Positions 1-61,959 are shown, numbered from the stretch's first letter. The stretch is DNA of 61,959 nt from Candidatus Hebobacterum abditum (GCA_029821875.1 JALGXW010000029.1:1-61959), one strand, 5' to 3'. The notes: a model not told the origin generated them from the sequence alone. Program-made: numbers and translations.

Positions 1-351
1 CTGTCAGTCGAGGACATTGGCCCCGGCCCGGCGGCCATTCCAATCAGAGTCGAGGCCCCGGCGGGCGCACGGGATTACGTGTTGTTCGTGCCCGTCCTGG
101 CGCGATTGGGAGAATCCGCTCCCTCCGCGCCGGCGGCGCGCTATCGGGGGGTGCCGTTTCAGAACGTGCTGGCAGATTTCAGCGCGCTCACCGGCTTGGT
201 CGTACTCGCGGAGCCGCCACTCGACATGGAGTTCAACGGCGAACTGCGCTCTGGCGAGCCCGGTGCCACGCTTGAGCAACTGGCCGCCCAACTGGGCTTC
301 GATTCCCATCGCGAGGGAGATCTGGCGTATACGCTGACTCATACTCGCTGA
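1..351 (+). CDS. C-terminal part of a protein with a secretin-type short N-terminal (STN) domain
   Basis: The reading frame is open from the first base, so the gene begins outside the window; 116 residues are visible, ending in TGA at 349-351. Roughly residues 48-112 read like an STN/secretin N-terminal domain: an opening YRGVPFQNVLADFSALTG, a beta strand with LVVLAE, then TLEQLAAQLGF, and a final strand near DLAYTL. In secretins and TonB receptors this small alpha/beta domain sits in the periplasm and contacts partner proteins. Here it is at the C terminus, which is unusual for a secretin, so this may be a pilus or secretion accessory protein. A secreted unknown and an MreB-like gene follow on the same strand. 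Confidence 0.5.
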   Translation: MSVEDIGPGPAAIPIRVEAPAGARDYVLFVPVLARLGESAPSAPAARYRGVPFQNVLADFSALTGLVVLAEPPLDMEFNGELRSGEPGATLEQLAAQLGFDSHREGDLAYTLTHTR

Positions 352-401
352 TCCAGCCCGGCGCTGCAGGTTAGAGCCAAGGAGCGTCTAATTCTGGCGG
401 T

Positions 402-1229
402 ATGACGCCTGGCATCACCGCAAGCCCATGGGGACGCGACTGTCCTGCTTGCCGGCGCAGTGGGGCCGTAGCGGCTGCAGTTGTCTGGCTGGCAGCCTGT
501 CTTCTGATCCTCGCACCTGCCCCGCCGCCTTCGCTCGCGGCCGAGGCTGTGTGCGAGGAGCTGCTCGAGACGGAAGAGGGCTGTCGGTTGGCGCGGCTCT
601 GGCAGGACATGCTCGACCACTCCTCAGACCTTATCTACAGCCCCAGCCTGTTCCAGGCTCTGGCGGATGACCTCGAGGCAGCTCGCGCCGATCTCGTCTC
701 CCTTTACGAGCGCCGCGTCCTCGGGGATGAACGCGCCGAATGTCTTGGCAGGCTCTTCTCCATGCGCTACGCCTACATCAGAGATTGGCACTACTCGAAG
801 CGGTCCGTTGTTCGGCTGTCGGGCGGCGAGGCGACGCGGAAAGCGGCTTTGTGGGTTATCGAGCTGGAGCTGTCCGTCCTGCGCCGGCCGCCGAAGTCCA
901 AGGCGGAGGAGGAGCTGGCCCGCAGCGCCCTGAGGAACATCGGCTACGAGCTTACGTTCATCCATCACCTCGACAAGTTCGAGTTGGAGGCCGATCGCCG
1001 CAGAATAGCTCTGAAAGACAGGGAGGATGCGGGCGAGGAGGTGGATCTGGAGGCGTTTGAGGCCGAGTACCTTGCGCGCCGCAGTCTGCTCCTGCAAGCA
1101 TATCGCCATCGGCGGCTGCCTAGCGTGCGCTCGGTGGACGAGATACTGCCGTATGTGGCGGCGCTGACCCGCGCAGAGCCGAGTCTTCACGCGGCCGCGC
1201 GCGAATCGAATCGCGCCGAGCCCCTATAG
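402..1229 (+). CDS. hypothetical secreted, helix-rich protein
   Basis: 275 residues. Residues 20-47 form a hydrophobic segment after a basic N terminus and end in Ala-rich sequence (SLAAEA), consistent with a cleaved signal peptide. The mature part is charged and probably all-helical, rich in Glu, Arg and Leu, with no catalytic motif I recognise. Three bases separate its stop from the MreB-like gene, so the two are probably co-transcribed and translationally coupled. The start at 402 is the only ATG that leaves an intact signal peptide, although no good ribosome binding site sits directly before it. Function unknown. Confidence 0.6.
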   Translation: MTPGITASPWGRDCPACRRSGAVAAAVVWLAACLLILAPAPPPSLAAEAVCEELLETEEGCRLARLWQDMLDHSSDLIYSPSLFQALADDLEAARADLVSLYERRVLGDERAECLGRLFSMRYAYIRDWHYSKRSVVRLSGGEATRKAALWVIELELSVLRRPPKSKAEEELARSALRNIGYELTFIHHLDKFELEADRRRIALKDREDAGEEVDLEAFEAEYLARRSLLLQAYRHRRLPSVRSVDEILPYVAALTRAEPSLHAAARESNRAEPL

Positions 1230-1232
1230 CTC

Positions 1233-2258
1233 ATGTTCGGCTGGAACATAGATCTCGGCTTGGATGTCGGATCCGCCATTACCCGGGTCTATCAGCGCGG
1301 TGTAGGCATCATACTGGCAGAGCCAACTGCCGTCGCCTTCTCGGCCGACAAGCAAGACCTGCTGGCGGTTGGGGGCGAAGCCAGCTCCATGGTCGACCAG
1401 AGCACCGGCGACACGCGTGTCGTATTCCCCGTCCAGTTCGGCGTGATAGCCGACCACCTCGCCGCGGCACAGATGATCAAGGAGATGATCAAGCGCGCCG
1501 TTGGTCGGCGCACGCTCTTGATGCCTCGGGTGATCGCAGCACTGACGACAGCCGCAACGCCCGTCGAGAGAGCAGCACTCCGGTCGGCCGTGCAGAGCGC
1601 GGGGGCGCGGGCCGTGCGCCTGATCGACAGAACTCTGGCGGCCGCCATCGGCGGCAGCGCGGCCGCCCCTGCCGATCACGGCGCCAGGCTGGTTGTGAGC
1701 ATCGGCGGCGAGATCACGGAGTTCGGCGTGGTCTCCCAGGGGCGACTCGTGTGGGGCCGCAACTTAAGATTCGGCGGTCGGGACCTCGACGAGGCCATCC
1801 GCAAGATGATGCGCAACCGCTATGGCGTGACCCTCGCGCCGGCCACCGCAGAGCAGATGAAGTTTCAGGTCGGCGCCGTCATCCCGAGCATGGCTCGAAG
1901 CCGATTGCTCATCGGCGGGGGAGAGGTCTACGGGGAGCTGTTTCGCAATCTCAAGATAACGTTGGATGGCATTCCCGACTTGCTCGGACGCGCCTTGTCG
2001 CCGGTGATAAACGAGATCGGCTGGGCACTGGCCGAGGCCCCGGCCGAGCAGCGTGCGGAGGTGAAGTCCAACGGCATCCTGCTGGCCGGCGGCACTGCCC
2101 TGCTTCAAGGGATCCCGCAGCTCATGCGGGAGCGCCTCGGCGTCCCCGTCGTCCGCGCCCGCGAGCCGGCCCACGCCGTGGCCCTCGGCCTCGGCACGAT
2201 CTTGCAGGACCCGACGAAGCTGAGCCGCGACGGACACCGGTACGGCGGGGCAACCTAG
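1233..2258 (+). CDS. MreB-like actin-fold protein with degenerate nucleotide-binding motifs
   Basis: 341 residues, the usual MreB length, alignable end to end with the rod-shape actin family. MreB polymerises under the inner membrane and directs wall synthesis. The C-terminal adenosine motif is good (GILLAGGTALLQGIPQL). Phosphate loop 1 reads DVGSAITRVY instead of the usual DLGTANT, phosphate loop 2 reads SIGGEITEF instead of DIGGGTTE, and the segment that normally reads EEPMAAAIG is DRTLAAAIG. The usual acidic ATPase residues are therefore partly missing. No mreC, mreD or rodA is nearby; the gene follows a secreted unknown and an STN-domain protein. It is probably a paralogue with altered ATPase activity rather than the housekeeping MreB. 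Confidence 0.75.
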   Translation: MFGWNIDLGLDVGSAITRVYQRGVGIILAEPTAVAFSADKQDLLAVGGEASSMVDQSTGDTRVVFPVQFGVIADHLAAAQMIKEMIKRAVGRRTLLMPRVIAALTTAATPVERAALRSAVQSAGARAVRLIDRTLAAAIGGSAAAPADHGARLVVSIGGEITEFGVVSQGRLVWGRNLRFGGRDLDEAIRKMMRNRYGVTLAPATAEQMKFQVGAVIPSMARSRLLIGGGEVYGELFRNLKITLDGIPDLLGRALSPVINEIGWALAEAPAEQRAEVKSNGILLAGGTALLQGIPQLMRERLGVPVVRAREPAHAVALGLGTILQDPTKLSRDGHRYGGAT

Positions 2259-2282
2259 CCGGCCGCTGCGTACCGCCTCGCT

Positions 2283-2311
2283 TTGACGCTCGGAGTTCTT
2301 TCCCCTATACT
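2283..2311 (+). promoter_or_regulatory. sigma-70-type promoter of the aconitase gene
   Basis: A -35 box TTGACG (2283-2288), a 17-nt spacer and a -10 box TATACT (2306-2311) match the housekeeping consensus at 5/6 each. Transcription would start near 2318 and give a leader of about 140 nt before aconitase. No other feature is seen between the mreB-like stop and 2456. Confidence 0.65.
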
Positions 2312-2455
2312 GAGGCCGGATTGCGGCGCCCAGTCTGATCCACGTCCTGCCAGCGTTCTCCCGGGTGCTTTCCGCGAGCCGGCACCCCGGCACTTCGTCG
2401 ATGGAGACCGCGCGCTGCAAGGCCGCAGGAAGATCGTGACTGAGGGTCGACCCCA

Positions 2456-4390
2456 ATGGGAATGAGCCTGACGGAGAAGACCATACGCGATCACCTCGTC
2501 TCCGGTGAGATGAAGCCGGGAGAGGAGATCGCGTTGAGAATCGACCAGACACTGACGCAGGACGTCACCGGTACTATGGCGTTCCTGCAGTTCGAGGCGC
2601 TGGGTGTCCCCCGCGTCCACACCAAGCTCTCCGTCAGCTACGTCGATCACAATATGCTCCAAACGGGCTTCGAGAGCGCCGACGATCACCGTTACCTGCA
2701 GAGCGCGGCCTCGAAGTACGGCGCCTACTTCTCCCGGCCGGGCAATGGTATCTGCCACCAGGTCCACTTGGAGCGCTTCGGCGTTCCGGGCCAGACCTTG
2801 ATCGGCTCAGACAGCCACACCCCAACCTGCGGCGGGCTCGGGATGCTGGGCATCGGGGCGGGCGGACTCGACGTCGCCGCCGCGATGGCGGCGTACCCCT
2901 TCTACATCACGATGCCCAGAGCGACACTCGTCCGGCTCACGGGTGAGTTGGGGCCGTGGGTGAGCGCGAAAGACGTCATCCTCGAAGTCCTGCGCCGACT
3001 CAGCGTCAAGGGCGGCGTCGGACGCGTGATGGAGTATGGCGGGCCTGGCGTGGCCTCTCTGTCTGTGCCGGAGCGGGCGACCGTGACCAACATGGGAGCC
3101 GAACTCGGCGCCACGAGCTCCATCTTCCCCTCGGATTCCCGGACGCGAGAGTTCCTCGGGGCGCAATCTCGAGAGGACGTATGGCTGGAGCTCGCCGCGG
3201 ACGCCGATGCTGAGTACGACGATGTCCTGGAGATCGAGCTGGGGACACTCGAGCCACTGGTCGCCCAGCCCTACAGCCCTGACAGGGTGGCGCCCGCGGC
3301 CGAGCTGGCCGGCACGAAGCTGAGTCAGGTGTGTATCGGGAGCTGCACGAACTCCTCCTACCGGGACATGATGGCCGTGGCGGCGATCCTCGAAGGGAAG
3401 CAGGTGCACCCCGAGGTCAGCCTGACTATCTCGCCCGGATCGCGGCAGGTGCTCCAAATGCTGTCCGAGAAGGGCGCGGTGGCCACGCTGGTCGCCGCCG
3501 GCGCTCGGATACTGGAGGCATCCTGCGGCCCGTGCATCGGCATGGGACAGGCGCCGCCATCGGGTGGCGCGACGCTGCGCAGCTTCAACCGGAACTTCCA
3601 GGGGCGATGCGGGACCAAGGACGCACCGACCTACCTTGCCGGGGTCGAGGCGTGCGCCGCCTCGGCCCTTGCCGGCGAGATCGTGGACCCTCGCACACTG
3701 GGCGAGCCAGTCCGGGTGCTGGAGCCCGACGCATTCATTGTCGATGATGCCATGGTCATTCCCCCATCCGACCGGCCCGACGAAGTCGAGATCATGCGGG
3801 GGCCGAACATCGCCCCAGTCCCGATGAGAGGGCCGCTCGCGGACCAGATTCGCGGGCAGGTGCTGCTGGTGGCCGGCGACGACGTGACGACCGATGACAT
3901 CATGCCCGCGGGGGCGCAGATACTGCCGCTGCGATCGAACATCCCGGCGATCTCCCAACACGTCTTCTCGCGACAGGACCCGGGATTCGCCGAGCGGGCG
4001 CTCCGCGAAGGCGGCGGATTCATCGTTGGCAGGGCCAACTATGGTCAGGGCTCCAGCCGGGAGCACGCCGCGCTCGCCCCCATGGCCCTCGGCGTCCAGG
4101 CCGTTCTGGCCCGGTCCTTCGCGCGCATTCACCACGCCAATCTCGTCAACTTCGGCATTCTCCCACTGCGAATGCCCGGGACTGCGCCTGTGTCCCAGGG
4201 AGACGAGCTGGAGATGGGAAGCGTGCGGGCCGCGCTTGAAGCCGCACGGCCGCTATCGGTCACGAACCTCACCAATGGGAAGACCTTCGAGGCGACGTAC
4301 GATCTGACCCCGCGGCAGTCGAAGATCCTGCTGGCAGGTGGGCTCTTGAACTACATCAGAGAAGGCGGCGCTGACGCCGCTTCGGCGTAG
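2456..4390 (+). CDS. acnA: aconitate hydratase
   Basis: 644 residues, the length of the shorter bacterial aconitase group rather than the ~890-residue E. coli AcnA. It interconverts citrate and isocitrate in the cytosolic TCA cycle. Residues that should ligate the 4Fe-4S cluster are present: Cys297 in IGSCTNSS, and Cys357 and Cys360 in SCGPCIGMG. The substrate loop IGSDSHTPTCGGLGML and the C-terminal swivelling-domain motif YGQGSSREHAALAP are also present. A second ATG lies at 2462 and either could be used. FtsY follows after 5 bp. Isopropylmalate or homoaconitate specificity cannot be excluded by eye, but the fused swivelling domain and overall length favour aconitase. Confidence 0.9.
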   Translation: MGMSLTEKTIRDHLVSGEMKPGEEIALRIDQTLTQDVTGTMAFLQFEALGVPRVHTKLSVSYVDHNMLQTGFESADDHRYLQSAASKYGAYFSRPGNGICHQVHLERFGVPGQTLIGSDSHTPTCGGLGMLGIGAGGLDVAAAMAAYPFYITMPRATLVRLTGELGPWVSAKDVILEVLRRLSVKGGVGRVMEYGGPGVASLSVPERATVTNMGAELGATSSIFPSDSRTREFLGAQSREDVWLELAADADAEYDDVLEIELGTLEPLVAQPYSPDRVAPAAELAGTKLSQVCIGSCTNSSYRDMMAVAAILEGKQVHPEVSLTISPGSRQVLQMLSEKGAVATLVAAGARILEASCGPCIGMGQAPPSGGATLRSFNRNFQGRCGTKDAPTYLAGVEACAASALAGEIVDPRTLGEPVRVLEPDAFIVDDAMVIPPSDRPDEVEIMRGPNIAPVPMRGPLADQIRGQVLLVAGDDVTTDDIMPAGAQILPLRSNIPAISQHVFSRQDPGFAERALREGGGFIVGRANYGQGSSREHAALAPMALGVQAVLARSFARIHHANLVNFGILPLRMPGTAPVSQGDELEMGSVRAALEAARPLSVTNLTNGKTFEATYDLTPRQSKILLAGGLLNYIREGGADAASA

Positions 4391-4395
4391 CCGAC

Positions 4396-5271
4396 ATGCT
4401 CCGGGGCCTCTTCCGGCAGGTCAGCGATCTCTTCTCGGGCGCAGGCGAGGTAACAGACGACCTCTTCGACGAACTCGAGGAGGCGTTGATCGCCTCCGAT
4501 GTCAGCGCCACCCTCTCCGCTGAGATCGTGTCTCTGCTACGGGACGCGGCGAGAGAGAGAGGCATCCGAACCGCCGACGAGGTGCGGGATCTGCTGCGCG
4601 CTCACATCGCCGGTGTCCTCGATGAGCATGCGGCCCCTCTCGCGCTCGAGGCGGCCGCGCCGCCGCTGTTCTACCTGGTGGTCGGTGTGAATGGAACCGG
4701 CAAGACGACAACGATAGCGAAGCTCGGAGCGCGCTTTCAGCGGCGGGAGAAGAAGGTGCTCCTTGCGGCCGCGGACACGTTTCGCGCCGCCGCCATCGAT
4801 CAACTCCAGGTCTGGGCGGACCGGCTCGGCGCGGACATCGTTCGACACCAGCCTGGCGGAGATCCCGCCGCCGTCGTCTTCGACAGCATCGAGGCGGCTC
4901 GCGCTCGCGGGACGGATGTCGTCATAGCGGACACGGCCGGGCGACAGCACACCCAGCACAACTTGATGGAGGAGCTGCGGAAGGTTGACCGCGTCGCGCG
5001 GCGAGCGCTCGGCCGCGCGCCCGACGAAACGCTGCTGGTGCTTGACGCGACGACCGGACAGAACGCACTCGTTCAGGCGCAGGTGTTCCGCGATGCGATC
5101 GGGCTGACGGGCATCGTGCTGGCCAAGCTCGATGGCACCGCGAAGGGCGGCACCCTCATCACCTTGGCTCAAGAGCTCGGCCTGCCAGTCAAGCTAGTCG
5201 GCGTCGGGGAGAAGCTGGAGGACCTGCACGACTTCGACCCGCAAGAGTACGCGTCCGCGCTGCTGCCCTAG
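4396..5271 (+). CDS. ftsY: signal recognition particle receptor FtsY
   Basis: 291 residues, with a very short acidic N terminus in place of the long A domain of E. coli FtsY. Residues 1-75 form the helical N domain and the rest the GTPase G domain: P-loop GVNGTGKTT (97-105), [19 protein letters not shown], and [11 protein letters not shown]. FtsY docks ribosome-SRP complexes at the membrane by forming a GTP-dependent heterodimer with Ffh. Its stop overlaps the trmD stop on the other strand by 4 bp, so ftsY faces the ffh-to-trmD operon tail to tail and the two SRP GTPases are about 2.5 kb apart. Confidence 0.95.
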
Positions 5272-6020
5272 CGACCTGTCTCGTCCTCGCGCTCGACCTC
5301 TGCCAGGAGTTCCCGGTCCTCCTCAGTCAGCGAAGCCCCCTGCAGCAGATCGGGCCGGCCATCTCTCGTCCGCCGCAGCGACTCCTTCCGCCGCCAGCGC
5401 CGGATCTGCTCATGATGTCCTGACAGCAGGACGTCGGGGACTTGCCATCCGCGGAAGTCGGCCGGGCGGGTGTACTGCGGGTACTCGAGCAAGCCGTCCG
5501 CGAAGGAATCGGCCTCTGCGCCCTCCTCGGCCCCCAGCGCGCCTGGCAGCAAACGGGCGACGGCGTCGATGACGACCATGGCCGGGAGCTCTCCGCCCGT
5601 GAGCACGTAGTCGCCGATCGACAGCTCCCTGGTCGCCAGGTGCTGCCGCACGCGCTCGTCGACGCCCTCGTAGTGGCCGCACAGGAGAATGACGTGCTTC
5701 CGGGATGACAGCTCCCGGGCCATTCGCTGAGAGAGCAGCTCGCCCTGAGGGCTGAGAAGGATGACCTCTTCCGCGCAACCTCCGTCCTCCGGACAGCGCA
5801 ACGCCTCTGCGGCGGCGAAGAATGGTTCGGGCTTCATCACCATGCCCGCGCCCCCGCCATACGGGGAGTCGTCGGTGGTCCTGTGAGCGTCCGTCGTCCA
5901 ACCGCGCAGATCGTGGACGACCACTGAGATGACGCCGGCGTCCCTTGCACGTTTCAGGATGCTGGCATCTAGCACAGGTCGAAACATCTCGGGGAAGGTT
6001 GTGACGACGTCGATCCTCAT
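5268..6020 (-). CDS. trmD: tRNA (guanine-37-N1)-methyltransferase TrmD
   Basis: 250 residues. TrmD uses S-adenosylmethionine to methylate G37 of tRNAs and so prevents frameshifting. The N terminus [13 protein letters not shown], the [14 protein letters not shown] segment, the trefoil-knot SAM-binding sequences [12 protein letters not shown] and [14 protein letters not shown], and the C-terminal RPADFRGW region are all typical. The ATG at 6018-6020 overlaps the rimM stop (ATGA), giving the classic rimM-trmD coupling. It is the last gene of the ffh operon seen here; no rplS follows, because ftsY arrives on the other strand. Confidence 0.96.
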
Positions 6021-6553
6021 CCGCCCGCCTCGTCCTGCTCCGGCTCGTCTTCGGCCAAGGGGGTTATCACGATGACACCCTCGTCGAGGTCGATCTTCCG
6101 GATGACTTCCCGCACGGCCGGCACCATCGTGCACGGGGTCACGTAGACGTCGTTGCCCGGGGTCCGAATAACCTCGATCACCTCTCCCAGCTCTTCGCCT
6201 TGCTCTGTGACGACCCTGAGTCCCACGACGTTGTGAATCCAGAAGCTCCCCTCGGGGAGAGGCACGGACATCGACTGCCTGATCTTGACCAGCGCGCCCC
6301 GCAGCGATGCCGCGGTGTCTCGATCGTCGCAGCCGACGAGCGCCAGCGTGACGCCCTTCGCCGTGACCTGCGCGCGGCGAACTGGGAAAAACCGCTCCTC
6401 GCCCGTGGGCAACCCAAGGCAGACCTCGTCCAGGTCGCCGAAGCGCTCGGGGAAGTCGGTCTCCGGCCGAACTCGTAGGGCCCCCTTTACGCCGAAAGGA
6501 GCCGTCACCTGGCCGATCACCAGGTCCCACGGCTCCTTCTCTTCTGCGGCCAT
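6017..6553 (-). CDS. rimM: ribosome maturation factor RimM
   Basis: 178 residues. RimM binds ribosomal protein S19 and helps mature the head of the 30S subunit. The N-terminal beta barrel has the signature [18 protein letters not shown] (about residues 13-30), and the C-terminal PRC-barrel half carries [16 protein letters not shown]. The C terminus ends in a short acidic tail. Start ATG at 6553; four bases separate it from the ylqD stop, and its own stop overlaps trmD by 4 bp. Confidence 0.95.
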
Positions 6554-6557
6554 AGTG

Positions 6558-6977
6558 TTAGGCCTCGCGGATCTCGACTACTTCGCCATCCTTCACAACG
6601 ACTTCAGAACCGCTGAGCTTCTTGAGGAGGTCGTCACCGACATTGATCTCGGCCACGCCTTCAATCGTGCCCCTAGGGTATTCGCTGCCGAGTTCCAGCT
6701 TGGCCGTCTCCTCCATCTGCCGCTGAATCTCCTCCTTAAGGGCCGTCTGGCGCTGCCGCTCGGTCTCGAGCTGCCTGCGCACCTGCATGGCCTGCGTGAG
6801 ATCGGCCCCCTGGAGGCCGGACAGGAGGCGCCGGCTCTGCACCTCCATTTGGTCGATCCGGCGCTGGGTCTCGTCCGCGGCCTGCTGCAGCTCGTTCCTC
6901 AGCTCTTCCTTGAACCCCTCAGTGACGATCACGCGCAGGGCGATCGACCGTCTGACACTGATGCCGGCCATGCTCAA
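6558..6977 (-). CDS. ylqD: YlqD-family protein
   Basis: 139 residues, with a long coiled-coil middle (about residues 20-95) rich in Gln, Glu and Arg, and a short beta-rich C terminus (INVGDDLLKKLSGSEVVVKD). In Bacillus the uncharacterised gene ylqD occupies exactly this place between the KH-domain gene and rimM; the identification rests on position plus the coiled-coil and small C-terminal domain layout. The TTG at 6977 overlaps the khpA stop (TTGA) and is the coupled start; an in-frame ATG at 6971 would shorten the protein by two residues. Molecular function unknown. Confidence 0.75.
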   Translation of the reverse strand: MSMAGISVRRSIALRVIVTEGFKEELRNELQQAADETQRRIDQMEVQSRRLLSGLQGADLTQAMQVRRQLETERQRQTALKEEIQRQMEETAKLELGSEYPRGTIEGVAEINVGDDLLKKLSGSEVVVKDGEVVEIREA

Positions 6978-7234
6978 TCCTCCGTCGATGCCGGCGCGTC
7001 ACCCAGCTTGTTGATGTCCACCCAGATGCTCTTTCGCTCCTTTGTGCCCGCGGCCCGAACCAGCGTCCGCAGGGCGTTCGCAATCCGGCCGCCCTTCCCG
7101 ATCACCTTGCCCAGGTCATCGGGCGCCACCCGCACCTCGAAGATGATGCTGCGTTCTCCCTCAATCTTATCAACCTTCACCTGCTCTGGGTCGTCCACCA
7201 GGGCCCTCACGATCATCGTCACAAGCTCGTGCAC
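6974..7234 (-). CDS. khpA: KH-domain RNA-binding protein KhpA (YlqC)
   Basis: 86 residues, essentially a single KH domain. The GXXG loop that grips single-stranded RNA is GKVIGKGGRIANALRTLV. KhpA forms a complex with KhpB in several Gram-positive bacteria and affects cell division and sRNA binding. The start is GTG at 7234, supported by a GGAGG about 10 nt upstream. It is preceded by a 149-bp spacer after rpsP and followed immediately by ylqD. Confidence 0.92.
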   Translation of the reverse strand: MHELVTMIVRALVDDPEQVKVDKIEGERSIIFEVRVAPDDLGKVIGKGGRIANALRTLVRAAGTKERKSIWVDINKLGDAPASTED

Positions 7235-7287
7235 TGTACTCGACCTCCAATGTTGCGCTAGCTCAAGGGTCTCTGGGTGGCGGCAGA

Positions 7288-7310
7288 GGGGCCGCGCGCT
7301 AAGGCGGCCC
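7288..7310 (-). other. inverted repeat between rpsP and khpA
   Basis: GGGCCGC (7288-7294) and GCGGCCC (7304-7310) form a perfect 7-bp stem with a 9-nt loop in the rpsP-khpA spacer. There is no T run, so it is more likely an RNA processing or attenuation hairpin inside the operon than a full terminator. Confidence 0.35.
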
Positions 7311-7383
7311 TCCGTACGATGTCGATAAGGGCGCGTCTGCCACCCTTGCTCCTGTGAATCTCAGGTCGCGCCAACCTGCCCCT

Positions 7384-7794
7384 TCACTCGGGAGTCTGCT
7401 CTGATTCTGGGGCTTCGTCCCCCTCGTCGCCGGCCTCGGCCGGCGGAGCCTCTTCGTCGGCTTCCGATCGCGCTTCTGCCACAGGAACGCCAACTGCCTC
7501 CTCGGCAACGGCGGGCAGACCGGGGGCCGTGACAGGCTCCCCGCTGAACTTCTCCCACACGCCGGTCTTCTTCAGCAGCGACAGCGCGGTGTCGCTCGGC
7601 CGCGCGCCCTGGCGCAGCCACCAAAGGGCCCGCTCTTCGCTGACGGTGATAAGGGCAGGCTCCACACGGGGATTGTAGTGCCCGATGGTTTCGAGGAAAC
7701 GTCCGTCTCTCGGCGCCGCCGAGTCGGCCACGACGAGACGGTATTGCGGCTGTTTCTTCTTCCCGATTCGCCTCAATCTGATCCGTACTGCCAC
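7384..7794 (-). CDS. rpsP: 30S ribosomal protein S16 with acidic tail
   Basis: 136 residues against the usual 80-90. The core is canonical ([20 protein letters not shown], then the [10 protein letters not shown] segment). The last ~50 residues are an added Ala/Glu/Pro-rich acidic tail with no S16 homology. Two GTG codons compete as start. The one at 7800 lies inside the AGGAGG ribosome binding site itself, so I place the start at 7794, five bases after it, which also restores the usual MAVRI beginning. S16 is an early 30S assembly protein. It is second in the operon, 9 bp after ffh. Confidence 0.92.
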
Positions 7795-7803
7795 GCGCAC
7801 CTC

Positions 7804-9144
7804 CTACATGCGAAAGCCGGTGATTTCCATTCCTTTGGGCAACCGGCCTGTCTGCTCCGCCTCCACGAACTGCCCCAACATGCTTCGCATTTGGCGAAAC
7901 TGCTTGAGCAGAAGGTTGACTTCCTGTCGGCTGCGGCCGCTGCCGCGGGCAATCCGCTTCCGCCGACTTCCGCCGATCATATCCGGGTTCTCGCGCTCCT
8001 CAGGCGTCATCGACTGCACAATCGCTGTCATGTGCCCTAGATGCTTGGCGTCGATCTGGCCAGGTAGCTGCTGCCGCAACGACCCCAAGCCGGGGATCAT
8101 CGACAGCAACTGGTCGAGCGAGCCCATCTTCCCCAGCCGCTGTAGCTCCCGCATGAAGTCGTTCAGATCGAAGCGCTGCTCGCGGATGCGGCGCTCGAGC
8201 TCTGCCGCCTCTTGGTCCTCGAGCGCGGCCTCGGCCTGCTCGACGAACGTCTGCACGTCGCCCATCCCGAGAATGCGGGAAGCCATGCGATCCGGATGAA
8301 AGACCTCCAACGCCTCCAACTTCTCTCCTACGCCGGCGAACTTGATTGGTCGCCCTGTGACTTCTCGCACGGAGAGCGCGGCTCCCCCGCGCGCGTCGCC
8401 GTCGAGCTTCGTAAGTACGACTCCAGTTATCCCAACGGCTCTGTCGAATTCCGCCGCCACATTCACTGCGTCTTGGCCCGTCATCGCATCCAGAACCAGC
8501 AACACTTCATCCGGCGACACCGCCTCCCTCATCGCCGCCAGCTCCGACATCAGCTCCTCGTCCACATGCGTCCGGCCGGCCGTGTCGACTATGACCGGCC
8601 CTCGCTCCTCGTTCCTAGCCTTCTCGACCGCGGCCTTCGCCACACCCACCGGATCGGTTCCCGCAGCCTGGAACACCTCCACGCCGGCCTGCTCGCCCAC
8701 GATGCGCAACTGCTCGACCGCTGCCGGTCGCCGCAGATCTGTGGCGGCGAGAAGGGGGCCTCGGCCTTCCGCCGTCAGCCGACGTGCCAGCTTCCCGGCC
8801 GTCGTCGTCTTGCCGCCTCCTTGGAGACCGACCATCAGTATGACAGAGGGCTCGCGCGACAGGCTCAACACACTCGCTTCGGCGCCAAGCAGTTGAGTCA
8901 ACTCCTCATGGACTACCTTGGCAACCTGCTGGCCGGGGGCAAGACTGCGGATGACCTCCTGGCCGGCCGCCTTCTCCTGCACGCGCCGGACGAAGTCCCG
9001 CACGACGCGGAAGTTGACATCCGCCTCCAGGAGAGCCAGCCGAATTTCGCGGCAAGCGGCGGCCACCTCCTCTTCGGAGAGCCGCCCCTTTCCGCGGAGA
9101 CCGCGCAAGACGTTCTGGAGCTTGCCCGATAGACTCTCAAACAT
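7804..9144 (-). CDS. ffh: signal recognition particle protein Ffh
   Basis: 446 residues. Ffh binds 4.5S RNA and signal sequences of nascent membrane proteins, then docks with FtsY. The N domain (about 1-85) is followed by the G domain with P-loop GLQGGGKTTTAGKLA (from residue 106), ATDLRRPAAVEQL, VDTAGRTHVD and LTKLDGDARGG. The Met-rich M domain (about 300-446) includes MIPGLGSLRQQLP and the RNA-binding helix IARGSGRSRQEVNLLLKQF. The ATG at 9144 matches the family N terminus MFESLSGKLQNVL. It is the first gene of the operon and has its own promoter. Confidence 0.97.
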   Translation of the reverse strand: MFESLSGKLQNVLRGLRGKGRLSEEEVAAACREIRLALLEADVNFRVVRDFVRRVQEKAAGQEVIRSLAPGQQVAKVVHEELTQLLGAEASVLSLSREPSVILMVGLQGGGKTTTAGKLARRLTAEGRGPLLAATDLRRPAAVEQLRIVGEQAGVEVFQAAGTDPVGVAKAAVEKARNEERGPVIVDTAGRTHVDEELMSELAAMREAVSPDEVLLVLDAMTGQDAVNVAAEFDRAVGITGVVLTKLDGDARGGAALSVREVTGRPIKFAGVGEKLEALEVFHPDRMASRILGMGDVQTFVEQAEAALEDQEAAELERRIREQRFDLNDFMRELQRLGKMGSLDQLLSMIPGLGSLRQQLPGQIDAKHLGHMTAIVQSMTPEERENPDMIGGSRRKRIARGSGRSRQEVNLLLKQFRQMRSMLGQFVEAEQTGRLPKGMEITGFRM

Positions 9145-9197
9145 GTGCGCACGCCTGTCGCCCGGCGCTACGCGCCCCCTCGCGCGCACGGGGGGTG

Positions 9198-9227
9198 AGT
9201 ATAACAGGCGACCGCATGGATTGTCAA
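9198..9227 (-). promoter_or_regulatory. promoter of the ffh-rpsP-khpA-ylqD-rimM-trmD operon
   Basis: On the minus strand, TTGACA (9227-9222) and TATACT (9203-9198) are separated by 18 nt: a perfect -35 and a 5/6 -10. Transcription would start near 9190, leaving a leader of about 45 nt before the ffh ATG. Confidence 0.75.
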
Positions 9228-9337
9228 ATGGGGCAATAGCTACAAGACTGCGCCGCCTCCCGCAATCGCCAACCATCACGGCGAGGCCCCGGGCCCCCTC
9301 TCCTGCCTGAGGGCAGCCTCTTACTTAAGAGCCGTTT

Positions 9338-9823
9338 TCAGCCGGGTGCACAACCACCGCCCTGGCGACCCGCCAACAGAGAAAGCGCCCGGCGCAGGAG
9401 CCTTCGCTGGTCGGAGTGGCTCAGCATCGAGAGCGCTTGTCTGGGGCCGAACCAGCCGCAGTCCAGGGAGCCCTCTGCTGGGCACGGGCGGAGATCGGCG
9501 CAATCCCCCGCCCGAAGGAGGAACCAGTCGACATGCTTGGCGTAGCGGCGCCCCTCCCGTTCGAAGCAGTGCTCGGTCGCCCCCAGGTCGCCCATCTCAT
9601 CCAGGTCCGCCAGGCCAATCTCCTCTTCGACTTCCCTGTGAGCCGCCTCGCCGGGGTCCTCGCCGGCCTCCACTCCACCTTTGGGAAACACCCATGTCCC
9701 GTAGCGAGAGCGCATCAACGCGACCTGCAGGGCCTCGCCACGGCCGCGCACGACAACTGCTCCGCTCGACCGAAGCCTTGTCGCCTCGGCCCCTTCCCCT
9801 GCCTCGCACAGGTCGCCCCTCAC
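9338..9823 (-). CDS. Nudix hydrolase
   Basis: 161 residues. The Nudix box is complete at about residues 49-71: GGVEAGEDPGEAAHREVEEE followed by IGL, matching GX5EX7REUXEEXGU. It is preceded by GTWVFPKG as in diphosphoinositol/diadenosine polyphosphate hydrolases of the MutT/DIPP type. Such enzymes split a nucleoside diphosphate linked to another moiety; the substrate cannot be told here. The GTG at 9823 overlaps the stop of the URO-D-like gene (GTGA), so it is translationally coupled and last in a three-gene operon. Confidence 0.85.
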   Translation of the reverse strand: MRGDLCEAGEGAEATRLRSSGAVVVRGRGEALQVALMRSRYGTWVFPKGGVEAGEDPGEAAHREVEEEIGLADLDEMGDLGATEHCFEREGRRYAKHVDWFLLRAGDCADLRPCPAEGSLDCGWFGPRQALSMLSHSDQRRLLRRALSLLAGRQGGGCAPG

Positions 9824-10962
9824 TCCGCAGGCCCCCACTCTGCCGGACGTCGCTGCTCCCAGGGCGCCGGCTCCGGAATGCCAAACATGTCCCTCTTCGC
9901 CGCGAGGTAGTACCTGTAGTTCTCGAAGGTGACGTCGGGGGGGACTCGATGGTCGACGTGCGGGATCCAACCGCCCTCCCTCACGCATGGCTCTATCCGC
10001 TCGAGCTCCGACCGGATCGCCTCCTTGCCCTGGATGAGAGCGCGCTTGTTGACACCGCCCAAGAGAAGGATCTGCCTTCCATAGCGGTCCCGCAGGGCCA
10101 CCGGATCGGTGCCGGCCGCCACCTCGACTGGGAACATGCAGTTGACGCCCGCCTCCAGCCACAGTGGGACAAGCGCGTTGATGTTGCCGTCACAGTCCGT
10201 GTAGACGATGTCGCAGCCGTGTTTGGCCAGTAGTTCCGTCATACGGCGGTAGCGGGGGACCATCAGCCTCTCGAACGTGCTCGGCGAGATCATCGGCCCA
10301 TTGCGGAAGGCCATGTCCTCCCAGCCGGCACCGAAGTCGATCTGGACCTGAGACGCAACCCGATCGATCGTGCGCAGCACGATCTGAGTAATCGTCTCCA
10401 TTATCTCCTCGACGAGTCCAGGGTCATCATAGACCATCATGGCAGCGCGCTCGAAGCCCATCCAGTCGCGCATCCAGCCGTAGAGACTGCCGATTCCGAT
10501 GCCGAGAGCGTGGTCGCTCTGCTCCCAATGCTTCTTGAGTTCATCCCAGGATGACTGATCGGGCAGGCGACGCGGATCGTCGGGGTCCAAGCGAGGCCTG
10601 AACTCGCGTTCCCATTCCTCGCGCCCCTTCACAAGGAAGTCCACGAAGTGTGGAACCGAGTCCTCGCCCGAGGCGTGTATCTCGCAGGTAGCGCCGTGCT
10701 CGTCGCGAATCAGCACGTGGTCTCCTGAGTCGTCCAGCACCTCTCGCTCGAACCCGGGAAGAAGCGACTGATTGACGGGGACCCAGCCCCGAGGGGCAAA
10801 GCCGAAGTAGACGTCCGCCTTCGGCAGCGTGTCGATCTCCCGAGGCAGCCCTTGCTCGTGCCACGATCTGAGCGTGTTGTCCCAGTAGCCGAACTCCTCA
10901 TCTGGAATGTGGTCAACTGGCTCGAAGTGCATCGTCCGCACCCAGCGGTCTCGGTGCGTCAT
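9820..10962 (-). CDS. uroporphyrinogen-decarboxylase-superfamily protein
   Basis: 380 residues with the URO-D TIM-barrel pattern: N-terminal MTHRDRWVRTMHFEPVDHIP, a middle GSLYGWMRDWMGFE, and the metal-site-like HGCDIVYTDCDGNI and LLLGGVNKRALIQG segments. It lacks the conserved arginine-rich N terminus expected of haem-pathway HemE, and no haem genes are nearby. This type is frequent in Planctomycetes, Armatimonadota and Firmicutes and includes corrinoid-dependent methyltransferase relatives, so a methyl-transfer or demethylation role is possible but unproven. It is coupled by 4-bp overlaps to the HAD gene before it and the Nudix gene after it. Confidence 0.8.
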   Translation of the reverse strand: MTHRDRWVRTMHFEPVDHIPDEEFGYWDNTLRSWHEQGLPREIDTLPKADVYFGFAPRGWVPVNQSLLPGFEREVLDDSGDHVLIRDEHGATCEIHASGEDSVPHFVDFLVKGREEWEREFRPRLDPDDPRRLPDQSSWDELKKHWEQSDHALGIGIGSLYGWMRDWMGFERAAMMVYDDPGLVEEIMETITQIVLRTIDRVASQVQIDFGAGWEDMAFRNGPMISPSTFERLMVPRYRRMTELLAKHGCDIVYTDCDGNINALVPLWLEAGVNCMFPVEVAAGTDPVALRDRYGRQILLLGGVNKRALIQGKEAIRSELERIEPCVREGGWIPHVDHRVPPDVTFENYRYYLAAKRDMFGIPEPAPWEQRRPAEWGPAE

Positions 10963-11660
10963 TCCCTCGCCTCCTCCACGATGTTGACCACCTCGCGGAG
11001 GTCCTTCACGCGGTGACAGTCGGCCGCCGTGTGTAGTCCCTTCCGGTCGACGAGAATCGGTCGCAGTCCGGCGGCTCGAGCGCCAACGACGTCGCCGTCA
11101 TAGCTGTCGCCAACGTGCCAGGCGGGAAGGCCTGTGGCCTCGGCGGCCTCGGCCGCCATGTGGAACATCCGGCCCTCGGCCTTGGAGCTTCGCGCCGCGA
11201 AGGCGTCAATGACAGGCGAGAAGTAGTTGAGAACGCCCAGTGTCTCGAGGTCGGGCCCGGCGCGAGGCCGGCCCGAGACGATGCCGAGACGGGCGCCACG
11301 GTCTGACAGCTGTCGAAGCACCTCGGGCACCTCCACATACAGCCGCCGGGCGCGGGGATCCCTCAGGAGGTGGACTGCCCGCTCAGTCGCCTTGGGCAGC
11401 TCCGCTCGGACGCCGAGCGTCTCGAGAATGCGGCCGTCATAGGCGCGCCAGAACGCCATCTCATCCCCGGCGTCGGCGTGCTGCCGGAGGTAGTCCTCAT
11501 AGAACGTGGAGAAGCCGATGTTGAGCGCCTCGAGGGAATCGCTGGGTGCGATCTCGACGCCCACCTCGCGGGCGGCCTGTACGAAGGCGCCCACCCAACT
11601 CACGGTCCACTCGATCAGAGTATCATCTACGTCGAAGAAGATGTAGCAGCGAGAACTCAC
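10959..11660 (-). CDS. HAD-superfamily hydrolase
   Basis: About 233 residues from the GTG at 11660. HAD motifs are clear: motif I FFDVDDTLIEW with the nucleophile Asp, motif II IVSGRP, a Lys in RSSKAEG, and motif IV HVGDSYDGDVVGARAAG. The insertion between motifs I and II is a helical cap as in subfamily IA phosphatases. Substrate unknown. A GGAG lies nine bases upstream of the chosen GTG; an alternative GTG at 11705 would add 15 low-complexity residues. It is the first gene of the HAD/URO-D/Nudix operon. Confidence 0.82.
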   Translation of the reverse strand: MSSRCYIFFDVDDTLIEWTVSWVGAFVQAAREVGVEIAPSDSLEALNIGFSTFYEDYLRQHADAGDEMAFWRAYDGRILETLGVRAELPKATERAVHLLRDPRARRLYVEVPEVLRQLSDRGARLGIVSGRPRAGPDLETLGVLNYFSPVIDAFAARSSKAEGRMFHMAAEAAEATGLPAWHVGDSYDGDVVGARAAGLRPILVDRKGLHTAADCHRVKDLREVVNIVEEARE

Positions 11661-11748
11661 GTGTGAGTGCTCCAAAGAGGAGAGCGCGCCGCCGGGGCGC
11701 GCCACGCCCGGCCGTTCCGCTCTGCTGCGGCGCCCGGGCGGGGGGCCC

Positions 11749-11778
11749 AGTATACCAAGGGCTAGGAGGGGGCGTCAA
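11749..11778 (-). promoter_or_regulatory. promoter of the HAD/URO-D/Nudix operon
   Basis: On the minus strand, TTGACG (11778-11773) and TATACT (11754-11749) are separated by 18 nt. Both hexamers are identical to those of the aconitase promoter at 2283-2311. The leader to the HAD start would be about 80 nt. Confidence 0.7.
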
Positions 11779-11812
11779 CAGGTGCGCGTCGAGTGGCGAG
11801 GGAGGCCGCTCG

Positions 11813-12967
11813 TCAGGCGTCGTCCTCGGCGAGGCCGTGGCACTTGAAGATCCGCTGCTTGACGTCGCTGACAGAGGCTTCGGCGAACTCCCGGGTGACG
11901 CGCAGCCAGTCCTCGTCGATCTTGGGCCCACCGACATCGTGCAAGGGCACGGGACTGTCGTCGCGGCGGTAGTGCTCGGCCTCGGAGTCCGGGACGTTCT
12001 CGGGCGGCTCCACTCCTGCCATGCGCGCGAAGGCCAGGGTCCACGCGCGGGGCACTACTGTAACGTCGTATCCGCCGCCGCCGACAGCTATCCAGCGCTC
12101 GGCCTGTGCCGCTATCTCCTCCACGACCATCACATACCCCTGCGTCGTGCAGCAGAGATGGGTGAGAGGGTCCTGGTAGTGCGTATCGACTCCCAGCTGC
12201 GCGAGCACGAAGTCTGGAGAGAAGGCCTCCAGGATGGGGGTGACCGCCTCCTTGAAGGCCCACAGATACACGTCGTCTCCCGTGTAGGGAGACAGCGGCA
12301 GATTCACCGAGAAGCCCTCCCCTTCGCCCTCCCCGCTCTCCTCGACGCTCCCGGTGGTCGGGAACAAGTACCGTCCGCTCTCGTGGACCGAGACCGTCAA
12401 CACATCACGTCTGTCATAGAATGCTTCCTGCACGCCGTCGCCGTGGTGCGCGTCGATGTCGACATAGGCGATCTTCGCCCCATCGCCGCACTTCTCGAGC
12501 AGGTGCTCGATGGCAATCACGGAGTCGTTGAAGACACAGAATCCGGACGCCCTTTCGCGATGGGCATGGTGCAGGCCGCCGCCCGGATTGAAGGCGATCT
12601 CGGCGGCACCGTCGGCTACGAGCTCAGCTGCGCGGACCGAGGCCCCGGCCACGAGCGCCGCCGCTTGGTACATGCCATCGACGATCGGGTTGTCAATGGT
12701 CCCCAGGCCATAGTCGAAGGGGCGTGGGAGAATGCGTCCCTCGCTCGGGGCGCGGACGGCCGCGATGTAGTCGCGGCTGTGCGCGAGGGCCAGCAGGTCT
12801 TCGTCGGCTGCCGAGGGCTGCTCTAGCGACACAGAGGGGCCCTCCAGGAATCCGCACGCTCGGATGAGCTCGTAGGTTCGAATGACGCGCGATGGCTTGA
12901 GGGGATGGGATGGGCCTAGGTCGTAGTCGCCGAACTTGGGCGTGTAGACCAGCGCAGTGCGCGACAT
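11813..12967 (-). CDS. histone-deacetylase-fold protein, AcuC-like
   Basis: 384 residues in the class I HDAC/AcuC/acetylpolyamine amidohydrolase fold. Active-site signatures are intact: the His pair in GGLHHAHRER (133-134), zinc ligands Asp172 and His174 in VDIDAHHGDG, Asp261 in QLGVDTHYQDP, and the VGGGGYD loop. AcuC-type proteins remove acetyl groups from lysines of acetyl-CoA synthetase; others hydrolyse acetylpolyamines. No acs or acuA is nearby, so the substrate is open. The ATG at 12967 matches the family start; a TTG at 12985 abutting the upstream stop is an alternative. It is last in the PDZ/zinc-ribbon gene run. Confidence 0.88.
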   Translation of the reverse strand: MSRTALVYTPKFGDYDLGPSHPLKPSRVIRTYELIRACGFLEGPSVSLEQPSAADEDLLALAHSRDYIAAVRAPSEGRILPRPFDYGLGTIDNPIVDGMYQAAALVAGASVRAAELVADGAAEIAFNPGGGLHHAHRERASGFCVFNDSVIAIEHLLEKCGDGAKIAYVDIDAHHGDGVQEAFYDRRDVLTVSVHESGRYLFPTTGSVEESGEGEGEGFSVNLPLSPYTGDDVYLWAFKEAVTPILEAFSPDFVLAQLGVDTHYQDPLTHLCCTTQGYVMVVEEIAAQAERWIAVGGGGYDVTVVPRAWTLAFARMAGVEPPENVPDSEAEHYRRDDSPVPLHDVGGPKIDEDWLRVTREFAEASVSDVKQRIFKCHGLAEDDA

Positions 12968-12985
12968 GACAGCGAGGGCCAGCAA

Positions 12986-13435
12986 CTAGGGGTGCGCGTG
13001 GCCTGAGTGGTCCACGTCGGGCATGACCAGCGGGCCGGCCCGGTGCCCGATGACAACCGCACGATACTCGCCGTCTCGCTCCACCAGCAAGGGGAGCACA
13101 GGGGCGACCGAGATGCTCGCGTTCACCAGGTCGGCGAACTGATAGATATGCCAGACGGAACGATCGCCGACGGCCATTACGCGGTCGCCGACGTCGAGGC
13201 CTGCCCGCGCGGCCACGCCCTCGGGATCGATGGCCTCCACGAGCAGCCCGCCTCCCGCAGACCCTGACTCCTTGGCGAGCGTCATGCCCAAACCGTCCTC
13301 TATCCTTTCCTGGGACTCGGTCAGCGGATCTTTCTTCTGCAGCTCAGCGAAGTTGGCGCGCACCCAGAACAGACCTGCGACGAACACAATCGCACCCAGC
13401 AACAGCACCACCCACGTACGAAGGACGGGCCTCAT
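12986..13435 (-). CDS. single-pass membrane protein with a PDZ domain
   Basis: 149 residues. Residues 5-23 form a transmembrane helix (WVVLLLGAIVFVAGLFWV), so the rest is probably outside the cytoplasmic membrane. A PDZ-like domain (about 50-135) contains GGGLLVEAIDPEGVAARAGL, DVGDRVMAVGDRSVW and VLPLLVERDGEYRAVVI. The protein ends in a His-containing tail (HSGHAHP). There is no protease domain. The ATG overlaps the stop of the zinc-ribbon gene (ATGA). It may be a scaffold for an envelope complex; it resembles the PDZ gene at 14555-15025 in layout. Confidence 0.75.
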   Translation of the reverse strand: MRPVLRTWVVLLLGAIVFVAGLFWVRANFAELQKKDPLTESQERIEDGLGMTLAKESGSAGGGLLVEAIDPEGVAARAGLDVGDRVMAVGDRSVWHIYQFADLVNASISVAPVLPLLVERDGEYRAVVIGHRAGPLVMPDVDHSGHAHP

Positions 13436-13695
13436 CGCTGCTCGTCTTCCTGGTCCTCGACCTCCAGCGACTTTATCTCGCTGGCCACTTCGCCCCGCCG
13501 CGCGTAGAAGCTCGTGAGGCCGCAGTCCACGCACACGTCCGAATAGAGTCCTATAAGCCCCGTGCGCTGGCCGCTGTCTTCTCGCACTATCTGAAGCTGT
13601 ACGCCTGGAACGCGGCAGGCTCGTATCATGCTCGTGCCGCCGCAGCTAGGACACTGGCGCTTGCGCCTTCGCTCCCGCTGTCTTTGCTCGCCCAT
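13432..13695 (-). CDS. small zinc-ribbon protein
   Basis: 87 residues. Two Cys pairs, CPSCGG near the N terminus and CVDCGLTSFY later, form a probable four-cysteine zinc ribbon. The N terminus is very basic (RQRERRRKRQ) and the C terminus acidic (VEDQEDEQR). The layout is typical of uncharacterised small nucleic-acid-binding or structural zinc proteins. It lies between the DUF3467-like gene and the PDZ gene in one transcription unit. Confidence 0.65.
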   Translation of the reverse strand: MGEQRQRERRRKRQCPSCGGTSMIRACRVPGVQLQIVREDSGQRTGLIGLYSDVCVDCGLTSFYARRGEVASEIKSLEVEDQEDEQR

Positions 13696-13732
13696 CAGAT
13701 CGACCCGCTCCTGGAGGCACCGGACACCATAA

Positions 13733-13996
13733 TCAGTGGACCACAGGCCCAGAGCCCTTGGGAGGAGCTGGGATTTCGCCGAACTTCTCTTCGTAGCGCC
13801 GGATGTTCTCGGCCAGCGCGTCCCGGAAGGCCTTGGCTATGACCGGGTTCATGACTACCCGCACCAACGTGGGAGCCGATTCCACGTCCCTGTTCTCGGG
13901 GCCCAATCGCTTGAAGTCCATGAGGAACTCCAAGGCCACGTGAGTGATCTTCGCTAGGTTCGCATAGACCACGTCAAAATCCGACTCTCCTGGCAT
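13733..13996 (-). CDS. DUF3467-like protein
   Basis: 87 residues. The order VVYANLAKITHVALEFLMDF, a short linker, VRVVMNPVIAKAFRDAL and ENIRRYEEKFGEIP matches the DUF3467 family of small bacterial and archaeal proteins of unknown function. The ATG at 13996 is chosen over longer options because GGGAGGAG lies just before it. It follows the GspC/PilP-like gene by 45 bp on the same strand. Confidence 0.7.
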   Translation of the reverse strand: MPGESDFDVVYANLAKITHVALEFLMDFKRLGPENRDVESAPTLVRVVMNPVIAKAFRDALAENIRRYEEKFGEIPAPPKGSGPVVH

Positions 13997-14041
13997 CGCT
14001 CCTCCCTTTATGCGGCCGCCGCGCGGCCGATCGCGCACAAG

Positions 14042-14512
14042 CTACTCTTCGGGCGTCGCCTGCCGCAGCACGAGTGTCACGCGCTCTCCCTCTCGCGAGA
14101 GAATGACGCGATTCTCGCTGACATTCACAACCATATAGCCCGCCGCCCGCTCTCCGACGCTCGCGTAGTACCGCCTCCTCCCAGCTCGGAGGATCGCCAT
14201 GGGCTTCTCCCCCTGCTCCATCACAATGCCCACCAGCCGCACATCGGCCGTTGGCGTGCTGTCGCCGGGCGTGCCGCGCATCGAACCGGCTTGGGTCCTG
14301 AATGGGTCGCGAGCCCCGCTTGGCGGTGGCTTCTCCACTTCCGCCTCTACCACCTCCACCTCTGGCACCGGCTCCGGTTTGGGCTCGTCCGGCTTGCCTC
14401 TCTGGATGGACTTCAGCCCCACGAACAGAGCCAGCGCCACCGCCAGGAAGGCGACGGCAAGCGCGAGAAAGGCAACATCCTGTCTCTGGCCACTTCGGCC
14501 GCTGCTGCTCAT
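14042..14512 (-). CDS. GspC/PilP-like inner-membrane pilus or secretion protein
   Basis: 156 residues: a cytoplasmic N terminus, one transmembrane helix at about 14-32 (LALAVAFLAVALALFVGL), a Pro/Glu-rich linker (about 38-63), then a small beta-rich domain from RDPFRT onward with VRLVGIVMEQGEKPMAILR and VVNVSENRVILSREGERVTL. That layout is the HR domain of type II secretion GspC and the homologous PilP of type IV pili, which bind the secretin. GspC normally continues into a PDZ domain; here the adjoining upstream gene encodes TM plus PDZ, so the pair may be a split GspC. Confidence 0.65.
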   Translation of the reverse strand: MSSSGRSGQRQDVAFLALAVAFLAVALALFVGLKSIQRGKPDEPKPEPVPEVEVVEAEVEKPPPSGARDPFRTQAGSMRGTPGDSTPTADVRLVGIVMEQGEKPMAILRAGRRRYYASVGERAAGYMVVNVSENRVILSREGERVTLVLRQATPEE

Positions 14513-14554
14513 CTGAGGGCCTCCTTAACCGAGCACTCCCCTGACACGCCTCGG

Positions 14555-15025
14555 CTACCCCATGCGGTCCCGCAGGGACGAGGGATCCACTCCTGTGATG
14601 GTAAGCGTTCTCTCTTCCCCGGCCCGCTCGACGACAACCTGGTTCGGCGTGGCAGGATCGGCCGCCAAGATGGCGGCCACAAGCGCGTAGGGGTTTGTCG
14701 TCTGAGTATCATTGAACCTCAGTACCAGGTCCCCCGCTCGCAGCCCGCCCTGGGCTGCAGGACTGCCAGGTACGACCCCGGCGAGTCGCGCCCCCTTGAA
14801 TCTGTCGCCCCCAAGGGGAGGCATCACGATGGCGACTCCGAGCGGGGCCGTGCCCCTGCGAAGCGCGGTCAGCTCTCCTTCATCTACCGGAGGCTCAGGG
14901 GGCAACACGAAGACCTCACCCTCGGGATCGCGCTTCGGCTCTTGCCGGCTGAACACGAACACTGTAAGGGCCACGGCAACCGCGACGACGATCAACGCAA
15001 TCGGCGCACTGACGGTCTGCCTCAC
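14555..15025 (-). CDS. single-pass membrane protein with a PDZ domain
   Basis: 156 residues: an N-terminal transmembrane helix (IALIVVAVAVALTVFVF, about 9-25), a linker with Pro and Glu, and a C-terminal PDZ domain with RLAGVVPGSPAAQGGLRAGD, LVLRFNDTQTTNPYALVAAI and NQVVVERAGEERTLTI. There is no protease. It stands first in the run of six minus-strand genes reaching to 11813 and directly precedes the GspC/PilP-like gene. Confidence 0.72.
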   Translation of the reverse strand: MRQTVSAPIALIVVAVAVALTVFVFSRQEPKRDPEGEVFVLPPEPPVDEGELTALRRGTAPLGVAIVMPPLGGDRFKGARLAGVVPGSPAAQGGLRAGDLVLRFNDTQTTNPYALVAAILAADPATPNQVVVERAGEERTLTITGVDPSSLRDRMG

Positions 15026-15117
15026 CGCAACACCCTCCGCCTGGTCTCCTCACACATCATTGAGGGACCCCAAGGAAAGTGTACCACGTACGGTCCGTTT
15101 TCCCCAACTGCGTCTCC

Positions 15118-15433
15118 TCAGATCATCCTGAGGGCCTCGACCACGATGGCTCCGCGGCACTCCACCGTGCGGGCGTCGAGTCGTTCCCGACCCGTTATGA
15201 TTGGGAACTGATCGGTTTCCCCAGTTAGATCATACTTCACCCGAAGCTCAATGGGGCCTTCGATCTTGGGGGCAAGATGTACCTGGCCCGCCCAAGTGCG
15301 ACCTCCGCCCGTTCTCCGATCATCTGCCGCACCTTGACGGTCGGCTCGAGAAAGGTTCCATACCGAGAGATTGGGCTTTCGTCACAGTAGTCCCGACCCT
15401 CGGCATGAGGTCAGTCGCAATAAACACGCACAT
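15118..15433 (-). pseudogene. small gene interrupted by two frameshifts
   Basis: A plausible ~105-residue protein can be read only by changing frame twice. An ATG at 15433, preceded by GGGAGGG, opens MCVFIATDLMPRVGTT. A second frame gives FLEPTVKVRQMIGERAEV. A third gives WAGQVHLAPKIEGPIELRV and runs to a TGA at 15118 with RERLDARTVECRGAIVVEAL. No single frame spans it. It is either a decayed gene or a sequence with indel errors. I do not recognise the family. Confidence 0.35.
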
Positions 15434-15487
15434 GGTACTGGCACCCTCCCCTGGGCGACGCGTGAACGTCGTCCCCACACGCGCTTA

Positions 15488-15518
15488 GCCGGTCGCGCCG
15501 ATTCCGTCCGCGACCGGC
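15488..15518. other. 10-bp inverted repeat downstream of tRNA-Leu
   Basis: GCCGGTCGCG (15488-15497) and CGCGACCGGC (15509-15518) are perfect complements around an 11-nt loop, 25 bp beyond the tRNA 3' end in the direction of transcription. No T run follows, so it may be a processing or Rho-assisted end rather than a classical terminator. Confidence 0.4.
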
Positions 15519-15542
15519 CGAAGCTGCCGTCTTCACCGTGAA

Positions 15543-15629
15543 TGGTGCCCAGGACTGGAGTTGAACCAGCACGGCCTTGCAGCCACTGGCCCCTCAAGCC
15601 AGCGCGTCTACCAATTCCGCCACCTGGGC
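15543..15629 (-). tRNA. tRNA-Leu (anticodon GAG)
   Basis: 87 nt on the minus strand including an encoded CCA (15545-15543). The acceptor stem pairs GCCCAGG with CCTGGGC. The anticodon stem CTGGC/GCCAG closes the loop TTGAGGG, with GAG at 15595-15593. A long variable arm, as expected for leucine tRNA, and a T arm with GGTTCAA are present. It lies about 10 bp after secG and is probably on the same transcript. Confidence 0.97.
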
Positions 15630-15638
15630 ACGCGCTCC

Positions 15639-15881
15639 CTAGCCGCCCATGCTGACCACAGCGACGAGTATGGATACGACGAGGAACCCGACCGCCACAT
15701 AGGTCGTGATACGGGTCAACTGGTCCTCTAGCCCGGCGATGCTTGATGAGCTCTTGCCCCCGATCGTGCCCCAGCCCATTCCGCTTCCGCCGCTCTGCTC
15801 ACTCTTGGTCTGCGTTACCGCGGTGAGCGCGATGAGGGCCAGCGCCGCGGCGATCTGCACTACGTAGAAGACGGTCAGCAT
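15639..15881 (-). CDS. secG: preprotein translocase subunit SecG
   Basis: 80 residues with two hydrophobic segments (about 4-24 and 60-78) joined by a Gly/Ser-rich loop containing GGSGMGWGTIGGKSSSS, the usual SecG layout. SecG is the small auxiliary subunit of the SecYEG channel. The N terminus MLTVFYVVQIAAALALIALT and the segment LEDQLTRITTYVAVGF fit the family. The ATG at 15881 follows a GGTGAT. tRNA-Leu lies immediately downstream, as in several other bacteria. Confidence 0.93.
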   Translation of the reverse strand: MLTVFYVVQIAAALALIALTAVTQTKSEQSGGSGMGWGTIGGKSSSSIAGLEDQLTRITTYVAVGFLVVSILVAVVSMGG

Positions 15882-15912
15882 CGTATCACCTGCAACCTTC
15901 CTGCGCGAGTGT

Positions 15913-15941
15913 ATTCTAGCACAGCGCCCAGGCACGGGCAA
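15913..15941 (-). promoter_or_regulatory. promoter of secG and tRNA-Leu
   Basis: On the minus strand, TTGCCC (15941-15936) and TAGAAT (15918-15913) are 17 nt apart. Transcription would start about 25 nt before the secG ATG. Confidence 0.6.
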
Positions 15942-15977
15942 GAGGAGGTGGATCGCGAAGACGCAACCTCCAACCAC

Positions 15978-16262
15978 ATGGAGCGACTGCCTCCGCGCCT
16001 CGAGCTTCAACGGCAGGCCCTAACCCGCGCACTCGGCCGCCCAGTCCAGGTGCGAGGAGTGCGGACACCGGACGGAGGGCTGCGGGGGCGACTCACGGTG
16101 GAGCCTGACCGTGTGGTTGTCGAGTACCAGGTCGCCCAGGCCGGCTACTTCTGGCACATACCGATCATCGAGGAGCTGCTTGCTCGCGCGGCCGCCGGCG
16201 AGCACCACGCAGAGCTCCGCGACTCCCCCGTCGACCCCGACGAACCGCGGCCGGAGCAATGA
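15978..16262 (+). CDS. hypothetical protein
   Basis: 94 residues from the ATG at 15978. The central part, VRGVRTPDGGLRGRLTVEPD then VVVEYQVAQAGYFWHIPIIE, looks like a compact beta-rich fold ending in a helix. The last ~30 codons overlap the C-terminal tail of lnt on the opposite strand by 98 bp, so either this gene or the far end of lnt could be over-extended. There is no good ribosome binding site at this ATG. Function unknown. Confidence 0.4.
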   Translation: MERLPPRLELQRQALTRALGRPVQVRGVRTPDGGLRGRLTVEPDRVVVEYQVAQAGYFWHIPIIEELLARAAAGEHHAELRDSPVDPDEPRPEQ

Positions 16263-17796
16263 GGAAAGCCAGGGAAAGGTACAGCATCAGCCACGAGAAC
16301 AGCGGGCCGAACGAACTGTGCCGGCCGGCCGGCGGCGGCAGGGACATCTCCTCACACAACACGGCTCGCTCGTAGAGGCCGGCCTCGGACACGATGCGGC
16401 CGTCCGGCGCAATGAAGCAGGAGATTCCAGTGCTCGCGGCGCGCACCACCCAGCGCCCTGTTTCCACGGCCCTCAGGACGGCGATCTGACGGTGCTGTGC
16501 GGCGGCCGCCGTGTGGCCGAACCATGCATCGTTGGTGATGACGATGAGCACCTGGGCCCCCTTCTCTTCGAGCCCCCAAGAGATCTGGGGGAAGATCGAC
16601 TCGAAGCAGATCATGGGCCCGATGCTCACCGTGCCGGCCTGGAGCAGGTGGTGAAGCGCGCCGGCACTGAAATCCGTTTCGCGGACGTGGTAGCGGTCAA
16701 GGAGCGGAAGCCACCGGCGGCCGGGGACGTACTCGCCGAATGGCACGAGCTGCACCTTATCGTAGTGGGCTATAAGGCTCCCGCCGGGCGCGAAGAGGTA
16801 GGCCGAGTTGAGCCGGCGGCCAGAATCGTCGAAGTAGGGGCCCCCGGCCAGCAGCCAGGCCTTTGAGTGGCTCGCGGCGCGGCTCACAGACTCCGCGACG
16901 AGGGGATCCCGGTCGGGCATGTCCGGCAGGACGCTCTCCGGCCAGACGACGATCCCTGGGCGCTCCTCGGCGGCCTGCCGGGTGAGGGTCTCGTAGATCT
17001 CCAGTGTGCGCTTGCGTTCCTCTTCCGTCAGCGGCACGTTGACTTGCTCGGCGCGCAGCGGCCCGTGAGCGCTTCCCTGGACAATCGCAACCTTCAGACG
17101 CGTATCGGCGGGGCTGCCCGAATCACGCGCCCACTGCCGCGCCCCGAGGGGAATCACGCCTACGAAGGTCAGTATGATGAGCGTCCGCGTGGCCGCTAGC
17201 ACGACGCGCTCCCGACGCACGACGGCCAGGACCATCTCGGCCAGCGCCGAGTTCGCAAGGACGATGAGAAACGAAAGGGACAGCGTGCCGCCGACGTGGG
17301 CCAGCGACATGAGCGGCAGGGCGGGGCTCTGGCTGTAGCCCAGCCAACCCCATGTGAAGCCGAACTGCCCGAGGCCGCGGGCCCACTCGATCCCACACCA
17401 GACCACGGCTGCGCCCAGCGTCCGCACAGCGGGCCCCAGCCGGCCCAGCCAACGCGCGGCGGCGCCCCAGGCGAGGTGGGTCAGGCTGAGCGCGAGACAC
17501 GCCAGGGCCCACACCGTCCAGCCGAAGAGGCCGAGCCAGTAGAGCAGTATCCCGAAGAAGGCGAGCCCGGCAAGCCAGCTCCCCAGGAGGGCCGCCCAGC
17601 CGGAGGCGACGCGCAGAGCGACAAGCCACGGCACCAGCCCGACCCACGCGAGCGGCCAGAGTCCGATCCGGGGGAAGCACAGGGCGAGCAAGATCCCCGA
17701 TAGGACAGAGAGCGCAAGAGAGGCCGCCGTATGCAAGGTTTTCCGACGGGCCGGCAAGCTAGCGGCCCGTCGAGGAACCGTCTGATTCCGAGCCAT
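16165..17796 (-). CDS. lnt: apolipoprotein N-acyltransferase Lnt
   Basis: 543 residues. An N-terminal block of about six to seven membrane helices (25-225) precedes a nitrilase-fold domain (about 235-500) and a last helix. The catalytic triad is present: Glu287 in VVWPESVLP, Lys347 in YDKVQLVPFGEY, and Cys397 in ICFESIFP. Lnt adds the third acyl chain to lipoproteins in the inner membrane of diderms, so its presence points to an outer membrane. The basic C-terminal tail (about the last 30 residues) overlaps a small plus-strand gene and may be dispensable. Start ATG at 17796, about 22 nt after the predicted transcription start. Confidence 0.93.
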   Translation of the reverse strand: MARNQTVPRRAASLPARRKTLHTAASLALSVLSGILLALCFPRIGLWPLAWVGLVPWLVALRVASGWAALLGSWLAGLAFFGILLYWLGLFGWTVWALACLALSLTHLAWGAAARWLGRLGPAVRTLGAAVVWCGIEWARGLGQFGFTWGWLGYSQSPALPLMSLAHVGGTLSLSFLIVLANSALAEMVLAVVRRERVVLAATRTLIILTFVGVIPLGARQWARDSGSPADTRLKVAIVQGSAHGPLRAEQVNVPLTEEERKRTLEIYETLTRQAAEERPGIVVWPESVLPDMPDRDPLVAESVSRAASHSKAWLLAGGPYFDDSGRRLNSAYLFAPGGSLIAHYDKVQLVPFGEYVPGRRWLPLLDRYHVRETDFSAGALHHLLQAGTVSIGPMICFESIFPQISWGLEEKGAQVLIVITNDAWFGHTAAAAQHRQIAVLRAVETGRWVVRAASTGISCFIAPDGRIVSEAGLYERAVLCEEMSLPPPAGRHSSFGPLFSWLMLYLSLAFLIAPAAVRRGRRGSRGALRGARRRPREQAAPR

Positions 17797-17824
17797 TCAC
17801 GAGCACCGCCTGGGCGACGGGCGG

Positions 17825-17853
17825 ATTATAGCTGATCGCTGCCTGGGTCGCAA
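17825..17853 (-). promoter_or_regulatory. promoter of lnt
   Basis: On the minus strand, TTGCGA (17853-17848) and a perfect TATAAT (17830-17825) are 17 nt apart. It diverges from the ftsE promoter, whose -35 box starts about 50 bp away. Confidence 0.65.
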
Positions 17854-17901
17854 CCGGGCGCCGCGAGAAGCCGAACGCCGGAAGACGCCCAGTTGCCTGA
17901 T

Positions 17902-17931
17902 TTGCCTTTGCCTGCCGGAGTAGTCTATAAT
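17902..17931 (+). promoter_or_regulatory. promoter of ftsEX with the start codon at the transcription start
   Basis: TTGCCT (17902-17907), 18 nt, and a perfect TATAAT (17926-17931). The ftsE ATG at 17940 is eight bases after the -10 box, exactly where transcription should begin, so the mRNA is probably leaderless. No Shine-Dalgarno sequence precedes the ATG. Confidence 0.6.
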
Positions 17932-17939
17932 CCGTGCCG

Positions 17940-18641
17940 ATGCCGGCCATTGTGGAACTGAGAAATGCCAGTGTCACATACCCAAATGGGGTATTGGCCC
18001 TGTCAGATGCCACCCTCACCCTCGAGCAGGGCGAGTTTGCATTCCTCGTCGGGCCCACTGGTCACGGCAAGTCCACGATCCTCAAGTTGCTCTACTGCGA
18101 CGAGCATGCGACGAGGGGCCAGGTTGTGGTCTCCGGATGGGACGTGGCGAGGCTGTCCCCGGGCCGGGTTGCGCGTCTTCGGCGCCGAGTCGGGGTCGTC
18201 TTCCAGGACTTCCGATTGCTGCCGAGGACGGCGTGGGAGAACGTGGCCTTCGCGCTGCACGCGACCGGACATGGGTATCGCGACGTCCTGCGGCGCGTGC
18301 CGGAGGCGCTCGCCGAGGTCGGCCTTCTCGACAAGGCGGATGACTTCCCGTCACAGCTCTCGGCCGGAGAGCAGCAGAGCCTCGCGATGGCACGGGTCCT
18401 CGCGATACGTCCCGCACTGATCCTGGCCGACGAGCCGACTGGCAACCTCGACCCGGACTCTTCCTCGCACATCATGGGTCTGCTGACGAAAGCCAACAAG
18501 GCCGGAGCGACGGTGCTGGCAGCCACCCACGACCCGGCAATCGTCGACGCCAAGCGGACCCGCGTGATCGCGTTGCGTCAGGGCAAGATCTTCCGGGATC
18601 TCCCCGAGGGCGGCTATCCAGATGATCTGGAACACGATTGA
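17940..18641 (+). CDS. ftsE: cell division ATP-binding protein FtsE
   Basis: 233 residues from the ATG at 17940; an earlier GTG at 17934 would lie upstream of the predicted transcription start. FtsE is the cytoplasmic ATPase that with FtsX switches on septal murein hydrolases. Walker A is GPTGHGKST, the Q-loop VVFQDFRLLP, the signature LSAGEQQSLAMAR, and Walker [14 protein letters not shown]. The signature has Ala for Gly and Ser for Arg relative to the common [13 protein letters not shown], but the catalytic residues are intact. It overlaps ftsX by 20 bp. Confidence 0.93.
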   Translation: MPAIVELRNASVTYPNGVLALSDATLTLEQGEFAFLVGPTGHGKSTILKLLYCDEHATRGQVVVSGWDVARLSPGRVARLRRRVGVVFQDFRLLPRTAWENVAFALHATGHGYRDVLRRVPEALAEVGLLDKADDFPSQLSAGEQQSLAMARVLAIRPALILADEPTGNLDPDSSSHIMGLLTKANKAGATVLAATHDPAIVDAKRTRVIALRQGKIFRDLPEGGYPDDLEHD

Positions 18642-19536
18642 CTTTGTCTGCCGGGAGACGGCGCTCCATCTGCGGCGAGAGCGCCTCATTGCGATCACGA
18701 CGATCTCGACCGTTGCGGTCCTGATGCTCGTCCTGGGGTCGATGCTCCTGTTCCTCGTGGACGTCCGGGGCTGGGCCGATCGGATGGGCGATGCCCTGGA
18801 GGTGCGGGCCCACTTCTACAGAGACCACTCACGCGAAGAGGCGGAGGCGCGAGCTGCTGAGGTCGGCGAATGGCCTCAGGTGCGCGAGGCGCGCTTCATA
18901 CCCAAGGAAGAAGGTTGGCAGGAACTGCGGAGCTGGCTCGTCAGCGGCGACAAGCTCGAGGACCTGGACAATCCGCTCGGCGACTGCATCCAGGTATACG
19001 TTACCGACCCCGAGTTCCTTCGCGAGATCGCTCGGAAGCTGGAAAGCTTGGAAGGGGTGAAGGCCGTCGTACCCAGCAGCGGGGACGCCGGCAAGAAGGG
19101 CAGCTTCGCGCACAAGGTCGTCCAGTTCCGCCGGATCATCACCGGCTCTGGCATCGTCATCGGCGTTCTCGTCGTACTCGCCGGAGTCTTCATCGTCCAC
19201 AACACGATCCGCCTTGCGCTGCATTCCCGGTGGCGGGAGATCTACATCATGCAGCTCATCGGCGCAGGCCGCGGTGTCATAGCGGCCCCATTCCTCCTCG
19301 AGGGGGTGGTGCACGGCGGCCTGGGGGCACTACTCGCCTGCTGTGTGCTGATTCCGGCACACATGTACCTGCGCACCCTATCGGAACGGTCGGCCCCATT
19401 CTTGCTCCTCGCCCCGGACAGCGCGCTGCTCACGTTTGGTTCTGCAGTCGTGCTCGCCGGCGCTTTCCTGGGCTTGACTGGGTCTGCCCTTTCGGTGCGG
19501 CGCTACCTCAGGCGCAAGCCTGAGTGGCATTCTTGA
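18622..19536 (+). CDS. ftsX: cell division protein FtsX
   Basis: 304 residues: an N-terminal transmembrane helix (about 24-47), a periplasmic domain (about 50-165) with MGDALEVRAHFYRDHSREEA and FIPKEEGWQEL, then three C-terminal helices containing the FtsX/MacB-type core (IVHNTIRLALHSRWREIYIM). FtsX is the membrane partner of FtsE and relays ATP hydrolysis to peptidoglycan hydrolases. A 7-bp hairpin with a GCAA loop (19507-19524) lies in its last codons and is followed by TTCTT; it might help end transcription. Confidence 0.93.
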   Translation: MIWNTIDFVCRETALHLRRERLIAITTISTVAVLMLVLGSMLLFLVDVRGWADRMGDALEVRAHFYRDHSREEAEARAAEVGEWPQVREARFIPKEEGWQELRSWLVSGDKLEDLDNPLGDCIQVYVTDPEFLREIARKLESLEGVKAVVPSSGDAGKKGSFAHKVVQFRRIITGSGIVIGVLVVLAGVFIVHNTIRLALHSRWREIYIMQLIGAGRGVIAAPFLLEGVVHGGLGALLACCVLIPAHMYLRTLSERSAPFLLLAPDSALLTFGSAVVLAGAFLGLTGSALSVRRYLRRKPEWHS

Positions 19537-19557
19537 CACGGACCCCCCGGCACCAGC

Positions 19558-19586
19558 TTGACATCCCACTCGCGCCGAGATAGAGT
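19558..19586 (+). promoter_or_regulatory. promoter upstream of ccdA
   Basis: A perfect TTGACA (19558-19563), 17 nt, then TAGAGT (19581-19586). It yields a leader of about 180 nt before ccdA that contains a small coupled reading frame. Confidence 0.6.
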
Positions 19587-19625
19587 CCCCGCGTTCTCTG
19601 ACCCGACAACGCCGGAGATGCCACG

Positions 19626-19772
19626 ATGCGGAGAGCCGTCCGGGTAGCGGCCGCCCCGCCAGCGGCCTTCACCACAGTCGCACGCCGAATGGCAGGGCCC
19701 GGGCCCGATGCGCGCGGGGATGTACAGCGGGCCCCTGACTTCGCATCGGCGGCGCTCAGGACGATCCTCTGA
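19626..19772 (+). CDS. possible 48-residue leader peptide coupled to ccdA
   Basis: An ATG at 19626, eight bases after a GGAG, opens 48 codons rich in Ala, Arg and Pro. The TGA stop shares its A with the ATG of ccdA (TGATG), the usual geometry for translational coupling, and ccdA itself has only a weak ribosome binding site. No Cys run or attenuator is visible. It could instead be a chance frame in a GC-rich leader. Confidence 0.35.
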   Translation: MRRAVRVAAAPPAAFTTVARRMAGPGPDARGDVQRAPDFASAALRTIL

Positions 19773-20488
19773 TGGAGCCCCAGCATCAGGCAGGGTGGAT
19801 CGTGGCGATAGTGGCCGGCTTCCTCTCCTTCGTATCGCCGTGCGTCCTGCCGCTCATCCCAGGCTACCTATCGATGATTTCGGGCCTCTCGGCCGAGCAG
19901 CTCGAAGCCAGAAGGGGACGCGATCTGGCACGGGTCTTCGTCTCCTGCGTCCTCTTCGCTGTGGGCTTCGGGGTCGTGTTCGTGCTGGTGGGGGCCTCCG
20001 CGGGCGCGGTGGGGAGCTGGCTAGGCCCCCGCATTCGCATCCTCAACGTGGTCTTCGGGATCATCGTCATCATCTTCGGCCTCTTCGTTCTGAACGTGGT
20101 CAAGCTGCCCTTCCTGTACCAGGATCGCCGTCTTCGGCTCACGCGCCGCTCTGTCGGAATGTGGAGCGCGCCGCTCCTGGGAGTCGCCTTCGGCCTGGGG
20201 TGGACGCCATGTGTCGGACCCTGGCTGGGCACCCTCTACGGCCTCGCGGCCAGCCGGAGCACAGGCCAGGCAGCCCTGCTGTTCGCCATCTACAGCGCGA
20301 GCCTGGGCGCGTGCTTTGTTGCGGCGGGGATGTTGTTCGCCTCTGCGCTTCGCGCCTTCGCCTTCCTGCAGCGCCACTATCGAGTGATCGAGGTGACGAG
20401 CGGCGGCCTGCTGATCGTCATCGGAGTGCTCCTGCTCACCCAGCAGTGGGACAAGGCAACGGGGCGGCTGATCGGGCTCCTCGGCTAG
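19772..20488 (+). CDS. ccdA: CcdA/DsbD-type thiol-disulfide transport protein
   Basis: 238 residues, six membrane helices. The two redox cysteines of the family are conserved: Cys24 in SFVSPCVLPLIPGYLS and Cys147 in GLGWTPCVGPWLG. CcdA carries electrons from cytoplasmic thioredoxin across the membrane to reduce extracytoplasmic thiols, commonly for cytochrome c maturation. No cytochrome biogenesis genes flank it here. The ATG at 19772 overlaps the stop of a possible upstream small frame. Confidence 0.9.
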   Translation: MEPQHQAGWIVAIVAGFLSFVSPCVLPLIPGYLSMISGLSAEQLEARRGRDLARVFVSCVLFAVGFGVVFVLVGASAGAVGSWLGPRIRILNVVFGIIVIIFGLFVLNVVKLPFLYQDRRLRLTRRSVGMWSAPLLGVAFGLGWTPCVGPWLGTLYGLAASRSTGQAALLFAIYSASLGACFVAAGMLFASALRAFAFLQRHYRVIEVTSGGLLIVIGVLLLTQQWDKATGRLIGLLG

Positions 20489-20549
20489 CCCTCCAGGGCC
20501 GCCCGCAGGCGCCTGGCGCGTATTGGACACCTTGCCCAGTCTCGACCTC

Positions 20550-20578
20550 TTGACTGCTGCCGCTGAATCCGCTATCCT
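20550..20578 (+). promoter_or_regulatory. putative promoter of groES-groEL
   Basis: TTGACT (20550-20555), 17 nt, TATCCT (20573-20578), in the 302-bp spacer between ccdA and groES. No CIRCE operator and no sigma-32-like element was found in the spacer. The leader would be about 205 nt. The spacer shows no other gene. Confidence 0.5.
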
Positions 20579-20790
20579 TACGTGCTGACGGCGCCAGGTT
20601 GGTTCCTGCCTGCCGCCGTCTCGTGCCGACACAGGGCTGACGCCGGTTCACTGCGCTAGGGAAGGCGGCTCGAGCCGGTGTTTGTGTCCGGGCGAGTCCC
20701 ATGGACAGGACTTGAGCGGAGATCTCGGCTGGTCCGAATGGCGGATTCGGCTCGGCCTAGTTCGCACATCGATACGCAGGAGGTGATAGT

Positions 20791-21096
20791 ATGCTTCGAC
20801 CACTCGGTGACCGCATAGTCGTCAGGCCGGGGGAAGAGGAGGAAGTAACCAAGGGCGGCATCGTGTTGCCGGACACGGCGAAGAAGAAGCCGCGCGAGGG
20901 CGAGGTGCTGGCGGTGGGGCCGGGCAAGCTCCTCGAGAACGGGGAGAGGGCACCGGTGGAGGTTTCGGTGGGGGATATAGTCATATACTCGGAGTACGGC
21001 GGAACCATGATCGAGATCGGTGACGAGGAGTACGTCATCCTCGACGAAGGCTCGGTTCTTGCCGTCAAGCCCGAGGCCAAGAAAAAGAAGAAGTAG
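20791..21096 (+). CDS. groS: co-chaperonin GroES
   Basis: 101 residues. The N terminus MLRPLGDRIVVRPGEEEEVT, the mobile loop around KGGIVLPDTAKKKPREGEV, and the dome segment are typical; the C terminus ends in a poly-Lys run (AKKKKK). GroES caps the GroEL cavity. A strong AGGAGGTGAT lies before the ATG. GroEL follows after 54 bp. Confidence 0.97.
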   Translation: MLRPLGDRIVVRPGEEEEVTKGGIVLPDTAKKKPREGEVLAVGPGKLLENGERAPVEVSVGDIVIYSEYGGTMIEIGDEEYVILDEGSVLAVKPEAKKKKK

Positions 21097-21150
21097 CTCA
21101 CATCGTGTGCCGTAAGCAACCTGTTGGCAGGTGTAGAGAGGAGGAAGTGC

Positions 21151-22779
<1,629 letters not shown>

Positions 22780-22807
22780 TAAGCTTGGTCCGACGTGGAG
22801 ACGATAG

Positions 22808-22840
22808 AGAGAGGGCGGCGCTCGCCGCCCTCTCTTTCTT
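22808..22840 (+). terminator. Rho-independent terminator of groESL
   Basis: A perfect 13-bp stem, AGAGAGGGCGGCG with CGCCGCCCTCTCT, with a 2-nt loop (effectively a small loop after end fraying), is followed by TTTCTT. It begins 28 bp after the groEL stop. Confidence 0.85.
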
Positions 22841-22926
22841 CCCGTCCCGCCGCGCGCCCGGCCGCAGGAGACACGTCGATACCGCAGTAACAGGGCGGCA
22901 GCGACTCTACGGGGCGAACTCGACGA

Positions 22927-23970
22927 ATGCGCAGGCTCCCCCAGAATCCTCTCGTGCAGCCGGCCGATGTCAAGCCCTCCCGCTCGGACCATCGCGTGCT
23001 GGGAGCCTTCAATCCGGGCGTCGCACAACTGGGCCACGAGACCCTTCTCCTCCTACGCGTCTCCGAGACGCCGGCCGGGGCGGAGGACGAGTGGCTCTCC
23101 TCCCCCATTTGGGACGCCGAGCGCGGCGAACTCGACGTTGTCCGCTTCCGGCGGGACGATCCGGACGTCACCGAGGTCGAGCCGCGCGGTTTCCGGCATC
23201 GAGGACTCCTCTACCTGACCAGCATCTCGCATCTGCGCCTTGCGCGTTCCTACGACGGGGTCGACTTCACCGTGGCGAACACCCCCGCGCTCTTTCCCTC
23301 CGAGGCCACCGAAGCCTTTGGCATTGAGGACTGCCGCATCACCCGCCTCAACGAAACCTATTGGATCACCTACAAGGCCGTCAGCCGGGATGGCATCTGC
23401 ATCGGGCTCGCCACCACGCGAGACTTCGTCACCTATGAGCGCCACGGTATCGCCTTCGAGCCTCACAACCTCGATGTCGTCATGTTTCCCGAGCAGATCG
23501 GTGGCGACCACGTCGCTCTCACCCGGCCGGAAACGTGGATAGCCGAGGCCCCAGCTATGTGGATCGCCCGCTCTCCCGACCTGCTCCACTGGGGCCGGCA
23601 CGAGCTCCTCATGAAACCACGGCCAGGCAAATGGGACTCCGGACGTGTGGGCGCCAGCGCGGTACCCATTCCCACCGGCCGCGGCTGGCTCGAGATCTAC
23701 CACGGCGCCACGCCTGAGCACGAGTACTGTGCGGGGCTCCTCCTGCTCGACCGTGAGGACCCTACCAAGATACTCGCTCGCTCGGAGCAGCCGATCCTGC
23801 GGCCCACCGAACCGTACGAGACCGAAGGCTTCTTCGGCGGCGTTATCTTCGCCTCCGGAGCCACCGTAAGGGACGGGAAGGTCACACTCTACTACGGCGC
23901 CTCCGACGACACGACGGCCGCCGCAGAGGCGACCGTCGAGGAACTGCTTTCCACTCTGCCCGCTGGCTGA
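22927..23970 (+). CDS. glycoside hydrolase family 130 protein (beta-mannoside phosphorylase-like)
   Basis: 347 residues in a five-bladed beta-propeller. GH130 features: FGIEDCRITRLNETYWITY with the catalytic Asp, IALTRP-type VALTRPETWI, KWDSGRVGASAVPI, the YHGATPEHEYCAG blade, and a final TLYYGASDD. Family members phosphorolyse or hydrolyse beta-mannosidic links, for example in N-glycans or mannan. No transporter or partner glycosidase is adjacent. No clear ribosome binding site precedes the ATG, so the start is approximate. Its stop is 14 bp from that of the cupin gene on the other strand. Confidence 0.88.
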   Translation: MRRLPQNPLVQPADVKPSRSDHRVLGAFNPGVAQLGHETLLLLRVSETPAGAEDEWLSSPIWDAERGELDVVRFRRDDPDVTEVEPRGFRHRGLLYLTSISHLRLARSYDGVDFTVANTPALFPSEATEAFGIEDCRITRLNETYWITYKAVSRDGICIGLATTRDFVTYERHGIAFEPHNLDVVMFPEQIGGDHVALTRPETWIAEAPAMWIARSPDLLHWGRHELLMKPRPGKWDSGRVGASAVPIPTGRGWLEIYHGATPEHEYCAGLLLLDREDPTKILARSEQPILRPTEPYETEGFFGGVIFASGATVRDGKVTLYYGASDDTTAAAEATVEELLSTLPAG

Positions 23971-23984
23971 ACGCGGGACGGCTT

Positions 23985-24302
23985 CTACCGAATCATCGCC
24001 AACAGCATCTTGAACCGCGACGCCGCCCGCACGGCGTGCGGCTCGTTCGCCGGCATAATGAGCATCTCTCCCGCGTGAACGGATGACTCTTGGCCTGACA
24101 CGGTAATGGCCGCCTCGCCTTCCAGCACGTGCACGAGCGCGTCGAACGGGGCCGTGTGTTCGCTCAGCCCCTGCCCCTCGTCGAAGGCGAACAGCGTCAC
24201 CGTGCCGGTCGGCTTGTCGATGATCGTGCGAGACACAACGGCGCCCTCCTGGTAGTCCAAGAGGTCGGCCAACGCGACGACTCTCCCAGCCAGCTCGCTC
24301 AT
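23985..24302 (-). CDS. small cupin-domain protein
   Basis: 105 residues forming one cupin barrel. The two motifs are LSEHTAPFDALVHVLEGEAA and the later MLIMPANEPHAVRA; metal-binding His and Glu residues are present but sparse. Such single-domain cupins bind a metal or small ligand and are often regulatory or accessory proteins. The start ATG is at 24302, 25 bp after the flavodoxin-fold gene. Function not assignable. Confidence 0.8.
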   Translation of the reverse strand: MSELAGRVVALADLLDYQEGAVVSRTIIDKPTGTVTLFAFDEGQGLSEHTAPFDALVHVLEGEAAITVSGQESSVHAGEMLIMPANEPHAVRAASRFKMLLAMIR

Positions 24303-24327
24303 CGCCTGTGCTCCCCGCGCCTCCGAC

Positions 24328-24894
24328 TCAGCCCTGCATCTGTTCCTGGACGTACTTGACGAAGGTTTCTCCTGCTTCGCGAGCCGCGGCCAGCATGTAG
24401 TCACGACTCCGGCGAGTGACAATCATCTGATCGAAGATGGCAAGCCCCATGTGCGCCCAGTAGCGCTCCATGACCGTGAGGCAACTCGGGCCTCCGCCAC
24501 CCCCGCCGCCGGCCGCGGCGATGCCGAGCACCCACTTCCCTTCCACGCGTGGGTCGGCCGGCCCGGCCCGCTCGCAGCGCCGCAGGCGATCGAAGAAGTT
24601 CTTGACGACCTCCGCCGCCTCGCCGAAGTAGACCGGCGTGCTCAGCACGATGCCGTCCGCATCGCTCATCTTCGTGCGCACAGCCTCCAGGTCGTCCTCA
24701 ATAACGCAGAGGCTCTCCCGGCGGCACCTGCCCCACCCGTCATCGCAGGCCAGGCAGGCCTCCAGCTTCATCGTCTTGAGGTGGACCAGCTCCGTCTCGG
24801 CCCCGGCGGCCTTGGCCCCCTCCATCGCCTCCTTCGCCATCGTCGCCGTCAGCCCGTCCTCGTTCGGCGACGCCTGCAGAACGAGTATCCTCAT
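24328..24894 (-). CDS. flavodoxin-fold NAD(P)H-dependent FMN reductase-like protein
   Basis: 188 residues. The N terminus MRILVLQASPNEDGLTATM is the FMN-phosphate loop. A Cys-rich segment, EACLACDDGWGRC followed by SLCVIEDDL, then GIVLSTPVYFGEAAEVVKNF, is the layout of iron-sulfur-flavoprotein-like and NADPH-dependent FMN reductases. The ATG at 24894 is preferred over 24909 because GGGAGGAAAGG lies just before it. A Gly run (GIAAAGGGGGGGPSC) sits in the second FMN loop. It is paralogous to the next gene upstream. Confidence 0.82.
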   Translation of the reverse strand: MRILVLQASPNEDGLTATMAKEAMEGAKAAGAETELVHLKTMKLEACLACDDGWGRCRRESLCVIEDDLEAVRTKMSDADGIVLSTPVYFGEAAEVVKNFFDRLRRCERAGPADPRVEGKWVLGIAAAGGGGGGGPSCLTVMERYWAHMGLAIFDQMIVTRRSRDYMLAAAREAGETFVKYVQEQMQG

Positions 24895-24944
24895 TGCCTT
24901 TCCTCCCATGATGCTCTCGCGAGGCGAAGCGATTCGCGCCCGAA

Positions 24945-25550
24945 CTAAGCAGAACTCGCCCCCTCAACCATTCGTCGTCCGAGCGCTTCCGCCTTCGCCA
25001 GGATGTCCGCTCGCTCACCAATCGGCGGGGCCGCGTCCATCTCCGCCCCGAAGAACTCCTCCCAGTAGCAGAAGCCAGCGGAGCTGAAGAAAGCCTTCAC
25101 CGTGTGCTTCGCCCAGTCGAAGACGCGCCTGTCGCGCCCGCCACATGTTGCCACGAACAGCCCGCGCCGCTCACCCCCCACCTCAGAAACCGGCCGCTTG
25201 AGTCGGTACTTCTCGACCCAGAAGCATTGCCCTCGGTCGATCATCGACTTCATCTCGCCCGATACGCCGGAGAACTGAATGGGCGAGGCGAGTACCAGGT
25301 GCCTGGCCGCTCGGATCTTCGGGTAGATCATCTGCCAGTCATCTCGGACGACGCAGCGTCCTTCCTTGTCGCATCTCCCGCAGTGCAGACAAGAGCTGAA
25401 CTCGAGTTCCCGCAGGCTGATCGTCTCAGCCTCCGCGCCCGCGGCGGCCGCTCCGTTGAGCACGCGCTCCAGGAGCACGGCCGTATTGCTCTTCTTGCGC
25501 GGGCTGCCCAGCAGCCCAAGCACGAAAGGTCTCTCTCGGTCTGATCTCAT
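24945..25550 (-). CDS. flavodoxin-fold NAD(P)H-dependent FMN reductase-like protein
   Basis: 201 residues. The FMN loop GLLGSPRKKSNTAVLL, a Cys cluster SSCLHCGRCDKEGRCVVRDD, and LVLASPIQFSGVSGEMKSMI place it in the same family as its downstream paralogue. The CxxCxxC-type cluster could hold an iron-sulfur centre or zinc, as in iron-sulfur flavoproteins. The ATG at 25550 matches the family start. The two reductases and the cupin probably form one unit, perhaps handling quinones or other small electron acceptors; that is inference. Confidence 0.82.
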   Translation of the reverse strand: MRSDRERPFVLGLLGSPRKKSNTAVLLERVLNGAAAAGAEAETISLRELEFSSCLHCGRCDKEGRCVVRDDWQMIYPKIRAARHLVLASPIQFSGVSGEMKSMIDRGQCFWVEKYRLKRPVSEVGGERRGLFVATCGGRDRRVFDWAKHTVKAFFSSAGFCYWEEFFGAEMDAAPPIGERADILAKAEALGRRMVEGASSA

Positions 25551-25644
25551 GTCGGGATCACACCTGGCGCAGGTGTTGTCGCAGCTGGTCCCACTCCTCG
25601 TGCTGGCCAGCCAGTTTCGCTGCTCGGCGCTATGCTCCTCGCGC

Positions 25645-25675
25645 GCGAGGCGCGGCCCTTCTGGCCGCGCCTCGC
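25645..25675 (-). terminator. strong hairpin after the ECF operon
   Basis: GCGAGGCGCGGCC (25645-25657) and GGCCGCGCCTCGC (25663-25675) form a perfect 13-bp stem with a 5-nt loop, 38 bp after the stop of the Gly-rich protein gene. There is no T tract, so termination may need Rho. Confidence 0.5.
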
Positions 25676-25713
25676 ACGTCCCCTTCGGCATACTGCGTGA
25701 GGTGTGCGGCGGC

Positions 25714-26463
25714 TCAGTCCGCCGACTCCGGCACAATCTCGATCTCTACCTCCGGGGGCAAGAAGCCCGGGGCGAGATGTAGACTCTCACGGTCCCTCAT
25801 GTGGGCCCTCTGACCGAGCCCCAGACCGTGGCCAGGACCCATGCCGGGCCCACCATGCCCACGACCCCGGCCCATGCCTCGGCCTCCCATCGCGCCATGG
25901 CCGCGTCCGCGGCCCGGGCCCTGGTGCATGCCTGGACCCATACCATGGCCGCGATGCCCCCGGCCACGGCCCATTCCGGGTCCCATGCCCCAAGCATCGT
26001 GGCCACCAGGTCCCATTCCGCGGGGCCCGTGTCCTCTGCCGCGGCCCATGCCGCGAGGGCCATGTCCTCCACCATGTCCCATGCCGCGCCCGACTCCCCG
26101 GCCGCGGCCTCTGCCTCCCCAACGGCCCCACCGGTGCTGTGCCCGGTGCTCTCGCACTTTGCGCGCCAGCTCGGGATGCTTCGCGCGGAACGCGTAGAGC
26201 TGGCCTTGGAGCCTGTACATGGTCTCGGCGCGAGCGGCGATTTCAGCCTCGGGCAGATCCTTCGCCTCCGCCAGAGCAAGCTCGAGTCGAGCGATCTTCA
26301 GCTCTTTCCGCAAGTCCTGGGCGTGCCTCAGCGCGGCCGCCTCCTTCTCCGTAAGTCGGAGCACCGGCTTGTCGGGTCGGGCAGGTTCCGCCTGCGCGAG
26401 CGCGGCTCCGACAGCGGCCGCGAGCAGGGCAATCATCAGCAACGGCGTCAGCCTTCGCTTCAT
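25714..26463 (-). CDS. secreted Gly/Arg/His/Met-rich low-complexity protein
   Basis: 249 residues. A signal peptide (about 1-23, LLMIALLAAAVGAALAQ) is followed by a charged helical region (about 35-108) with LRLTEKEAAALRHAQDLRKE, similar in character to Spy/CpxP/ZraP-type periplasmic proteins. From about 110 to 222 the sequence is made of short repeats of Gly-Arg, Gly-His and Gly-Met units (such as GRGRGHGPRGMGP). The C terminus ends in an acidic segment (PPEVEIEIVPESAD). The clustered His and Met suggest metal binding. GGGAGG sits six bases before the ATG, and an ECF-type promoter of its own lies just upstream. Function unknown. Confidence 0.75.
   Translation of the reverse strand: MKRRLTPLLMIALLAAAVGAALAQAEPARPDKPVLRLTEKEAAALRHAQDLRKELKIARLELALAEAKDLPEAEIAARAETMYRLQGQLYAFRAKHPELARKVREHRAQHRWGRWGGRGRGRGVGRGMGHGGGHGPRGMGRGRGHGPRGMGPGGHDAWGMGPGMGRGRGHRGHGMGPGMHQGPGRGRGHGAMGGRGMGRGRGHGGPGMGPGHGLGLGQRAHMRDRESLHLAPGFLPPEVEIEIVPESAD
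25798..26136 (-). repeat. coding repeat tract of Gly-Arg/Gly-His/Gly-Met units
   Basis: Degenerate 6- to 36-nt repeats encode about 113 residues made almost entirely of Gly, Arg, His, Met and Pro. The strand is strongly C-rich in the plus direction. Recurrent units are RGRGHGPRGMG, GMGPGM and RGMGRGRGHG. The repeats stay in frame, so the tract appears to be maintained as protein. Confidence 0.8.
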
Positions 26464-26504
26464 CTCAGACCTCCCTTCTCACTCGGTCTCGAAGCTATCA
26501 GTCC

Positions 26505-26531
26505 AGACGAGTGGACCCCCTCTCGCATTCC
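26505..26531 (-). promoter_or_regulatory. ECF-sigma-type promoter of the Gly-rich protein gene
   Basis: On the minus strand, GGAAT (26531-26527), 17 nt, CGTCT (26509-26505), in the 72-bp spacer before the gene. It matches the element before the sigma gene (GGAAT-16-CGTCT) and the general GGAAC/CGTC or TCTGA pattern of group-IV sigma factors. Confidence 0.55.
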
Positions 26532-26535
26532 GTCA

Positions 26536-27612
26536 TCATGGTTCGACGCTCTTGGCAATCCGCACAAGCTCTTCCTCCGGAAGATCGCCGATGACCACAA
26601 CCGCGATCTCCGGCCCGAAGAACCGAAGCACTTTCTCGCTGCCGCGGTTGAGCAATGTCAGGTCACCGGGGCGGGGGGGACCCAGGCCCAGACCCCCTCC
26701 TCTCCCCCGACCTCGAGCTCTCCCGCCCCCACCTCTGCCGCGGCCTCCTCGACCTCTCCCTCGCCCCTGGCGCTCGCCGTGGCCCCGCGGCTCAAGGCCG
26801 GGGTGGCCAGGATGGCGGTGCTGAAAGATGCTGAGGACGCGCAGGCCGTCCGTGTAGCGGAGCTCCGCGGCCCGCATATGCCAGCGGCCCCACTGCTTCT
26901 CATAGCCGCCCACGAGCACGTAGCCAGCGGGGATGTAGGCGGGCGGGCGAACTTCGAAGCCCAGACGTATGCTGAGCTGCGCGGCCGAAAGGCCAGACTC
27001 CGTCTCCTCCGCGCGCACGGTCTGCCAGCCCTCTGGAACCCTGAAGACGTCGGGAGCTATGACCGGGCCGAACTCGACCCGCGTGTACTCGGTCCGAGAC
27101 GTCAGCCGCCCCTCCACGTTGTATCGCTCTCGACGAAGCGCGAACCCGGTCTCCTTATCCAGCCAGAGCCTCAGCACCACGCGACCGCCGCCCCTCGGAG
27201 CGATCTCGACAGTCCGTGCGCTCCGGCCGGCGACACTGGACTCGCCCACGACTCGCGCCTCGTAGTTGCGCTCGGCCAGGGCCCGGTCTACTGCCAGGCC
27301 CGGCCGATCGTACACCATGGCTACCTGCCGCCGGGGCAGGAGGTGGATGAGGCTCTTGCCATCGTCGATCACCGACCAGTGGCGCCCGTTGAGCCTGTAC
27401 TCGAATCGGAGCTTCCCGTGGGCAGCGGTAACGGCGGCCTCTGCCTCCAATGAGTGGCCATCCTCAGCTGTCATCGTCCGTGCGTTGCCGGCGAGCTCCA
27501 AGCGCGACGAAACGGCCTCACTCTCCCAGACGTCGCTCCATGGTGAGGCGGCATAGGCCGGCCACGCAACGAGACTCGCGAGCAAAGGCACGGCGAGAAC
27601 GCATATCCTCAT
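26536..27612 (-). CDS. RseB/MucB-like secreted regulator with a Gly/Arg-rich insertion
   Basis: 358 residues. A signal peptide (1-22, VLAVPLLASLVAWPAYA) is followed by a LolA/RseB-like beta domain (about 45-195: LRFEYRLNGRHWSVIDDGKS, GRSARTVEIAPRGGGRVVLR, LRLWLDKETGFALRRERYN) and a C-terminal MucB_RseB-type domain (IPAGYVLVGGYEKQW, ELRYTDGLRVLSIFQ). RseB binds mislocalised lipoprotein or LPS signals and guards the anti-sigma factor. Residues 268-316 are an inserted Gly/Arg-rich tract ending in GGGLGLG, like that of the next gene. It overlaps the anti-sigma stop by 4 bp (ATGA). Confidence 0.78.
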   Translation of the reverse strand: MRICVLAVPLLASLVAWPAYAASPWSDVWESEAVSSRLELAGNARTMTAEDGHSLEAEAAVTAAHGKLRFEYRLNGRHWSVIDDGKSLIHLLPRRQVAMVYDRPGLAVDRALAERNYEARVVGESSVAGRSARTVEIAPRGGGRVVLRLWLDKETGFALRRERYNVEGRLTSRTEYTRVEFGPVIAPDVFRVPEGWQTVRAEETESGLSAAQLSIRLGFEVRPPAYIPAGYVLVGGYEKQWGRWHMRAAELRYTDGLRVLSIFQHRHPGHPGLEPRGHGERQGRGRGRGGRGRGGGGRARGRGRGGGLGLGPPRPGDLTLLNRGSEKVLRFFGPEIAVVVIGDLPEEELVRIAKSVEP

Positions 27613-28079
27613 CCGTCTTCCTCCAGGTAGGCAAAGCGCAGCCCGATGGCCGCCTCGTCGGCCAGCGGGGCCGCCCATGTCGTCGGCAGACGGCCCTCGA
27701 TCGTCACGAGCATCTCATCGTCGGGCTGGACGATGATCTCTGGCCCCACATCGCCGACAGGCCCCAGCAGGAAGGTGAGCCCAATCACGATGACCAAGAG
27801 CGCCGCGGCCCCGACGGCGAAGGCCCAGGCCAGACGTGGGCGCGCCGGCGCAGGAGCGCGGTCCGCGATGCGGCGTTGCACCGCCTCCCATGTATGCTTC
27901 GGAGCGGCCTCCAGCGGCACGGCGCTCAGTAGCTCGCCAGTGCGCTCCAGAGCTGCGAGCTCCTCGCGGCAGTCAGCGCAGTCGCGGAGATGCGCCTCGA
28001 CGCGCGCCTTCGCCTGCCCCCTCAGCGCGCCGACTGAGTACTCGGCCAGATCATCGATCACATGATTCCGTTCATTCAT
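27609..28079 (-). CDS. membrane-bound zinc-finger anti-sigma factor
   Basis: 156 residues. The N-terminal ZAS-type zinc finger has HLRDCADC (His-x3-Cys-x2-Cys) near residues 30-37. One transmembrane helix (about 88-107, WAFAVGAAALLVIVIGLTFL) follows, and a small domain outside the membrane ends the protein. Anti-sigmas of this type hold an ECF sigma factor until an envelope signal triggers release. The ATG at 28079 overlaps the sigma gene by 8 bp and is preceded by GGAGGGG. Confidence 0.88.
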   Translation of the reverse strand: MNERNHVIDDLAEYSVGALRGQAKARVEAHLRDCADCREELAALERTGELLSAVPLEAAPKHTWEAVQRRIADRAPAPARPRLAWAFAVGAAALLVIVIGLTFLLGPVGDVGPEIIVQPDDEMLVTIEGRLPTTWAAPLADEAAIGLRFAYLEEDG

Positions 28080-28668
28080 CTGACCCCTCCACATAGTGGC
28101 TGAGGCGCGTTCTGAGTGCCTCCCGCGCCCGCGCCAGCCGCGACATGATCGTCCCCGGGCGGACCCCCATCGCCTCGGCGATCTCTGCCACGGACATCCC
28201 CTCCATATGGTGCATCACAACTGCCGCCCGCTGCTCGGCCGACAGCTCCTCCAGCGCAGCCCAGATCTCCCGGCTCATCTCGCCGGACAGGAGGCGCTGC
28301 TCCGGCTGCTCGCCCCCGGCGGCCGATTCCTCCAGCCGAGGCGGGTCCTCGCCTCCAGCCGCCAGCGAAGTCTCGGCCACCTCCAGGCGCGCTCGGCCCG
28401 ACTTCACCTCGTCCCTCACCAGGTTCCCTGCGATGCGGTGCAGCCAGCCCCGAAAGGCGCCTGGCTTCTTCAGGCGCGACAGCGACTCCCAGGCCCGCAC
28501 GAACGTGTCCTGCGTCAGGTCGGCCGCCAGCTCCAACTGCCGCACCTGGCTGCGTATGAACGTGTATATGCCCGGCTGGTTCTGCCGGTAAAGCGCCTCA
28601 AACGCCTCGACATCCCCGGACTGCGCCCGGAGCACCAGCTCCTCCACCTTCTCCCGTCCTTCATTCAT
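28072..28668 (-). CDS. ECF RNA polymerase sigma factor (RpoE/SigW type)
   Basis: 198 residues. Region 2 (about 20-88) carries LYRQNQPGIYTFIRSQVR and DLTQDTFVRAWESLSRL; region 4 (about 135-188) carries LEELSAEQRAAVVMHHMEGM and VAEIAEAMGVRPGTIMSRLA. There is no region 3. The linker is long and Gly/Glu-rich. Its start codon lies two bases after the -10 element of a candidate self-recognised promoter. It heads an operon with its anti-sigma, an RseB-like protein and a Gly-rich secreted protein. Confidence 0.93.
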   Translation of the reverse strand: MNEGREKVEELVLRAQSGDVEAFEALYRQNQPGIYTFIRSQVRQLELAADLTQDTFVRAWESLSRLKKPGAFRGWLHRIAGNLVRDEVKSGRARLEVAETSLAAGGEDPPRLEESAAGGEQPEQRLLSGEMSREIWAALEELSAEQRAAVVMHHMEGMSVAEIAEAMGVRPGTIMSRLARAREALRTRLSHYVEGSDE

Positions 28669-28670
28669 TC

Positions 28671-28696
28671 AGACGACCCAGCTTTCAGTCTATTCC
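28671..28696 (-). promoter_or_regulatory. candidate autoregulated ECF promoter of the sigma operon
   Basis: On the minus strand, GGAAT (28696-28692), 16 nt, CGTCTGA (28675-28669), directly before the ATG at 28668. The distance from GGAAT to TCTGA (18 nt) equals that in E. coli sigma-E promoters. Transcription would begin at or just inside the start codon, so the mRNA would be leaderless or the true start slightly downstream. Confidence 0.5.
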
Positions 28697-28788
28697 CAGC
28701 ATATGGTCCCGGAGGGCGCAGAGAGGTCCTACTCGTGGAGCAAAGAATCCCCATCGCTGCTACACACCCGGCCGGAGGGAGCAGTGCC

Positions 28789-29739
28789 ATGGCGGTAGAG
28801 ATCATCGCGATCGGAGAGGCCCTCGTCGAGGTCATGCGGACTCGCATCGACGATCCCCTCGACAAGCCGTCCGAGTTCGTCGGCCCCTTCCCCAGCGGCG
28901 CGCCCGCCATCTTCGCCGACCAGGCGGCTCGGCTCGGGCACCGTGTTGGGTTCATCGGGGCCGTGGGCGACGATGACTTCGGCACCTGCCTGTTGGATCG
29001 CCTCGCAGCCGACGGTCTTGACGTCACGCTGTGCCCCCGCGTTCGGGATCGCGCCACCGGCGTTGCCTTTGTCACCTACTTCTCTGACGGGAACCGGAGG
29101 TTCCTCTACCATATCGCACACGCCGCCGCCGGGCAGATGCCCAACCTCAATGCGGACTACTTCGCAGATGTCAAGTTCCTCCACATCTGCGGATCCTCCC
29201 TCTCCGTGAGCGAGGAGATGCGGGGCAAGTGCTATCAGGCGGTGGAACTGACGACTGCCGCCGGCGGCCGTGTGAGCTTCGACCCCAACCTCCGTCCGGA
29301 ACTGCTGGGCGGAGAGGAGGCGCTGCGGAGAATCTGCGGGCCGGTTGTCGAGGCCTCACATGTCGTCCTGCCCAGTGGCGCGGAGGCCGAGCTGCTCACC
29401 GGCGTGAGCGGCGCAGACGAGGCCTGCCGCGCGCTGCTCGGCCAGGGCCCGGAAGTGGTGGCGCTGAAGCGTGGCGCCGAAGGCTGCACCGTCATCACGA
29501 AGGACCAGAAGATCGACGACGACGCCTTCCAGGTCGAGGCCGTGGACCCTACGGGCGCGGGCGACTGCTTCGATGCCGGCTTCGTCGTGGGACTGCTGGA
29601 AGGGCTCCCTCTCGAAGACGTCGGCAAGCTCGCCAACGCCTGCGGCGCCCTTGGCGCGACCCGCAAGGGGCCGATGGAGGGGGCGTTCTCGCGAGGCGTT
29701 GTCGATGACTTCATGAACACAGGCCGAGCCCCCGCCTGA
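28789..29739 (+). CDS. PfkB-family sugar kinase (fructokinase/2-keto-3-deoxygluconate kinase-like)
   Basis: 316 residues in the ribokinase fold. The N-terminal signature region has GAPAIFADQAARLGHRVGFI and VGDDDFG; the C-terminal ATP/anion-hole signature is DPTGAGDCFDAGFVVGL with the catalytic Asp. Family members phosphorylate fructose, ribose, adenosine or keto-deoxygluconate at the expense of ATP. The substrate cannot be told by eye. The ATG at 28789 follows GGAGGGAGCAGTGCC. It diverges from the ECF sigma gene. Confidence 0.88.
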   Translation: MAVEIIAIGEALVEVMRTRIDDPLDKPSEFVGPFPSGAPAIFADQAARLGHRVGFIGAVGDDDFGTCLLDRLAADGLDVTLCPRVRDRATGVAFVTYFSDGNRRFLYHIAHAAAGQMPNLNADYFADVKFLHICGSSLSVSEEMRGKCYQAVELTTAAGGRVSFDPNLRPELLGGEEALRRICGPVVEASHVVLPSGAEAELLTGVSGADEACRALLGQGPEVVALKRGAEGCTVITKDQKIDDDAFQVEAVDPTGAGDCFDAGFVVGLLEGLPLEDVGKLANACGALGATRKGPMEGAFSRGVVDDFMNTGRAPA

Positions 29740-29800
29740 CCGAGGCTCGGGGACACCACGGCCTTCGATGCCCGGCCGCGCGGGAGAACTCACGCGTCGT

Positions 29801-30436
29801 TCAGAAGTCTGATCGATCCGCTGCGCCAAGTTCCGCCAGATGGTGCGTATCGTTCACCCGCGCCACGACCCACCGCCCCTCCGTTGCTGCGAGTGTGCTG
29901 ACTGAAGCCGTATCCACGCGCACCTTCCAGAAGCCGGCCTCCCCCACTCCGAACGCAGCGCACAGGAGCAGCTTGCACACCACGCGGTGAGATACTAGCA
30001 TGGCCACTTCCTCGGCGTGCTTCGCCGCGATTTCCTCGACGGCCGGCCAGGCGCGCGCCAATACCTCCGACAGGGACTCGCCCCCCGGCGCGCGGAAGCG
30101 CGCCGGCTCTGTCAGCCACGTCCGGTAGCGCGCTGAATCCTCGCGCTCCACCTCCGCTCGCGGCCGCCCCTCCCACTCACCGAAGCTGATGTCGATCAGG
30201 CGCTCATCGACGGCCACCTCGAGGCCGAGCGCTTGCGCGAGTGGCCCTGCCGTCTCACGCGCTCGCGAGAGCGGACTGCTGTACACCGCCTGGATCGGCT
30301 GCTCGCCCAGTGCCGTGTCCAACATCCTGGCCTGTTCGCGTCCGCGCTCGCTCAGTGGCACATCAGCCCGGCCGCGGAAGATCCCATCGCGGTTCCACGA
30401 CGTCTCGCCGTGTCGGATGACGAGGAGTTCACCCAT
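29801..30436 (-). CDS. histidine phosphatase family protein (phosphoglycerate mutase-like)
   Basis: 211 residues. The phosphohistidine motif is VIRHGETSWNRDGIFRGR, followed by PLSERGREQARMLD, VYSSPLSRARETA, and a second catalytic His in VSHRVVCKLL. This is the cobalamin phosphatase (CobC)/PhoE/2,3-bisphosphoglycerate mutase superfamily; substrate unassigned. It is transcribed away from the subtilase terminator, and its ATG at 30436 is 91 bp downstream of the subtilase stop. Confidence 0.88.
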   Translation of the reverse strand: MGELLVIRHGETSWNRDGIFRGRADVPLSERGREQARMLDTALGEQPIQAVYSSPLSRARETAGPLAQALGLEVAVDERLIDISFGEWEGRPRAEVEREDSARYRTWLTEPARFRAPGGESLSEVLARAWPAVEEIAAKHAEEVAMLVSHRVVCKLLLCAAFGVGEAGFWKVRVDTASVSTLAATEGRWVVARVNDTHHLAELGAADRSDF

Positions 30437-30477
30437 GTCGCCCCCTTGCAGCGCACGACTCCTACATACAATGCGAA

Positions 30478-30505
30478 GGCGCCGCAGTCCTCGGACTGCG
30501 GCGCC
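30478..30505 (-). terminator. hairpin terminator of the subtilase gene
   Basis: GGCGCCGCAGTCC (30478-30490) and GGACTGCGGCGCC (30493-30505) form a perfect 13-bp stem, 22 bp beyond the stop at 30528. In the direction of transcription it is followed by TTCGCATTGT, a weak U tract. Confidence 0.65.
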
Positions 30506-30527
30506 CCTAGGTCGGAAGTATCGGAAC

Positions 30528-33500
30528 TCAGTCTCCGACATAGCCGAACGCGCGCGACACGTACACCGCCATCTGGTCGCGGGTGACCACAGTGGCTGGG
30601 TAGTAGTTGCCGTCGAGGTAGCCCTGGACCACTCCGTTCTCGACGCAGTACTCGATGTGTTTGTAGGCCCAGAAGGTGCCCGGCACATCGGGGAAGTTGC
30701 GCGGGTCCGCGGGCACGTAATCGGCGAGGGCCGCCTCGCCGGTCGGCGCCACCATGGCGCGGGCCACGTAGACCGCCATCTGATCGCGGGTCACCTCGTA
30801 TTCGGGGTGATAGGTGCCATCTCCATACCCGGTCACGACGTTCTGCGCGACGGCGTACTCCACGTAATCGAGCGCCCAGAATCCTTCCGGCACGTCCGGG
30901 AAGGTGGGGGTGGCAGTGAACTCGGGCACGTACTCGTCGCCGCCGGCCAGTGCGCGCGATATGTACACGGCCATCTGGTCGCGGGTCACCGGCCAGCTCG
31001 GCTGGTAGGTTCCGTCCGCGTACCCTTGCACCACACCTGCCGCGACAGTCGCTTCGATGTGTCGCCAGGCCCAGAAGCTGGGCGTGACATCTATGAAGGT
31101 GTGAACGCCGACAGACCCGTCCTGGAGCATCTCCTGCACCCAGATGTTGTAGACCTGCCACGCGACCAGCTCGCCCTCCACGTTCAGCATGATGGTATCG
31201 CGGTGCTTCTGGTAGACCGCACGGTCGCCGGACACGGCAGGCCACTCTTCCCTGGCGCCGCTCGCCGCGATCGGCCCGCCGGCGCCAGTCTCGAGATCGA
31301 CCCAGTGGATATCAGGCTGGCCCTGTCCCCAGTCCTCCCAGGTGACCTTCGTGCCGGACACGCGCGGGTGCCAGCGGAAGGTCGGAGGCTCGGTGGCCAC
31401 AGCGACTGCAGTCGGCGACTCGATATCCGTGAGATAGATATCGATCATCCAGCCGGAACCGGTGTCCCGGCCGAGGTCCATGTAGACCACGCTGGTGCCA
31501 TCTACGTCGGGGAACTCCTCTGGCCAGTAGGTATCTGTGAGCTGTATCTCCGCCGGGTCAGGCGACGGCTTGAGGGCCTCCTTCCAGTTGGGTGTGCCGT
31601 CGCCGTCGGAGTCCACAGACAGGTCGTAGACGTAGAGGTCTGACTGCATGCCACCGAGATCCCGCCAGTCCTCCCAGACGACGTACGGATAGGAGATCCT
31701 GGGAGCGAACTGAGGCCCGGGTGCCGTGCAAAGAGGGTAGACGGGTGGGAAGTAGTCGTCGGGGCCGCTTACGTCTGAGATGTCGCAGATGTAGATGTCG
31801 GGGTTGTCGTCGAGGAAGTTGAACCCCCACGTCCCGTCGGGGTCGTTGCGGTAGTCCTCCCACACGACCAGGTTCCCGTCGATGGCGGGGAAGAGGGTGT
31901 CCTTATCCTGGTAGGTGAGTCGCAGCGGCAGCGTGCTGAGGTTCGCGACATTCTGGGCGACCACCTGGAAGTACCAGAACGTTGCCGGAGACACAGGATC
32001 GCCATCGGGGAAGTCGTCGGTCATCCAGGCAACCCACGGGTACGATACATCCGGGAACCAGTGCAAGCTGACGAAGACGTACTCGTGAGGCGGCTGAGGC
32101 ATGTCGCCCCACACCGGGTCATACGTCAGCTCGAACAGAACATCGTCCGGCAGCGTAATCGGCCACGGGGAGCCAACGTTCTGCGCTCTGACCGCCGCCG
32201 CGTAGCCCGGCACCACGCTGTAGTCCTCGAAGGCGACCCACTCGCCATCTACGGAGGGGACGTACTGCCCCCACTCCGGGTCATCCAGCAGGCGGACCTT
32301 CGTCGCGCCGGTGGCTATTTCGCCGAAGTACTGACCTCCCCGCGCCATCTGCCAGTGACACGGGTATAGGCCCAGCTCGGCCGGCGCGGTCACGTCGAAG
32401 CTGAAGGTGACGTTCGCGCCGGCGGCAACGGTGCCCGCCGGCAGGGGCACACTGGTGACGCCCCAGCGGCTTGTGCCCTCCGGAGAGGTCGCTGCCAGAG
32501 CGTACCCCTCCCCCGATGCCCAGGGCGCGCTGCCGTCGTTCCACATCTCGACGCTGATCCGGTAGGTCTGGCCCTTCAGCATCGACGCCGGGATGTCATT
32601 GGACTGCACGAACGAGCTGAGCGCCTGCATCGTGAAGAGGGAGGCCTTGAGACCGTTGTTGACCTCATCCTTCTCGGACACGCTGTAGTCCGAGTCGGCG
32701 AAGGCCGTCAGCCAGTAGTCTCCGGGCTGCCCGCCGGGCACCGATCCTGCGACCGAGCTGTCCGACCAGGTCTCCCCCGCAACGAGGGCGGGCACATCGA
32801 CAGTTGTGACGAGCAGGTCTTGCGGCGACGGCACCGCGTTCAGTGACATCCCGATGAGCGCTTTGCAGGCGCTCGAGCCGGAAGTGCCCTGGTTCTCGAC
32901 GGTTATGCTCAGGTCGAGGGCCGCGCCCACCAAGGCTTCCGAGAGGTCGGCGCCCACCGCGGTCACGACGAGGTCCGGCCCAGATGTTGGCTCGTCATCG
33001 AGAGCGCGCTCGAGATCGATGCGGGGAGCTGCGACGGCGCTGGCGGGATCGAGGATCTGCACGCCCGTCCGTCTGAGTTGATATCTGATGGCATCGGGAT
33101 CCGTGATCCCGGCCTGCGCGAGGACGGCCGCCGCGCCGGCCACGTGAGGCGTGGCGGCCGACGTGCCTGCGCCTTCCTCGTAACTGCCGCCCACCCGCGT
33201 GCTCCATATCCAGATTCCCGGCGCGAACACGTCCAGCAGCTCGCCTCGGTTGGAGAAGTAGGCGGGCGTGTCCACGCTCGGACCCGAATCCCAGGAGGCG
33301 CCGACAGCTATGGCATCCGAGGCGCAGGCAGGTATGCTCACCCCCTGCGTGTACTCCTCGTTGCCGGCTGCGGCGACAACCACGATCCCTGCATCGACAG
33401 CGTCCGATATGGCAATGCCCTCAACGTCAGTGTCGCACTCGGCCGGGTCGCGCCACTCGGCCCCATCGCCGAGGCTCAGGTTGATGACCTTGATGTTATA

Positions 33501-34274
33501 GTCCGACTGGTTGAGAATGCACCAATGAATCGCCAAGATGATGTCGGACGCGTACCCGATACCGTCGGCGTCCAGCGCCTTCAGTGCGAGCAGGTGCGCG
33601 CCCGGCGCGATTCCCCGGTAGGTGCCCCCCGTGCCTGCCGCGATCCCGGCGACATAGGTGCCGTGGCCGTTGTCGTCATCGTAGTCGTTCGGGTCCGCAC
33701 CAAGGATGAAGTTCTCCCCGGCGACCACCTTGCCCTCATCCAGGTCGGGATGGGTCGCATCGATCCCGCTGTCGATGATGGCGATGCCGACGCCGCTGCC
33801 ATCGTACCCCTTGGTAGTCTCGGCGTACGGCTGTCCGATGAGCGGGCCGCTCTCGCTGAGGGAGGCAACCAGGCGCCGGTCGGGGACCACAGCCTCAACG
33901 AGAGGCGAAGCGGCAAGCTCCCGCAGCGCTTGGTTGTCGGCGGTGCCGGCGAGGAACGGGAAGATCTGGTATTGCCGATGCACCTGGAAGCGAGGAGCGT
34001 CTCGCCGCACGCGCGCCCCCAACTCGCGTATCGCAGGCTCGCGCTCCCGCCAGTCCCGCGCCCAGGCCCGGGGCAAGCCGGGATCGCCCATGATGACTAT
34101 GACACGCGCTTGACCCTCGGTCCGTGCCCTGTCGCGCACCCGCTCGTGAACGTAAGCTGGCATGGGCCGTGCAGGACTGCGGGCCGGCAGCGGCTCGGCC
34201 AGGGCCGTAGCTCCGAGAAGGAACGTGGCCAGCAGCCCGGCCGTGGAGCACGTCAGAACATGTTTGCGGCTCAT
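30528..34274 (-). CDS. S-layer-anchored subtilisin-like serine protease
   Basis: 1248 residues. A signal peptide (1-26) and an I9-type propeptide region (about 45-135) precede a subtilase S8 domain (about 150-415) with the catalytic triad Asp168 (IAIIDSGID), His204 (DNGHGTYVAG) and Ser372 (GAGTSAATPHVAG), and oxyanion Asn305. A CARDB domain (about 430-540), an Ig-like next-to-BRCA1-type domain (about 548-650), TolB-like propeller repeats (about 655-1065; VVWEDWRD, VAWMTDD), and three SLH repeats (about 1065-1248) with VTRDQMAVYISRAL-type cores follow. SLH repeats bind secondary wall polymer or outer-membrane-linked peptidoglycan. ATG at 34274. Confidence 0.93.
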   Translation of the reverse strand: MSRKHVLTCSTAGLLATFLLGATALAEPLPARSPARPMPAYVHERVRDRARTEGQARVIVIMGDPGLPRAWARDWREREPAIRELGARVRRDAPRFQVHRQYQIFPFLAGTADNQALRELAASPLVEAVVPDRRLVASLSESGPLIGQPYAETTKGYDGSGVGIAIIDSGIDATHPDLDEGKVVAGENFILGADPNDYDDDNGHGTYVAGIAAGTGGTYRGIAPGAHLLALKALDADGIGYASDIILAIHWCILNQSDYNIKVINLSLGDGAEWRDPAECDTDVEGIAISDAVDAGIVVVAAAGNEEYTQGVSIPACASDAIAVGASWDSGPSVDTPAYFSNRGELLDVFAPGIWIWSTRVGGSYEEGAGTSAATPHVAGAAAVLAQAGITDPDAIRYQLRRTGVQILDPASAVAAPRIDLERALDDEPTSGPDLVVTAVGADLSEALVGAALDLSITVENQGTSGSSACKALIGMSLNAVPSPQDLLVTTVDVPALVAGETWSDSSVAGSVPGGQPGDYWLTAFADSDYSVSEKDEVNNGLKASLFTMQALSSFVQSNDIPASMLKGQTYRISVEMWNDGSAPWASGEGYALAATSPEGTSRWGVTSVPLPAGTVAAGANVTFSFDVTAPAELGLYPCHWQMARGGQYFGEIATGATKVRLLDDPEWGQYVPSVDGEWVAFEDYSVVPGYAAAVRAQNVGSPWPITLPDDVLFELTYDPVWGDMPQPPHEYVFVSLHWFPDVSYPWVAWMTDDFPDGDPVSPATFWYFQVVAQNVANLSTLPLRLTYQDKDTLFPAIDGNLVVWEDYRNDPDGTWGFNFLDDNPDIYICDISDVSGPDDYFPPVYPLCTAPGPQFAPRISYPYVVWEDWRDLGGMQSDLYVYDLSVDSDGDGTPNWKEALKPSPDPAEIQLTDTYWPEEFPDVDGTSVVYMDLGRDTGSGWMIDIYLTDIESPTAVAVATEPPTFRWHPRVSGTKVTWEDWGQGQPDIHWVDLETGAGGPIAASGAREEWPAVSGDRAVYQKHRDTIMLNVEGELVAWQVYNIWVQEMLQDGSVGVHTFIDVTPSFWAWRHIEATVAAGVVQGYADGTYQPSWPVTRDQMAVYISRALAGGDEYVPEFTATPTFPDVPEGFWALDYVEYAVAQNVVTGYGDGTYHPEYEVTRDQMAVYVARAMVAPTGEAALADYVPADPRNFPDVPGTFWAYKHIEYCVENGVVQGYLDGNYYPATVVTRDQMAVYVSRAFGYVGD

Positions 34275-34488
34275 TGCACCCACCTGGCGTAGTCTGTCGA
34301 GAGGCGCAGACGGCAGAGGTGCCGTGGCGACTCCTCGCGGCGCCTCCCATGTTGGCTGTTGGGAATATACCCGATGTAGGATAGCATATCCCCTCCGAGC
34401 ACGCCATGTGTCGTGCAGGTTTGGCCAGCGTCGTACAGAACCCTCTGCTGCGCGTGGGCCCGTACGGGATAGGGCGGAGGCCAGCGGG

Positions 34489-35580
34489 ATGCTGCTTTCC
34501 GATGTGGAGACACCGGCGCTCATCTGTGATCTCGATCGCCTGACGGCGAACCTCGGCCGCGTTGCTGGCTTCGCCCGCAATGCCGACCTCGAACTGCGAC
34601 CCCACACGAAGACCCACAAGACCCCGGAAATCGCCAAGCTCCAGCTCGAGCACGGGGCGTCGGGCATCACGGTCGCGAAGATCGGCGAGGCCGAGGTGAT
34701 GGCGGACGCGGGGATAGACGACATCTTCATCGCGCATCACATCGTAGGCGCGGACAAGGTCGAGCGGTTGGCGAAGCTCGCCGAGCGCGCCAAGGTGGCC
34801 GTGGGAGTCGACAGCAGCGAAGCTGCAGCGGCACTCTCTATGGGGTCGGCCCAGCACGGCCTGCGCCTGCGCGTCCTGATCGAGGTCGACACCGGCCTGC
34901 GCCGCTGCGGCGTGCGCCCGGAGGATGCTCCTGACCTGGCGCGAGCCGTGAGCTCGCTGCCGGGCCTCGCTCTCGGGGGCGTGTTCACCTACCCCGGCCA
35001 CGTGTACGATGCGCGCAACGAGAACGAGGTGGCCGGGATCGCAGCCTACGAATGCCGGATCATGGGCGAACTGGGAGGGAAGATCGCCCCCCTGGTGGAG
35101 GGACCGCTGCGCGTGAGTGGCGGCTCGACGCCCACGGCGCCCAGCTACCACCCGGAGTGCGGCCTTACAGAGATACGCCCAGGCACGTACGTCTTCAACG
35201 ACCGGACCCAGATCGACATGTGGGCCGCCCGGCCCGCGGAGTGTGCGCTCACGGTGCTCTCCACTGTTGTGAGCGCACCCGAGAGCGGCCGAGTCATACT
35301 CGACGCCGGGGGCAAATCCCTCGCCGCGGACGTGGCCCGGCGCTCATCCGGCCACGGGATGCTGAAGGAAGACGGCGCGGCCGTCATCGTGAAGCTGAAC
35401 GAAGAGCACGGCTTCCTCGACCTGTCACAGTCGGAGCTGAGGCTCCGCCTGGCCGACAAGGTGGAGGTCATTCCCAACCACGCCTGCGCGGTGGCCAACC
35501 TGTTCGATGAGATGACGGTGGTCAAGGACGGCGAGGTGGTCGACACGTGGCAGATCGCGGCGCGAGGCAAAGTGCAGTAG
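34489..35580 (+). CDS. PLP-dependent D-threonine aldolase/D-serine dehydratase-like (alanine racemase fold)
   Basis: 363 residues. The N-terminal TIM barrel has the PLP-lysine motif LELRPHTKTHKTPEIAKLQL, with SGITVAKIGEAEVMADAG and the C-terminal metal-binding HACAVANLFDE. Fold-type III enzymes of this group (DhaA, DTA, DSD) cleave D-threonine or deaminate D-serine, usually with a divalent metal bound by His and Cys, as in IPNHACAV. The ATG at 34489 follows GGAGG by eight bases. A RidA-family gene follows 34 bp later, which fits removal of a reactive enamine/imine product. Confidence 0.88.
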   Translation: MLLSDVETPALICDLDRLTANLGRVAGFARNADLELRPHTKTHKTPEIAKLQLEHGASGITVAKIGEAEVMADAGIDDIFIAHHIVGADKVERLAKLAERAKVAVGVDSSEAAAALSMGSAQHGLRLRVLIEVDTGLRRCGVRPEDAPDLARAVSSLPGLALGGVFTYPGHVYDARNENEVAGIAAYECRIMGELGGKIAPLVEGPLRVSGGSTPTAPSYHPECGLTEIRPGTYVFNDRTQIDMWAARPAECALTVLSTVVSAPESGRVILDAGGKSLAADVARRSSGHGMLKEDGAAVIVKLNEEHGFLDLSQSELRLRLADKVEVIPNHACAVANLFDEMTVVKDGEVVDTWQIAARGKVQ

Positions 35581-35614
35581 TCTCGCGTGCTTACCTGACT
35601 CCAGAGGAGAGGTC

Positions 35615-36001
35615 ATGGGCGAGAAAGAGGTCGTGACATCGAGCGAACTTCCTCCGGCGAAGGGACCTTACTCGGCGGCCATCCGGGCCAATGGGTTTGT
35701 CTTCGTCTCGGGCCAGGGCCCGATCGATGCGAGCAGCGGCGAGGTGGTCCGCGGCGACATCCGGGCGCAGACTCGCCTCGTCCTCGAGAATATCCGCACG
35801 ATTCTCGGGGCCGCCGACACTTCTCTGGCCAAGGTCGTGAAGACCACTGTGTACCTCAGCAACATCGAGAACTTCGCCGCCATGAACGAGGTGTATGCGG
35901 GGTTCTTCGGGTCCGAGCCCCCGGCCCGGACCACGATCCAGGCAGCTAACCTCCCTCTGGGCATCGACGTGGAGATAGACGTCATTGCGCTAGCCGATTG
36001 A
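35615..36001 (+). CDS. ridA: RidA family enamine/imine deaminase
   Basis: 128 residues. RidA/YjgF/UK114 landmarks: KGPYSAAIRANGFVFVSGQG, the middle LENIRTILGAADTSLAKVVK, TTVYLSNIENFAAMNEVY, and the active-site Arg in PPARTTIQAANLPLGIDVEI. RidA hydrolyses 2-aminoacrylate and related imines made by PLP enzymes. GGAGAGG precedes the ATG. Its place after a D-amino-acid PLP enzyme supports a joint role in D-serine or D-threonine breakdown. Confidence 0.93.
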   Translation: MGEKEVVTSSELPPAKGPYSAAIRANGFVFVSGQGPIDASSGEVVRGDIRAQTRLVLENIRTILGAADTSLAKVVKTTVYLSNIENFAAMNEVYAGFFGSEPPARTTIQAANLPLGIDVEIDVIALAD

Positions 36002-36229
36002 GCAACCGCAGGGCGGCTAGCACGCTCGCCCGCGCCATGGGCCGAACGGCACTCCCAAGCTTGCTTGCTCTGGACAGGGCAGTGCACCTCCAGTCGCACC
36101 CCTGATTGTGGAATAAGCGGGGTAGTGCGCAGGAGGCGGCGCGTCTGGTCGTGCCCGCGCGCGGCCATGCCAGAGGCCGTTTACCTGCGCTGCATCTCTG
36201 AGTACTAAGACAACGAGACGAGTGCCGAG

Positions 36230-37975
36230 ATGAGCAGAGCGGGACAATTGCTAGCCAGCCTTCCCATAGTCGGGGCTCCCCTACGGCGTTTCCATGCCAG
36301 GCGCGCCGAATGGGCTCAGGATCCGTTCAGAGAAGCTCAGGTCAGAGAGGAGCGCCTGTGGCTTCTCGCCCTCCTGATCATATTCCTGTTGGCCGTCAGC
36401 CTCTTCCTCCTCACGGCCACGGGCGATACGATCGGCCACGTGCCCGAGATCGCGGCCCCGCTGATGTTGGTGTTGGGCAGCGACATCACGACGTGTTTCC
36501 TCCTCGTCATGGTGCTGCTGATAACGGCCTACATCCGCGAGCGGCTGCACTCCCACTGGGTGGAGAACCGCCGCCTCATAGAGGAACTCACCCAGAAGGA
36601 GATGAGCCTCAAGAAGAAGGACACGCAGCTCACCACATGGGCCGAGCTGAGCCACGCTCTCATCGCCAACTTCGATCTTCCGCGACTGCTCGACCTGATA
36701 GTCACCACTGCCATGGAGGTAACCGACGCTGAGCGCGGCTCCGTCATGCTTCTCGATCCGGAGGACAACACGCTCACGATCAAGGCCGCAAAGGGCATCG
36801 ACGAGGATATCGTCGGGAAGACGCGTCTCAAGCTGGGAGAGGGGATCGCCGGCCGCGTCGCCTTCACCGGCAAGCCACTGCTGCTGAGCCGGACCGAAGA
36901 GGAGAAGAAGCTCGAGTCGCTTCGTCACAGAGACGAGGAGATCAACTCTGCCATTTCGGTCCCGCTGCGAATCGAGGAGCGCATCGTAGGAACACTGAAC
37001 GTGAGCGAGTCGGCTCGACCCAACCAGTTCCGGGACGAGGACCTTCGGGCCCTCACCCTCTTCGCCGACCAGGCCGCGCTGGCACTGGAGAAGGCCCAGT
37101 TGTACCGCGACTCGCAGCGCCAACTAGAGAAGCTGCTCTCCGTCCTCGATGAGCTCGGCCGCACGCAGGCGCAGCTCGTCCACTCCGAGAAGCTCGCCTC
37201 CCTGGGGGTCCTGGCCGGGGGCGTCGCCCACGAGATCAACAACCCCTTGATGGTGATACTCGGCCGGACCGAGCTGATGATGATGGAGCCTGGTGCGGGC
37301 GACGAGATGAAGAGGAACCTGGAGACGATCCGCCACGAGACCGAGCGCATCGCGCGCATCGTGCAGAACCTCCTGACGTTCTCTCGAAAGAGCCGCCAGG
37401 AGAAGATCGAATCCGTCGACATGAACGAGGTGCTCGAGCGAACGCTGATGCTCAGCGAGCATCAGCTTACCGTGGGCAACGTCAAGGTCGTGAAGGAAAT
37501 CGAGGCGAACATGGCCACGATCGACGCGAATGCTGGTCAGCTCCAGCAGGTCTTCATGAACCTTATCATCAACGCACACCACGCGATGCCGGACGGCGGA
37601 GAGCTGACGGTCAAGACCGGGACGATCCAGGAGGGCCGCGTGTTCGTCGAGATCTCCGACACGGGCTGCGGCATCTCCCCCGAGGACGTCAACCGCATCT
37701 TCGACCCCTTCTTTACCACCAAGGACGAGGGCCAGGGAACCGGGCTCGGCCTCGCTGTCAGCCGGAACATCATCGAGAACCACGGCGGAGAGATCGGCGT
37801 CCACAGTTCCCTGGGCGCGGGAACGACGTTCCGCGTCGTGCTCCCTCAGGTCGCGCCGTCCGAGCAGACGGGCGAGTCCCCCTTCCACCTTGCGGCGATG
37901 GGCACCCAGTCCGCCTCCGCCGAGCAGCTCCTGTCGACCTTTGCCTCTCCGGCCGACGACAGCACATCGAGCTGA
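36230..37975 (+). CDS. membrane sensor histidine kinase with GAF domain
   Basis: 581 residues: two transmembrane helices (about 43-62 and 76-101) with a short external loop, a coiled coil, a GAF domain (about 145-288; ERGSVMLLDPEDNTLTIKAA, ISVPLRIEERIVGTLNV), a HisKA dimerisation helix with phospho-acceptor His334 in GVAHEINNPLMVIL, and an HATPase_c domain (NLIINAHHAMPDG, DTGCGISPEDVNRIF, GTGLGLAVSRNI). The family transfers phosphate to a response regulator, but no regulator gene is adjacent, so it is an orphan. The 228-bp spacer upstream shows no clear promoter. Confidence 0.93.
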   Translation: MSRAGQLLASLPIVGAPLRRFHARRAEWAQDPFREAQVREERLWLLALLIIFLLAVSLFLLTATGDTIGHVPEIAAPLMLVLGSDITTCFLLVMVLLITAYIRERLHSHWVENRRLIEELTQKEMSLKKKDTQLTTWAELSHALIANFDLPRLLDLIVTTAMEVTDAERGSVMLLDPEDNTLTIKAAKGIDEDIVGKTRLKLGEGIAGRVAFTGKPLLLSRTEEEKKLESLRHRDEEINSAISVPLRIEERIVGTLNVSESARPNQFRDEDLRALTLFADQAALALEKAQLYRDSQRQLEKLLSVLDELGRTQAQLVHSEKLASLGVLAGGVAHEINNPLMVILGRTELMMMEPGAGDEMKRNLETIRHETERIARIVQNLLTFSRKSRQEKIESVDMNEVLERTLMLSEHQLTVGNVKVVKEIEANMATIDANAGQLQQVFMNLIINAHHAMPDGGELTVKTGTIQEGRVFVEISDTGCGISPEDVNRIFDPFFTTKDEGQGTGLGLAVSRNIIENHGGEIGVHSSLGAGTTFRVVLPQVAPSEQTGESPFHLAAMGTQSASAEQLLSTFASPADDSTSS

Positions 37976-38264
37976 GCACCGACCCACACTGCCGCGCGGA
38001 GCATCCCGGCCGGGCCGCCACCTCGGCGCCACATCGCCGTAGATGTCCCACAGTCGCAGCAAGACCGCGCCGCCGAGGGAGAGTGCGCCCTCCAGCCATC
38101 CGCCAGCGGCGTCGTCTACTCCGCCAATCCGACGTCCTCCGCGCTCATCACTGAGAGGCGAAAGGAGCTTCCCTCCCGACCGTCAAAAGGGCTCTACGAG
38201 ATGTTCGGCCGTCCTCCCGCCGACTTCCCATCTACAGATCACTTCGGCTTCTGCGGAGAGCAAC

Positions 38265-39299
38265 ATGGGCGCTGACAGACCCCTCGGCGTCGGCCTCGTC
38301 GGGACCGGCGGATGGGCGAGAGGCTTCTGGGCGGAGGCACAGACGTGCCCTGACGTCGAACTAGTCGCCTGCTGGAACCGCACGGCCGAGCGGGCGGAGA
38401 GGTTCGCCGAGCAGTTCTGCTGCGAGGTATCTCCCACTCTCGAAGCACTTGTCGACCATCCCCGCGTCGAAGCCATCGCCAACTTCGCCGCCAACAACTT
38501 CCATCGTTTGCCAACCGAAATCGCGGCCGCGGCCAAGAAGCACGTCTTCACGGATAAGCCCATCGCCAACACGATCGAGGATGCAGCGGCGATGATCCGC
38601 TGCTGCGAGCAGGCCGGCGTGACGCTCATGGTGGGACACAGCAGTCGCTACGCTGGCACAGCTCGCACGCTGAAGTCCCTCCTCGACTCGGGCCGCTTCG
38701 GGCAGCTTGCGATGGCGGAGGCCAACCTGTCTCACTCGGGCGGCACTCGGCTGACGGCCGAGCGGTGGCGCTGGCACAAGGAGGAGGCCCCGGGCGGGCC
38801 GCTCATGCAGTTGTCGATCCACATGTTCGACACGATGCACTACCTGTTCGGTCCCACACGTCGCGTGACGGCCCTGTCGAGTTCCTCGCTCCTTCTCTCG
38901 GAGATAGAGGACGTCTTCCTCACGCTCCTGGAGTTCGAGTCCGGCCTGGTGGCCTATGTCGGAACGAACTACCTGTCGGCCAGCGTCAGCTTCATCCGCA
39001 TCTACGGCCGAGACGCCAGCGCCTACTCTGAGGAGGGCAGTGTTGTCCTGGCGGCCGCCAGGAAGGACGAGCCTTGGATCACGGACAGAGAAGAAGTGCC
39101 GATTCAGGACATCAACGCCCCCGCTGCTGAGATGGCCGAGTTCGCCCGCGCGGTGCGGACAGGAACAGCACCGGAGACAGGGGGAACGGAAGGCCTGCTC
39201 GCCCTGGGCGTCGTCTGGGCCTGCCTTATATCGGCAGAGCAAGGGCGTCCAGTCGAGGTCCGTGAAGCCCTGGGAGAGGACGCTTCGTTACTGCCCTGA
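38265..39299 (+). CDS. Gfo/Idh/MocA family oxidoreductase
   Basis: 344 residues. N-terminal Rossmann motif GVGLVGTGGWARGFWAEA, then the KHVFTDKPIANTIEDAAAMI segment containing the EKP-like Lys-Pro, and a C-terminal substrate domain with LMQLSIHMFDTMHYLFGP in place of the usual DxGxHxxD. Members use NAD(P)H to oxidise or reduce sugars, inositol or their derivatives. The ATG at 38265 follows GGAGAG. The 289-bp spacer after the histidine kinase contains no recognisable feature. Confidence 0.9.
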   Translation: MGADRPLGVGLVGTGGWARGFWAEAQTCPDVELVACWNRTAERAERFAEQFCCEVSPTLEALVDHPRVEAIANFAANNFHRLPTEIAAAAKKHVFTDKPIANTIEDAAAMIRCCEQAGVTLMVGHSSRYAGTARTLKSLLDSGRFGQLAMAEANLSHSGGTRLTAERWRWHKEEAPGGPLMQLSIHMFDTMHYLFGPTRRVTALSSSSLLLSEIEDVFLTLLEFESGLVAYVGTNYLSASVSFIRIYGRDASAYSEEGSVVLAAARKDEPWITDREEVPIQDINAPAAEMAEFARAVRTGTAPETGGTEGLLALGVVWACLISAEQGRPVEVREALGEDASLLP

Positions 39300-40472
39300 G
39301 GCTGCGCTCTTGGGAGTCTCTGGCTCCCTCACCAGCAGCACTGCCGCCACCAGCGCGATGGCCGCAACGCCCGCGAACAGACGAAACATCGCCAGCAGGC
39401 CGACGGCCCCAGCCGCGATGCCCGCGAGCTTCGCGCCCGCCGCCGCCCCGAGCCCGCCCGTCAGAGCCATCCAGAGAGTCTGCCCGCTTGCGCGAAGTTC
39501 GGGTGGGGTGAGACGGCTCACTAAGGTTATCGTCGCGACGGTGAAGGTGGTGAATGTGAGAGCGTGCAGAAGCTGCACCGCCGCGATCTCGAGGGCTCCC
39601 AGAGGGAAAGAGAAGACAAACAGCCTCAGACTGCAGCCGAAGATGCTGAGCACCAGCGTCCACTTCAGGCCGATGCGCTGGATGAACCGACCGACCACGA
39701 GCATCATCGCCGTCTCCGATGCTACCGCGATCGCCCAGAAGTAGCCCTTGAGATTGTCCGCAATGCCCACCTCATCGAGGTAGATGGTGAAGTACAGGTA
39801 GTAGGCCGACATGGCCCCCATCGCCAGCACCGAGCACAGTGCCAGCACCACGAACGGCCATTGCGTGAATGCCTTGACGGCGCGCACATCGAAGAACCCC
39901 CGCCTCGCACCACGGGAGGCGGGCAGCATCCTGACCCAGGCGACCGATATCAGGCGGAATACGGCGTAGCTCCAGAAGATGGGGTACAGACTTGCGGCCG
40001 ATCCGGCGGTGTCCTTCCGCAGTATGAGGCCGAAGGCGAGCAGCGGCACTGCAAACCCGAGTGACCCCCAGAGCCTCAGTCTGCCATAGTCGCCGCCCTT
40101 CTGCTCGACACTCTCCAATGCGATAGCGTCCGAGATTGCGGCGGGTGAGAAGGCAAAGGCCGAGAAGGCGACCATCAGCGCGAGAGTCGCGGCGTAGCTG
40201 TCCGCATACACCAGCCACGGAAACACCAGAGCCGCCCCCAGGAGCAGAGCCACCAGCATGCTGCGCCGGTCGCGCAGCATGTCCGCAAGTGCCCCCCACA
40301 GGGGCGGGACGAAGGCATTGAGCAGAGGTGTCACGGCGGCCAGGGTCCCGAGCTGCGAATCGGTGAAGCCCTGCCTCTTGAAGAACAAGAACAGGTATGG
40401 GGCATGTATGCCGATGGGCAGGAAGAGCAGGAAGTAGAAGCTTCCGAATCGTCGAGCGAGCCCTCTATCCAT
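39288..40472 (-). CDS. MFS transporter (MFS_1-like, LacY/NupG-type)
   Basis: 394 residues with twelve predicted membrane helices. N-terminal FYFLLFLPIGIHAPYLFLFF and LRDRRSMLVALLLGAALVFP, with a DxxDR-like loop, match the MFS_1-like group that holds sugar and nucleoside symporters. Substrate unknown. The ATG at 40472 starts immediately before the first helix; further upstream frame is Arg/Pro-rich and unlikely to be translated. Its last codons overlap the end of the oxidoreductase gene on the other strand by 12 bp. Confidence 0.85.
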   Translation of the reverse strand: MDRGLARRFGSFYFLLFLPIGIHAPYLFLFFKRQGFTDSQLGTLAAVTPLLNAFVPPLWGALADMLRDRRSMLVALLLGAALVFPWLVYADSYAATLALMVAFSAFAFSPAAISDAIALESVEQKGGDYGRLRLWGSLGFAVPLLAFGLILRKDTAGSAASLYPIFWSYAVFRLISVAWVRMLPASRGARRGFFDVRAVKAFTQWPFVVLALCSVLAMGAMSAYYLYFTIYLDEVGIADNLKGYFWAIAVASETAMMLVVGRFIQRIGLKWTLVLSIFGCSLRLFVFSFPLGALEIAAVQLLHALTFTTFTVATITLVSRLTPPELRASGQTLWMALTGGLGAAAGAKLAGIAAGAVGLLAMFRLFAGVAAIALVAAVLLVREPETPKSAASGQ

Positions 40473-40682
40473 TGGCCCAGGCCGAGGTCCCCGATGGCAT
40501 AACGACTCCACTTTCGTCGGCATACATGGCCAACCCCTTCTCCCTCCGTCTCGAGTTGCAGGCATGACGGGGAGACGCGGCACCCGTCAGACGGACGCCA
40601 GGGCCGCCTGCGCGAAGAGGCCGACAGGTATTCCCGGCTGACCACAGAACCCCACGCCTCAGCAACTTGTGGAGCGATCGGC

Positions 40683-41555
40683 ATGGCGGAACCACAGATG
40701 CTTCAGCCATCCACTCTAAGCGAAGCCGTGAAGGCGCTTGCCGGACGCGGAGCGGTGGCGATGGCGGGCGCCACCGACCTTATCCCCGCCATGCGCAAGG
40801 GCGAGATCAGGCCCCGCGTCCTCGTCAATCTCAAGGGCATCGCCGAGATGACGGGGGTCAGGCGGACGCGGCAGGGCACACGGATAGGCGCGCTGACGCG
40901 TGTTGCGGACCTGCTCGACGATCCTATCGTGGCGCAGGACCTCCCACTTCTGGCCGACGTGGCCGCTGGGTTCGCCTCCCCCCAGATAAGGAATCTCGCC
41001 ACCATCGGCGGCAACCTCTGCAATGCGGCGCCTTCCGCCGATCTGGCCCTTCCGCTGCTCGTCGTCGACGCGACGGCCGAGGTGCGCGGCAAGGGCGGCA
41101 GGCGCAAGATCGCAATGAGCGAGTTCTTCCGAGGAGTCAACAGAACGGCCCTGCGGCCAGGGGAGATTCTGACGGCCATCGTGGTTCCGAGGCCGCGGCG
41201 CCGGACGGGGATGGCACACGCCAAGTTGGGCGTACGCAAGGCGATGGACCTCGCCTTTGTTGGCGTAGCGGCCACCATCCAGATATCGCCCGACGGCAAG
41301 AAGTGCCGTCGGGCGCGAGTGGCGCTTGGCTCGGTGGCGCCGACCCCGAGGCGCGCTGCCAAGGCCGAGGCCATATTGGAGGGGCAGCTCGTGACGAGCC
41401 AGCTGATCGATGAGGCGGCCGAGGGGGCCGCTTCCGAGAGTAGGCCGGTGACGGATCTGCGCGCGTCCAGAGAATACCGTCGAGAGATGACGCGCGTGCT
41501 TACCCGCCGGGCGCTGCGCGAAGCCTTCCGTCGCGCCGGGAAGGAGCAGCCCTGA
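40683..41555 (+). CDS. molybdenum hydroxylase FAD-binding subunit (CoxM/XdhB-like)
   Basis: 290 residues. The FAD-binding signatures AMAGATDLIPAMRKGEIRP and QIRNLATIGGNLCNAAPSAD correspond to the AGGT and TIGG motifs of the family. The C-terminal CODH_FAD_C domain (AKLGVRKAMDLAFVGVAATI) follows. It passes electrons from the 2Fe-2S clusters to an acceptor, NAD+ or quinone. The stop overlaps the start of the 2Fe-2S subunit (TGATG). It is first of five plus-strand genes for a molybdopterin enzyme and its maturation. Confidence 0.92.
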   Translation: MAEPQMLQPSTLSEAVKALAGRGAVAMAGATDLIPAMRKGEIRPRVLVNLKGIAEMTGVRRTRQGTRIGALTRVADLLDDPIVAQDLPLLADVAAGFASPQIRNLATIGGNLCNAAPSADLALPLLVVDATAEVRGKGGRRKIAMSEFFRGVNRTALRPGEILTAIVVPRPRRRTGMAHAKLGVRKAMDLAFVGVAATIQISPDGKKCRRARVALGSVAPTPRRAAKAEAILEGQLVTSQLIDEAAEGAASESRPVTDLRASREYRREMTRVLTRRALREAFRRAGKEQP

Positions 41556-42055
41556 TGGCGGGCGAGACCGCGATGAGATTCCGAGTCAACGGTCGCGACT
41601 ATCAGGTGGCGGCCGGCCCGACCGAACGGCTTCTCGATGTCCTGCGAGCCAGGCTAGGGCTGACGGGGACAAAGGAAGGCTGCAGCACCGGGCAATGCGG
41701 GGCCTGCACGGTGCTGCTGGACGGGGAGCCGGGGGCATCTTGTATGGTGCTGGCCGCCGACGCCGTGGGGCGGGAGATCACGACGATCGAGGGCATCGCA
41801 CCGCCGGGTGAACTACACCCGCTCCAGCACGCTTTTCTCGAGCACGGCGCCGTTCAGTGCGGCTTCTGCACCCCCGGCATGATACTGTCAGCGAAGGCGC
41901 TATTGGACCGCAAGCCCAAGCCCAGCGACGAGGACATCAAGCGCGCGCTCGTCGGCAACCTCTGCCGATGCACGGGCTACCGGAAGATACTCGATGCCAT
42001 CAAGTCCTGCGCCGGGTCCACTCGGGGCCGCTCAAAGAGGGTGAAGAAGCGATGA
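41555..42055 (+). CDS. molybdenum hydroxylase 2Fe-2S subunit (CoxS/XdhC-type small subunit)
   Basis: 166 residues. The plant-type ferredoxin cluster uses Cys43, Cys48, Cys51 and Cys63 (EGCSTGQCGACTVLLDGE). The second cluster uses Cys102, Cys105 (CGFCTPGMI), Cys137 and Cys139 (NLCRCTGY). All eight ligands are present. The basic C terminus (RGRSKRVKKR) extends slightly past the domain. It overlaps the large subunit by 4 bp (ATGA). Confidence 0.95.
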   Translation: MAGETAMRFRVNGRDYQVAAGPTERLLDVLRARLGLTGTKEGCSTGQCGACTVLLDGEPGASCMVLAADAVGREITTIEGIAPPGELHPLQHAFLEHGAVQCGFCTPGMILSAKALLDRKPKPSDEDIKRALVGNLCRCTGYRKILDAIKSCAGSTRGRSKRVKKR

Positions 42056-44253
42056 GGTTCGTAGCGGTTGGAAAGCGAGTTCCACGGCTCGACGGGCCTG
42101 ACAAGGTCGCCGGGAAGACTCAGTTCGGTGCTGACATCGCGCTGCCGGGCATGCTGTGGGGCGGCATCCTCCGGTCTCCCCACGCGCACGCGCGTATCGT
42201 CCGCATCCGCACCGACAAGGCCATGAAGATGCCCGGGGTTGTGGCCGTAATCACTGGCCAGGCCTTCCCCACCAGCGACGGGGAGGGCGTTCCCGTGCTC
42301 GCTCGCGCCAAGGTCCGCTACGAAGGCGAGGCCGTCGCGGCCGTGGCCGCCGAGACAGAGGAGCAGGCGAGGGCCGCGGTCTCGGCCATAGAAGTCGACT
42401 ACGCGCCTCTCCCATATGTGGCGGATATCAGGGAGGCGACAAAGCGCGGCGCCACCAGGGTCCACGACGAGAGCGAGGACCCCAAGCATCCTAACATCGC
42501 TGGTGTGGCCGAGACCAAGCGCGGCGACGTCGAAGCTGGCTTCGCCGCGGCGGACCGGGTGTTCGAGGACACGTTCGAGACGCCTTGGGTGCACCAGGGG
42601 TTCCTCGAGCCCCATGTCTCGCTGGCCGCAATGGACCCCGCGAGCGGCCGGCTGACAGTGTGGACTTCGACGCAGGCTCAGTTCAACCAACGGGCCGACC
42701 TCGCCAACCTGCTGCGTCTTCCCATGAGCCACATTCGGGTCATCGGTCTGCCAGTGGGCGGGGCCTTCGGGGGGAAGAACGCGGTCTGCGTGGAGCCCAT
42801 AGCAGGCGAGCTGGCTCGCCGAACGGGAATGCCGGTGAAGGTGGTCGTGAGCCGCAGGGACGACTTCTTCGCTACCCGTCCCTGTGGGGCCGCGGTGATG
42901 GAGCTGAAGACCGGCGTGAAGAAAGACGGCAGACTGGTCGCTCTCCGGGCTCGCCTGCTCTTCGACACCGGGGCCTACCCCGGGGCACAGCACGGGGTGG
43001 GGGCCAGCCTGGCGCAGGGGCCCTACCGGGTGCCGAACCTGGCAGTGACGAGCTATTCGGTCTACACCAATCGGCCGCCGGCGGGAGCACGCAGGGCCCT
43101 GACGTCCCCTCACGTCCACTTCGCGTTGGAGAGTCAGCTCGACATCATCGCTCACTCTCTTGGGATCGACCCGCTCGAGATACGTCTCCGCAACGCGCTG
43201 CGGAAAGGCGATCCTGTTCTGGGCGGCATGGAGATGCCCTACACCGTCGCCGGGAAGGTTATCCGCACGGCCGCTGAGAGGGCCGGCTGGGAGCAGCGCC
43301 CTTCCCGGCGAAGCCGCGGCCGGAAGGCCCGTGGCGTTGGCATAGCGGCCGGCCACTGGTCGGTGTGGGCCGGCGGCTCCAGCGCGTGGGTGCAGGTGAA
43401 CGAAGACGGGACCATCTCGGTGGTGACGGGCGCCATCAATCTGACAGGGACGAACACATCCTTCGCCCAGATCGCGGCCGAGAGCTTCGGCGTGACAGTC
43501 GAGCGCGTCACCGTGCACCAAGGCGACACCGATACCAGCCCCCGCAACGACGGCTCCTGGGGCAGCCGGGTGCTCTTCGGAGTCGGCGAGGCCGTGCGCC
43601 GGGCCTGCGAAGATGCAAAGGGCCAGCTCGCCGAAGGCCTGAGCGAGGAAATGGGCGTGCCGGCGGACAGGATACTCATTTCCGAGGGCCGGGTCTCCGT
43701 CCGGGGCAAGGCCGGTCGCTCGCTGACACTGGCCGAGGCGGCGAGCCGCGCGGCCGACTACCGCGGCGCCATCATCGGCGCCGGCGCGCTCTCCGATCTG
43801 CCCTTCGCGGTGGCAGTGGCCGCGCAGGTGGCGGAGGTGGAGGTGGATCGCGAGACGGGACAGGTAGAGGTGAAGAGGCTCACGTGCTCGCAGGACGTTG
43901 GTCGCGCCATCAACCCGATGAGCGTTGAGGGCCAGGTCGAGGGCGCGGCCTCGCAGGGAATCGGCTATGGCATTTGCGAGGAGTACATCTACGATGCCGA
44001 GGGCACGCTCCTCAACGACAACCTCATGGACTTCCGCATGCCCACCTCGGTCGATCACCCTGAGTACGAGGTCGCGCTGATAGAGGAAGGCCGGGACGGC
44101 GGCCCTTTCGGGGCGAAGGGAGTGGGCGAGCCACCGCTGGTGCCGACTGCGGCCGCCATCGCCAACGCCGTCTACGATGCGGTGGGAGTGCGGGTGAAGC
44201 AGCTTCCGATCAAGCCCGAGCGCATCGTTCGAGAACTGAGCCGTGGGCGGTGA
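42052..44253 (+). CDS. molybdenum hydroxylase molybdopterin-binding large subunit (CoxL/XdhA-like)
   Basis: 733 residues. The a/b hammerhead N domain (RLDGPDKVAGKTQFGADIAL, LRSPHAHARI) leads into the Moco domain with GGAFGGKNAV, and the catalytic Glu sits in GAKGVGEPPLVPTAAA. The loop that normally reads GAFRGFG-x-PQ is RRALTSPHVHFALE, and the CODH-specific SelCys/Cys loop is absent, so this is not a form I carbon monoxide dehydrogenase. Family members oxidise aldehydes, purines or N-heterocycles. Substrate unknown. The first ATG overlaps the small-subunit stop. Confidence 0.9.
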   Translation: MRFVAVGKRVPRLDGPDKVAGKTQFGADIALPGMLWGGILRSPHAHARIVRIRTDKAMKMPGVVAVITGQAFPTSDGEGVPVLARAKVRYEGEAVAAVAAETEEQARAAVSAIEVDYAPLPYVADIREATKRGATRVHDESEDPKHPNIAGVAETKRGDVEAGFAAADRVFEDTFETPWVHQGFLEPHVSLAAMDPASGRLTVWTSTQAQFNQRADLANLLRLPMSHIRVIGLPVGGAFGGKNAVCVEPIAGELARRTGMPVKVVVSRRDDFFATRPCGAAVMELKTGVKKDGRLVALRARLLFDTGAYPGAQHGVGASLAQGPYRVPNLAVTSYSVYTNRPPAGARRALTSPHVHFALESQLDIIAHSLGIDPLEIRLRNALRKGDPVLGGMEMPYTVAGKVIRTAAERAGWEQRPSRRSRGRKARGVGIAAGHWSVWAGGSSAWVQVNEDGTISVVTGAINLTGTNTSFAQIAAESFGVTVERVTVHQGDTDTSPRNDGSWGSRVLFGVGEAVRRACEDAKGQLAEGLSEEMGVPADRILISEGRVSVRGKAGRSLTLAEAASRAADYRGAIIGAGALSDLPFAVAVAAQVAEVEVDRETGQVEVKRLTCSQDVGRAINPMSVEGQVEGAASQGIGYGICEEYIYDAEGTLLNDNLMDFRMPTSVDHPEYEVALIEEGRDGGPFGAKGVGEPPLVPTAAAIANAVYDAVGVRVKQLPIKPERIVRELSRGR

Positions 44254-44860
44254 GGCCGGCTCTCGAGCTGCGGCAGTAGTGCTGGCGGCGGGCCAGGCGC
44301 GCCGCTTCGGCGCGCCCAAGCTCGCTATGCCCTTTGGCGACTCGACCATCGTCGGCTCGGTCGTTTCGGTGCTTGTGGACGCAGGTGTTGGCCCCATCAT
44401 CGTAGTCTGCGGCGCGAACGCGCGCGAAGTAGAGCAGGCCCTCTCCGGCCACAGTGTGAGGCTGGTGCAGAACCCCGATCCCAGCCGGGGGATGCTCTCC
44501 TCGGTTAAGGCCGGCGCGGCGGCTCTGCCCGAGGAGGCCAATAGCTTCCTGGTGGCGCTGGGCGATCAGCCTCGAGTTCGCGCCGAGCACGTACGCCGCC
44601 TCCTCGATGAGCACCAGGCAAGCGGCCGCGGGATTGCCATTCCCACCCACAGTGGCAAGCGAGGACATCCCGTGGTCTTCGACCGACGTTACAGGGATGA
44701 GATACTCCAGCTGGATGCGAGCCGCACGCTGCGGGAGCTGGTTCACGCCCATGCAGCCGATATCGCCGAGGTGGAGTTCTCGTCTGATGCGGTGATCCGC
44801 GACATCGACACGGAGAGCGACTATCAGGATGAGCTCCGACGCGCCCTCGCCGAGCAGTAG
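44243..44860 (+). CDS. mocA: molybdenum cofactor nucleotidyltransferase (MocA/MobA-like)
   Basis: 205 residues. The nucleotidyltransferase loop VVLAAGQARRFGAPKLAMPF, the NPDPSRGMLSSVKAG segment and VALGDQPRV (with metal-binding Asp) match MocA, which attaches CMP to the molybdenum cofactor. Xanthine-dehydrogenase-type enzymes need the MCD form, so the position after the large subunit fits. It overlaps the large-subunit gene by 11 bp and the broken xdhC by 32 bp. Confidence 0.88.
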   Translation: MGGEAGSRAAAVVLAAGQARRFGAPKLAMPFGDSTIVGSVVSVLVDAGVGPIIVVCGANAREVEQALSGHSVRLVQNPDPSRGMLSSVKAGAAALPEEANSFLVALGDQPRVRAEHVRRLLDEHQASGRGIAIPTHSGKRGHPVVFDRRYRDEILQLDASRTLRELVHAHAADIAEVEFSSDAVIRDIDTESDYQDELRRALAEQ

Positions 44861-45834
44861 TCGCGGCATATTCGCCGAAATCGTCCGGACTCAGCGCGAG
44901 GGTCGTCGCGCCGTGCTCGCCACGCCCATCTGGTCGAGCGGATCTGTCCCCCTGTGCAGCTGGTCGAAGCTCCTCGTTCGTGAAGACGGCTCCATCCGAG
45001 GCACCATCGGGGGGGGCCTCCTGGAGGCACAGGTGATCGAGGCCTCCCGGCAGGTCATCTCCGAGGCCAAGCCCCGGACCCTCGAGTTCGACATGGGGCA
45101 GGACGAGGCCGCCCGCAGCGGCATGATCTGTGGGGGCCGTTGCTCCGTGCTGGTGGAGCCGATCGCGCCCGGCTACTCCACACAGGCCTTCGCCGCGGCA
45201 GCCCGGGCCGAGGAGAGCACCCACAGAAGCTGGCATTCTCTCCTGAGGGAGAGGCTATCGGATCGACCCCCGAGCTCGCTTCTGACATTGACATGCGCGA
45301 CCCAGTCCGGGAGTGCTGCGCGACGGAGCGACCGTGCTTCGTCGAGGCCCCGATTGCCGCCCACATCGATCCCCTCCTCCCCCTCCCCTCCCTCTTCGTC
45401 TTCGGCGGCGGCCACGTCGCCATCCCGGTCGCCCACATGGCCCAGCTCGTCGGCTTCCGGGTGGTGGTGAAGAGTTCGCCAACCGCCGACGCTTCCCCGG
45501 CGCAGACGAAGTGCTCGTCGCCACTGTCCCCGACGCCTTCAGCCAGCTTCGCATCGACGAGCATAGCTACGTTGTCGCTGTAGCGCGAGGACACGTCTTC
45601 GACGAGGACATCGTCGCCGAAGCGCTGCAGACGCCGGCCCGCTACATCGGGATGATCGGCAGCCGGCGGAAGGCAGACGGGGTGCTGGAACGCCTTCGGA
45701 GGCGGGGCTTCTCGGAAGAGGACCTCGACCGCATCCACTCTCCCATCGGCCTTGGCATAGGAGCGGAGACAGTCGAGGAAATCGCCGTCAGCATCGTCGC
45801 GGAGCTGGTCGCCGTGCGGCGTGAGGCCGGCTAG
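44829..45834 (+). pseudogene. xdhC-like Moco-insertion gene with two frameshifts
   Basis: An XdhC/CoxI-like protein can be read only by joining three frames. Segment 1 (44829 to about 45215) has REGRRAVLATPIWSSGSVPL, GSIRGTIGGGLLEAQVI and GMICGGRCSVLVEPI. Segment 2 (about 45215-45465) has SPEGEAIGSTPELASDIDM, CFVEAPIAAHI and LFVFGGGHVAIPVAHMAQ. Segment 3 (about 45469-45834) has RRRFPGADEVLVATVPDAF and YIGMIGSRRKADGVLERL. The second break is at GGTGGTGGTGAAGAG, where family members continue VVDDR; loss of about 10 nt explains it. XdhC inserts sulfurated cofactor into the enzyme. Decay or assembly error cannot be told apart. Confidence 0.75.
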
Positions 45835-47093
45835 CTCACTCCGGGCGGAACCACGACAGGTGTCGTCTCTGTGCTCCCCATTCGAAGCTCTGGCGGTGTC
45901 AGCGATCGCGATCTGCCGCGCCCGTAATCCGAGGTTAGGGCCACGCCGCGGTAGAAGTGGCCCAGAATCTGCTCGTGGCTGTATCCCGCCTTCGACATCC
46001 CCATGGCCCCGTGCTGGGAGAGGCCGACACCGTGCCCCCGCCCCCAGCCGGTCACCTCGAAGCGCGAACCGGCCTTCCGGATCTCGAAACGGGCGCTGGG
46101 TGTGTTCAATGCCGCGCGCACTTCGGACGGCCTTCGAAGTCTCGTGCGCCCCCTGCTGCCGAGCACCTCGAGCTCCCTGACTCGTCCCGTGCTGGTCGTC
46201 CTCCTCACGACCAGGTCCCTGACATCCCCGACGTCCTTGCCCCGGGTGCGCAGCCTCTTGGCGATCTCCTCGGCCCGTATCTCGCGCCGCCAGTGATAGC
46301 ACCAGTCGTAGCCGCGCAGCCCTCTGACCGCCGCGTCGTAGGGGGAATCCACGGAGCGAAGATACGGGAACTTCGCCCTGACGCTGCCCGGCCAGGCCTC
46401 ATCGACGGGCTGGGTGATGCCGCCAGCGTTGGCGTGGTAGGCGGAGAAGATCGGACGCCCCCGGTAGGTGAGCACCTCTCCCCGCGTCCCGTCCACGGCT
46501 TGGTCCGCCAACGGCCGCTCGGAGTTAACTCCACGGTAGACCTGGCAGTGGCCCGTGGTGCAGATGTCGAAGCCGTCCGAGCGGTGCTTCCGCTCGAAGT
46601 CGCGCACATACATAGCGAAGGTGCGGGAAATCACGGCCTGTACCTTGCAGGCCGCGCCATCGGCGAACATCTCGTTGGCGACCACTCCCCGCACGTACTC
46701 CTCAATGGGCACGATGTTCATCGCCTTGACCCGGCTGCGGCCTGCCAGCTCGATCCTCAGCTTGCCGCGATAGGTGGCGTCGCCCAACGCCAGCCACGGC
46801 TTCGTCCCAGTAGGCCAGAACTCCACCCACCGGCCGAGCGACGCGCGCTTCCCCTTGTGTTCGAGACGGAGCCCGTCTGAGCCAGCCGTCACGCGGACTT
46901 CGCCCTCGAACCTGCCCTTTGAGCGCTCGGCCTGCCCCGCTCCGACACCGCTCACAACGAGCGACCGCGGCGCGGTCGAGCCGTAGTACAGCCCCACTCG
47001 GATGGTTTGCTCGCCTGCGGCGTCGGTCACTCCAATGACACAGCACGACACAGCGACGGCCAGAACCAGAACGATGCCCATGCGCGCGAACAC
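45831..47093 (-). CDS. SpoIID/LytB domain protein
   Basis: 420 residues. After an N-terminal hydrophobic segment (about 6-26) the protein carries VGLYYGSTAPRSLVVSGVGA, then the SpoIID core: NIVPIEEYVRGVVANEM, KVQAVISRTFAMYV, DICTTGHCQVYRGV, and a final GWGRGHGVGLSQHGAMGMSK, the region holding the catalytic Glu of SpoIID lytic transglycosylases. Relatives outside spore formers remodel peptidoglycan. The start is GTG at 47093, where GGGAGGATATCACCTC gives a ribosome binding site. Its stop overlaps the xdhC stop by 4 bp on the opposite strand. Confidence 0.9.
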   Translation of the reverse strand: MFARMGIVLVLAVAVSCCVIGVTDAAGEQTIRVGLYYGSTAPRSLVVSGVGAGQAERSKGRFEGEVRVTAGSDGLRLEHKGKRASLGRWVEFWPTGTKPWLALGDATYRGKLRIELAGRSRVKAMNIVPIEEYVRGVVANEMFADGAACKVQAVISRTFAMYVRDFERKHRSDGFDICTTGHCQVYRGVNSERPLADQAVDGTRGEVLTYRGRPIFSAYHANAGGITQPVDEAWPGSVRAKFPYLRSVDSPYDAAVRGLRGYDWCYHWRREIRAEEIAKRLRTRGKDVGDVRDLVVRRTTSTGRVRELEVLGSRGRTRLRRPSEVRAALNTPSARFEIRKAGSRFEVTGWGRGHGVGLSQHGAMGMSKAGYSHEQILGHFYRGVALTSDYGRGRSRSLTPPELRMGSTETTPVVVPPGVS

Positions 47094-47192
47094 GAGGTGA
47101 TATCCTCCCGTGGTTGGTCGGCCCCGTGCCCGGAGCCACAGCAGATATGCCACAGCTTCCAGTGACGGGCTAACGACGGCCTGCCCGAGAGG

Positions 47193-48245
47193 CTAGTTGG
47201 AGCAACACGAGCGGTGGTCTTTCCTGGTGGGAAGCCAGTCCACGGCGATCGCGAGGTTGCCGAGCGCTATCAGCGCGGCGCCCCACCAGAAGCCGGCGCC
47301 GGGAGATTCGTGCAGGAAGATCCAGCCGAGCGCCACCGCCAGCACGGGAGTCATATACGTCAGGGGCGGGAGCTTGTGATCCCCCCGGGCCTGTCGACCC
47401 AGCGCCAGCGCCACCAGCCAGAGCGTGTATCCACCGCAGTAGACGACCACTCCCAGAATGCCAATGAGAACCCAGGCGCTGACGTGGTGAGGCAGGCTGG
47501 ATCCGAGATATACCGACGCGACGTATCCGCTGGGAGAAGCGGGGCCGCTCCCCACCGCCAGCGCGGCCAGCAGCATCGCGAGCCCGAAGGTCATCGCCAC
47601 CCATGTCTGAACATCCCCCGTGAGCGCCGAGGACCTCCCCCCTCGCACAGCTACGAAGCGCCCCAGGTTGGAGTAGACGCCCCAGGAGAGGGCCGCGAAC
47701 AGAGCGGCGGCGGCGCCGACACTGGAACGGAGCGCACCCAACTCCGACAGCTTCCCCTCGGTTGCGATGGTGGCCACCCCCAGCAGACAGAGGCCGAGGC
47801 CCGACCCTATCTGCCAGGCCCGCACGCGACGGCGCGGCGCTGCGTGCTCCCACCGAACGAAGCGACCGACCGCCGAGCCGAATAGGGCGCCCTGAAAGAG
47901 AACGACGAAAACGGGATGTAGGTAGTTGATGACGATCGCATCGGGCAACGGAAGGCGCACGAAGGCCACATTGAGGGCGACGAGGTACCCAGCCCAGCCG
48001 AAGAAGCCCATGGCGACGAGTACCGCCCACCCCCGAGATGACACGTCGCTCAGCGCTCCCAGGCGCCGCCGGATGGCCAGAACAACGAGCAGCGCCAGCC
48101 AGCCGACAGCTACCGACCAGAAGGCCACCTGCAGGGGAGTGAGACGATGCTCGCCGCGCACCGCCATGAGCAATGCCTTCGTGGTGGGCAGAGAAATGCC
48201 CCACGATATGACGACGAGCAGTGTGTACGCGTAGGCGCGTTTCAA
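47193..48245 (-). CDS. EamA/DMT family transporter
   Basis: 350 residues, about ten membrane helices in two EamA repeats: first half from YTLLVVISWGISLPTTKALL to YLHPVFVVLFQGALF, second half from AALFAALSWGVYSNLGRFVA to YMTPVLAVALGWIFLHESPG. The family exports amino acids, metabolites or drugs. The C terminus is Cys-containing (SCCSN). The linker between repeats is charged and lengthened. Substrate unknown. It is separated from the TIM-barrel isomerase gene by 42 bp on the same strand. Confidence 0.9.
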   Translation of the reverse strand: MKRAYAYTLLVVISWGISLPTTKALLMAVRGEHRLTPLQVAFWSVAVGWLALLVVLAIRRRLGALSDVSSRGWAVLVAMGFFGWAGYLVALNVAFVRLPLPDAIVINYLHPVFVVLFQGALFGSAVGRFVRWEHAAPRRRVRAWQIGSGLGLCLLGVATIATEGKLSELGALRSSVGAAAALFAALSWGVYSNLGRFVAVRGGRSSALTGDVQTWVAMTFGLAMLLAALAVGSGPASPSGYVASVYLGSSLPHHVSAWVLIGILGVVVYCGGYTLWLVALALGRQARGDHKLPPLTYMTPVLAVALGWIFLHESPGAGFWWGAALIALGNLAIAVDWLPTRKDHRSCCSN

Positions 48246-48287
48246 GGGAACCTGGATGAACCGTGGACCGACACGTCCGGGGCGAGG

Positions 48288-49127
48288 CTACTCGATTCCC
48301 AGCTTGGCCTTCATCTCATCGAGCAGCTTCTTTGCCGCGAAGAAGTCCAGCATCTGCTGCTCGCCCGAGATCTCGCGCTCGATGGTCAGGGGACCCTCGT
48401 ATCCAATCTGCTTCAGCTTGGCCAGGAAGCGCTCGATGCCCACCTCTCCCTGACCAAGGGGCCGCTCCTCGCCAAGCCGGTCCTCCGCCTTCGGCCAGAC
48501 GCCGTCTTTGCAGTGCACGCCTCGCACCCATTCCGCAAGCACCTCGACGGCCTCGATCGGATCGCCTGTGCCATACATGATCATGTTGGCCGGATCGAAG
48601 TTCACCTTCAGGTTCTCGCGCGAGACGTTCGCGATGAACTGCTTGAGGAGCCCCGCGCTCTCCTGACCGGTCTCCAGGCAGAAGTTCAGTCGCCGACGCT
48701 GCAGGTAATCGCAGATCTCCTGCACGGCCGCGACGAGCCCGCAGTATGTCGGATCGGCGCGGTCCTCGGGGATGTACCCGATGTGGGAGGAGATGTTTGG
48801 CGCCTCGACCTCGTGTGTGAAGTCAGCGCACTTCTTCGTATCCTCTATACGCGCAGCGCGCGTCTCCTCCGGGAGGAGTCCCACCGTGGCACGCACGGCC
48901 GCGACGTCGGCGTAGCTCTCCCCCTCGTAGACCGCGGCGACACTCGTGACGCGGATGCCCGAGTCGCCGATCAACTCCTTCAGCTCGGCGCGCTTCGGCT
49001 CGGCCAGCCACTCCTTGGGGGGACTGACGAGCTGCATCGTCTTGAACCCGGCCTCCCCTATCCGGCGCAGTCTGTCTGGGAGACCTTCGCCAACGGAGAG
49101 CACGACTCCCAAGGGCATCTTCGGCAT
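48288..49127 (-). CDS. sugar phosphate isomerase/epimerase (AP endonuclease 2 TIM barrel)
   Basis: 279 residues. Xylose-isomerase-like TIM-barrel features: LGVVLSVGEGLPDRLRRIGE, the LNFCLETGQE strand with catalytic Glu, NLKVNFDPANMIMYGTGDPI, VRGVHCKDGVWP with a metal His, and EGPLTIEREISGE. Members convert sugars, inosose or hydroxypyruvate. The ATG at 49127 follows GGAGAG. No sugar operon is adjacent. Substrate unknown. Confidence 0.88.
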   Translation of the reverse strand: MPKMPLGVVLSVGEGLPDRLRRIGEAGFKTMQLVSPPKEWLAEPKRAELKELIGDSGIRVTSVAAVYEGESYADVAAVRATVGLLPEETRAARIEDTKKCADFTHEVEAPNISSHIGYIPEDRADPTYCGLVAAVQEICDYLQRRRLNFCLETGQESAGLLKQFIANVSRENLKVNFDPANMIMYGTGDPIEAVEVLAEWVRGVHCKDGVWPKAEDRLGEERPLGQGEVGIERFLAKLKQIGYEGPLTIEREISGEQQMLDFFAAKKLLDEMKAKLGIE

Positions 49128-49286
49128 GGCAATCTCTCCAGTGCGTGCTTCCTGGTGCCTCATTCGGGCCTGCCGCACAGGCTCCTGCTTGCACTGTCAC
49201 CGCTCGCACGACCTTGATGCACCCAGGAATCCGTTGTGAGCGCCCCCTTGTGCTTAGCAGCTACACCAACGGCCCCGAAGACGACC

Positions 49287-50975
49287 TCACCTCCTGCCCA
49301 GCTCAGGATAGGCTTTGCGCGCCGCCGGCGAGTCGGCCGAGTCCCCCGGCTTGATCTCTATCTCGGTGTAGTCCGGCCCACCCTTGGGCCAGTGGATGGT
49401 GAAGTTCTCGTATCGCCAGTCTCCGAAGGTGGTGATCTCCGGGCCCCCTGCGCGGTGCTGCTCATGGACGTCGAGGGCCGAGCACAGACGTCCATCCTTC
49501 CGTCTGAAGGCCCCCTGGAACATCACATCGAGGAGGCACCATCGCCCGTCGATGAGAGCCTCGCATGTGCAGTGGCCTTTCACCATGAGAAACCGTGCCG
49601 GCATGCCAACGGCCTCGAGGAGGCCGGCAAGGCACCGCGCCTGCGGACCGCAGGCCCCGAAGCCGTCTTCGATGATGAGAGCAGCCTCGTTCCTGGAGTT
49701 GGCCCCGAACTCGATGTGTTCGTTGACCCAGCGCATGAGGGCAATGCCCACCGCCTCGTCGCGGACGTGCCTCTCCCGGACGGGGCCGGCGATGCGGTGC
49801 AGATAGAGGCCCTGCCCCGGCTGGTCCGGCTGGAAGAAGGGCGAGCACAGCTCGAATCTGGCCGCTGGAGGAAGCCGTTCCCGGGACACATGGGCGCCGC
49901 CAGAAGGGCGCGGAGCCGACAGGCCCAGCAGAGCAAGAGCCAGTACCGCCTGCGACGTCGCCGCCATGTCAGAGGGCCGGGACGCCGGATCGGGGAGACA
50001 GGCGAAGCCCGCGTCGGCGTTCTGGCACCCGGCGATCCACCCCGCGCAGCGCTCCGCGTCGACACCATGGGCCATCAGACGCTTCGTGAAGCCATCGATG
50101 TCGCCCCCCAGGAGCTTTCTGAGGCCTGCCAGAGAGTGATAGGTGTCCGACATGCGTCCGGCACTTCGGTCGTGGTAGGCGCCGTAGTCTCCCATCCCAG
50201 TGGCGAACCCGCCGGAGGGATGCTGCTGCCGGCCCAGGAACACGGCGGCGGCTTCACGCGCGCGAGCCTCCTCTCCCAGGAGCCGTAATGCCTCCATGGC
50301 CGCTGAAGTCGCTCCCGTATATCCGACCGCGACCGGAATGGCCTCCTTCTTCTCCGGACCAGGATCCTGGTAGGGAGAGGCCGATGACGCCCACGCGCGC
50401 GCCTCCTCCACAAGCTCAGCCCAGTCGGGGGAGTCCTCCCCGACGAATCCGCCGTCCTGGCGCACGTTTCGGGCCTGCATCTCTTTCAGGAAGTCAGCAG
50501 CCTGGCCCGCGCGCGGGATGTCCACTCCCAGATCCGTGAGCACACTCACCGCGCAGTACGTGTCCGCGCAGACGCCTGCCGTCTCCGGATAGAGGTCCTG
50601 GAGGAATGCGCCATCTGGTCGCTGGCGAGAGCAGACAAAGCGCGCCAACTCCTCTGCTCTGGGGACGCCAGACCCGAGCATACGCAGGGCCGCAACCGCG
50701 TGATAGCTATCCGCCAGCGTCGACTTCTCAGTCCAGCGGAGCCCCCAGGGCCTACCTCGGAAGCCTCCGTCCTCGTTCTGCTGCGCACAGATGAGCCGGG
50801 CCGTGGCCTCGGGCCCTGCAAGAGGCACATCGAGGGCCCGTATCGCTTTGAGCGCCCAGTAAGTGGGCCGCAGCGCAGAGATGTCGCCGGGGAACGACCC
50901 GAAGCCGCCGTCTCCGTTGCGACAGGCGAGCATCCATTCAACAACCGGGTGCGGCTGCGAGCAGCAGGAGCCCAT
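49287..50975 (-). CDS. prenyltransferase-type alpha-alpha toroid fused to a transglutaminase-like domain
   Basis: 562 residues. Residues 15-350 contain six repeats of the squalene-cyclase/protein-prenyltransferase pattern (ACRNGDGGFGSFPG at 18, NEDGGFRG at 68, then near 121, 174, 254 and 321), but no DxDD acid motif or zinc site. Residues 390-525 resemble a transglutaminase/protease-like domain with a Cys-His-Asp triad at Cys442 (GFGACGPQARC), His468 (KGHCTCEAL) and Asp483 (GRWCLLDVMF). Such fusions are seen in uncultured phyla and are uncharacterised. The ATG at 50975 is the start used; a different frame upstream (LEMHLDGLLLL) could be a lost N terminus. Confidence 0.8.
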   Translation of the reverse strand: MGSCCSQPHPVVEWMLACRNGDGGFGSFPGDISALRPTYWALKAIRALDVPLAGPEATARLICAQQNEDGGFRGRPWGLRWTEKSTLADSYHAVAALRMLGSGVPRAEELARFVCSRQRPDGAFLQDLYPETAGVCADTYCAVSVLTDLGVDIPRAGQAADFLKEMQARNVRQDGGFVGEDSPDWAELVEEARAWASSASPYQDPGPEKKEAIPVAVGYTGATSAAMEALRLLGEEARAREAAAVFLGRQQHPSGGFATGMGDYGAYHDRSAGRMSDTYHSLAGLRKLLGGDIDGFTKRLMAHGVDAERCAGWIAGCQNADAGFACLPDPASRPSDMAATSQAVLALALLGLSAPRPSGGAHVSRERLPPAARFELCSPFFQPDQPGQGLYLHRIAGPVRERHVRDEAVGIALMRWVNEHIEFGANSRNEAALIIEDGFGACGPQARCLAGLLEAVGMPARFLMVKGHCTCEALIDGRWCLLDVMFQGAFRRKDGRLCSALDVHEQHRAGGPEITTFGDWRYENFTIHWPKGGPDYTEIEIKPGDSADSPAARKAYPELGRR

Positions 50976-51563
50976 CCAGGTGCATCTCCAATTGGGGTAG
51001 CCAGTCCCGCAGTTTCAACACCTGTGAGCTCGGCGCCTGCCTGGTGGGCTTTCGCCGAGTCCGTATGCCGCTGGGGAGAGGAAGCGCGTTCGGCCCGTTG
51101 AAGGTAGGGCCTTGAGCGGGAGGAGCCGGGGGCGAGGAAGTGCCAGAGCTTCCTACGGTGGCGGCCACAGATAGTAGGCAGTTCCGGCCCCGGGAATCGT
51201 GGTTACGCGGGCGCCTTGTTACCCACTGGGCACCGGAGCCGGAACTGTTTCTGGGGCCAAGGAGGCGAGGCCCACTGACTCATGCATTAGACGCGCCTCT
51301 GGGCCGATGAGTTCTGCCTCCCGAAGGCATTTGTCTAACCTACATGACAAGGTATCCTGTCCGGGACCGCCTGAACCGAGGCCGGGCTGCGCGGTCCCGA
51401 GGAACCTGTGGAATCGGCGATCTGCGTGCCCTTGCTCCATCGCATTCTCCGGCCCGGACGGGCATGGCAGCCGACATTCCTCGTCGCCAGCCTCTGTCTT
51501 GAGCGCAAGACAGGCGGCCCCGGCGCAGCAGCGAACACCAGATGTGGAAGCAAGGAGGGCTTG
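50976..51563 (+). other. 588-bp gene-free region with hairpins before the Lon-like gene
   Basis: No convincing gene on either strand. Three inverted repeats are present. CAGTTCCGGC (51179-51188) pairs with GCCGGAACTG (51238-51247) at long range. CGGGACCGC (51362-51370) pairs with GCGGTCCCG (51391-51399). CTGTCTTG (51494-51501) pairs with CAAGACAG (51506-51513). A promoter candidate lies between the first two. The long-range pair could be the core of a structured RNA, but I recognise no known riboswitch or regulatory RNA. Confidence 0.45.
51331..51358 (+). promoter_or_regulatory. putative promoter of the Lon-like protease
   Basis: TTGTCT (51331-51336), 16 nt, TATCCT (51353-51358). The -10 box is the same as that of the groESL promoter. 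Transcription would begin near 51365, inside the first leader hairpin, about 200 nt before the start codon. Confidence 0.4.
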
Positions 51564-54044
51564 GTGTCAATCCACGACTTCGAGCTGAAGCCTGACCACT
51601 TGCGAGATTGCTGCGATCCCGGGTCTCTGGGCTTCGAGACCACCGCCGATCTCCCCGAACTCGAGGGAAACGTCGGCCAGGGCCGAGCGATGGCGGCAAT
51701 AGGCTTCGGCCTCGACATGGCGATGAAGGGCTACAACATCTTCGCCGCCGGACCCACGGGGACGGGAAGGAACTTCGCCGTCCTCTCCCAGGCGAGGGCC
51801 GCAGCCGCCAGACAGCCGACGCCCGATGACTGGTGCTACGTCTACAACTTCCCGGACCCCACCAGGCCGATTGCGCTGCGACTGCCGCCGGGCATGGGGC
51901 GCGAGTTCGCCAAGGACGTCGAAGAGCTGATAGCCACGTGCCGCCAGGAGATGCCGCGGGCCTTCGAGAGCGAGACCTACGAGGATCGCAAGGAGAAGGA
52001 GACAGGCGACGTCCAGGCAGAGCGCACCCGCATTCTGCAAGAGCTGGACCAGGAAGCGCGGTCGGAAGGGTTCATGATCCAGGCAACCCCGATGGGGTTG
52101 GTGACGGTGCCGCTGGCCGAAGGGAAGCCGATATCGCGCGAGCAGTTCGAGCAGTTGCCCGAGGAGAAGCGAACCGAGATCAACGAGAAGATGGAGCAGC
52201 TGCGCGGCCGAGTGCAGGAGGCTCTGGGCCAGGCGCGGCAACTCGAGAAAGAGACCCGTCGGCGCCTCGAGGACTTGGATCGCGAGGTGGCAATGGCGGC
52301 CGTCGGCGACCGCTTTCGTGAGGTCAAGGAGAAGTACCAGGACTACCCGCTGGTCACCAGGCACCTGGACAGTATGTCAGAAGACGTCGTGGCCCACAGG
52401 GCGGACTTCCGCAGCTCTGAGGCCTTTGACTCAGACGGCCGTCCCGTCGAACGGGTGCCAAGCCGGTATCGCGTGAATGTTCTCGTGACCCGGGAAGGCG
52501 ACGGCGGCGCGGCCGTGGTGGCAGAGAACAGCCCCACCTACTATAACTTGCTGGGCCGCCTGGAATACAGGCCGGTGGCGGGCGGGGCCGTGACAGACCA
52601 CATGCTCATCAAGCCGGGCGCCGTTCACCGGGCGAACGGTGGTTATCTGGTCTTGCAGGCTATGGAGGTCTTGCTGGCCCCATTCGCATGGGATGCGCTC
52701 AAGAGGACGCTCCGCAGCCAGGAGGCCACTATCGAGAACATCGGCGAGCAATGGACGCCGGTCCCGGCCGCCACGCTTCGCCCGGAACCGATTCCGTTGG
52801 ACGTCAAGGTCATAATGATAGGCTCGCCGCTCATCTACTTCCTCCTCTACCATTATGACGAGGAGTTCGGGAAGTTGTTCAAGGTGAGGGCCGAGTTCGA
52901 CGTCGACATGGACGCCGACGAGGAAGCCTGCCAGAGCTACTCGGTGTTCATGGCGACCTACTGCAGGCGGCATGAACTCAGGCCCCTGAGCAGGGACGCC
53001 GCGGCTCGCGTTATCGACTACGGCAAGCGCCTGGCGGAAGATACGGGGAAGCTGTCGACACGATTCGCTCAGGTAGCCGACCTGCTGGCCGAGGCCAGTT
53101 TCTGGGCCGGGCAGGGCGAAGCATCGGTAATAGAGACAGACCATATCGAGAAGGCGCTGGAGCAGAAGGAGTACCGCGCAGAGCGGCTCGAGGAACGCGT
53201 GTATGAGCTGATCGAACGCGGCGACCTGCTCGTGGACGTCGCCGGCGCCAAGACGGGGCAGGTGAATGGTCTGGCCCTGATGGATCTGGGAGACCATGCC
53301 TTCGGGCGACCGTCGCGCATCACAGCTCAGGTCTCGCCGGGAAGGGCCGGTGTCGTCAACATCGAGCGCGAGGCCAGGTTGAGCGGGCAGATCCATCAGA
53401 AGGCCGTGATGATCCTGAGCGGTTACCTGACGGGCACCTACGGTGTCGAGGCCCCCCTGTCCCTATCGGCCAGCATTGCCTTCGAGCAATCGTATGGGCC
53501 GGTCGAGGGAGACTCCGCCTCCTCCGCTGAACTGTACGCCATCCTGTCGGGCCTGGCGCGCGCGCCCATCTGCCAGGGCATTGCGGTCACAGGGTCGGTC
53601 GATCAGCATGGCAACGTGCAGGTCATCGGGGGCGCCAATCACAAGATCGAAGGCTTCTACGCAGCCTGCAAGTTGAAGGGACTCACAGGTGAGCAAGGTG
53701 TGCTGATCCCGCGCCAGAACGTCAAGAGCCTCATGCTGAAGCCCGAGGTCGTCACAGCCGTCGAGGAAGGCAAGTTCCACGTCTGGGCGGTCTCGAATGT
53801 GGATGAGGGGATAGGAGTCCTGACCGGCGTGCCAGCCGGATCGCCCGACGAACCGGACACGATTCACGGCCGCGTCAAGACGCGGCTGAAGGAATTCTCG
53901 GAGGCTCTTCGCGGCGCGCGTGACGAGCGCCCGCCCACAGTGATAGAGGTCCCGCCAGGCGCCAGCGGCCCCCGCCCGCCAAGACCGCCGACCCCTCCTC
54001 GCGAGCCGCCAACGCCGCCGCCCCCACCCATCCCGCCGCCGTAG
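51564..54044 (+). CDS. Lon-like ATP-dependent protease (AAA_32 type) with polyproline tail
   Basis: 826 residues. The N-terminal ATPase has Walker A GPTGTGRNFAVLS, with Arg in place of Lys as is usual in this group, and a coiled-coil insertion (about 130-260). The C-terminal Lon protease domain (about 570-770) has the Ser-Lys dyad: Ser651 in GDSASSAEL and Lys694 in IGGANHKIEGFY, 43 residues apart as in E. coli Lon (679/722). The last ~35 residues are Pro-rich (RPPRPPTPPREPP, then PPPPPIPPP), which is not part of Lon. The GTG at 51564 follows AAGGAGG. It probably degrades damaged proteins in the cytosol. Confidence 0.88.
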   Translation: MSIHDFELKPDHLRDCCDPGSLGFETTADLPELEGNVGQGRAMAAIGFGLDMAMKGYNIFAAGPTGTGRNFAVLSQARAAAARQPTPDDWCYVYNFPDPTRPIALRLPPGMGREFAKDVEELIATCRQEMPRAFESETYEDRKEKETGDVQAERTRILQELDQEARSEGFMIQATPMGLVTVPLAEGKPISREQFEQLPEEKRTEINEKMEQLRGRVQEALGQARQLEKETRRRLEDLDREVAMAAVGDRFREVKEKYQDYPLVTRHLDSMSEDVVAHRADFRSSEAFDSDGRPVERVPSRYRVNVLVTREGDGGAAVVAENSPTYYNLLGRLEYRPVAGGAVTDHMLIKPGAVHRANGGYLVLQAMEVLLAPFAWDALKRTLRSQEATIENIGEQWTPVPAATLRPEPIPLDVKVIMIGSPLIYFLLYHYDEEFGKLFKVRAEFDVDMDADEEACQSYSVFMATYCRRHELRPLSRDAAARVIDYGKRLAEDTGKLSTRFAQVADLLAEASFWAGQGEASVIETDHIEKALEQKEYRAERLEERVYELIERGDLLVDVAGAKTGQVNGLALMDLGDHAFGRPSRITAQVSPGRAGVVNIEREARLSGQIHQKAVMILSGYLTGTYGVEAPLSLSASIAFEQSYGPVEGDSASSAELYAILSGLARAPICQGIAVTGSVDQHGNVQVIGGANHKIEGFYAACKLKGLTGEQGVLIPRQNVKSLMLKPEVVTAVEEGKFHVWAVSNVDEGIGVLTGVPAGSPDEPDTIHGRVKTRLKEFSEALRGARDERPPTVIEVPPGASGPRPPRPPTPPREPPTPPPPPIPPP

Positions 54045-54054
54045 CAGCGCGGCA

Positions 54055-54085
54055 ACGCGGCCGCACTTACCTGTGGCGGCCGCGT
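54055..54085. terminator. bidirectional hairpin between convergent genes
   Basis: ACGCGGCCGC (54055-54064) pairs with GCGGCCGCGT (54076-54085) around an 11-nt loop, in the 45-bp gap between the Lon-like stop and the stop of the minus-strand secreted gene. No T tract on either side. Confidence 0.5.
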
Positions 54086-54089
54086 CGGA

Positions 54090-54833
54090 TCAGAAAACGA
54101 AGCTGAAGGTCAGCGGGCGCACTCGCCATTCCCCCTCTTCCTCCACCAGCCACAGATTGCCGCGTATGTCTCTGGGGATGACGCGCAGGAATCGGACCTT
54201 GGCGACGAAATCCACCCGCAGCCCGTCGAGTTCGGTGGGCCGCCCAGTGAGATGTGCTCCCTTCATCTTGACCCATTTGGGGGGGTCGCGCGGGACATTC
54301 CACCAGTGGAAGGTGAGCCCGTCCACGGACTCGTAGTCCTGCCGAATCCAGGCCTCGATGAACTCAGTTGCGGCCTGGCGCAGCTTTGGCTCCTGCAGCC
54401 GATCCTCCGCAGTGCGGCTGGTCTCCGGTATGTCAGCCTCGGGCGGCAGCCTCTCGTACCAGTAGATCTGCCGGACGCGCCAGGCCCGGACGGCGTCCTC
54501 CTCCACGAGGCGCAGAACGATGATCCCCTTGGACGGAAGGCTGCTGTCAACCATCGACCCGCGGAAGTCAATGGCGCCGACGCGCTTGTCCGCTCGCGGC
54601 TTCTTCAGTTCGGGGAGGGCGGCAAAGGCCGAGGGCCCGTACAGGTTCTTCAGCTCCTTGGGCAGCATCTGGCTGATCGCCTCGCGGTCGTTGCGCGTGA
54701 AAGCGTTCAGGAAGTCGCGGGCCACGGTCGCGGCCGGGGCCGGCAGAGGCACCGTTGGCTCAGACTTGCCCCGTCCTGGCTGGGCCAGGGCCACTGCAAC
54801 ACCGACGACCACGAGAGCTGTCTTGGCGCTCAT
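54090..54833 (-). CDS. hypothetical secreted protein
   Basis: 247 residues. A signal peptide (1-19, SAKTALVVVGVAVALAQPG) is followed by an alpha/beta domain with ARDFLNAFTRNDREAISQML and, near the C terminus, VDFVAKVRFLRVIPRD and NLWLVEEEGEWRVRPLTF, reminiscent of NTF2/DUF4878-like folds that begin with a helix and end in beta strands. The ATG at 54833 is preferred over that at 54839, which is too close to GGGAGG. No active-site motif is evident. Function unknown. Confidence 0.6.
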   Translation of the reverse strand: MSAKTALVVVGVAVALAQPGRGKSEPTVPLPAPAATVARDFLNAFTRNDREAISQMLPKELKNLYGPSAFAALPELKKPRADKRVGAIDFRGSMVDSSLPSKGIIVLRLVEEDAVRAWRVRQIYWYERLPPEADIPETSRTAEDRLQEPKLRQAATEFIEAWIRQDYESVDGLTFHWWNVPRDPPKWVKMKGAHLTGRPTELDGLRVDFVAKVRFLRVIPRDIRGNLWLVEEEGEWRVRPLTFSFVF

Positions 54834-55078
54834 ACGCATGGCCTCCCAATGATCGTACCCACTTCGGTGAGTCGCCCCAACAGCCCTGCACTTTTCCCAG
54901 GAGGTCGTCGGCAGAAGAAGGAGAATGCGCAACAGGGTCCAAGACTCCCTCGGTTGGGCAACGTGCAGATGCCGATGGTGGGCGTCGACCGAGTGCCTGG
55001 CAGGTCGGAGCAGGGCGCTCCGGTCTGCTTTCGCGTGGGCGATGCCCGATCGCAGTCTGCCGGACAGGTGTGGGACTC

Positions 55079-56374
55079 ATGGCAGTGTCAACACGACCGG
55101 TTCGCGGCACGCGGGCCGGGGGACGGGAAGAGAAGAAGGGCGGACGCCCCTGGTGGCACTACGCGATCTTAGTGTGCGCGTTGCTGGTGCTGGCCGGGAT
55201 GGTGTGGGGCGGGCACGCGATCTGGTTCGCTCTGACCCACGTGAGAGCCAGCTACGCGCGGGTGACGGGATTGGTCGTGACCGTTGCCGCCAAGAGCGAC
55301 ACCCGAGTGCGGCAGGTCCTCGTCACCACCGGAAACGAAGTCGCTGGCGGCCAAGTGGTCGCCGCTCTCGATCAGGCCGGCCTCCAAGCTGAGGTCGAGC
55401 GCGCCGAGGCGACGCTGGAGGCGCGAAAGGTAGAGCTGGCCCGGTCCGAGCGAGAACTGGTGCTGACGATCAGCGAGACGGCGGCCAGCATCGAGGAGGC
55501 GGAAGCGCAACTGGCGGCCGCAAGCGCGCGCCTGCGGCAGTCAGAGGCCGAAATGAAGATGCAGGCCGAGCAGCAGCCGGACGAGGTGCGTCAGGCGTCG
55601 GCCGACTTGGCGGCCTCGAGGTCCAGGATGGCAGACGCAAAGGCCCGGCTGCAGCGGGCCGAGAAGCTCCGCGCTGAAGGAGCAGTATCGGCCCAGAGCC
55701 TCGACGCGGCCCGCACCGAGTATGAAACGGCGCAAGCCGTTGTGGAGTCGGCCGAGGCGGCGCTAGAGGTGGCGAAGGCGCGGGACTACCGCAGCCAGAT
55801 CCGGCAGCAGGCGGTCGCCACGCGCCAGGCGGAGGAGCTACAAGCGCGCGCCGAGCTGAAGTCGGTGGAGACGCGGGGGCGCCGCGTCGCCCTGATCGAA
55901 CAGCAGGTGCTGGCGCGGAGAGCGGCCGTGGCCGAGGCCGAGGCGGAGCTCGCGGCAGCCAGAGTGCGGCTCTCCGACGCGGCGCTGCGGAGCCCGATCA
56001 CTGGCGTCGTCGTCCGCGGGTTTGGACACTCAGTCAAGGACGGCGAGGTGGTGGTGAAGGGGCAGCCCATTGTCACGGTCCTGGCCACAGACGTTCCCTT
56101 CTGGATAGCGGCTTCGGTCTCCGAGCTGTACGCGGCCCGCGTGAAGGAGGGACAGCCGGTTCTCATAAAGATCGAAGCGCTCAACAGGGCGTGGCTGCGC
56201 ACGCGCTGGCTTCACGGGCGCGTCGAGAAGGTGGGCGCGGCGACTGAGTTCCAGGCCGCGGAGGGCAGTCCGTGGATCATACAGCAGATACCGATCAAGA
56301 TCGAATTCGACCCGGAGGGGGAGCCCGTCAAGCACGGCGCAACGTGCCGGGTGTGGATCGACATTCGAGAGTGA
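55079..56374 (+). CDS. HlyD/EmrA-type membrane fusion protein
   Basis: 431 residues: one N-terminal transmembrane helix (about 29-50, YAILVCALLVLAGMVWGGHA), a short barrel segment, a biotinyl-lipoyl-like half (VTTGNEVAGGQVVAALDQAG), a long coiled coil (about 95-300) rich in Ala, Glu and Arg, the second lipoyl half (RSPITGVVVRGFGHSVKDGE), and a beta-barrel C terminus. Such proteins bridge an inner-membrane exporter to an outer-membrane channel. No EmrB or TolC gene is adjacent on this strand. The ATG at 55079 is uncertain; a GTG lies a few codons upstream. Confidence 0.82.
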   Translation: MAVSTRPVRGTRAGGREEKKGGRPWWHYAILVCALLVLAGMVWGGHAIWFALTHVRASYARVTGLVVTVAAKSDTRVRQVLVTTGNEVAGGQVVAALDQAGLQAEVERAEATLEARKVELARSERELVLTISETAASIEEAEAQLAAASARLRQSEAEMKMQAEQQPDEVRQASADLAASRSRMADAKARLQRAEKLRAEGAVSAQSLDAARTEYETAQAVVESAEAALEVAKARDYRSQIRQQAVATRQAEELQARAELKSVETRGRRVALIEQQVLARRAAVAEAEAELAAARVRLSDAALRSPITGVVVRGFGHSVKDGEVVVKGQPIVTVLATDVPFWIAASVSELYAARVKEGQPVLIKIEALNRAWLRTRWLHGRVEKVGAATEFQAAEGSPWIIQQIPIKIEFDPEGEPVKHGATCRVWIDIRE

Positions 56375-56410
56375 CCATCTGGACCGGTGGAAGCTGAGGA
56401 GAGCATTCCG

Positions 56411-56437
56411 GCCCGGCCTGCGATACGCAGGCCGGGC
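56411..56437. terminator. bidirectional terminator hairpin
   Basis: GCCCGGCCTGCG (56411-56422) and CGCAGGCCGGGC (56426-56437) form a perfect 12-bp stem with a 3-nt loop. It lies in the 99-bp gap between convergent HlyD-type and DUF1854 genes. A short T-rich stretch follows on neither strand. Confidence 0.65.
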
Positions 56438-56473
56438 TGCTTCGCGAATCAGTACGTTACCGGCCCCGGCGCG

Positions 56474-57028
56474 TCAGATCTCCTTGTCGAGCAGCCTGCG
56501 GCTTCGGTCGTCCAAGTCGAATAGGTCTTCGATCTCGAAGCGGTTTCCGTCTGCGTCCTGAAGGAGCACCCGACTGCCCCCGATCACCCGCACGTCCTCC
56601 CGATCACGCACGTCGAATACCCGGTAGCCGCGGTCCGTCTCCACCTCCCAACGCGCTGCACCGTGAGCGTCCTCAATCTCGAGTATCTGGACGATCTTGG
56701 GCACGAAGTAGGCTCGGCCGAGCGCTTGCCGCAGGGCCGCCAGACTATCGGCGTCCAACGCCCCAGGATTCTGGATCAACAGCACTTCCCGATCATCGCC
56801 GTCCAGGAAGCTGATGTAGTCCGCGGCCCCGGTCACGGGGAAAGCGCGAGCCGGGCGAACGTCCACATGCTCCTCCTGCCCTTCTGCCTGGACGTGCAGA
56901 CGTCGGAAGGCGTCGTGCCAGATGCGGACCGTGCTCGCGTCGGTCAGGCGCAGCCGCGCCAGTTCGGCTTCCCAGCCGTCCCCGGATCCTCGCTCACTTC
57001 TCTCTTCTGTCACGGGAGGTCCCGACAC
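56474..57028 (-). CDS. DUF1854-like protein
   Basis: 184 residues. Residues 25-175 carry beta-rich sequence such as HVDVRPARAFPVTGAADYIS, LDADSLAALRQALGRAYFVP, KIVQILEIEDAHGAARWEVE and VFDVRDREDVRVIGGSRVLL, as in DUF1854. In some bacteria this family is named for its association with cyanophycin metabolism and an ABC exporter; no cphA or cphB is here. It follows the ABC gene by 27 bp and is probably its partner. The C terminus RSRRLLDKEI is typical. Function unknown. Confidence 0.72.
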   Translation of the reverse strand: MSGPPVTEERSERGSGDGWEAELARLRLTDASTVRIWHDAFRRLHVQAEGQEEHVDVRPARAFPVTGAADYISFLDGDDREVLLIQNPGALDADSLAALRQALGRAYFVPKIVQILEIEDAHGAARWEVETDRGYRVFDVRDREDVRVIGGSRVLLQDADGNRFEIEDLFDLDDRSRRLLDKEI

Positions 57029-57055
57029 TTGTCCACGGGATGCAGACGGCTGACG

Positions 57056-59326
57056 CTACCAGGCACGGACCTTGGAGAGCTCGGCCTGGAGCTTGCAGAG
57101 CCTACTGTAGAGACCGCCGCCGTCAAGTAAGTCGTCATGTGTTCCCATCTCAGCGATTCGGCCATGTTCCAGAACTATGATCTTGTCCGACTTGCGCAGC
57201 GTTGAGAGTCGGTGCGCGATGGCGAAAGTCGTCCGGTTCGACACCAGGCGATCGAGGGCCTCCTGGATCAACATCTCCGTCTCCGTGTCAACGGAGGACG
57301 TGGCCTCATCGAGGATCAGAATGCGCGGGTTCTTCAGGATGGCGCGGGCGATTGACACCCTCTGCCGCTCGCCGCCTGACAGAAGCTGGCCCCTCTCGCC
57401 GACGAGCGTGTCGTAGCCATGAGGCAGGTCCACGATGAAGTCGTGGGCGTTGGCGGCCTTGGCGGCCGCGATGATTGCGTCTGGAGTCGCGCCGGGCGCG
57501 CCGTAGGCGATGTTGTCGGCCACGGTGCCGTGGAAGAGGAACGGCTCCTGCAGCACGACGCCGACCTGCTGCCGCAGGAAGCGCAGCGAGAGGTCGCGAA
57601 TGTCGTGTCCGTCCAGGAGTATCTGCCCATCCTCCACGTCGTAGAAGCGGCTAAGGAGCTGCACGAGAGTGCTCTTGCCGGCACCGCTCGGCCCCACCAG
57701 ACCCACCATCTGCCCCGGGTCCGCCCGGAAGCTGATGTCCGACAGCACGAGCTTGCCGGGCTCGTAGCTGAAGTCAACATCGCGGAACTCGACCCGGCCC
57801 TCCACTGTGTCCAGCTTGATCGATCCAGGGTCCTCGGGCACCTCCGGCGTCGTGTCCAGCACCTCGAAGACACGCTCGGCCGAGGTCAGCGCGTGCTGGA
57901 CGCGGTGGTTCATCTCGCCCAGCATCTGCACCGGGTAGTAGAACTGCCACATGAGTTGGATGAACATCACCAGGACTCCCAGCGTCATGTAGCCCTGCAT
58001 CACTTGAAGGCTGCCATAGCCGAAGACCACCAGCGACCCGGCCGCGGTCATCAGCCCGAAGGTGGGGAAGAAGAACGTCCAGAGACGGGCCGCCCGCAAC
58101 TCCTGGTCGAGCAGCGACTCGCTTCGTTCCCGCATCCGATGCGACTCCCGCTCCTCCTGAGCAAAGGACTTGACGACGCGGATGCCGGGGATGGCGTCGG
58201 CGACAACGGCGCTGAGGCTCGCCCATCGCCGCCACACCTTGTGGTAGACAGTATGGATCAGGCGCCCGAAGACGTAGGTGCTAAGCCCGATGAGCGGTAT
58301 CGGCAGAAGCGTCAGCGCGGCCAGCTTGGCATGGGCATGGAACAGCATGAAGCAGATGATGACAACTGTCAGCGCGTTGATGAGGATCTGCTGGAGCCCG
58401 TCGGCGATGAAGAACTGAAGCCGCATGATGTCGTTTGTCACGCGGGACATGATCTGCCCCGTCTGCTTGCGGCTGAAGAAGCCCAGGGACAGCATCTGGA
58501 GATGGTCGTAGACCTGCACCCGCATGTCGAACACGACCCGAGCACCGAGCCACTCCATCATGTAGCCGCGAACGACGCCGATCAACGCTCGCGTGAGGTG
58601 AATCGCCGCCAAGGCCCCCAGTATCGGCACGAGGCGAGAGAAAGCGCCTGGAGCGATCACGTCGTCGATCAGTATGCGCGTGATGTAGGCCGGGAGGAGT
58701 TGCAGCAGCGAGAACGTCGCCGTCAGAAGGAACCCGATGATGGCGACTGTCTTGTAGGGGGCCAGATAGTTCACGAGGCGCAGCAGCAGCTTTCCTCGTT
58801 CCATGCAGAACGGACACACCTCTGACCACTGGGCCAGGGCGCGTCCGCAGCGCTCGCATCGGAGAGCGCGCGCCGCATGGGGGCGGCCGCCCGGCTTGCG
58901 CTTGTCGCTGTCCCCTTCCTCGTCCACCGCCAGGCGTCGCAATATGTGGTAGGCACGGGAGACCTGCGGTGCGATGGTCCGGCTGAACCGAATGAGCTCC
59001 ACGGCCTCACTCTCGGTGATGGCTTCGAGGGCCCCACTCCCAATGAAGTCTCGCAGTCGCACCCGGCGGACCTGGTCGAGAGGGAGGTTGACTTCGAGCC
59101 GCACCGTGCCGTTGTCCGATCCCAGTGCGGCCAGACGGCGGTCAGTCGCGATGAACCAGCGATCGCCGTACTCGCCATCGGCTGTGATGTCGGTGTAGAG
59201 ACTCATCAACCGACGCTCGCCGGAGTCGAGCGCGCCCGCCAGCTCACGCTCGACCTCTTCGGGGACCTCCTCCTGGACGTCCCCATCGAGGAGCCGTTCT
59301 ATCTCCTGTATCCGAGAGGTCTCCAT
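57056..59326 (-). CDS. ABC exporter (permease-ATPase fusion) with PH-like and zinc-ribbon N-terminal extension
   Basis: 756 residues, from the ATG at 59326. Residues 1-150 precede the membrane domain: a beta-rich PH-like region (MSLYTDITADGEYGDRWFIA, LPLDQVRRVRLRDFIGSG). A four-Cys zinc ribbon follows (about 154-173; CERCGRALAQWSEVCPFC). The type-I exporter TMD has six helices (about 185-480). The ATPase has Walker A GLVGPSGAGKST, signature LLSGGERQRVSIARAI, and Walker B ILILDEATSSVD. Extension and transporter are one frame. It is coupled to the DUF1854 gene. Confidence 0.88.
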   Translation of the reverse strand: METSRIQEIERLLDGDVQEEVPEEVERELAGALDSGERRLMSLYTDITADGEYGDRWFIATDRRLAALGSDNGTVRLEVNLPLDQVRRVRLRDFIGSGALEAITESEAVELIRFSRTIAPQVSRAYHILRRLAVDEEGDSDKRKPGGRPHAARALRCERCGRALAQWSEVCPFCMERGKLLLRLVNYLAPYKTVAIIGFLLTATFSLLQLLPAYITRILIDDVIAPGAFSRLVPILGALAAIHLTRALIGVVRGYMMEWLGARVVFDMRVQVYDHLQMLSLGFFSRKQTGQIMSRVTNDIMRLQFFIADGLQQILINALTVVIICFMLFHAHAKLAALTLLPIPLIGLSTYVFGRLIHTVYHKVWRRWASLSAVVADAIPGIRVVKSFAQEERESHRMRERSESLLDQELRAARLWTFFFPTFGLMTAAGSLVVFGYGSLQVMQGYMTLGVLVMFIQLMWQFYYPVQMLGEMNHRVQHALTSAERVFEVLDTTPEVPEDPGSIKLDTVEGRVEFRDVDFSYEPGKLVLSDISFRADPGQMVGLVGPSGAGKSTLVQLLSRFYDVEDGQILLDGHDIRDLSLRFLRQQVGVVLQEPFLFHGTVADNIAYGAPGATPDAIIAAAKAANAHDFIVDLPHGYDTLVGERGQLLSGGERQRVSIARAILKNPRILILDEATSSVDTETEMLIQEALDRLVSNRTTFAIAHRLSTLRKSDKIIVLEHGRIAEMGTHDDLLDGGGLYSRLCKLQAELSKVRAW

Positions 59327-59524
59327 GGCTCTCACTCGCGCCTGACGCCGGGACTGGCCGCGTCGGCCGTGCCGGCGTCAGGTCCATCACCCGCATTTCC
59401 ACGGAGGGGAGCCACCTTCCCCTTCGAGCCACCGCAGTTTCGGATCACTTTTCGCCGCCACCGCGGCACATCGCCGGGCCCCGATTGGGTAGGGCAGACC
59501 ACGCTCAGCCCGGCAGCCGGGGCC

Positions 59525-61525
59525 TTACCCGGCGGGCTGTGTGATGCCGAAGATGGACGAGAGGATGGCGAAGAACCCCTGAGGCAGATACTGCCCGAGT
59601 ACGAGTCCCAGGAAGGCGGGACGGAAGGTTCGGAAGAGCCGCAATCCGCCGTACCGGCGGATCACCGTCGTCAGCATCCAGGCGATGAAGACGTTGACCC
59701 ACATCGAGCGGTTCGTTTCATACGAGCTGGCGATGAGGAACCCCACCGGGCTCACCGGCCACCAGACGAAGTGCGTGTGCAACCATACGAGCAACAATGT
59801 GAACCCCGCGCCCAGCACGATTGCCAGTCGGAGCCAGTTGTCCGCCAACTGGGGGGACCGGAGCACCGTATCCAGCTCCCCAAACCCCCACTGCGGATAG
59901 CTCGTGAACGGCCATCTCGCCAAGGCCGCAGCTCCCTTCCCGTGGATCATCTGGAGCAGCGCAGGGACGCCGAAGACAATGATCGCGCTGAGGGCGACGA
60001 CGGCCGCCAACGTGAAGATCGTGCCCCGCAGCCGGGCGCTGTGCACAAGCTTGAAGCTGTTCATCATCTGCGGCATCGCCAGGTTCATCGGATCGTACAT
60101 GTAGATGACGGACAGGTACGTGTACATGGTCAGTGTCTGCGGCCCCAGCGGTTGCGAGCCGAGCGCTCCCAGGACGACGCCCCGAGGCCAGAACCCTGTG
60201 TCCACGTACATCACGCCCCCAGCCGCCACCAGCCGAGACGCCCCCAACAGCACGGCGTAGAACAGAAGCATGAGGGCCGCGTACCCCCACCAGGACATCC
60301 CCGCTTGCACCCCCCACCAGAGCATGAAGGCATTTGTCCCCACGAAGAGCAGGAGCGCCCACCGGCCAGACAGCGGAGCATAGGGGTCCTCTGGAACCTT
60401 CGCCCTCCCCAGCAGCTGCCGCCAGGCCGCTCGAACGGCCCTCCGCGACTGCCAGACGGCCGCGCCTGCGATCGCGAGGAAGCCACCCGCCTCTTGGAAG
60501 GCAATGAACATCCGCGGGTTGATCGCGATGGCCGCCGTTCCACCTTCCTCGGCCACCCCGAAGCTGGCCCAGGTCAACATCTGCACCTGAAAGAGCACGT
60601 AGAAGAGCCACAAGCTCAACGACACCTCCGAGGGCAGCAGACACGTAATGCCGATCACGGGGAAGATGATCGAGACTCGAAGCCCATCGTGCCCGGAGAG
60701 CACGCTCCACGGCAGCCCCTTTGAAGCGAAGTACCGTCCCACTTCGATGGCGTATAGCTGCGGCGAGGGCACGCTCGGATAGAGCGTATGGAACCATCCA
60801 AGCGTCACGAATATCGCGGGGATTCCGAAGCCCATCCAGAAGACGCGGTTGTTGAGAATGCTGCTCTTCAGCGACGCCCTCTCATCCTCTCCCGTCATCG
60901 CCAACGGCACATCCACTAACGGGAACGTAAGCCGCTGGCGCTCGATCCAGTCTTTCCGCAGCAGCGCGCCGAGGCTGAACATCGCCACCATCAGCGCGAG
61001 CGTGAAGCTCCCCCAGGCGGCCATCGGGACCAGCCACTCCCTCCAAGGCACGCCCGCCGCCGGCGCCCCCTCCCAGAACCAGCTGACATGCTCAATGCTG
61101 TTGAGCCGGAGGAAGAAGGGGATATGGGGGAGGATCAGGTGCTCCCACTGGTTGCCCGGAGACGCGCGGTAGAAGGGGAACGTGGTGGTCGAAACGATGT
61201 ACGGGAGGCCGCCCTGCATCGCCAAACCGACCGAAACGATGAGCATGCCGTATACGACGAGGAGCTCCCCGCGACTGAAGGCCCGGCCCGGCCAGACGCG
61301 GATGAGGAGGCTGTTCACGACGACCAGCAGGAAGAGCACAAAGACGGGGCTGTTCAGGAGGGAGCCAGAACCCACATCCCACGTGCGGCTGACAAAGGCA
61401 AGGTAAGGGTTGATGAGCCCGAGCGTGGCGACGGCGACCGCGCCCGTCAGCACGGCCCGCGGCGTTATCGGGATCGAGGGCATCTCCTCTCGATCAGGCT
61501 CGACTGACCCTGCCCGGGGCGCCAT
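59525..61525 (-). CDS. DUF6785/DUF6784-like multi-pass membrane protein
   Basis: 666 residues with many hydrophobic segments, starting with VLTGAVAVATLGLINPYLAF and FVLFLLVVVNSLLIRVW. Recurrent soluble motifs are NRVFWMGFGIPAIFVTLGWF, GTAAIAINPRMFIAFQEAGG and MYDPMNLAMPQMMNSFKLVH. It belongs with long integral membrane proteins found in Planctomycetes, Armatimonadota and related groups, distantly like oligopeptide transporters (OPT); that assignment is from memory of the family pattern. The ATG at 61525 follows GAGG by five bases, whereas the ATG at 61483 directly abuts a GAGGAG. Function unknown. Confidence 0.72.
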   Translation of the reverse strand: MAPRAGSVEPDREEMPSIPITPRAVLTGAVAVATLGLINPYLAFVSRTWDVGSGSLLNSPVFVLFLLVVVNSLLIRVWPGRAFSRGELLVVYGMLIVSVGLAMQGGLPYIVSTTTFPFYRASPGNQWEHLILPHIPFFLRLNSIEHVSWFWEGAPAAGVPWREWLVPMAAWGSFTLALMVAMFSLGALLRKDWIERQRLTFPLVDVPLAMTGEDERASLKSSILNNRVFWMGFGIPAIFVTLGWFHTLYPSVPSPQLYAIEVGRYFASKGLPWSVLSGHDGLRVSIIFPVIGITCLLPSEVSLSLWLFYVLFQVQMLTWASFGVAEEGGTAAIAINPRMFIAFQEAGGFLAIAGAAVWQSRRAVRAAWRQLLGRAKVPEDPYAPLSGRWALLLFVGTNAFMLWWGVQAGMSWWGYAALMLLFYAVLLGASRLVAAGGVMYVDTGFWPRGVVLGALGSQPLGPQTLTMYTYLSVIYMYDPMNLAMPQMMNSFKLVHSARLRGTIFTLAAVVALSAIIVFGVPALLQMIHGKGAAALARWPFTSYPQWGFGELDTVLRSPQLADNWLRLAIVLGAGFTLLLVWLHTHFVWWPVSPVGFLIASSYETNRSMWVNVFIAWMLTTVIRRYGGLRLFRTFRPAFLGLVLGQYLPQGFFAILSSIFGITQPAG

Positions 61526-61623
61526 ACACACCTCGCTCGACAGGCGATTCTGCTGGGCAGGGATGCTGTCCTTCTCAGAGGATCGACCATGGGCGCGGAC
61601 GAACAGCGCCCCACGTCGCGAGC

Positions 61624-61959
61624 TCAGCTGCGGGGCGGCCGCCAGGAGGCAGGCGGCGCGGAGGAGTCGGCCAGAACGGACCTCGCGTCGAGCGGGGTGT
61701 CCACGGGCTCCTCGGAGACGGTGACACCGTCGCGGAAGGTGACGATGCGGTGGGTGTGGAGAGCGATGTCTCGCTCGTGCGTCACCAGCACGATCGTCTT
61801 GCCTTGGCGGTTCAGGTCTTGGAGAATGGCCACGATCTGCCAGCCGGTCCGCGTGTCCAAGTTCCCGGTCGGCTCATCGGCGAGGATGATCGCTGGGTCG
61901 TTGACGAGGGCACGGGCGATGGCGACGCGTTGCTGCTCGCCCCCCGACATCTCTGCAGG
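61624..61959 (-). CDS. C-terminal part of an ABC transporter ATPase (MacB/LolD type)
   Basis: Only the last 111 residues are visible; the gene continues past the right edge. The signature [14 protein letters not shown], Walker [14 protein letters not shown] and the H-loop [15 protein letters not shown] are intact, followed by a non-conserved C-terminal tail ([13 protein letters not shown]). ATPases of this type pair with FtsX-like permeases for lipoprotein release or efflux. The 98-bp gap to the DUF6785-like gene contains no obvious feature. Confidence 0.88.

Follow-up and report, generated by a model that had tools for sequence, protein, structure and literature searches.

Which genes answer to the ECF sigma factor encoded at this locus, and is the glycine-rich secreted protein encoded at the end of its gene cluster the main inducible output of the circuit, as an earlier note on this DNA had claimed? 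The window, that is, the whole stretch of 61,959 nucleotides that we analysed, is contig C34 of a 4.3-Mb genome (95% complete) assigned to the Armatimonadota, and among named relatives, Candidatus Hebobacteria MAGs and other Armatimonadota come nearest to the locus. Candidatus Hebobacteria is a class described from anoxic marine sediment (PMC10290634); the host here is an uncultured sediment bacterium. From a comparison of related loci, several of them in fragmentary MAGs, we consider it quite probable that the locus encodes an envelope-stress circuit of the sigma-E/RseA/RseB type, and that this circuit drives its own operon, the gene for the Gly-rich protein and a MacAB-TolC-type export operon, together with a structured intergenic RNA in 4/8 genomes of the family.

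Results

The four genes of the cluster all lie on the minus strand, in the order sigma, anti-sigma, RseB-like, Gly-rich (Table 1). This order, the coordinates of the genes and the overlaps among the first three of them (8 bp between the sigma and anti-sigma genes, 4 bp between the anti-sigma and RseB-like genes) are as the earlier note had reported, and so are the two promoter motifs, the N16 version standing 5' of the sigma gene and the N17 version 5' of the Gly-rich gene.

Table 1. Features of the sigma factor locus, in positions of the window
Feature	Position	Strand	Basis
ECF promoter 1, GGAAT-N16-CGTCT, 5' of the sigma gene	28671..28696	-	core kept, spacer diverged across Armatimonadota
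ECF sigma factor gene (regions 2 and 4)	28072..28668	-	Sigma70_r4_2 1.1e-18, Sigma70_r2 3.6e-15
GTG, codon 8 of the listed sigma ORF, candidate true start	28645..28647	-	kept in 6/6 family members
Zinc-finger, single-TM anti-sigma factor gene	27609..28079	-	zf-HC2 4.6e-5 (over cut-off); NF052375 4.3e-16
Zinc-binding motif H30-x3-C34-x2-C37 of the anti-sigma factor	27969..27992	-	invariant, 10 relatives
Periplasmic motif W135-x2-P-L-x-D-x-A-x2-G146 of the anti-sigma factor, proposed RseB-docking peptide	27642..27677	-	invariant columns
RseB/MucB-like periplasmic regulator gene	26536..27612	-	MucB_RseB 1.5e-13; structure match
Disordered Gly/Arg-rich loop (residues 270-311) of the RseB-like protein, inserted in its C-terminal domain	26680..26805	-	pLDDT < 50
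ECF promoter 2, GGAAT-N17-CGTCT, in the 72-nt gap 5' of the Gly-rich gene	26505..26531	-	kept in relatives
Secreted Gly/Arg/Met-rich protein gene (signal peptide, helical hairpin, RG-rich tail)	25714..26463	-	
Predicted helical hairpin domain of the Gly-rich protein, residues 39-116	26116..26349	-	AlphaFold2; fold without significant match

The sigma protein consists of regions 2 and 4 only (Sigma70_r2 at residues 26-92, Sigma70_r4_2 at residues 133-185), joined by a short linker; it matches TIGR02937 over the cut-off, and its nearest solved chains are SigE, SigH/AlgU, RpoE and SigW. In every family relative checked, the -10 box of promoter 1 ends 2 nt 5' of the sigma ATG, so that this ATG probably lies at or upstream of the transcript start. 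Family members carry a GAGGA-like sequence 9-12 nt upstream of the conserved GTG at codon 8. Judging from these features, either the sigma transcript would be translated without a leader or the GTG at 28645-28647 would be the true start. The assembly of G001, a genome of the same genus, has a broken sigma reading frame.

The anti-sigma protein carries the ZAS signature H-x3-C-x2-C, with H30, C34 and C37 invariant in 10 sequences. Beyond its hydrophobic segment, six residues of the tail (W135, P138, L139, D141, A143 and G146) are invariant among 10 relatives drawn from several classes, and the RseB-like protein probably docks on this W-P-L-D-A-G peptide, a role that we read from its conservation. 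An RseP-type site-2 protease is encoded elsewhere in the genome (TIGR00054, 206.4 bits against a cut-off of 147.55), as are several HtrA/DegP-family proteins, the best of which scores 293.7 bits, under the DegP cut-off of 416.2.

For the RseB-like protein, the N-terminal LolA-like domain is well above threshold (PF03888, 51.2 bits; cut-off, 22.3), whereas the C-terminal MucB_RseB_C domain falls under it (PF17188, 21.9 bits; cut-off, 30.1); the model nevertheless aligns over both domains. When the AlphaFold2 model (pLDDT 79) was searched with Foldseek, the first match was E. coli RseB (2v42, E 1.3e-17) and the second was P. aeruginosa MucB, in the structure solved with MucA. On the strength of this predicted fold, the circuit is of the RseB type. 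The disordered loop in the C-terminal domain is RG-rich in relatives too.

ECF sigma factors use AAC-type -35 and CGT-type -10 boxes, are autoregulated and are cotranscribed with their anti-sigma factors (PMC8103513). In the promoters described here the -35 box is GGAAT (AAT) and the -10 box is CGTCT, the motif is conserved 5' of the sigma factor's own gene, and the genes overlap. The window contains two exact matches to GGAAT-N16/17-CGTCT where 0.26 would be expected, and two of 100 shuffles reach that number. The earlier note had proposed a genome-wide search as a check. Matches there do exceed background (30 for spacers of N15-18, compared with 8 for the reversed pattern; the TCGTCT form has a background of about 1.3 for each neighbouring spacing), but the excess is only modest; we therefore dropped the genome-wide count as proof, and let position and conservation carry the case.

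Among RseB-bearing loci, the motif was found 5' of sigma in 12 of 29 regions (0.07 expected from dinucleotide shuffles) and 3' of rseB in 9 of 35 (0.23 expected); within this set, the sites cluster in the closest relatives, and distant paralogues have none. Both boxes are exact, with differing spacers, in G001 and in G002, which belongs to the same family. Both promoters also occur in G012 of the same class, where the sigma promoter has one mismatch, and in G016, G043 and G054 of other classes of the phylum, and G018 has the second promoter. The gene behind the second promoter varies: the Hebobacteria, G012 and G018 have one for a Gly-rich secreted protein, which in G018 contains two helical-hairpin repeats, but the Chthonomonadia have one for a small DUF5666-like secreted protein. 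Promoter 2 thus marks a conserved slot and not a fixed gene. Comparison of homologous loci, which the earlier note had also suggested, accordingly bears out the persistence of both motifs across the Armatimonadota but not that of the fourth gene. Taken together, these conserved sites support autoregulation, and they support the view that the Gly-rich gene has a conserved promoter of its own. The domains, the RseB fold match and the conserved promoters likewise support the earlier assignment of an ECF sigma, a zinc-finger anti-sigma and an RseB protein to a circuit of the envelope-stress type.

Outside the locus, G000 and G001 have the motif ca. 226 nt 5' of a ThuA-like gene. The stretch between the two contains a block, CCCGTCCGTCACG...GTGACGATGCC, with a long GC hairpin and then GTGTGG behind it. 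G003 and G005 also have this block 3' of the motif, and it occurs exactly once in each of the four genomes; it was not found in G002, G004, G006 or G007, and is thus present in 4/8 genomes of the family. The predicted RNA folds as a small two-hairpin junction. In the long hairpin, compared among the four sequences, five pairs show compensatory changes that alter both partners; 97.9% of the cells pair, as against 93.4% after shuffling, and pairing is lost once the partners are slid. The hairpins also differ symmetrically in length, by two bases per arm, as is expected of an RNA and not of a protein. On the basis of these four sequences, we take the RNA as a candidate for a small RNA that depends on the sigma factor.

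In G000 and G001, the ThuA-like gene follows ca. 150 nt later on the same strand, as it would if the RNA were a cis-acting, riboswitch-like leader and not a trans-acting small RNA. We regard this as unlikely, although it is the best of the alternatives considered here: the genes downstream of the RNA differ between genera (ThuA, ThuA and uroD-like), that of G005 being convergent, whereas the divergent upstream neighbour, a spermidine-synthase-like gene, is constant in all four genomes, and Rfam gave no riboswitch match (no relevant match of any kind up to E 5). When 291 genomes of the phylum were searched with a covariance model, no other convincing member of the RNA family came up. The weak matches of this search (G009, G087, G097, G003:C58, G004:C195 and others) had no upstream promoter and were rejected; those that were read proved to be mostly terminator-like hairpins or coding sequence. 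A match to CCCGTCCGTCACG in G002 was likewise set aside, having neither promoter nor structure.

The motif also turned up, in a pattern search within the family, ca. 40 nt 5' of a HlyD/MacA-like adaptor gene that leads an operon in the order adaptor, MacB, TolC, ATPase. A HlyD-type adaptor, a MacB_PCD permease, an OEP protein and an ABC ATPase are thus encoded in one operon, as in a tripartite exporter. All six family genomes in which the adaptor orthologue was found (G000, G001, G002, G004, G006 and G007) have the motif 5' of it, with one mismatch (CGTCA) in G002. The motif is absent 5' of the adaptor orthologues of G010 (62% identity) and G008 (58%), which both lie outside the family and have only distant RseB-like proteins, and 5' of 17 more distant adaptors examined. 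A literature search found neither an ECF factor paired with MacA/MacB nor GGAAT paired with CGTCT.

This co-occurrence of motif and circuit at the adaptor gene is, at the level of sequence, the best evidence that the motif belongs to the sigma factor at 28072-28668. Since ECF sigma factors often have similar -35 and -10 boxes, the promoters could be real and yet be owned by, or shared with, another ECF sigma, of which this one would be just one target. We think this improbable, given that the motif tracks the sigma factor, standing 5' of the sigma gene itself in most close relatives, and is missing from the MacA orthologues of the two genomes without close relatives of the circuit. With the motif assigned to the sigma factor of the locus, the Gly-rich protein is not, as far as promoters can tell, the only output of the circuit. 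G003 and G006 also have the motif at a TolC-led operon; we count this as a tentative addition, because the two sites are near-identical copies and the G012 orthologue lacks the motif.

The Gly-rich protein itself could not be placed in a family: Pfam and PDB searches returned nothing significant. AlphaFold2 gave a mean pLDDT of 91-98 over residues 41-100, and with the helical domain Foldseek found nothing better than designed coiled coils (E 0.22). Membership in ZraP/CnrX/Spy was rejected, profile, PDB and Foldseek results being not significant (ZraP 3lay came up only at E 0.73). In the family and in G012, the tail is rich in Gly (30-39%), Arg (13-18%) and Met (7-17%) and contains little or no Lys; across orthologues Gly, Arg and Met persist, while His varies from 9% to 0%, and MxxH/HxxM motifs are almost absent.

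That this protein is both the main output and a metal-binding periplasmic protein (ZraP-, CnrX- or SilE-like), close to what the earlier note had proposed, is to our minds a poor prospect. The gene does have its own conserved promoter, and the protein has Met and His in its tail, a helical hairpin and the weak ZraP match. However, metal binding by the tail is not supported, because its histidines are not conserved, and neither the sequence motifs nor the family and fold searches favour it. As for the main output, the MacAB-TolC-type operon and the structured RNA share the promoter, and in the Chthonomonadia the slot holds the DUF5666-like gene. The most likely role, and given the absence of a family match it is a guess, would be that of a periplasmic stress-buffering or scavenging protein made up of a predicted hairpin and a disordered RG/Met-rich tail.

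It is tempting to speculate that the RG segments of the sensor and those of the Gly-rich protein may bind a common ligand or contact each other. A specific form of this, in which the RG tail resets the circuit by competing with the RG loop of the RseB-like protein for an anionic ligand or by binding the loop, draws on the Gly/Arg low-complexity segments of both proteins and the disordered loop of the sensor, but shared composition alone is weak and chthonomonad RseB-like proteins keep the RG segment even with another protein encoded behind the second promoter, and we consider it the least probable of the alternatives.

Discussion

The circuit that we favour, an RseB-type envelope-stress switch with several outputs, would work as follows. 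At rest, the zinc-finger anti-sigma factor would tether the sigma factor to the inner membrane, while its own periplasmic tail would be guarded by the RseB-like protein, probably at the conserved peptide. By analogy with RpoE/RseA/RseB (PMC8103513), an envelope ligand would release the RseB-like protein, whereupon HtrA-type and RseP-type proteases would presumably cut the anti-sigma factor and free the sigma factor. The latter would then take RNA polymerase to the GGAAT-N16/17-CGTCT promoters of its own operon, of the Gly/Arg/Met-rich protein, of the MacAB-TolC-type export operon encoded elsewhere and, in 4/8 genomes, of the structured RNA. As a result, export across the envelope may be strengthened and the periplasm buffered, with post-transcriptional control added where the RNA is present.

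In this regard, the locus resembles the E. coli sigma-E-RseA-RseB and P. aeruginosa AlgU-MucA-MucB systems, with which it shares the gene order, the RseB/MucB fold, a membrane anti-sigma factor, the presence of an RseP homologue and of HtrA-family proteases and, judging from the conserved promoter, autoregulation. It differs from them in its zinc-finger anti-sigma factor, the RG-rich loop of the RseB-like protein, the Gly-rich secreted protein on a second promoter, the MacAB-TolC-type operon as a target, the -10 box (CGTCT) and the phylum. We found no study of such an ECF/RseB circuit in the Armatimonadota in a literature search. E. coli RpoE also drives the small RNAs MicA, RybB and MicL (PMC8103513). 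A wider proposal would have an undescribed structured small RNA, expressed from the same ECF promoter, act in Armatimonadota envelope-stress control in parallel with, but unrelated to, MicA and RybB, with the RG-rich protein and the RG-rich sensor loop as a feedback pair; we put its chances at somewhat under even.

These comparisons define an ECF regulon of the Armatimonadota in testable form, one in which an RseB-type envelope sensor is linked to a tripartite export pump and to an unclassified family of RG-rich secreted proteins. They also offer a candidate for a sigma-E-like factor driving a small RNA outside the Proteobacteria, and such a case is relevant to the question of whether envelope-stress responses repeatedly include an RNA arm.

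Two further likenesses concern the outputs. The Gly-rich protein is similar to the ZraP/Spy/CpxP chaperones in its signal peptide, helical hairpin, low-complexity tail and stress-type promoter, but differs in having no significant sequence or fold match to them. The export operon encodes the same set as the MacAB-TolC exporter, namely, an adaptor, a MacB-type permease, an outer membrane factor and an ATPase; here, the permease and the ATPase have a gene each, whereas in E. coli MacB the two are fused into a single protein.

Four genomes, that of the window (G000), its congener G001 and the family relatives G003 and G005, share a conserved structured RNA behind a GGAAT-N17-CGTCT promoter, at 45-100 nt from where the promoter begins. 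The RNA comprises a CCCGTCCGTCACG block and a long covarying hairpin, has no match in Rfam, and is divergent from a spermidine-synthase-like gene. In G003 and another family relative, G006, a TolC-led operon encoding HlyD-type adaptors, an ABC ATPase and a MacB-type permease is likewise preceded by the motif, at a distance of 154 nt; because these two sites are nearly identical, motif conservation there is uninformative.

Motif and structured RNA sites (genome; contig:position; locus handle)
Feature	Genome	Position	Locus
Structured RNA	G000	C95:63293-63455	L025, L215
Structured RNA	G001	C331:7226-7387	L081, L216
Structured RNA	G003	C273:3586-3761	L097, L217
Structured RNA	G005	C74:1004-1128	L218
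Motif, TolC-led operon	G003	C101:16719	L103
Motif, TolC-led operon	G006	C274:3205	L104

At the sigma gene itself (window 28645-28668), the -10 box adjoins the ATG, and codon 8 is a conserved GTG preceded by a GAGGA-like sequence; this GTG may be the real start. The G001 sigma frame (locus L115:882-1394) is interrupted after about 56 codons, reflecting an assembly error or a lesion; the promoter and downstream genes are intact in this MAG.

In Chthonomonadia (loci L036, L038 and L040), a small secreted DUF5666-like protein replaces the Gly-rich protein behind the post-rseB promoter, which is predicted to drive its gene. One or more flavoprotein genes (NADPH-dependent FMN reductase/iron-sulfur flavoprotein type) follow the Gly-rich gene in the window (24328-25736) and in several family members (L064, L066, L115 and L116), and are its conserved neighbors.
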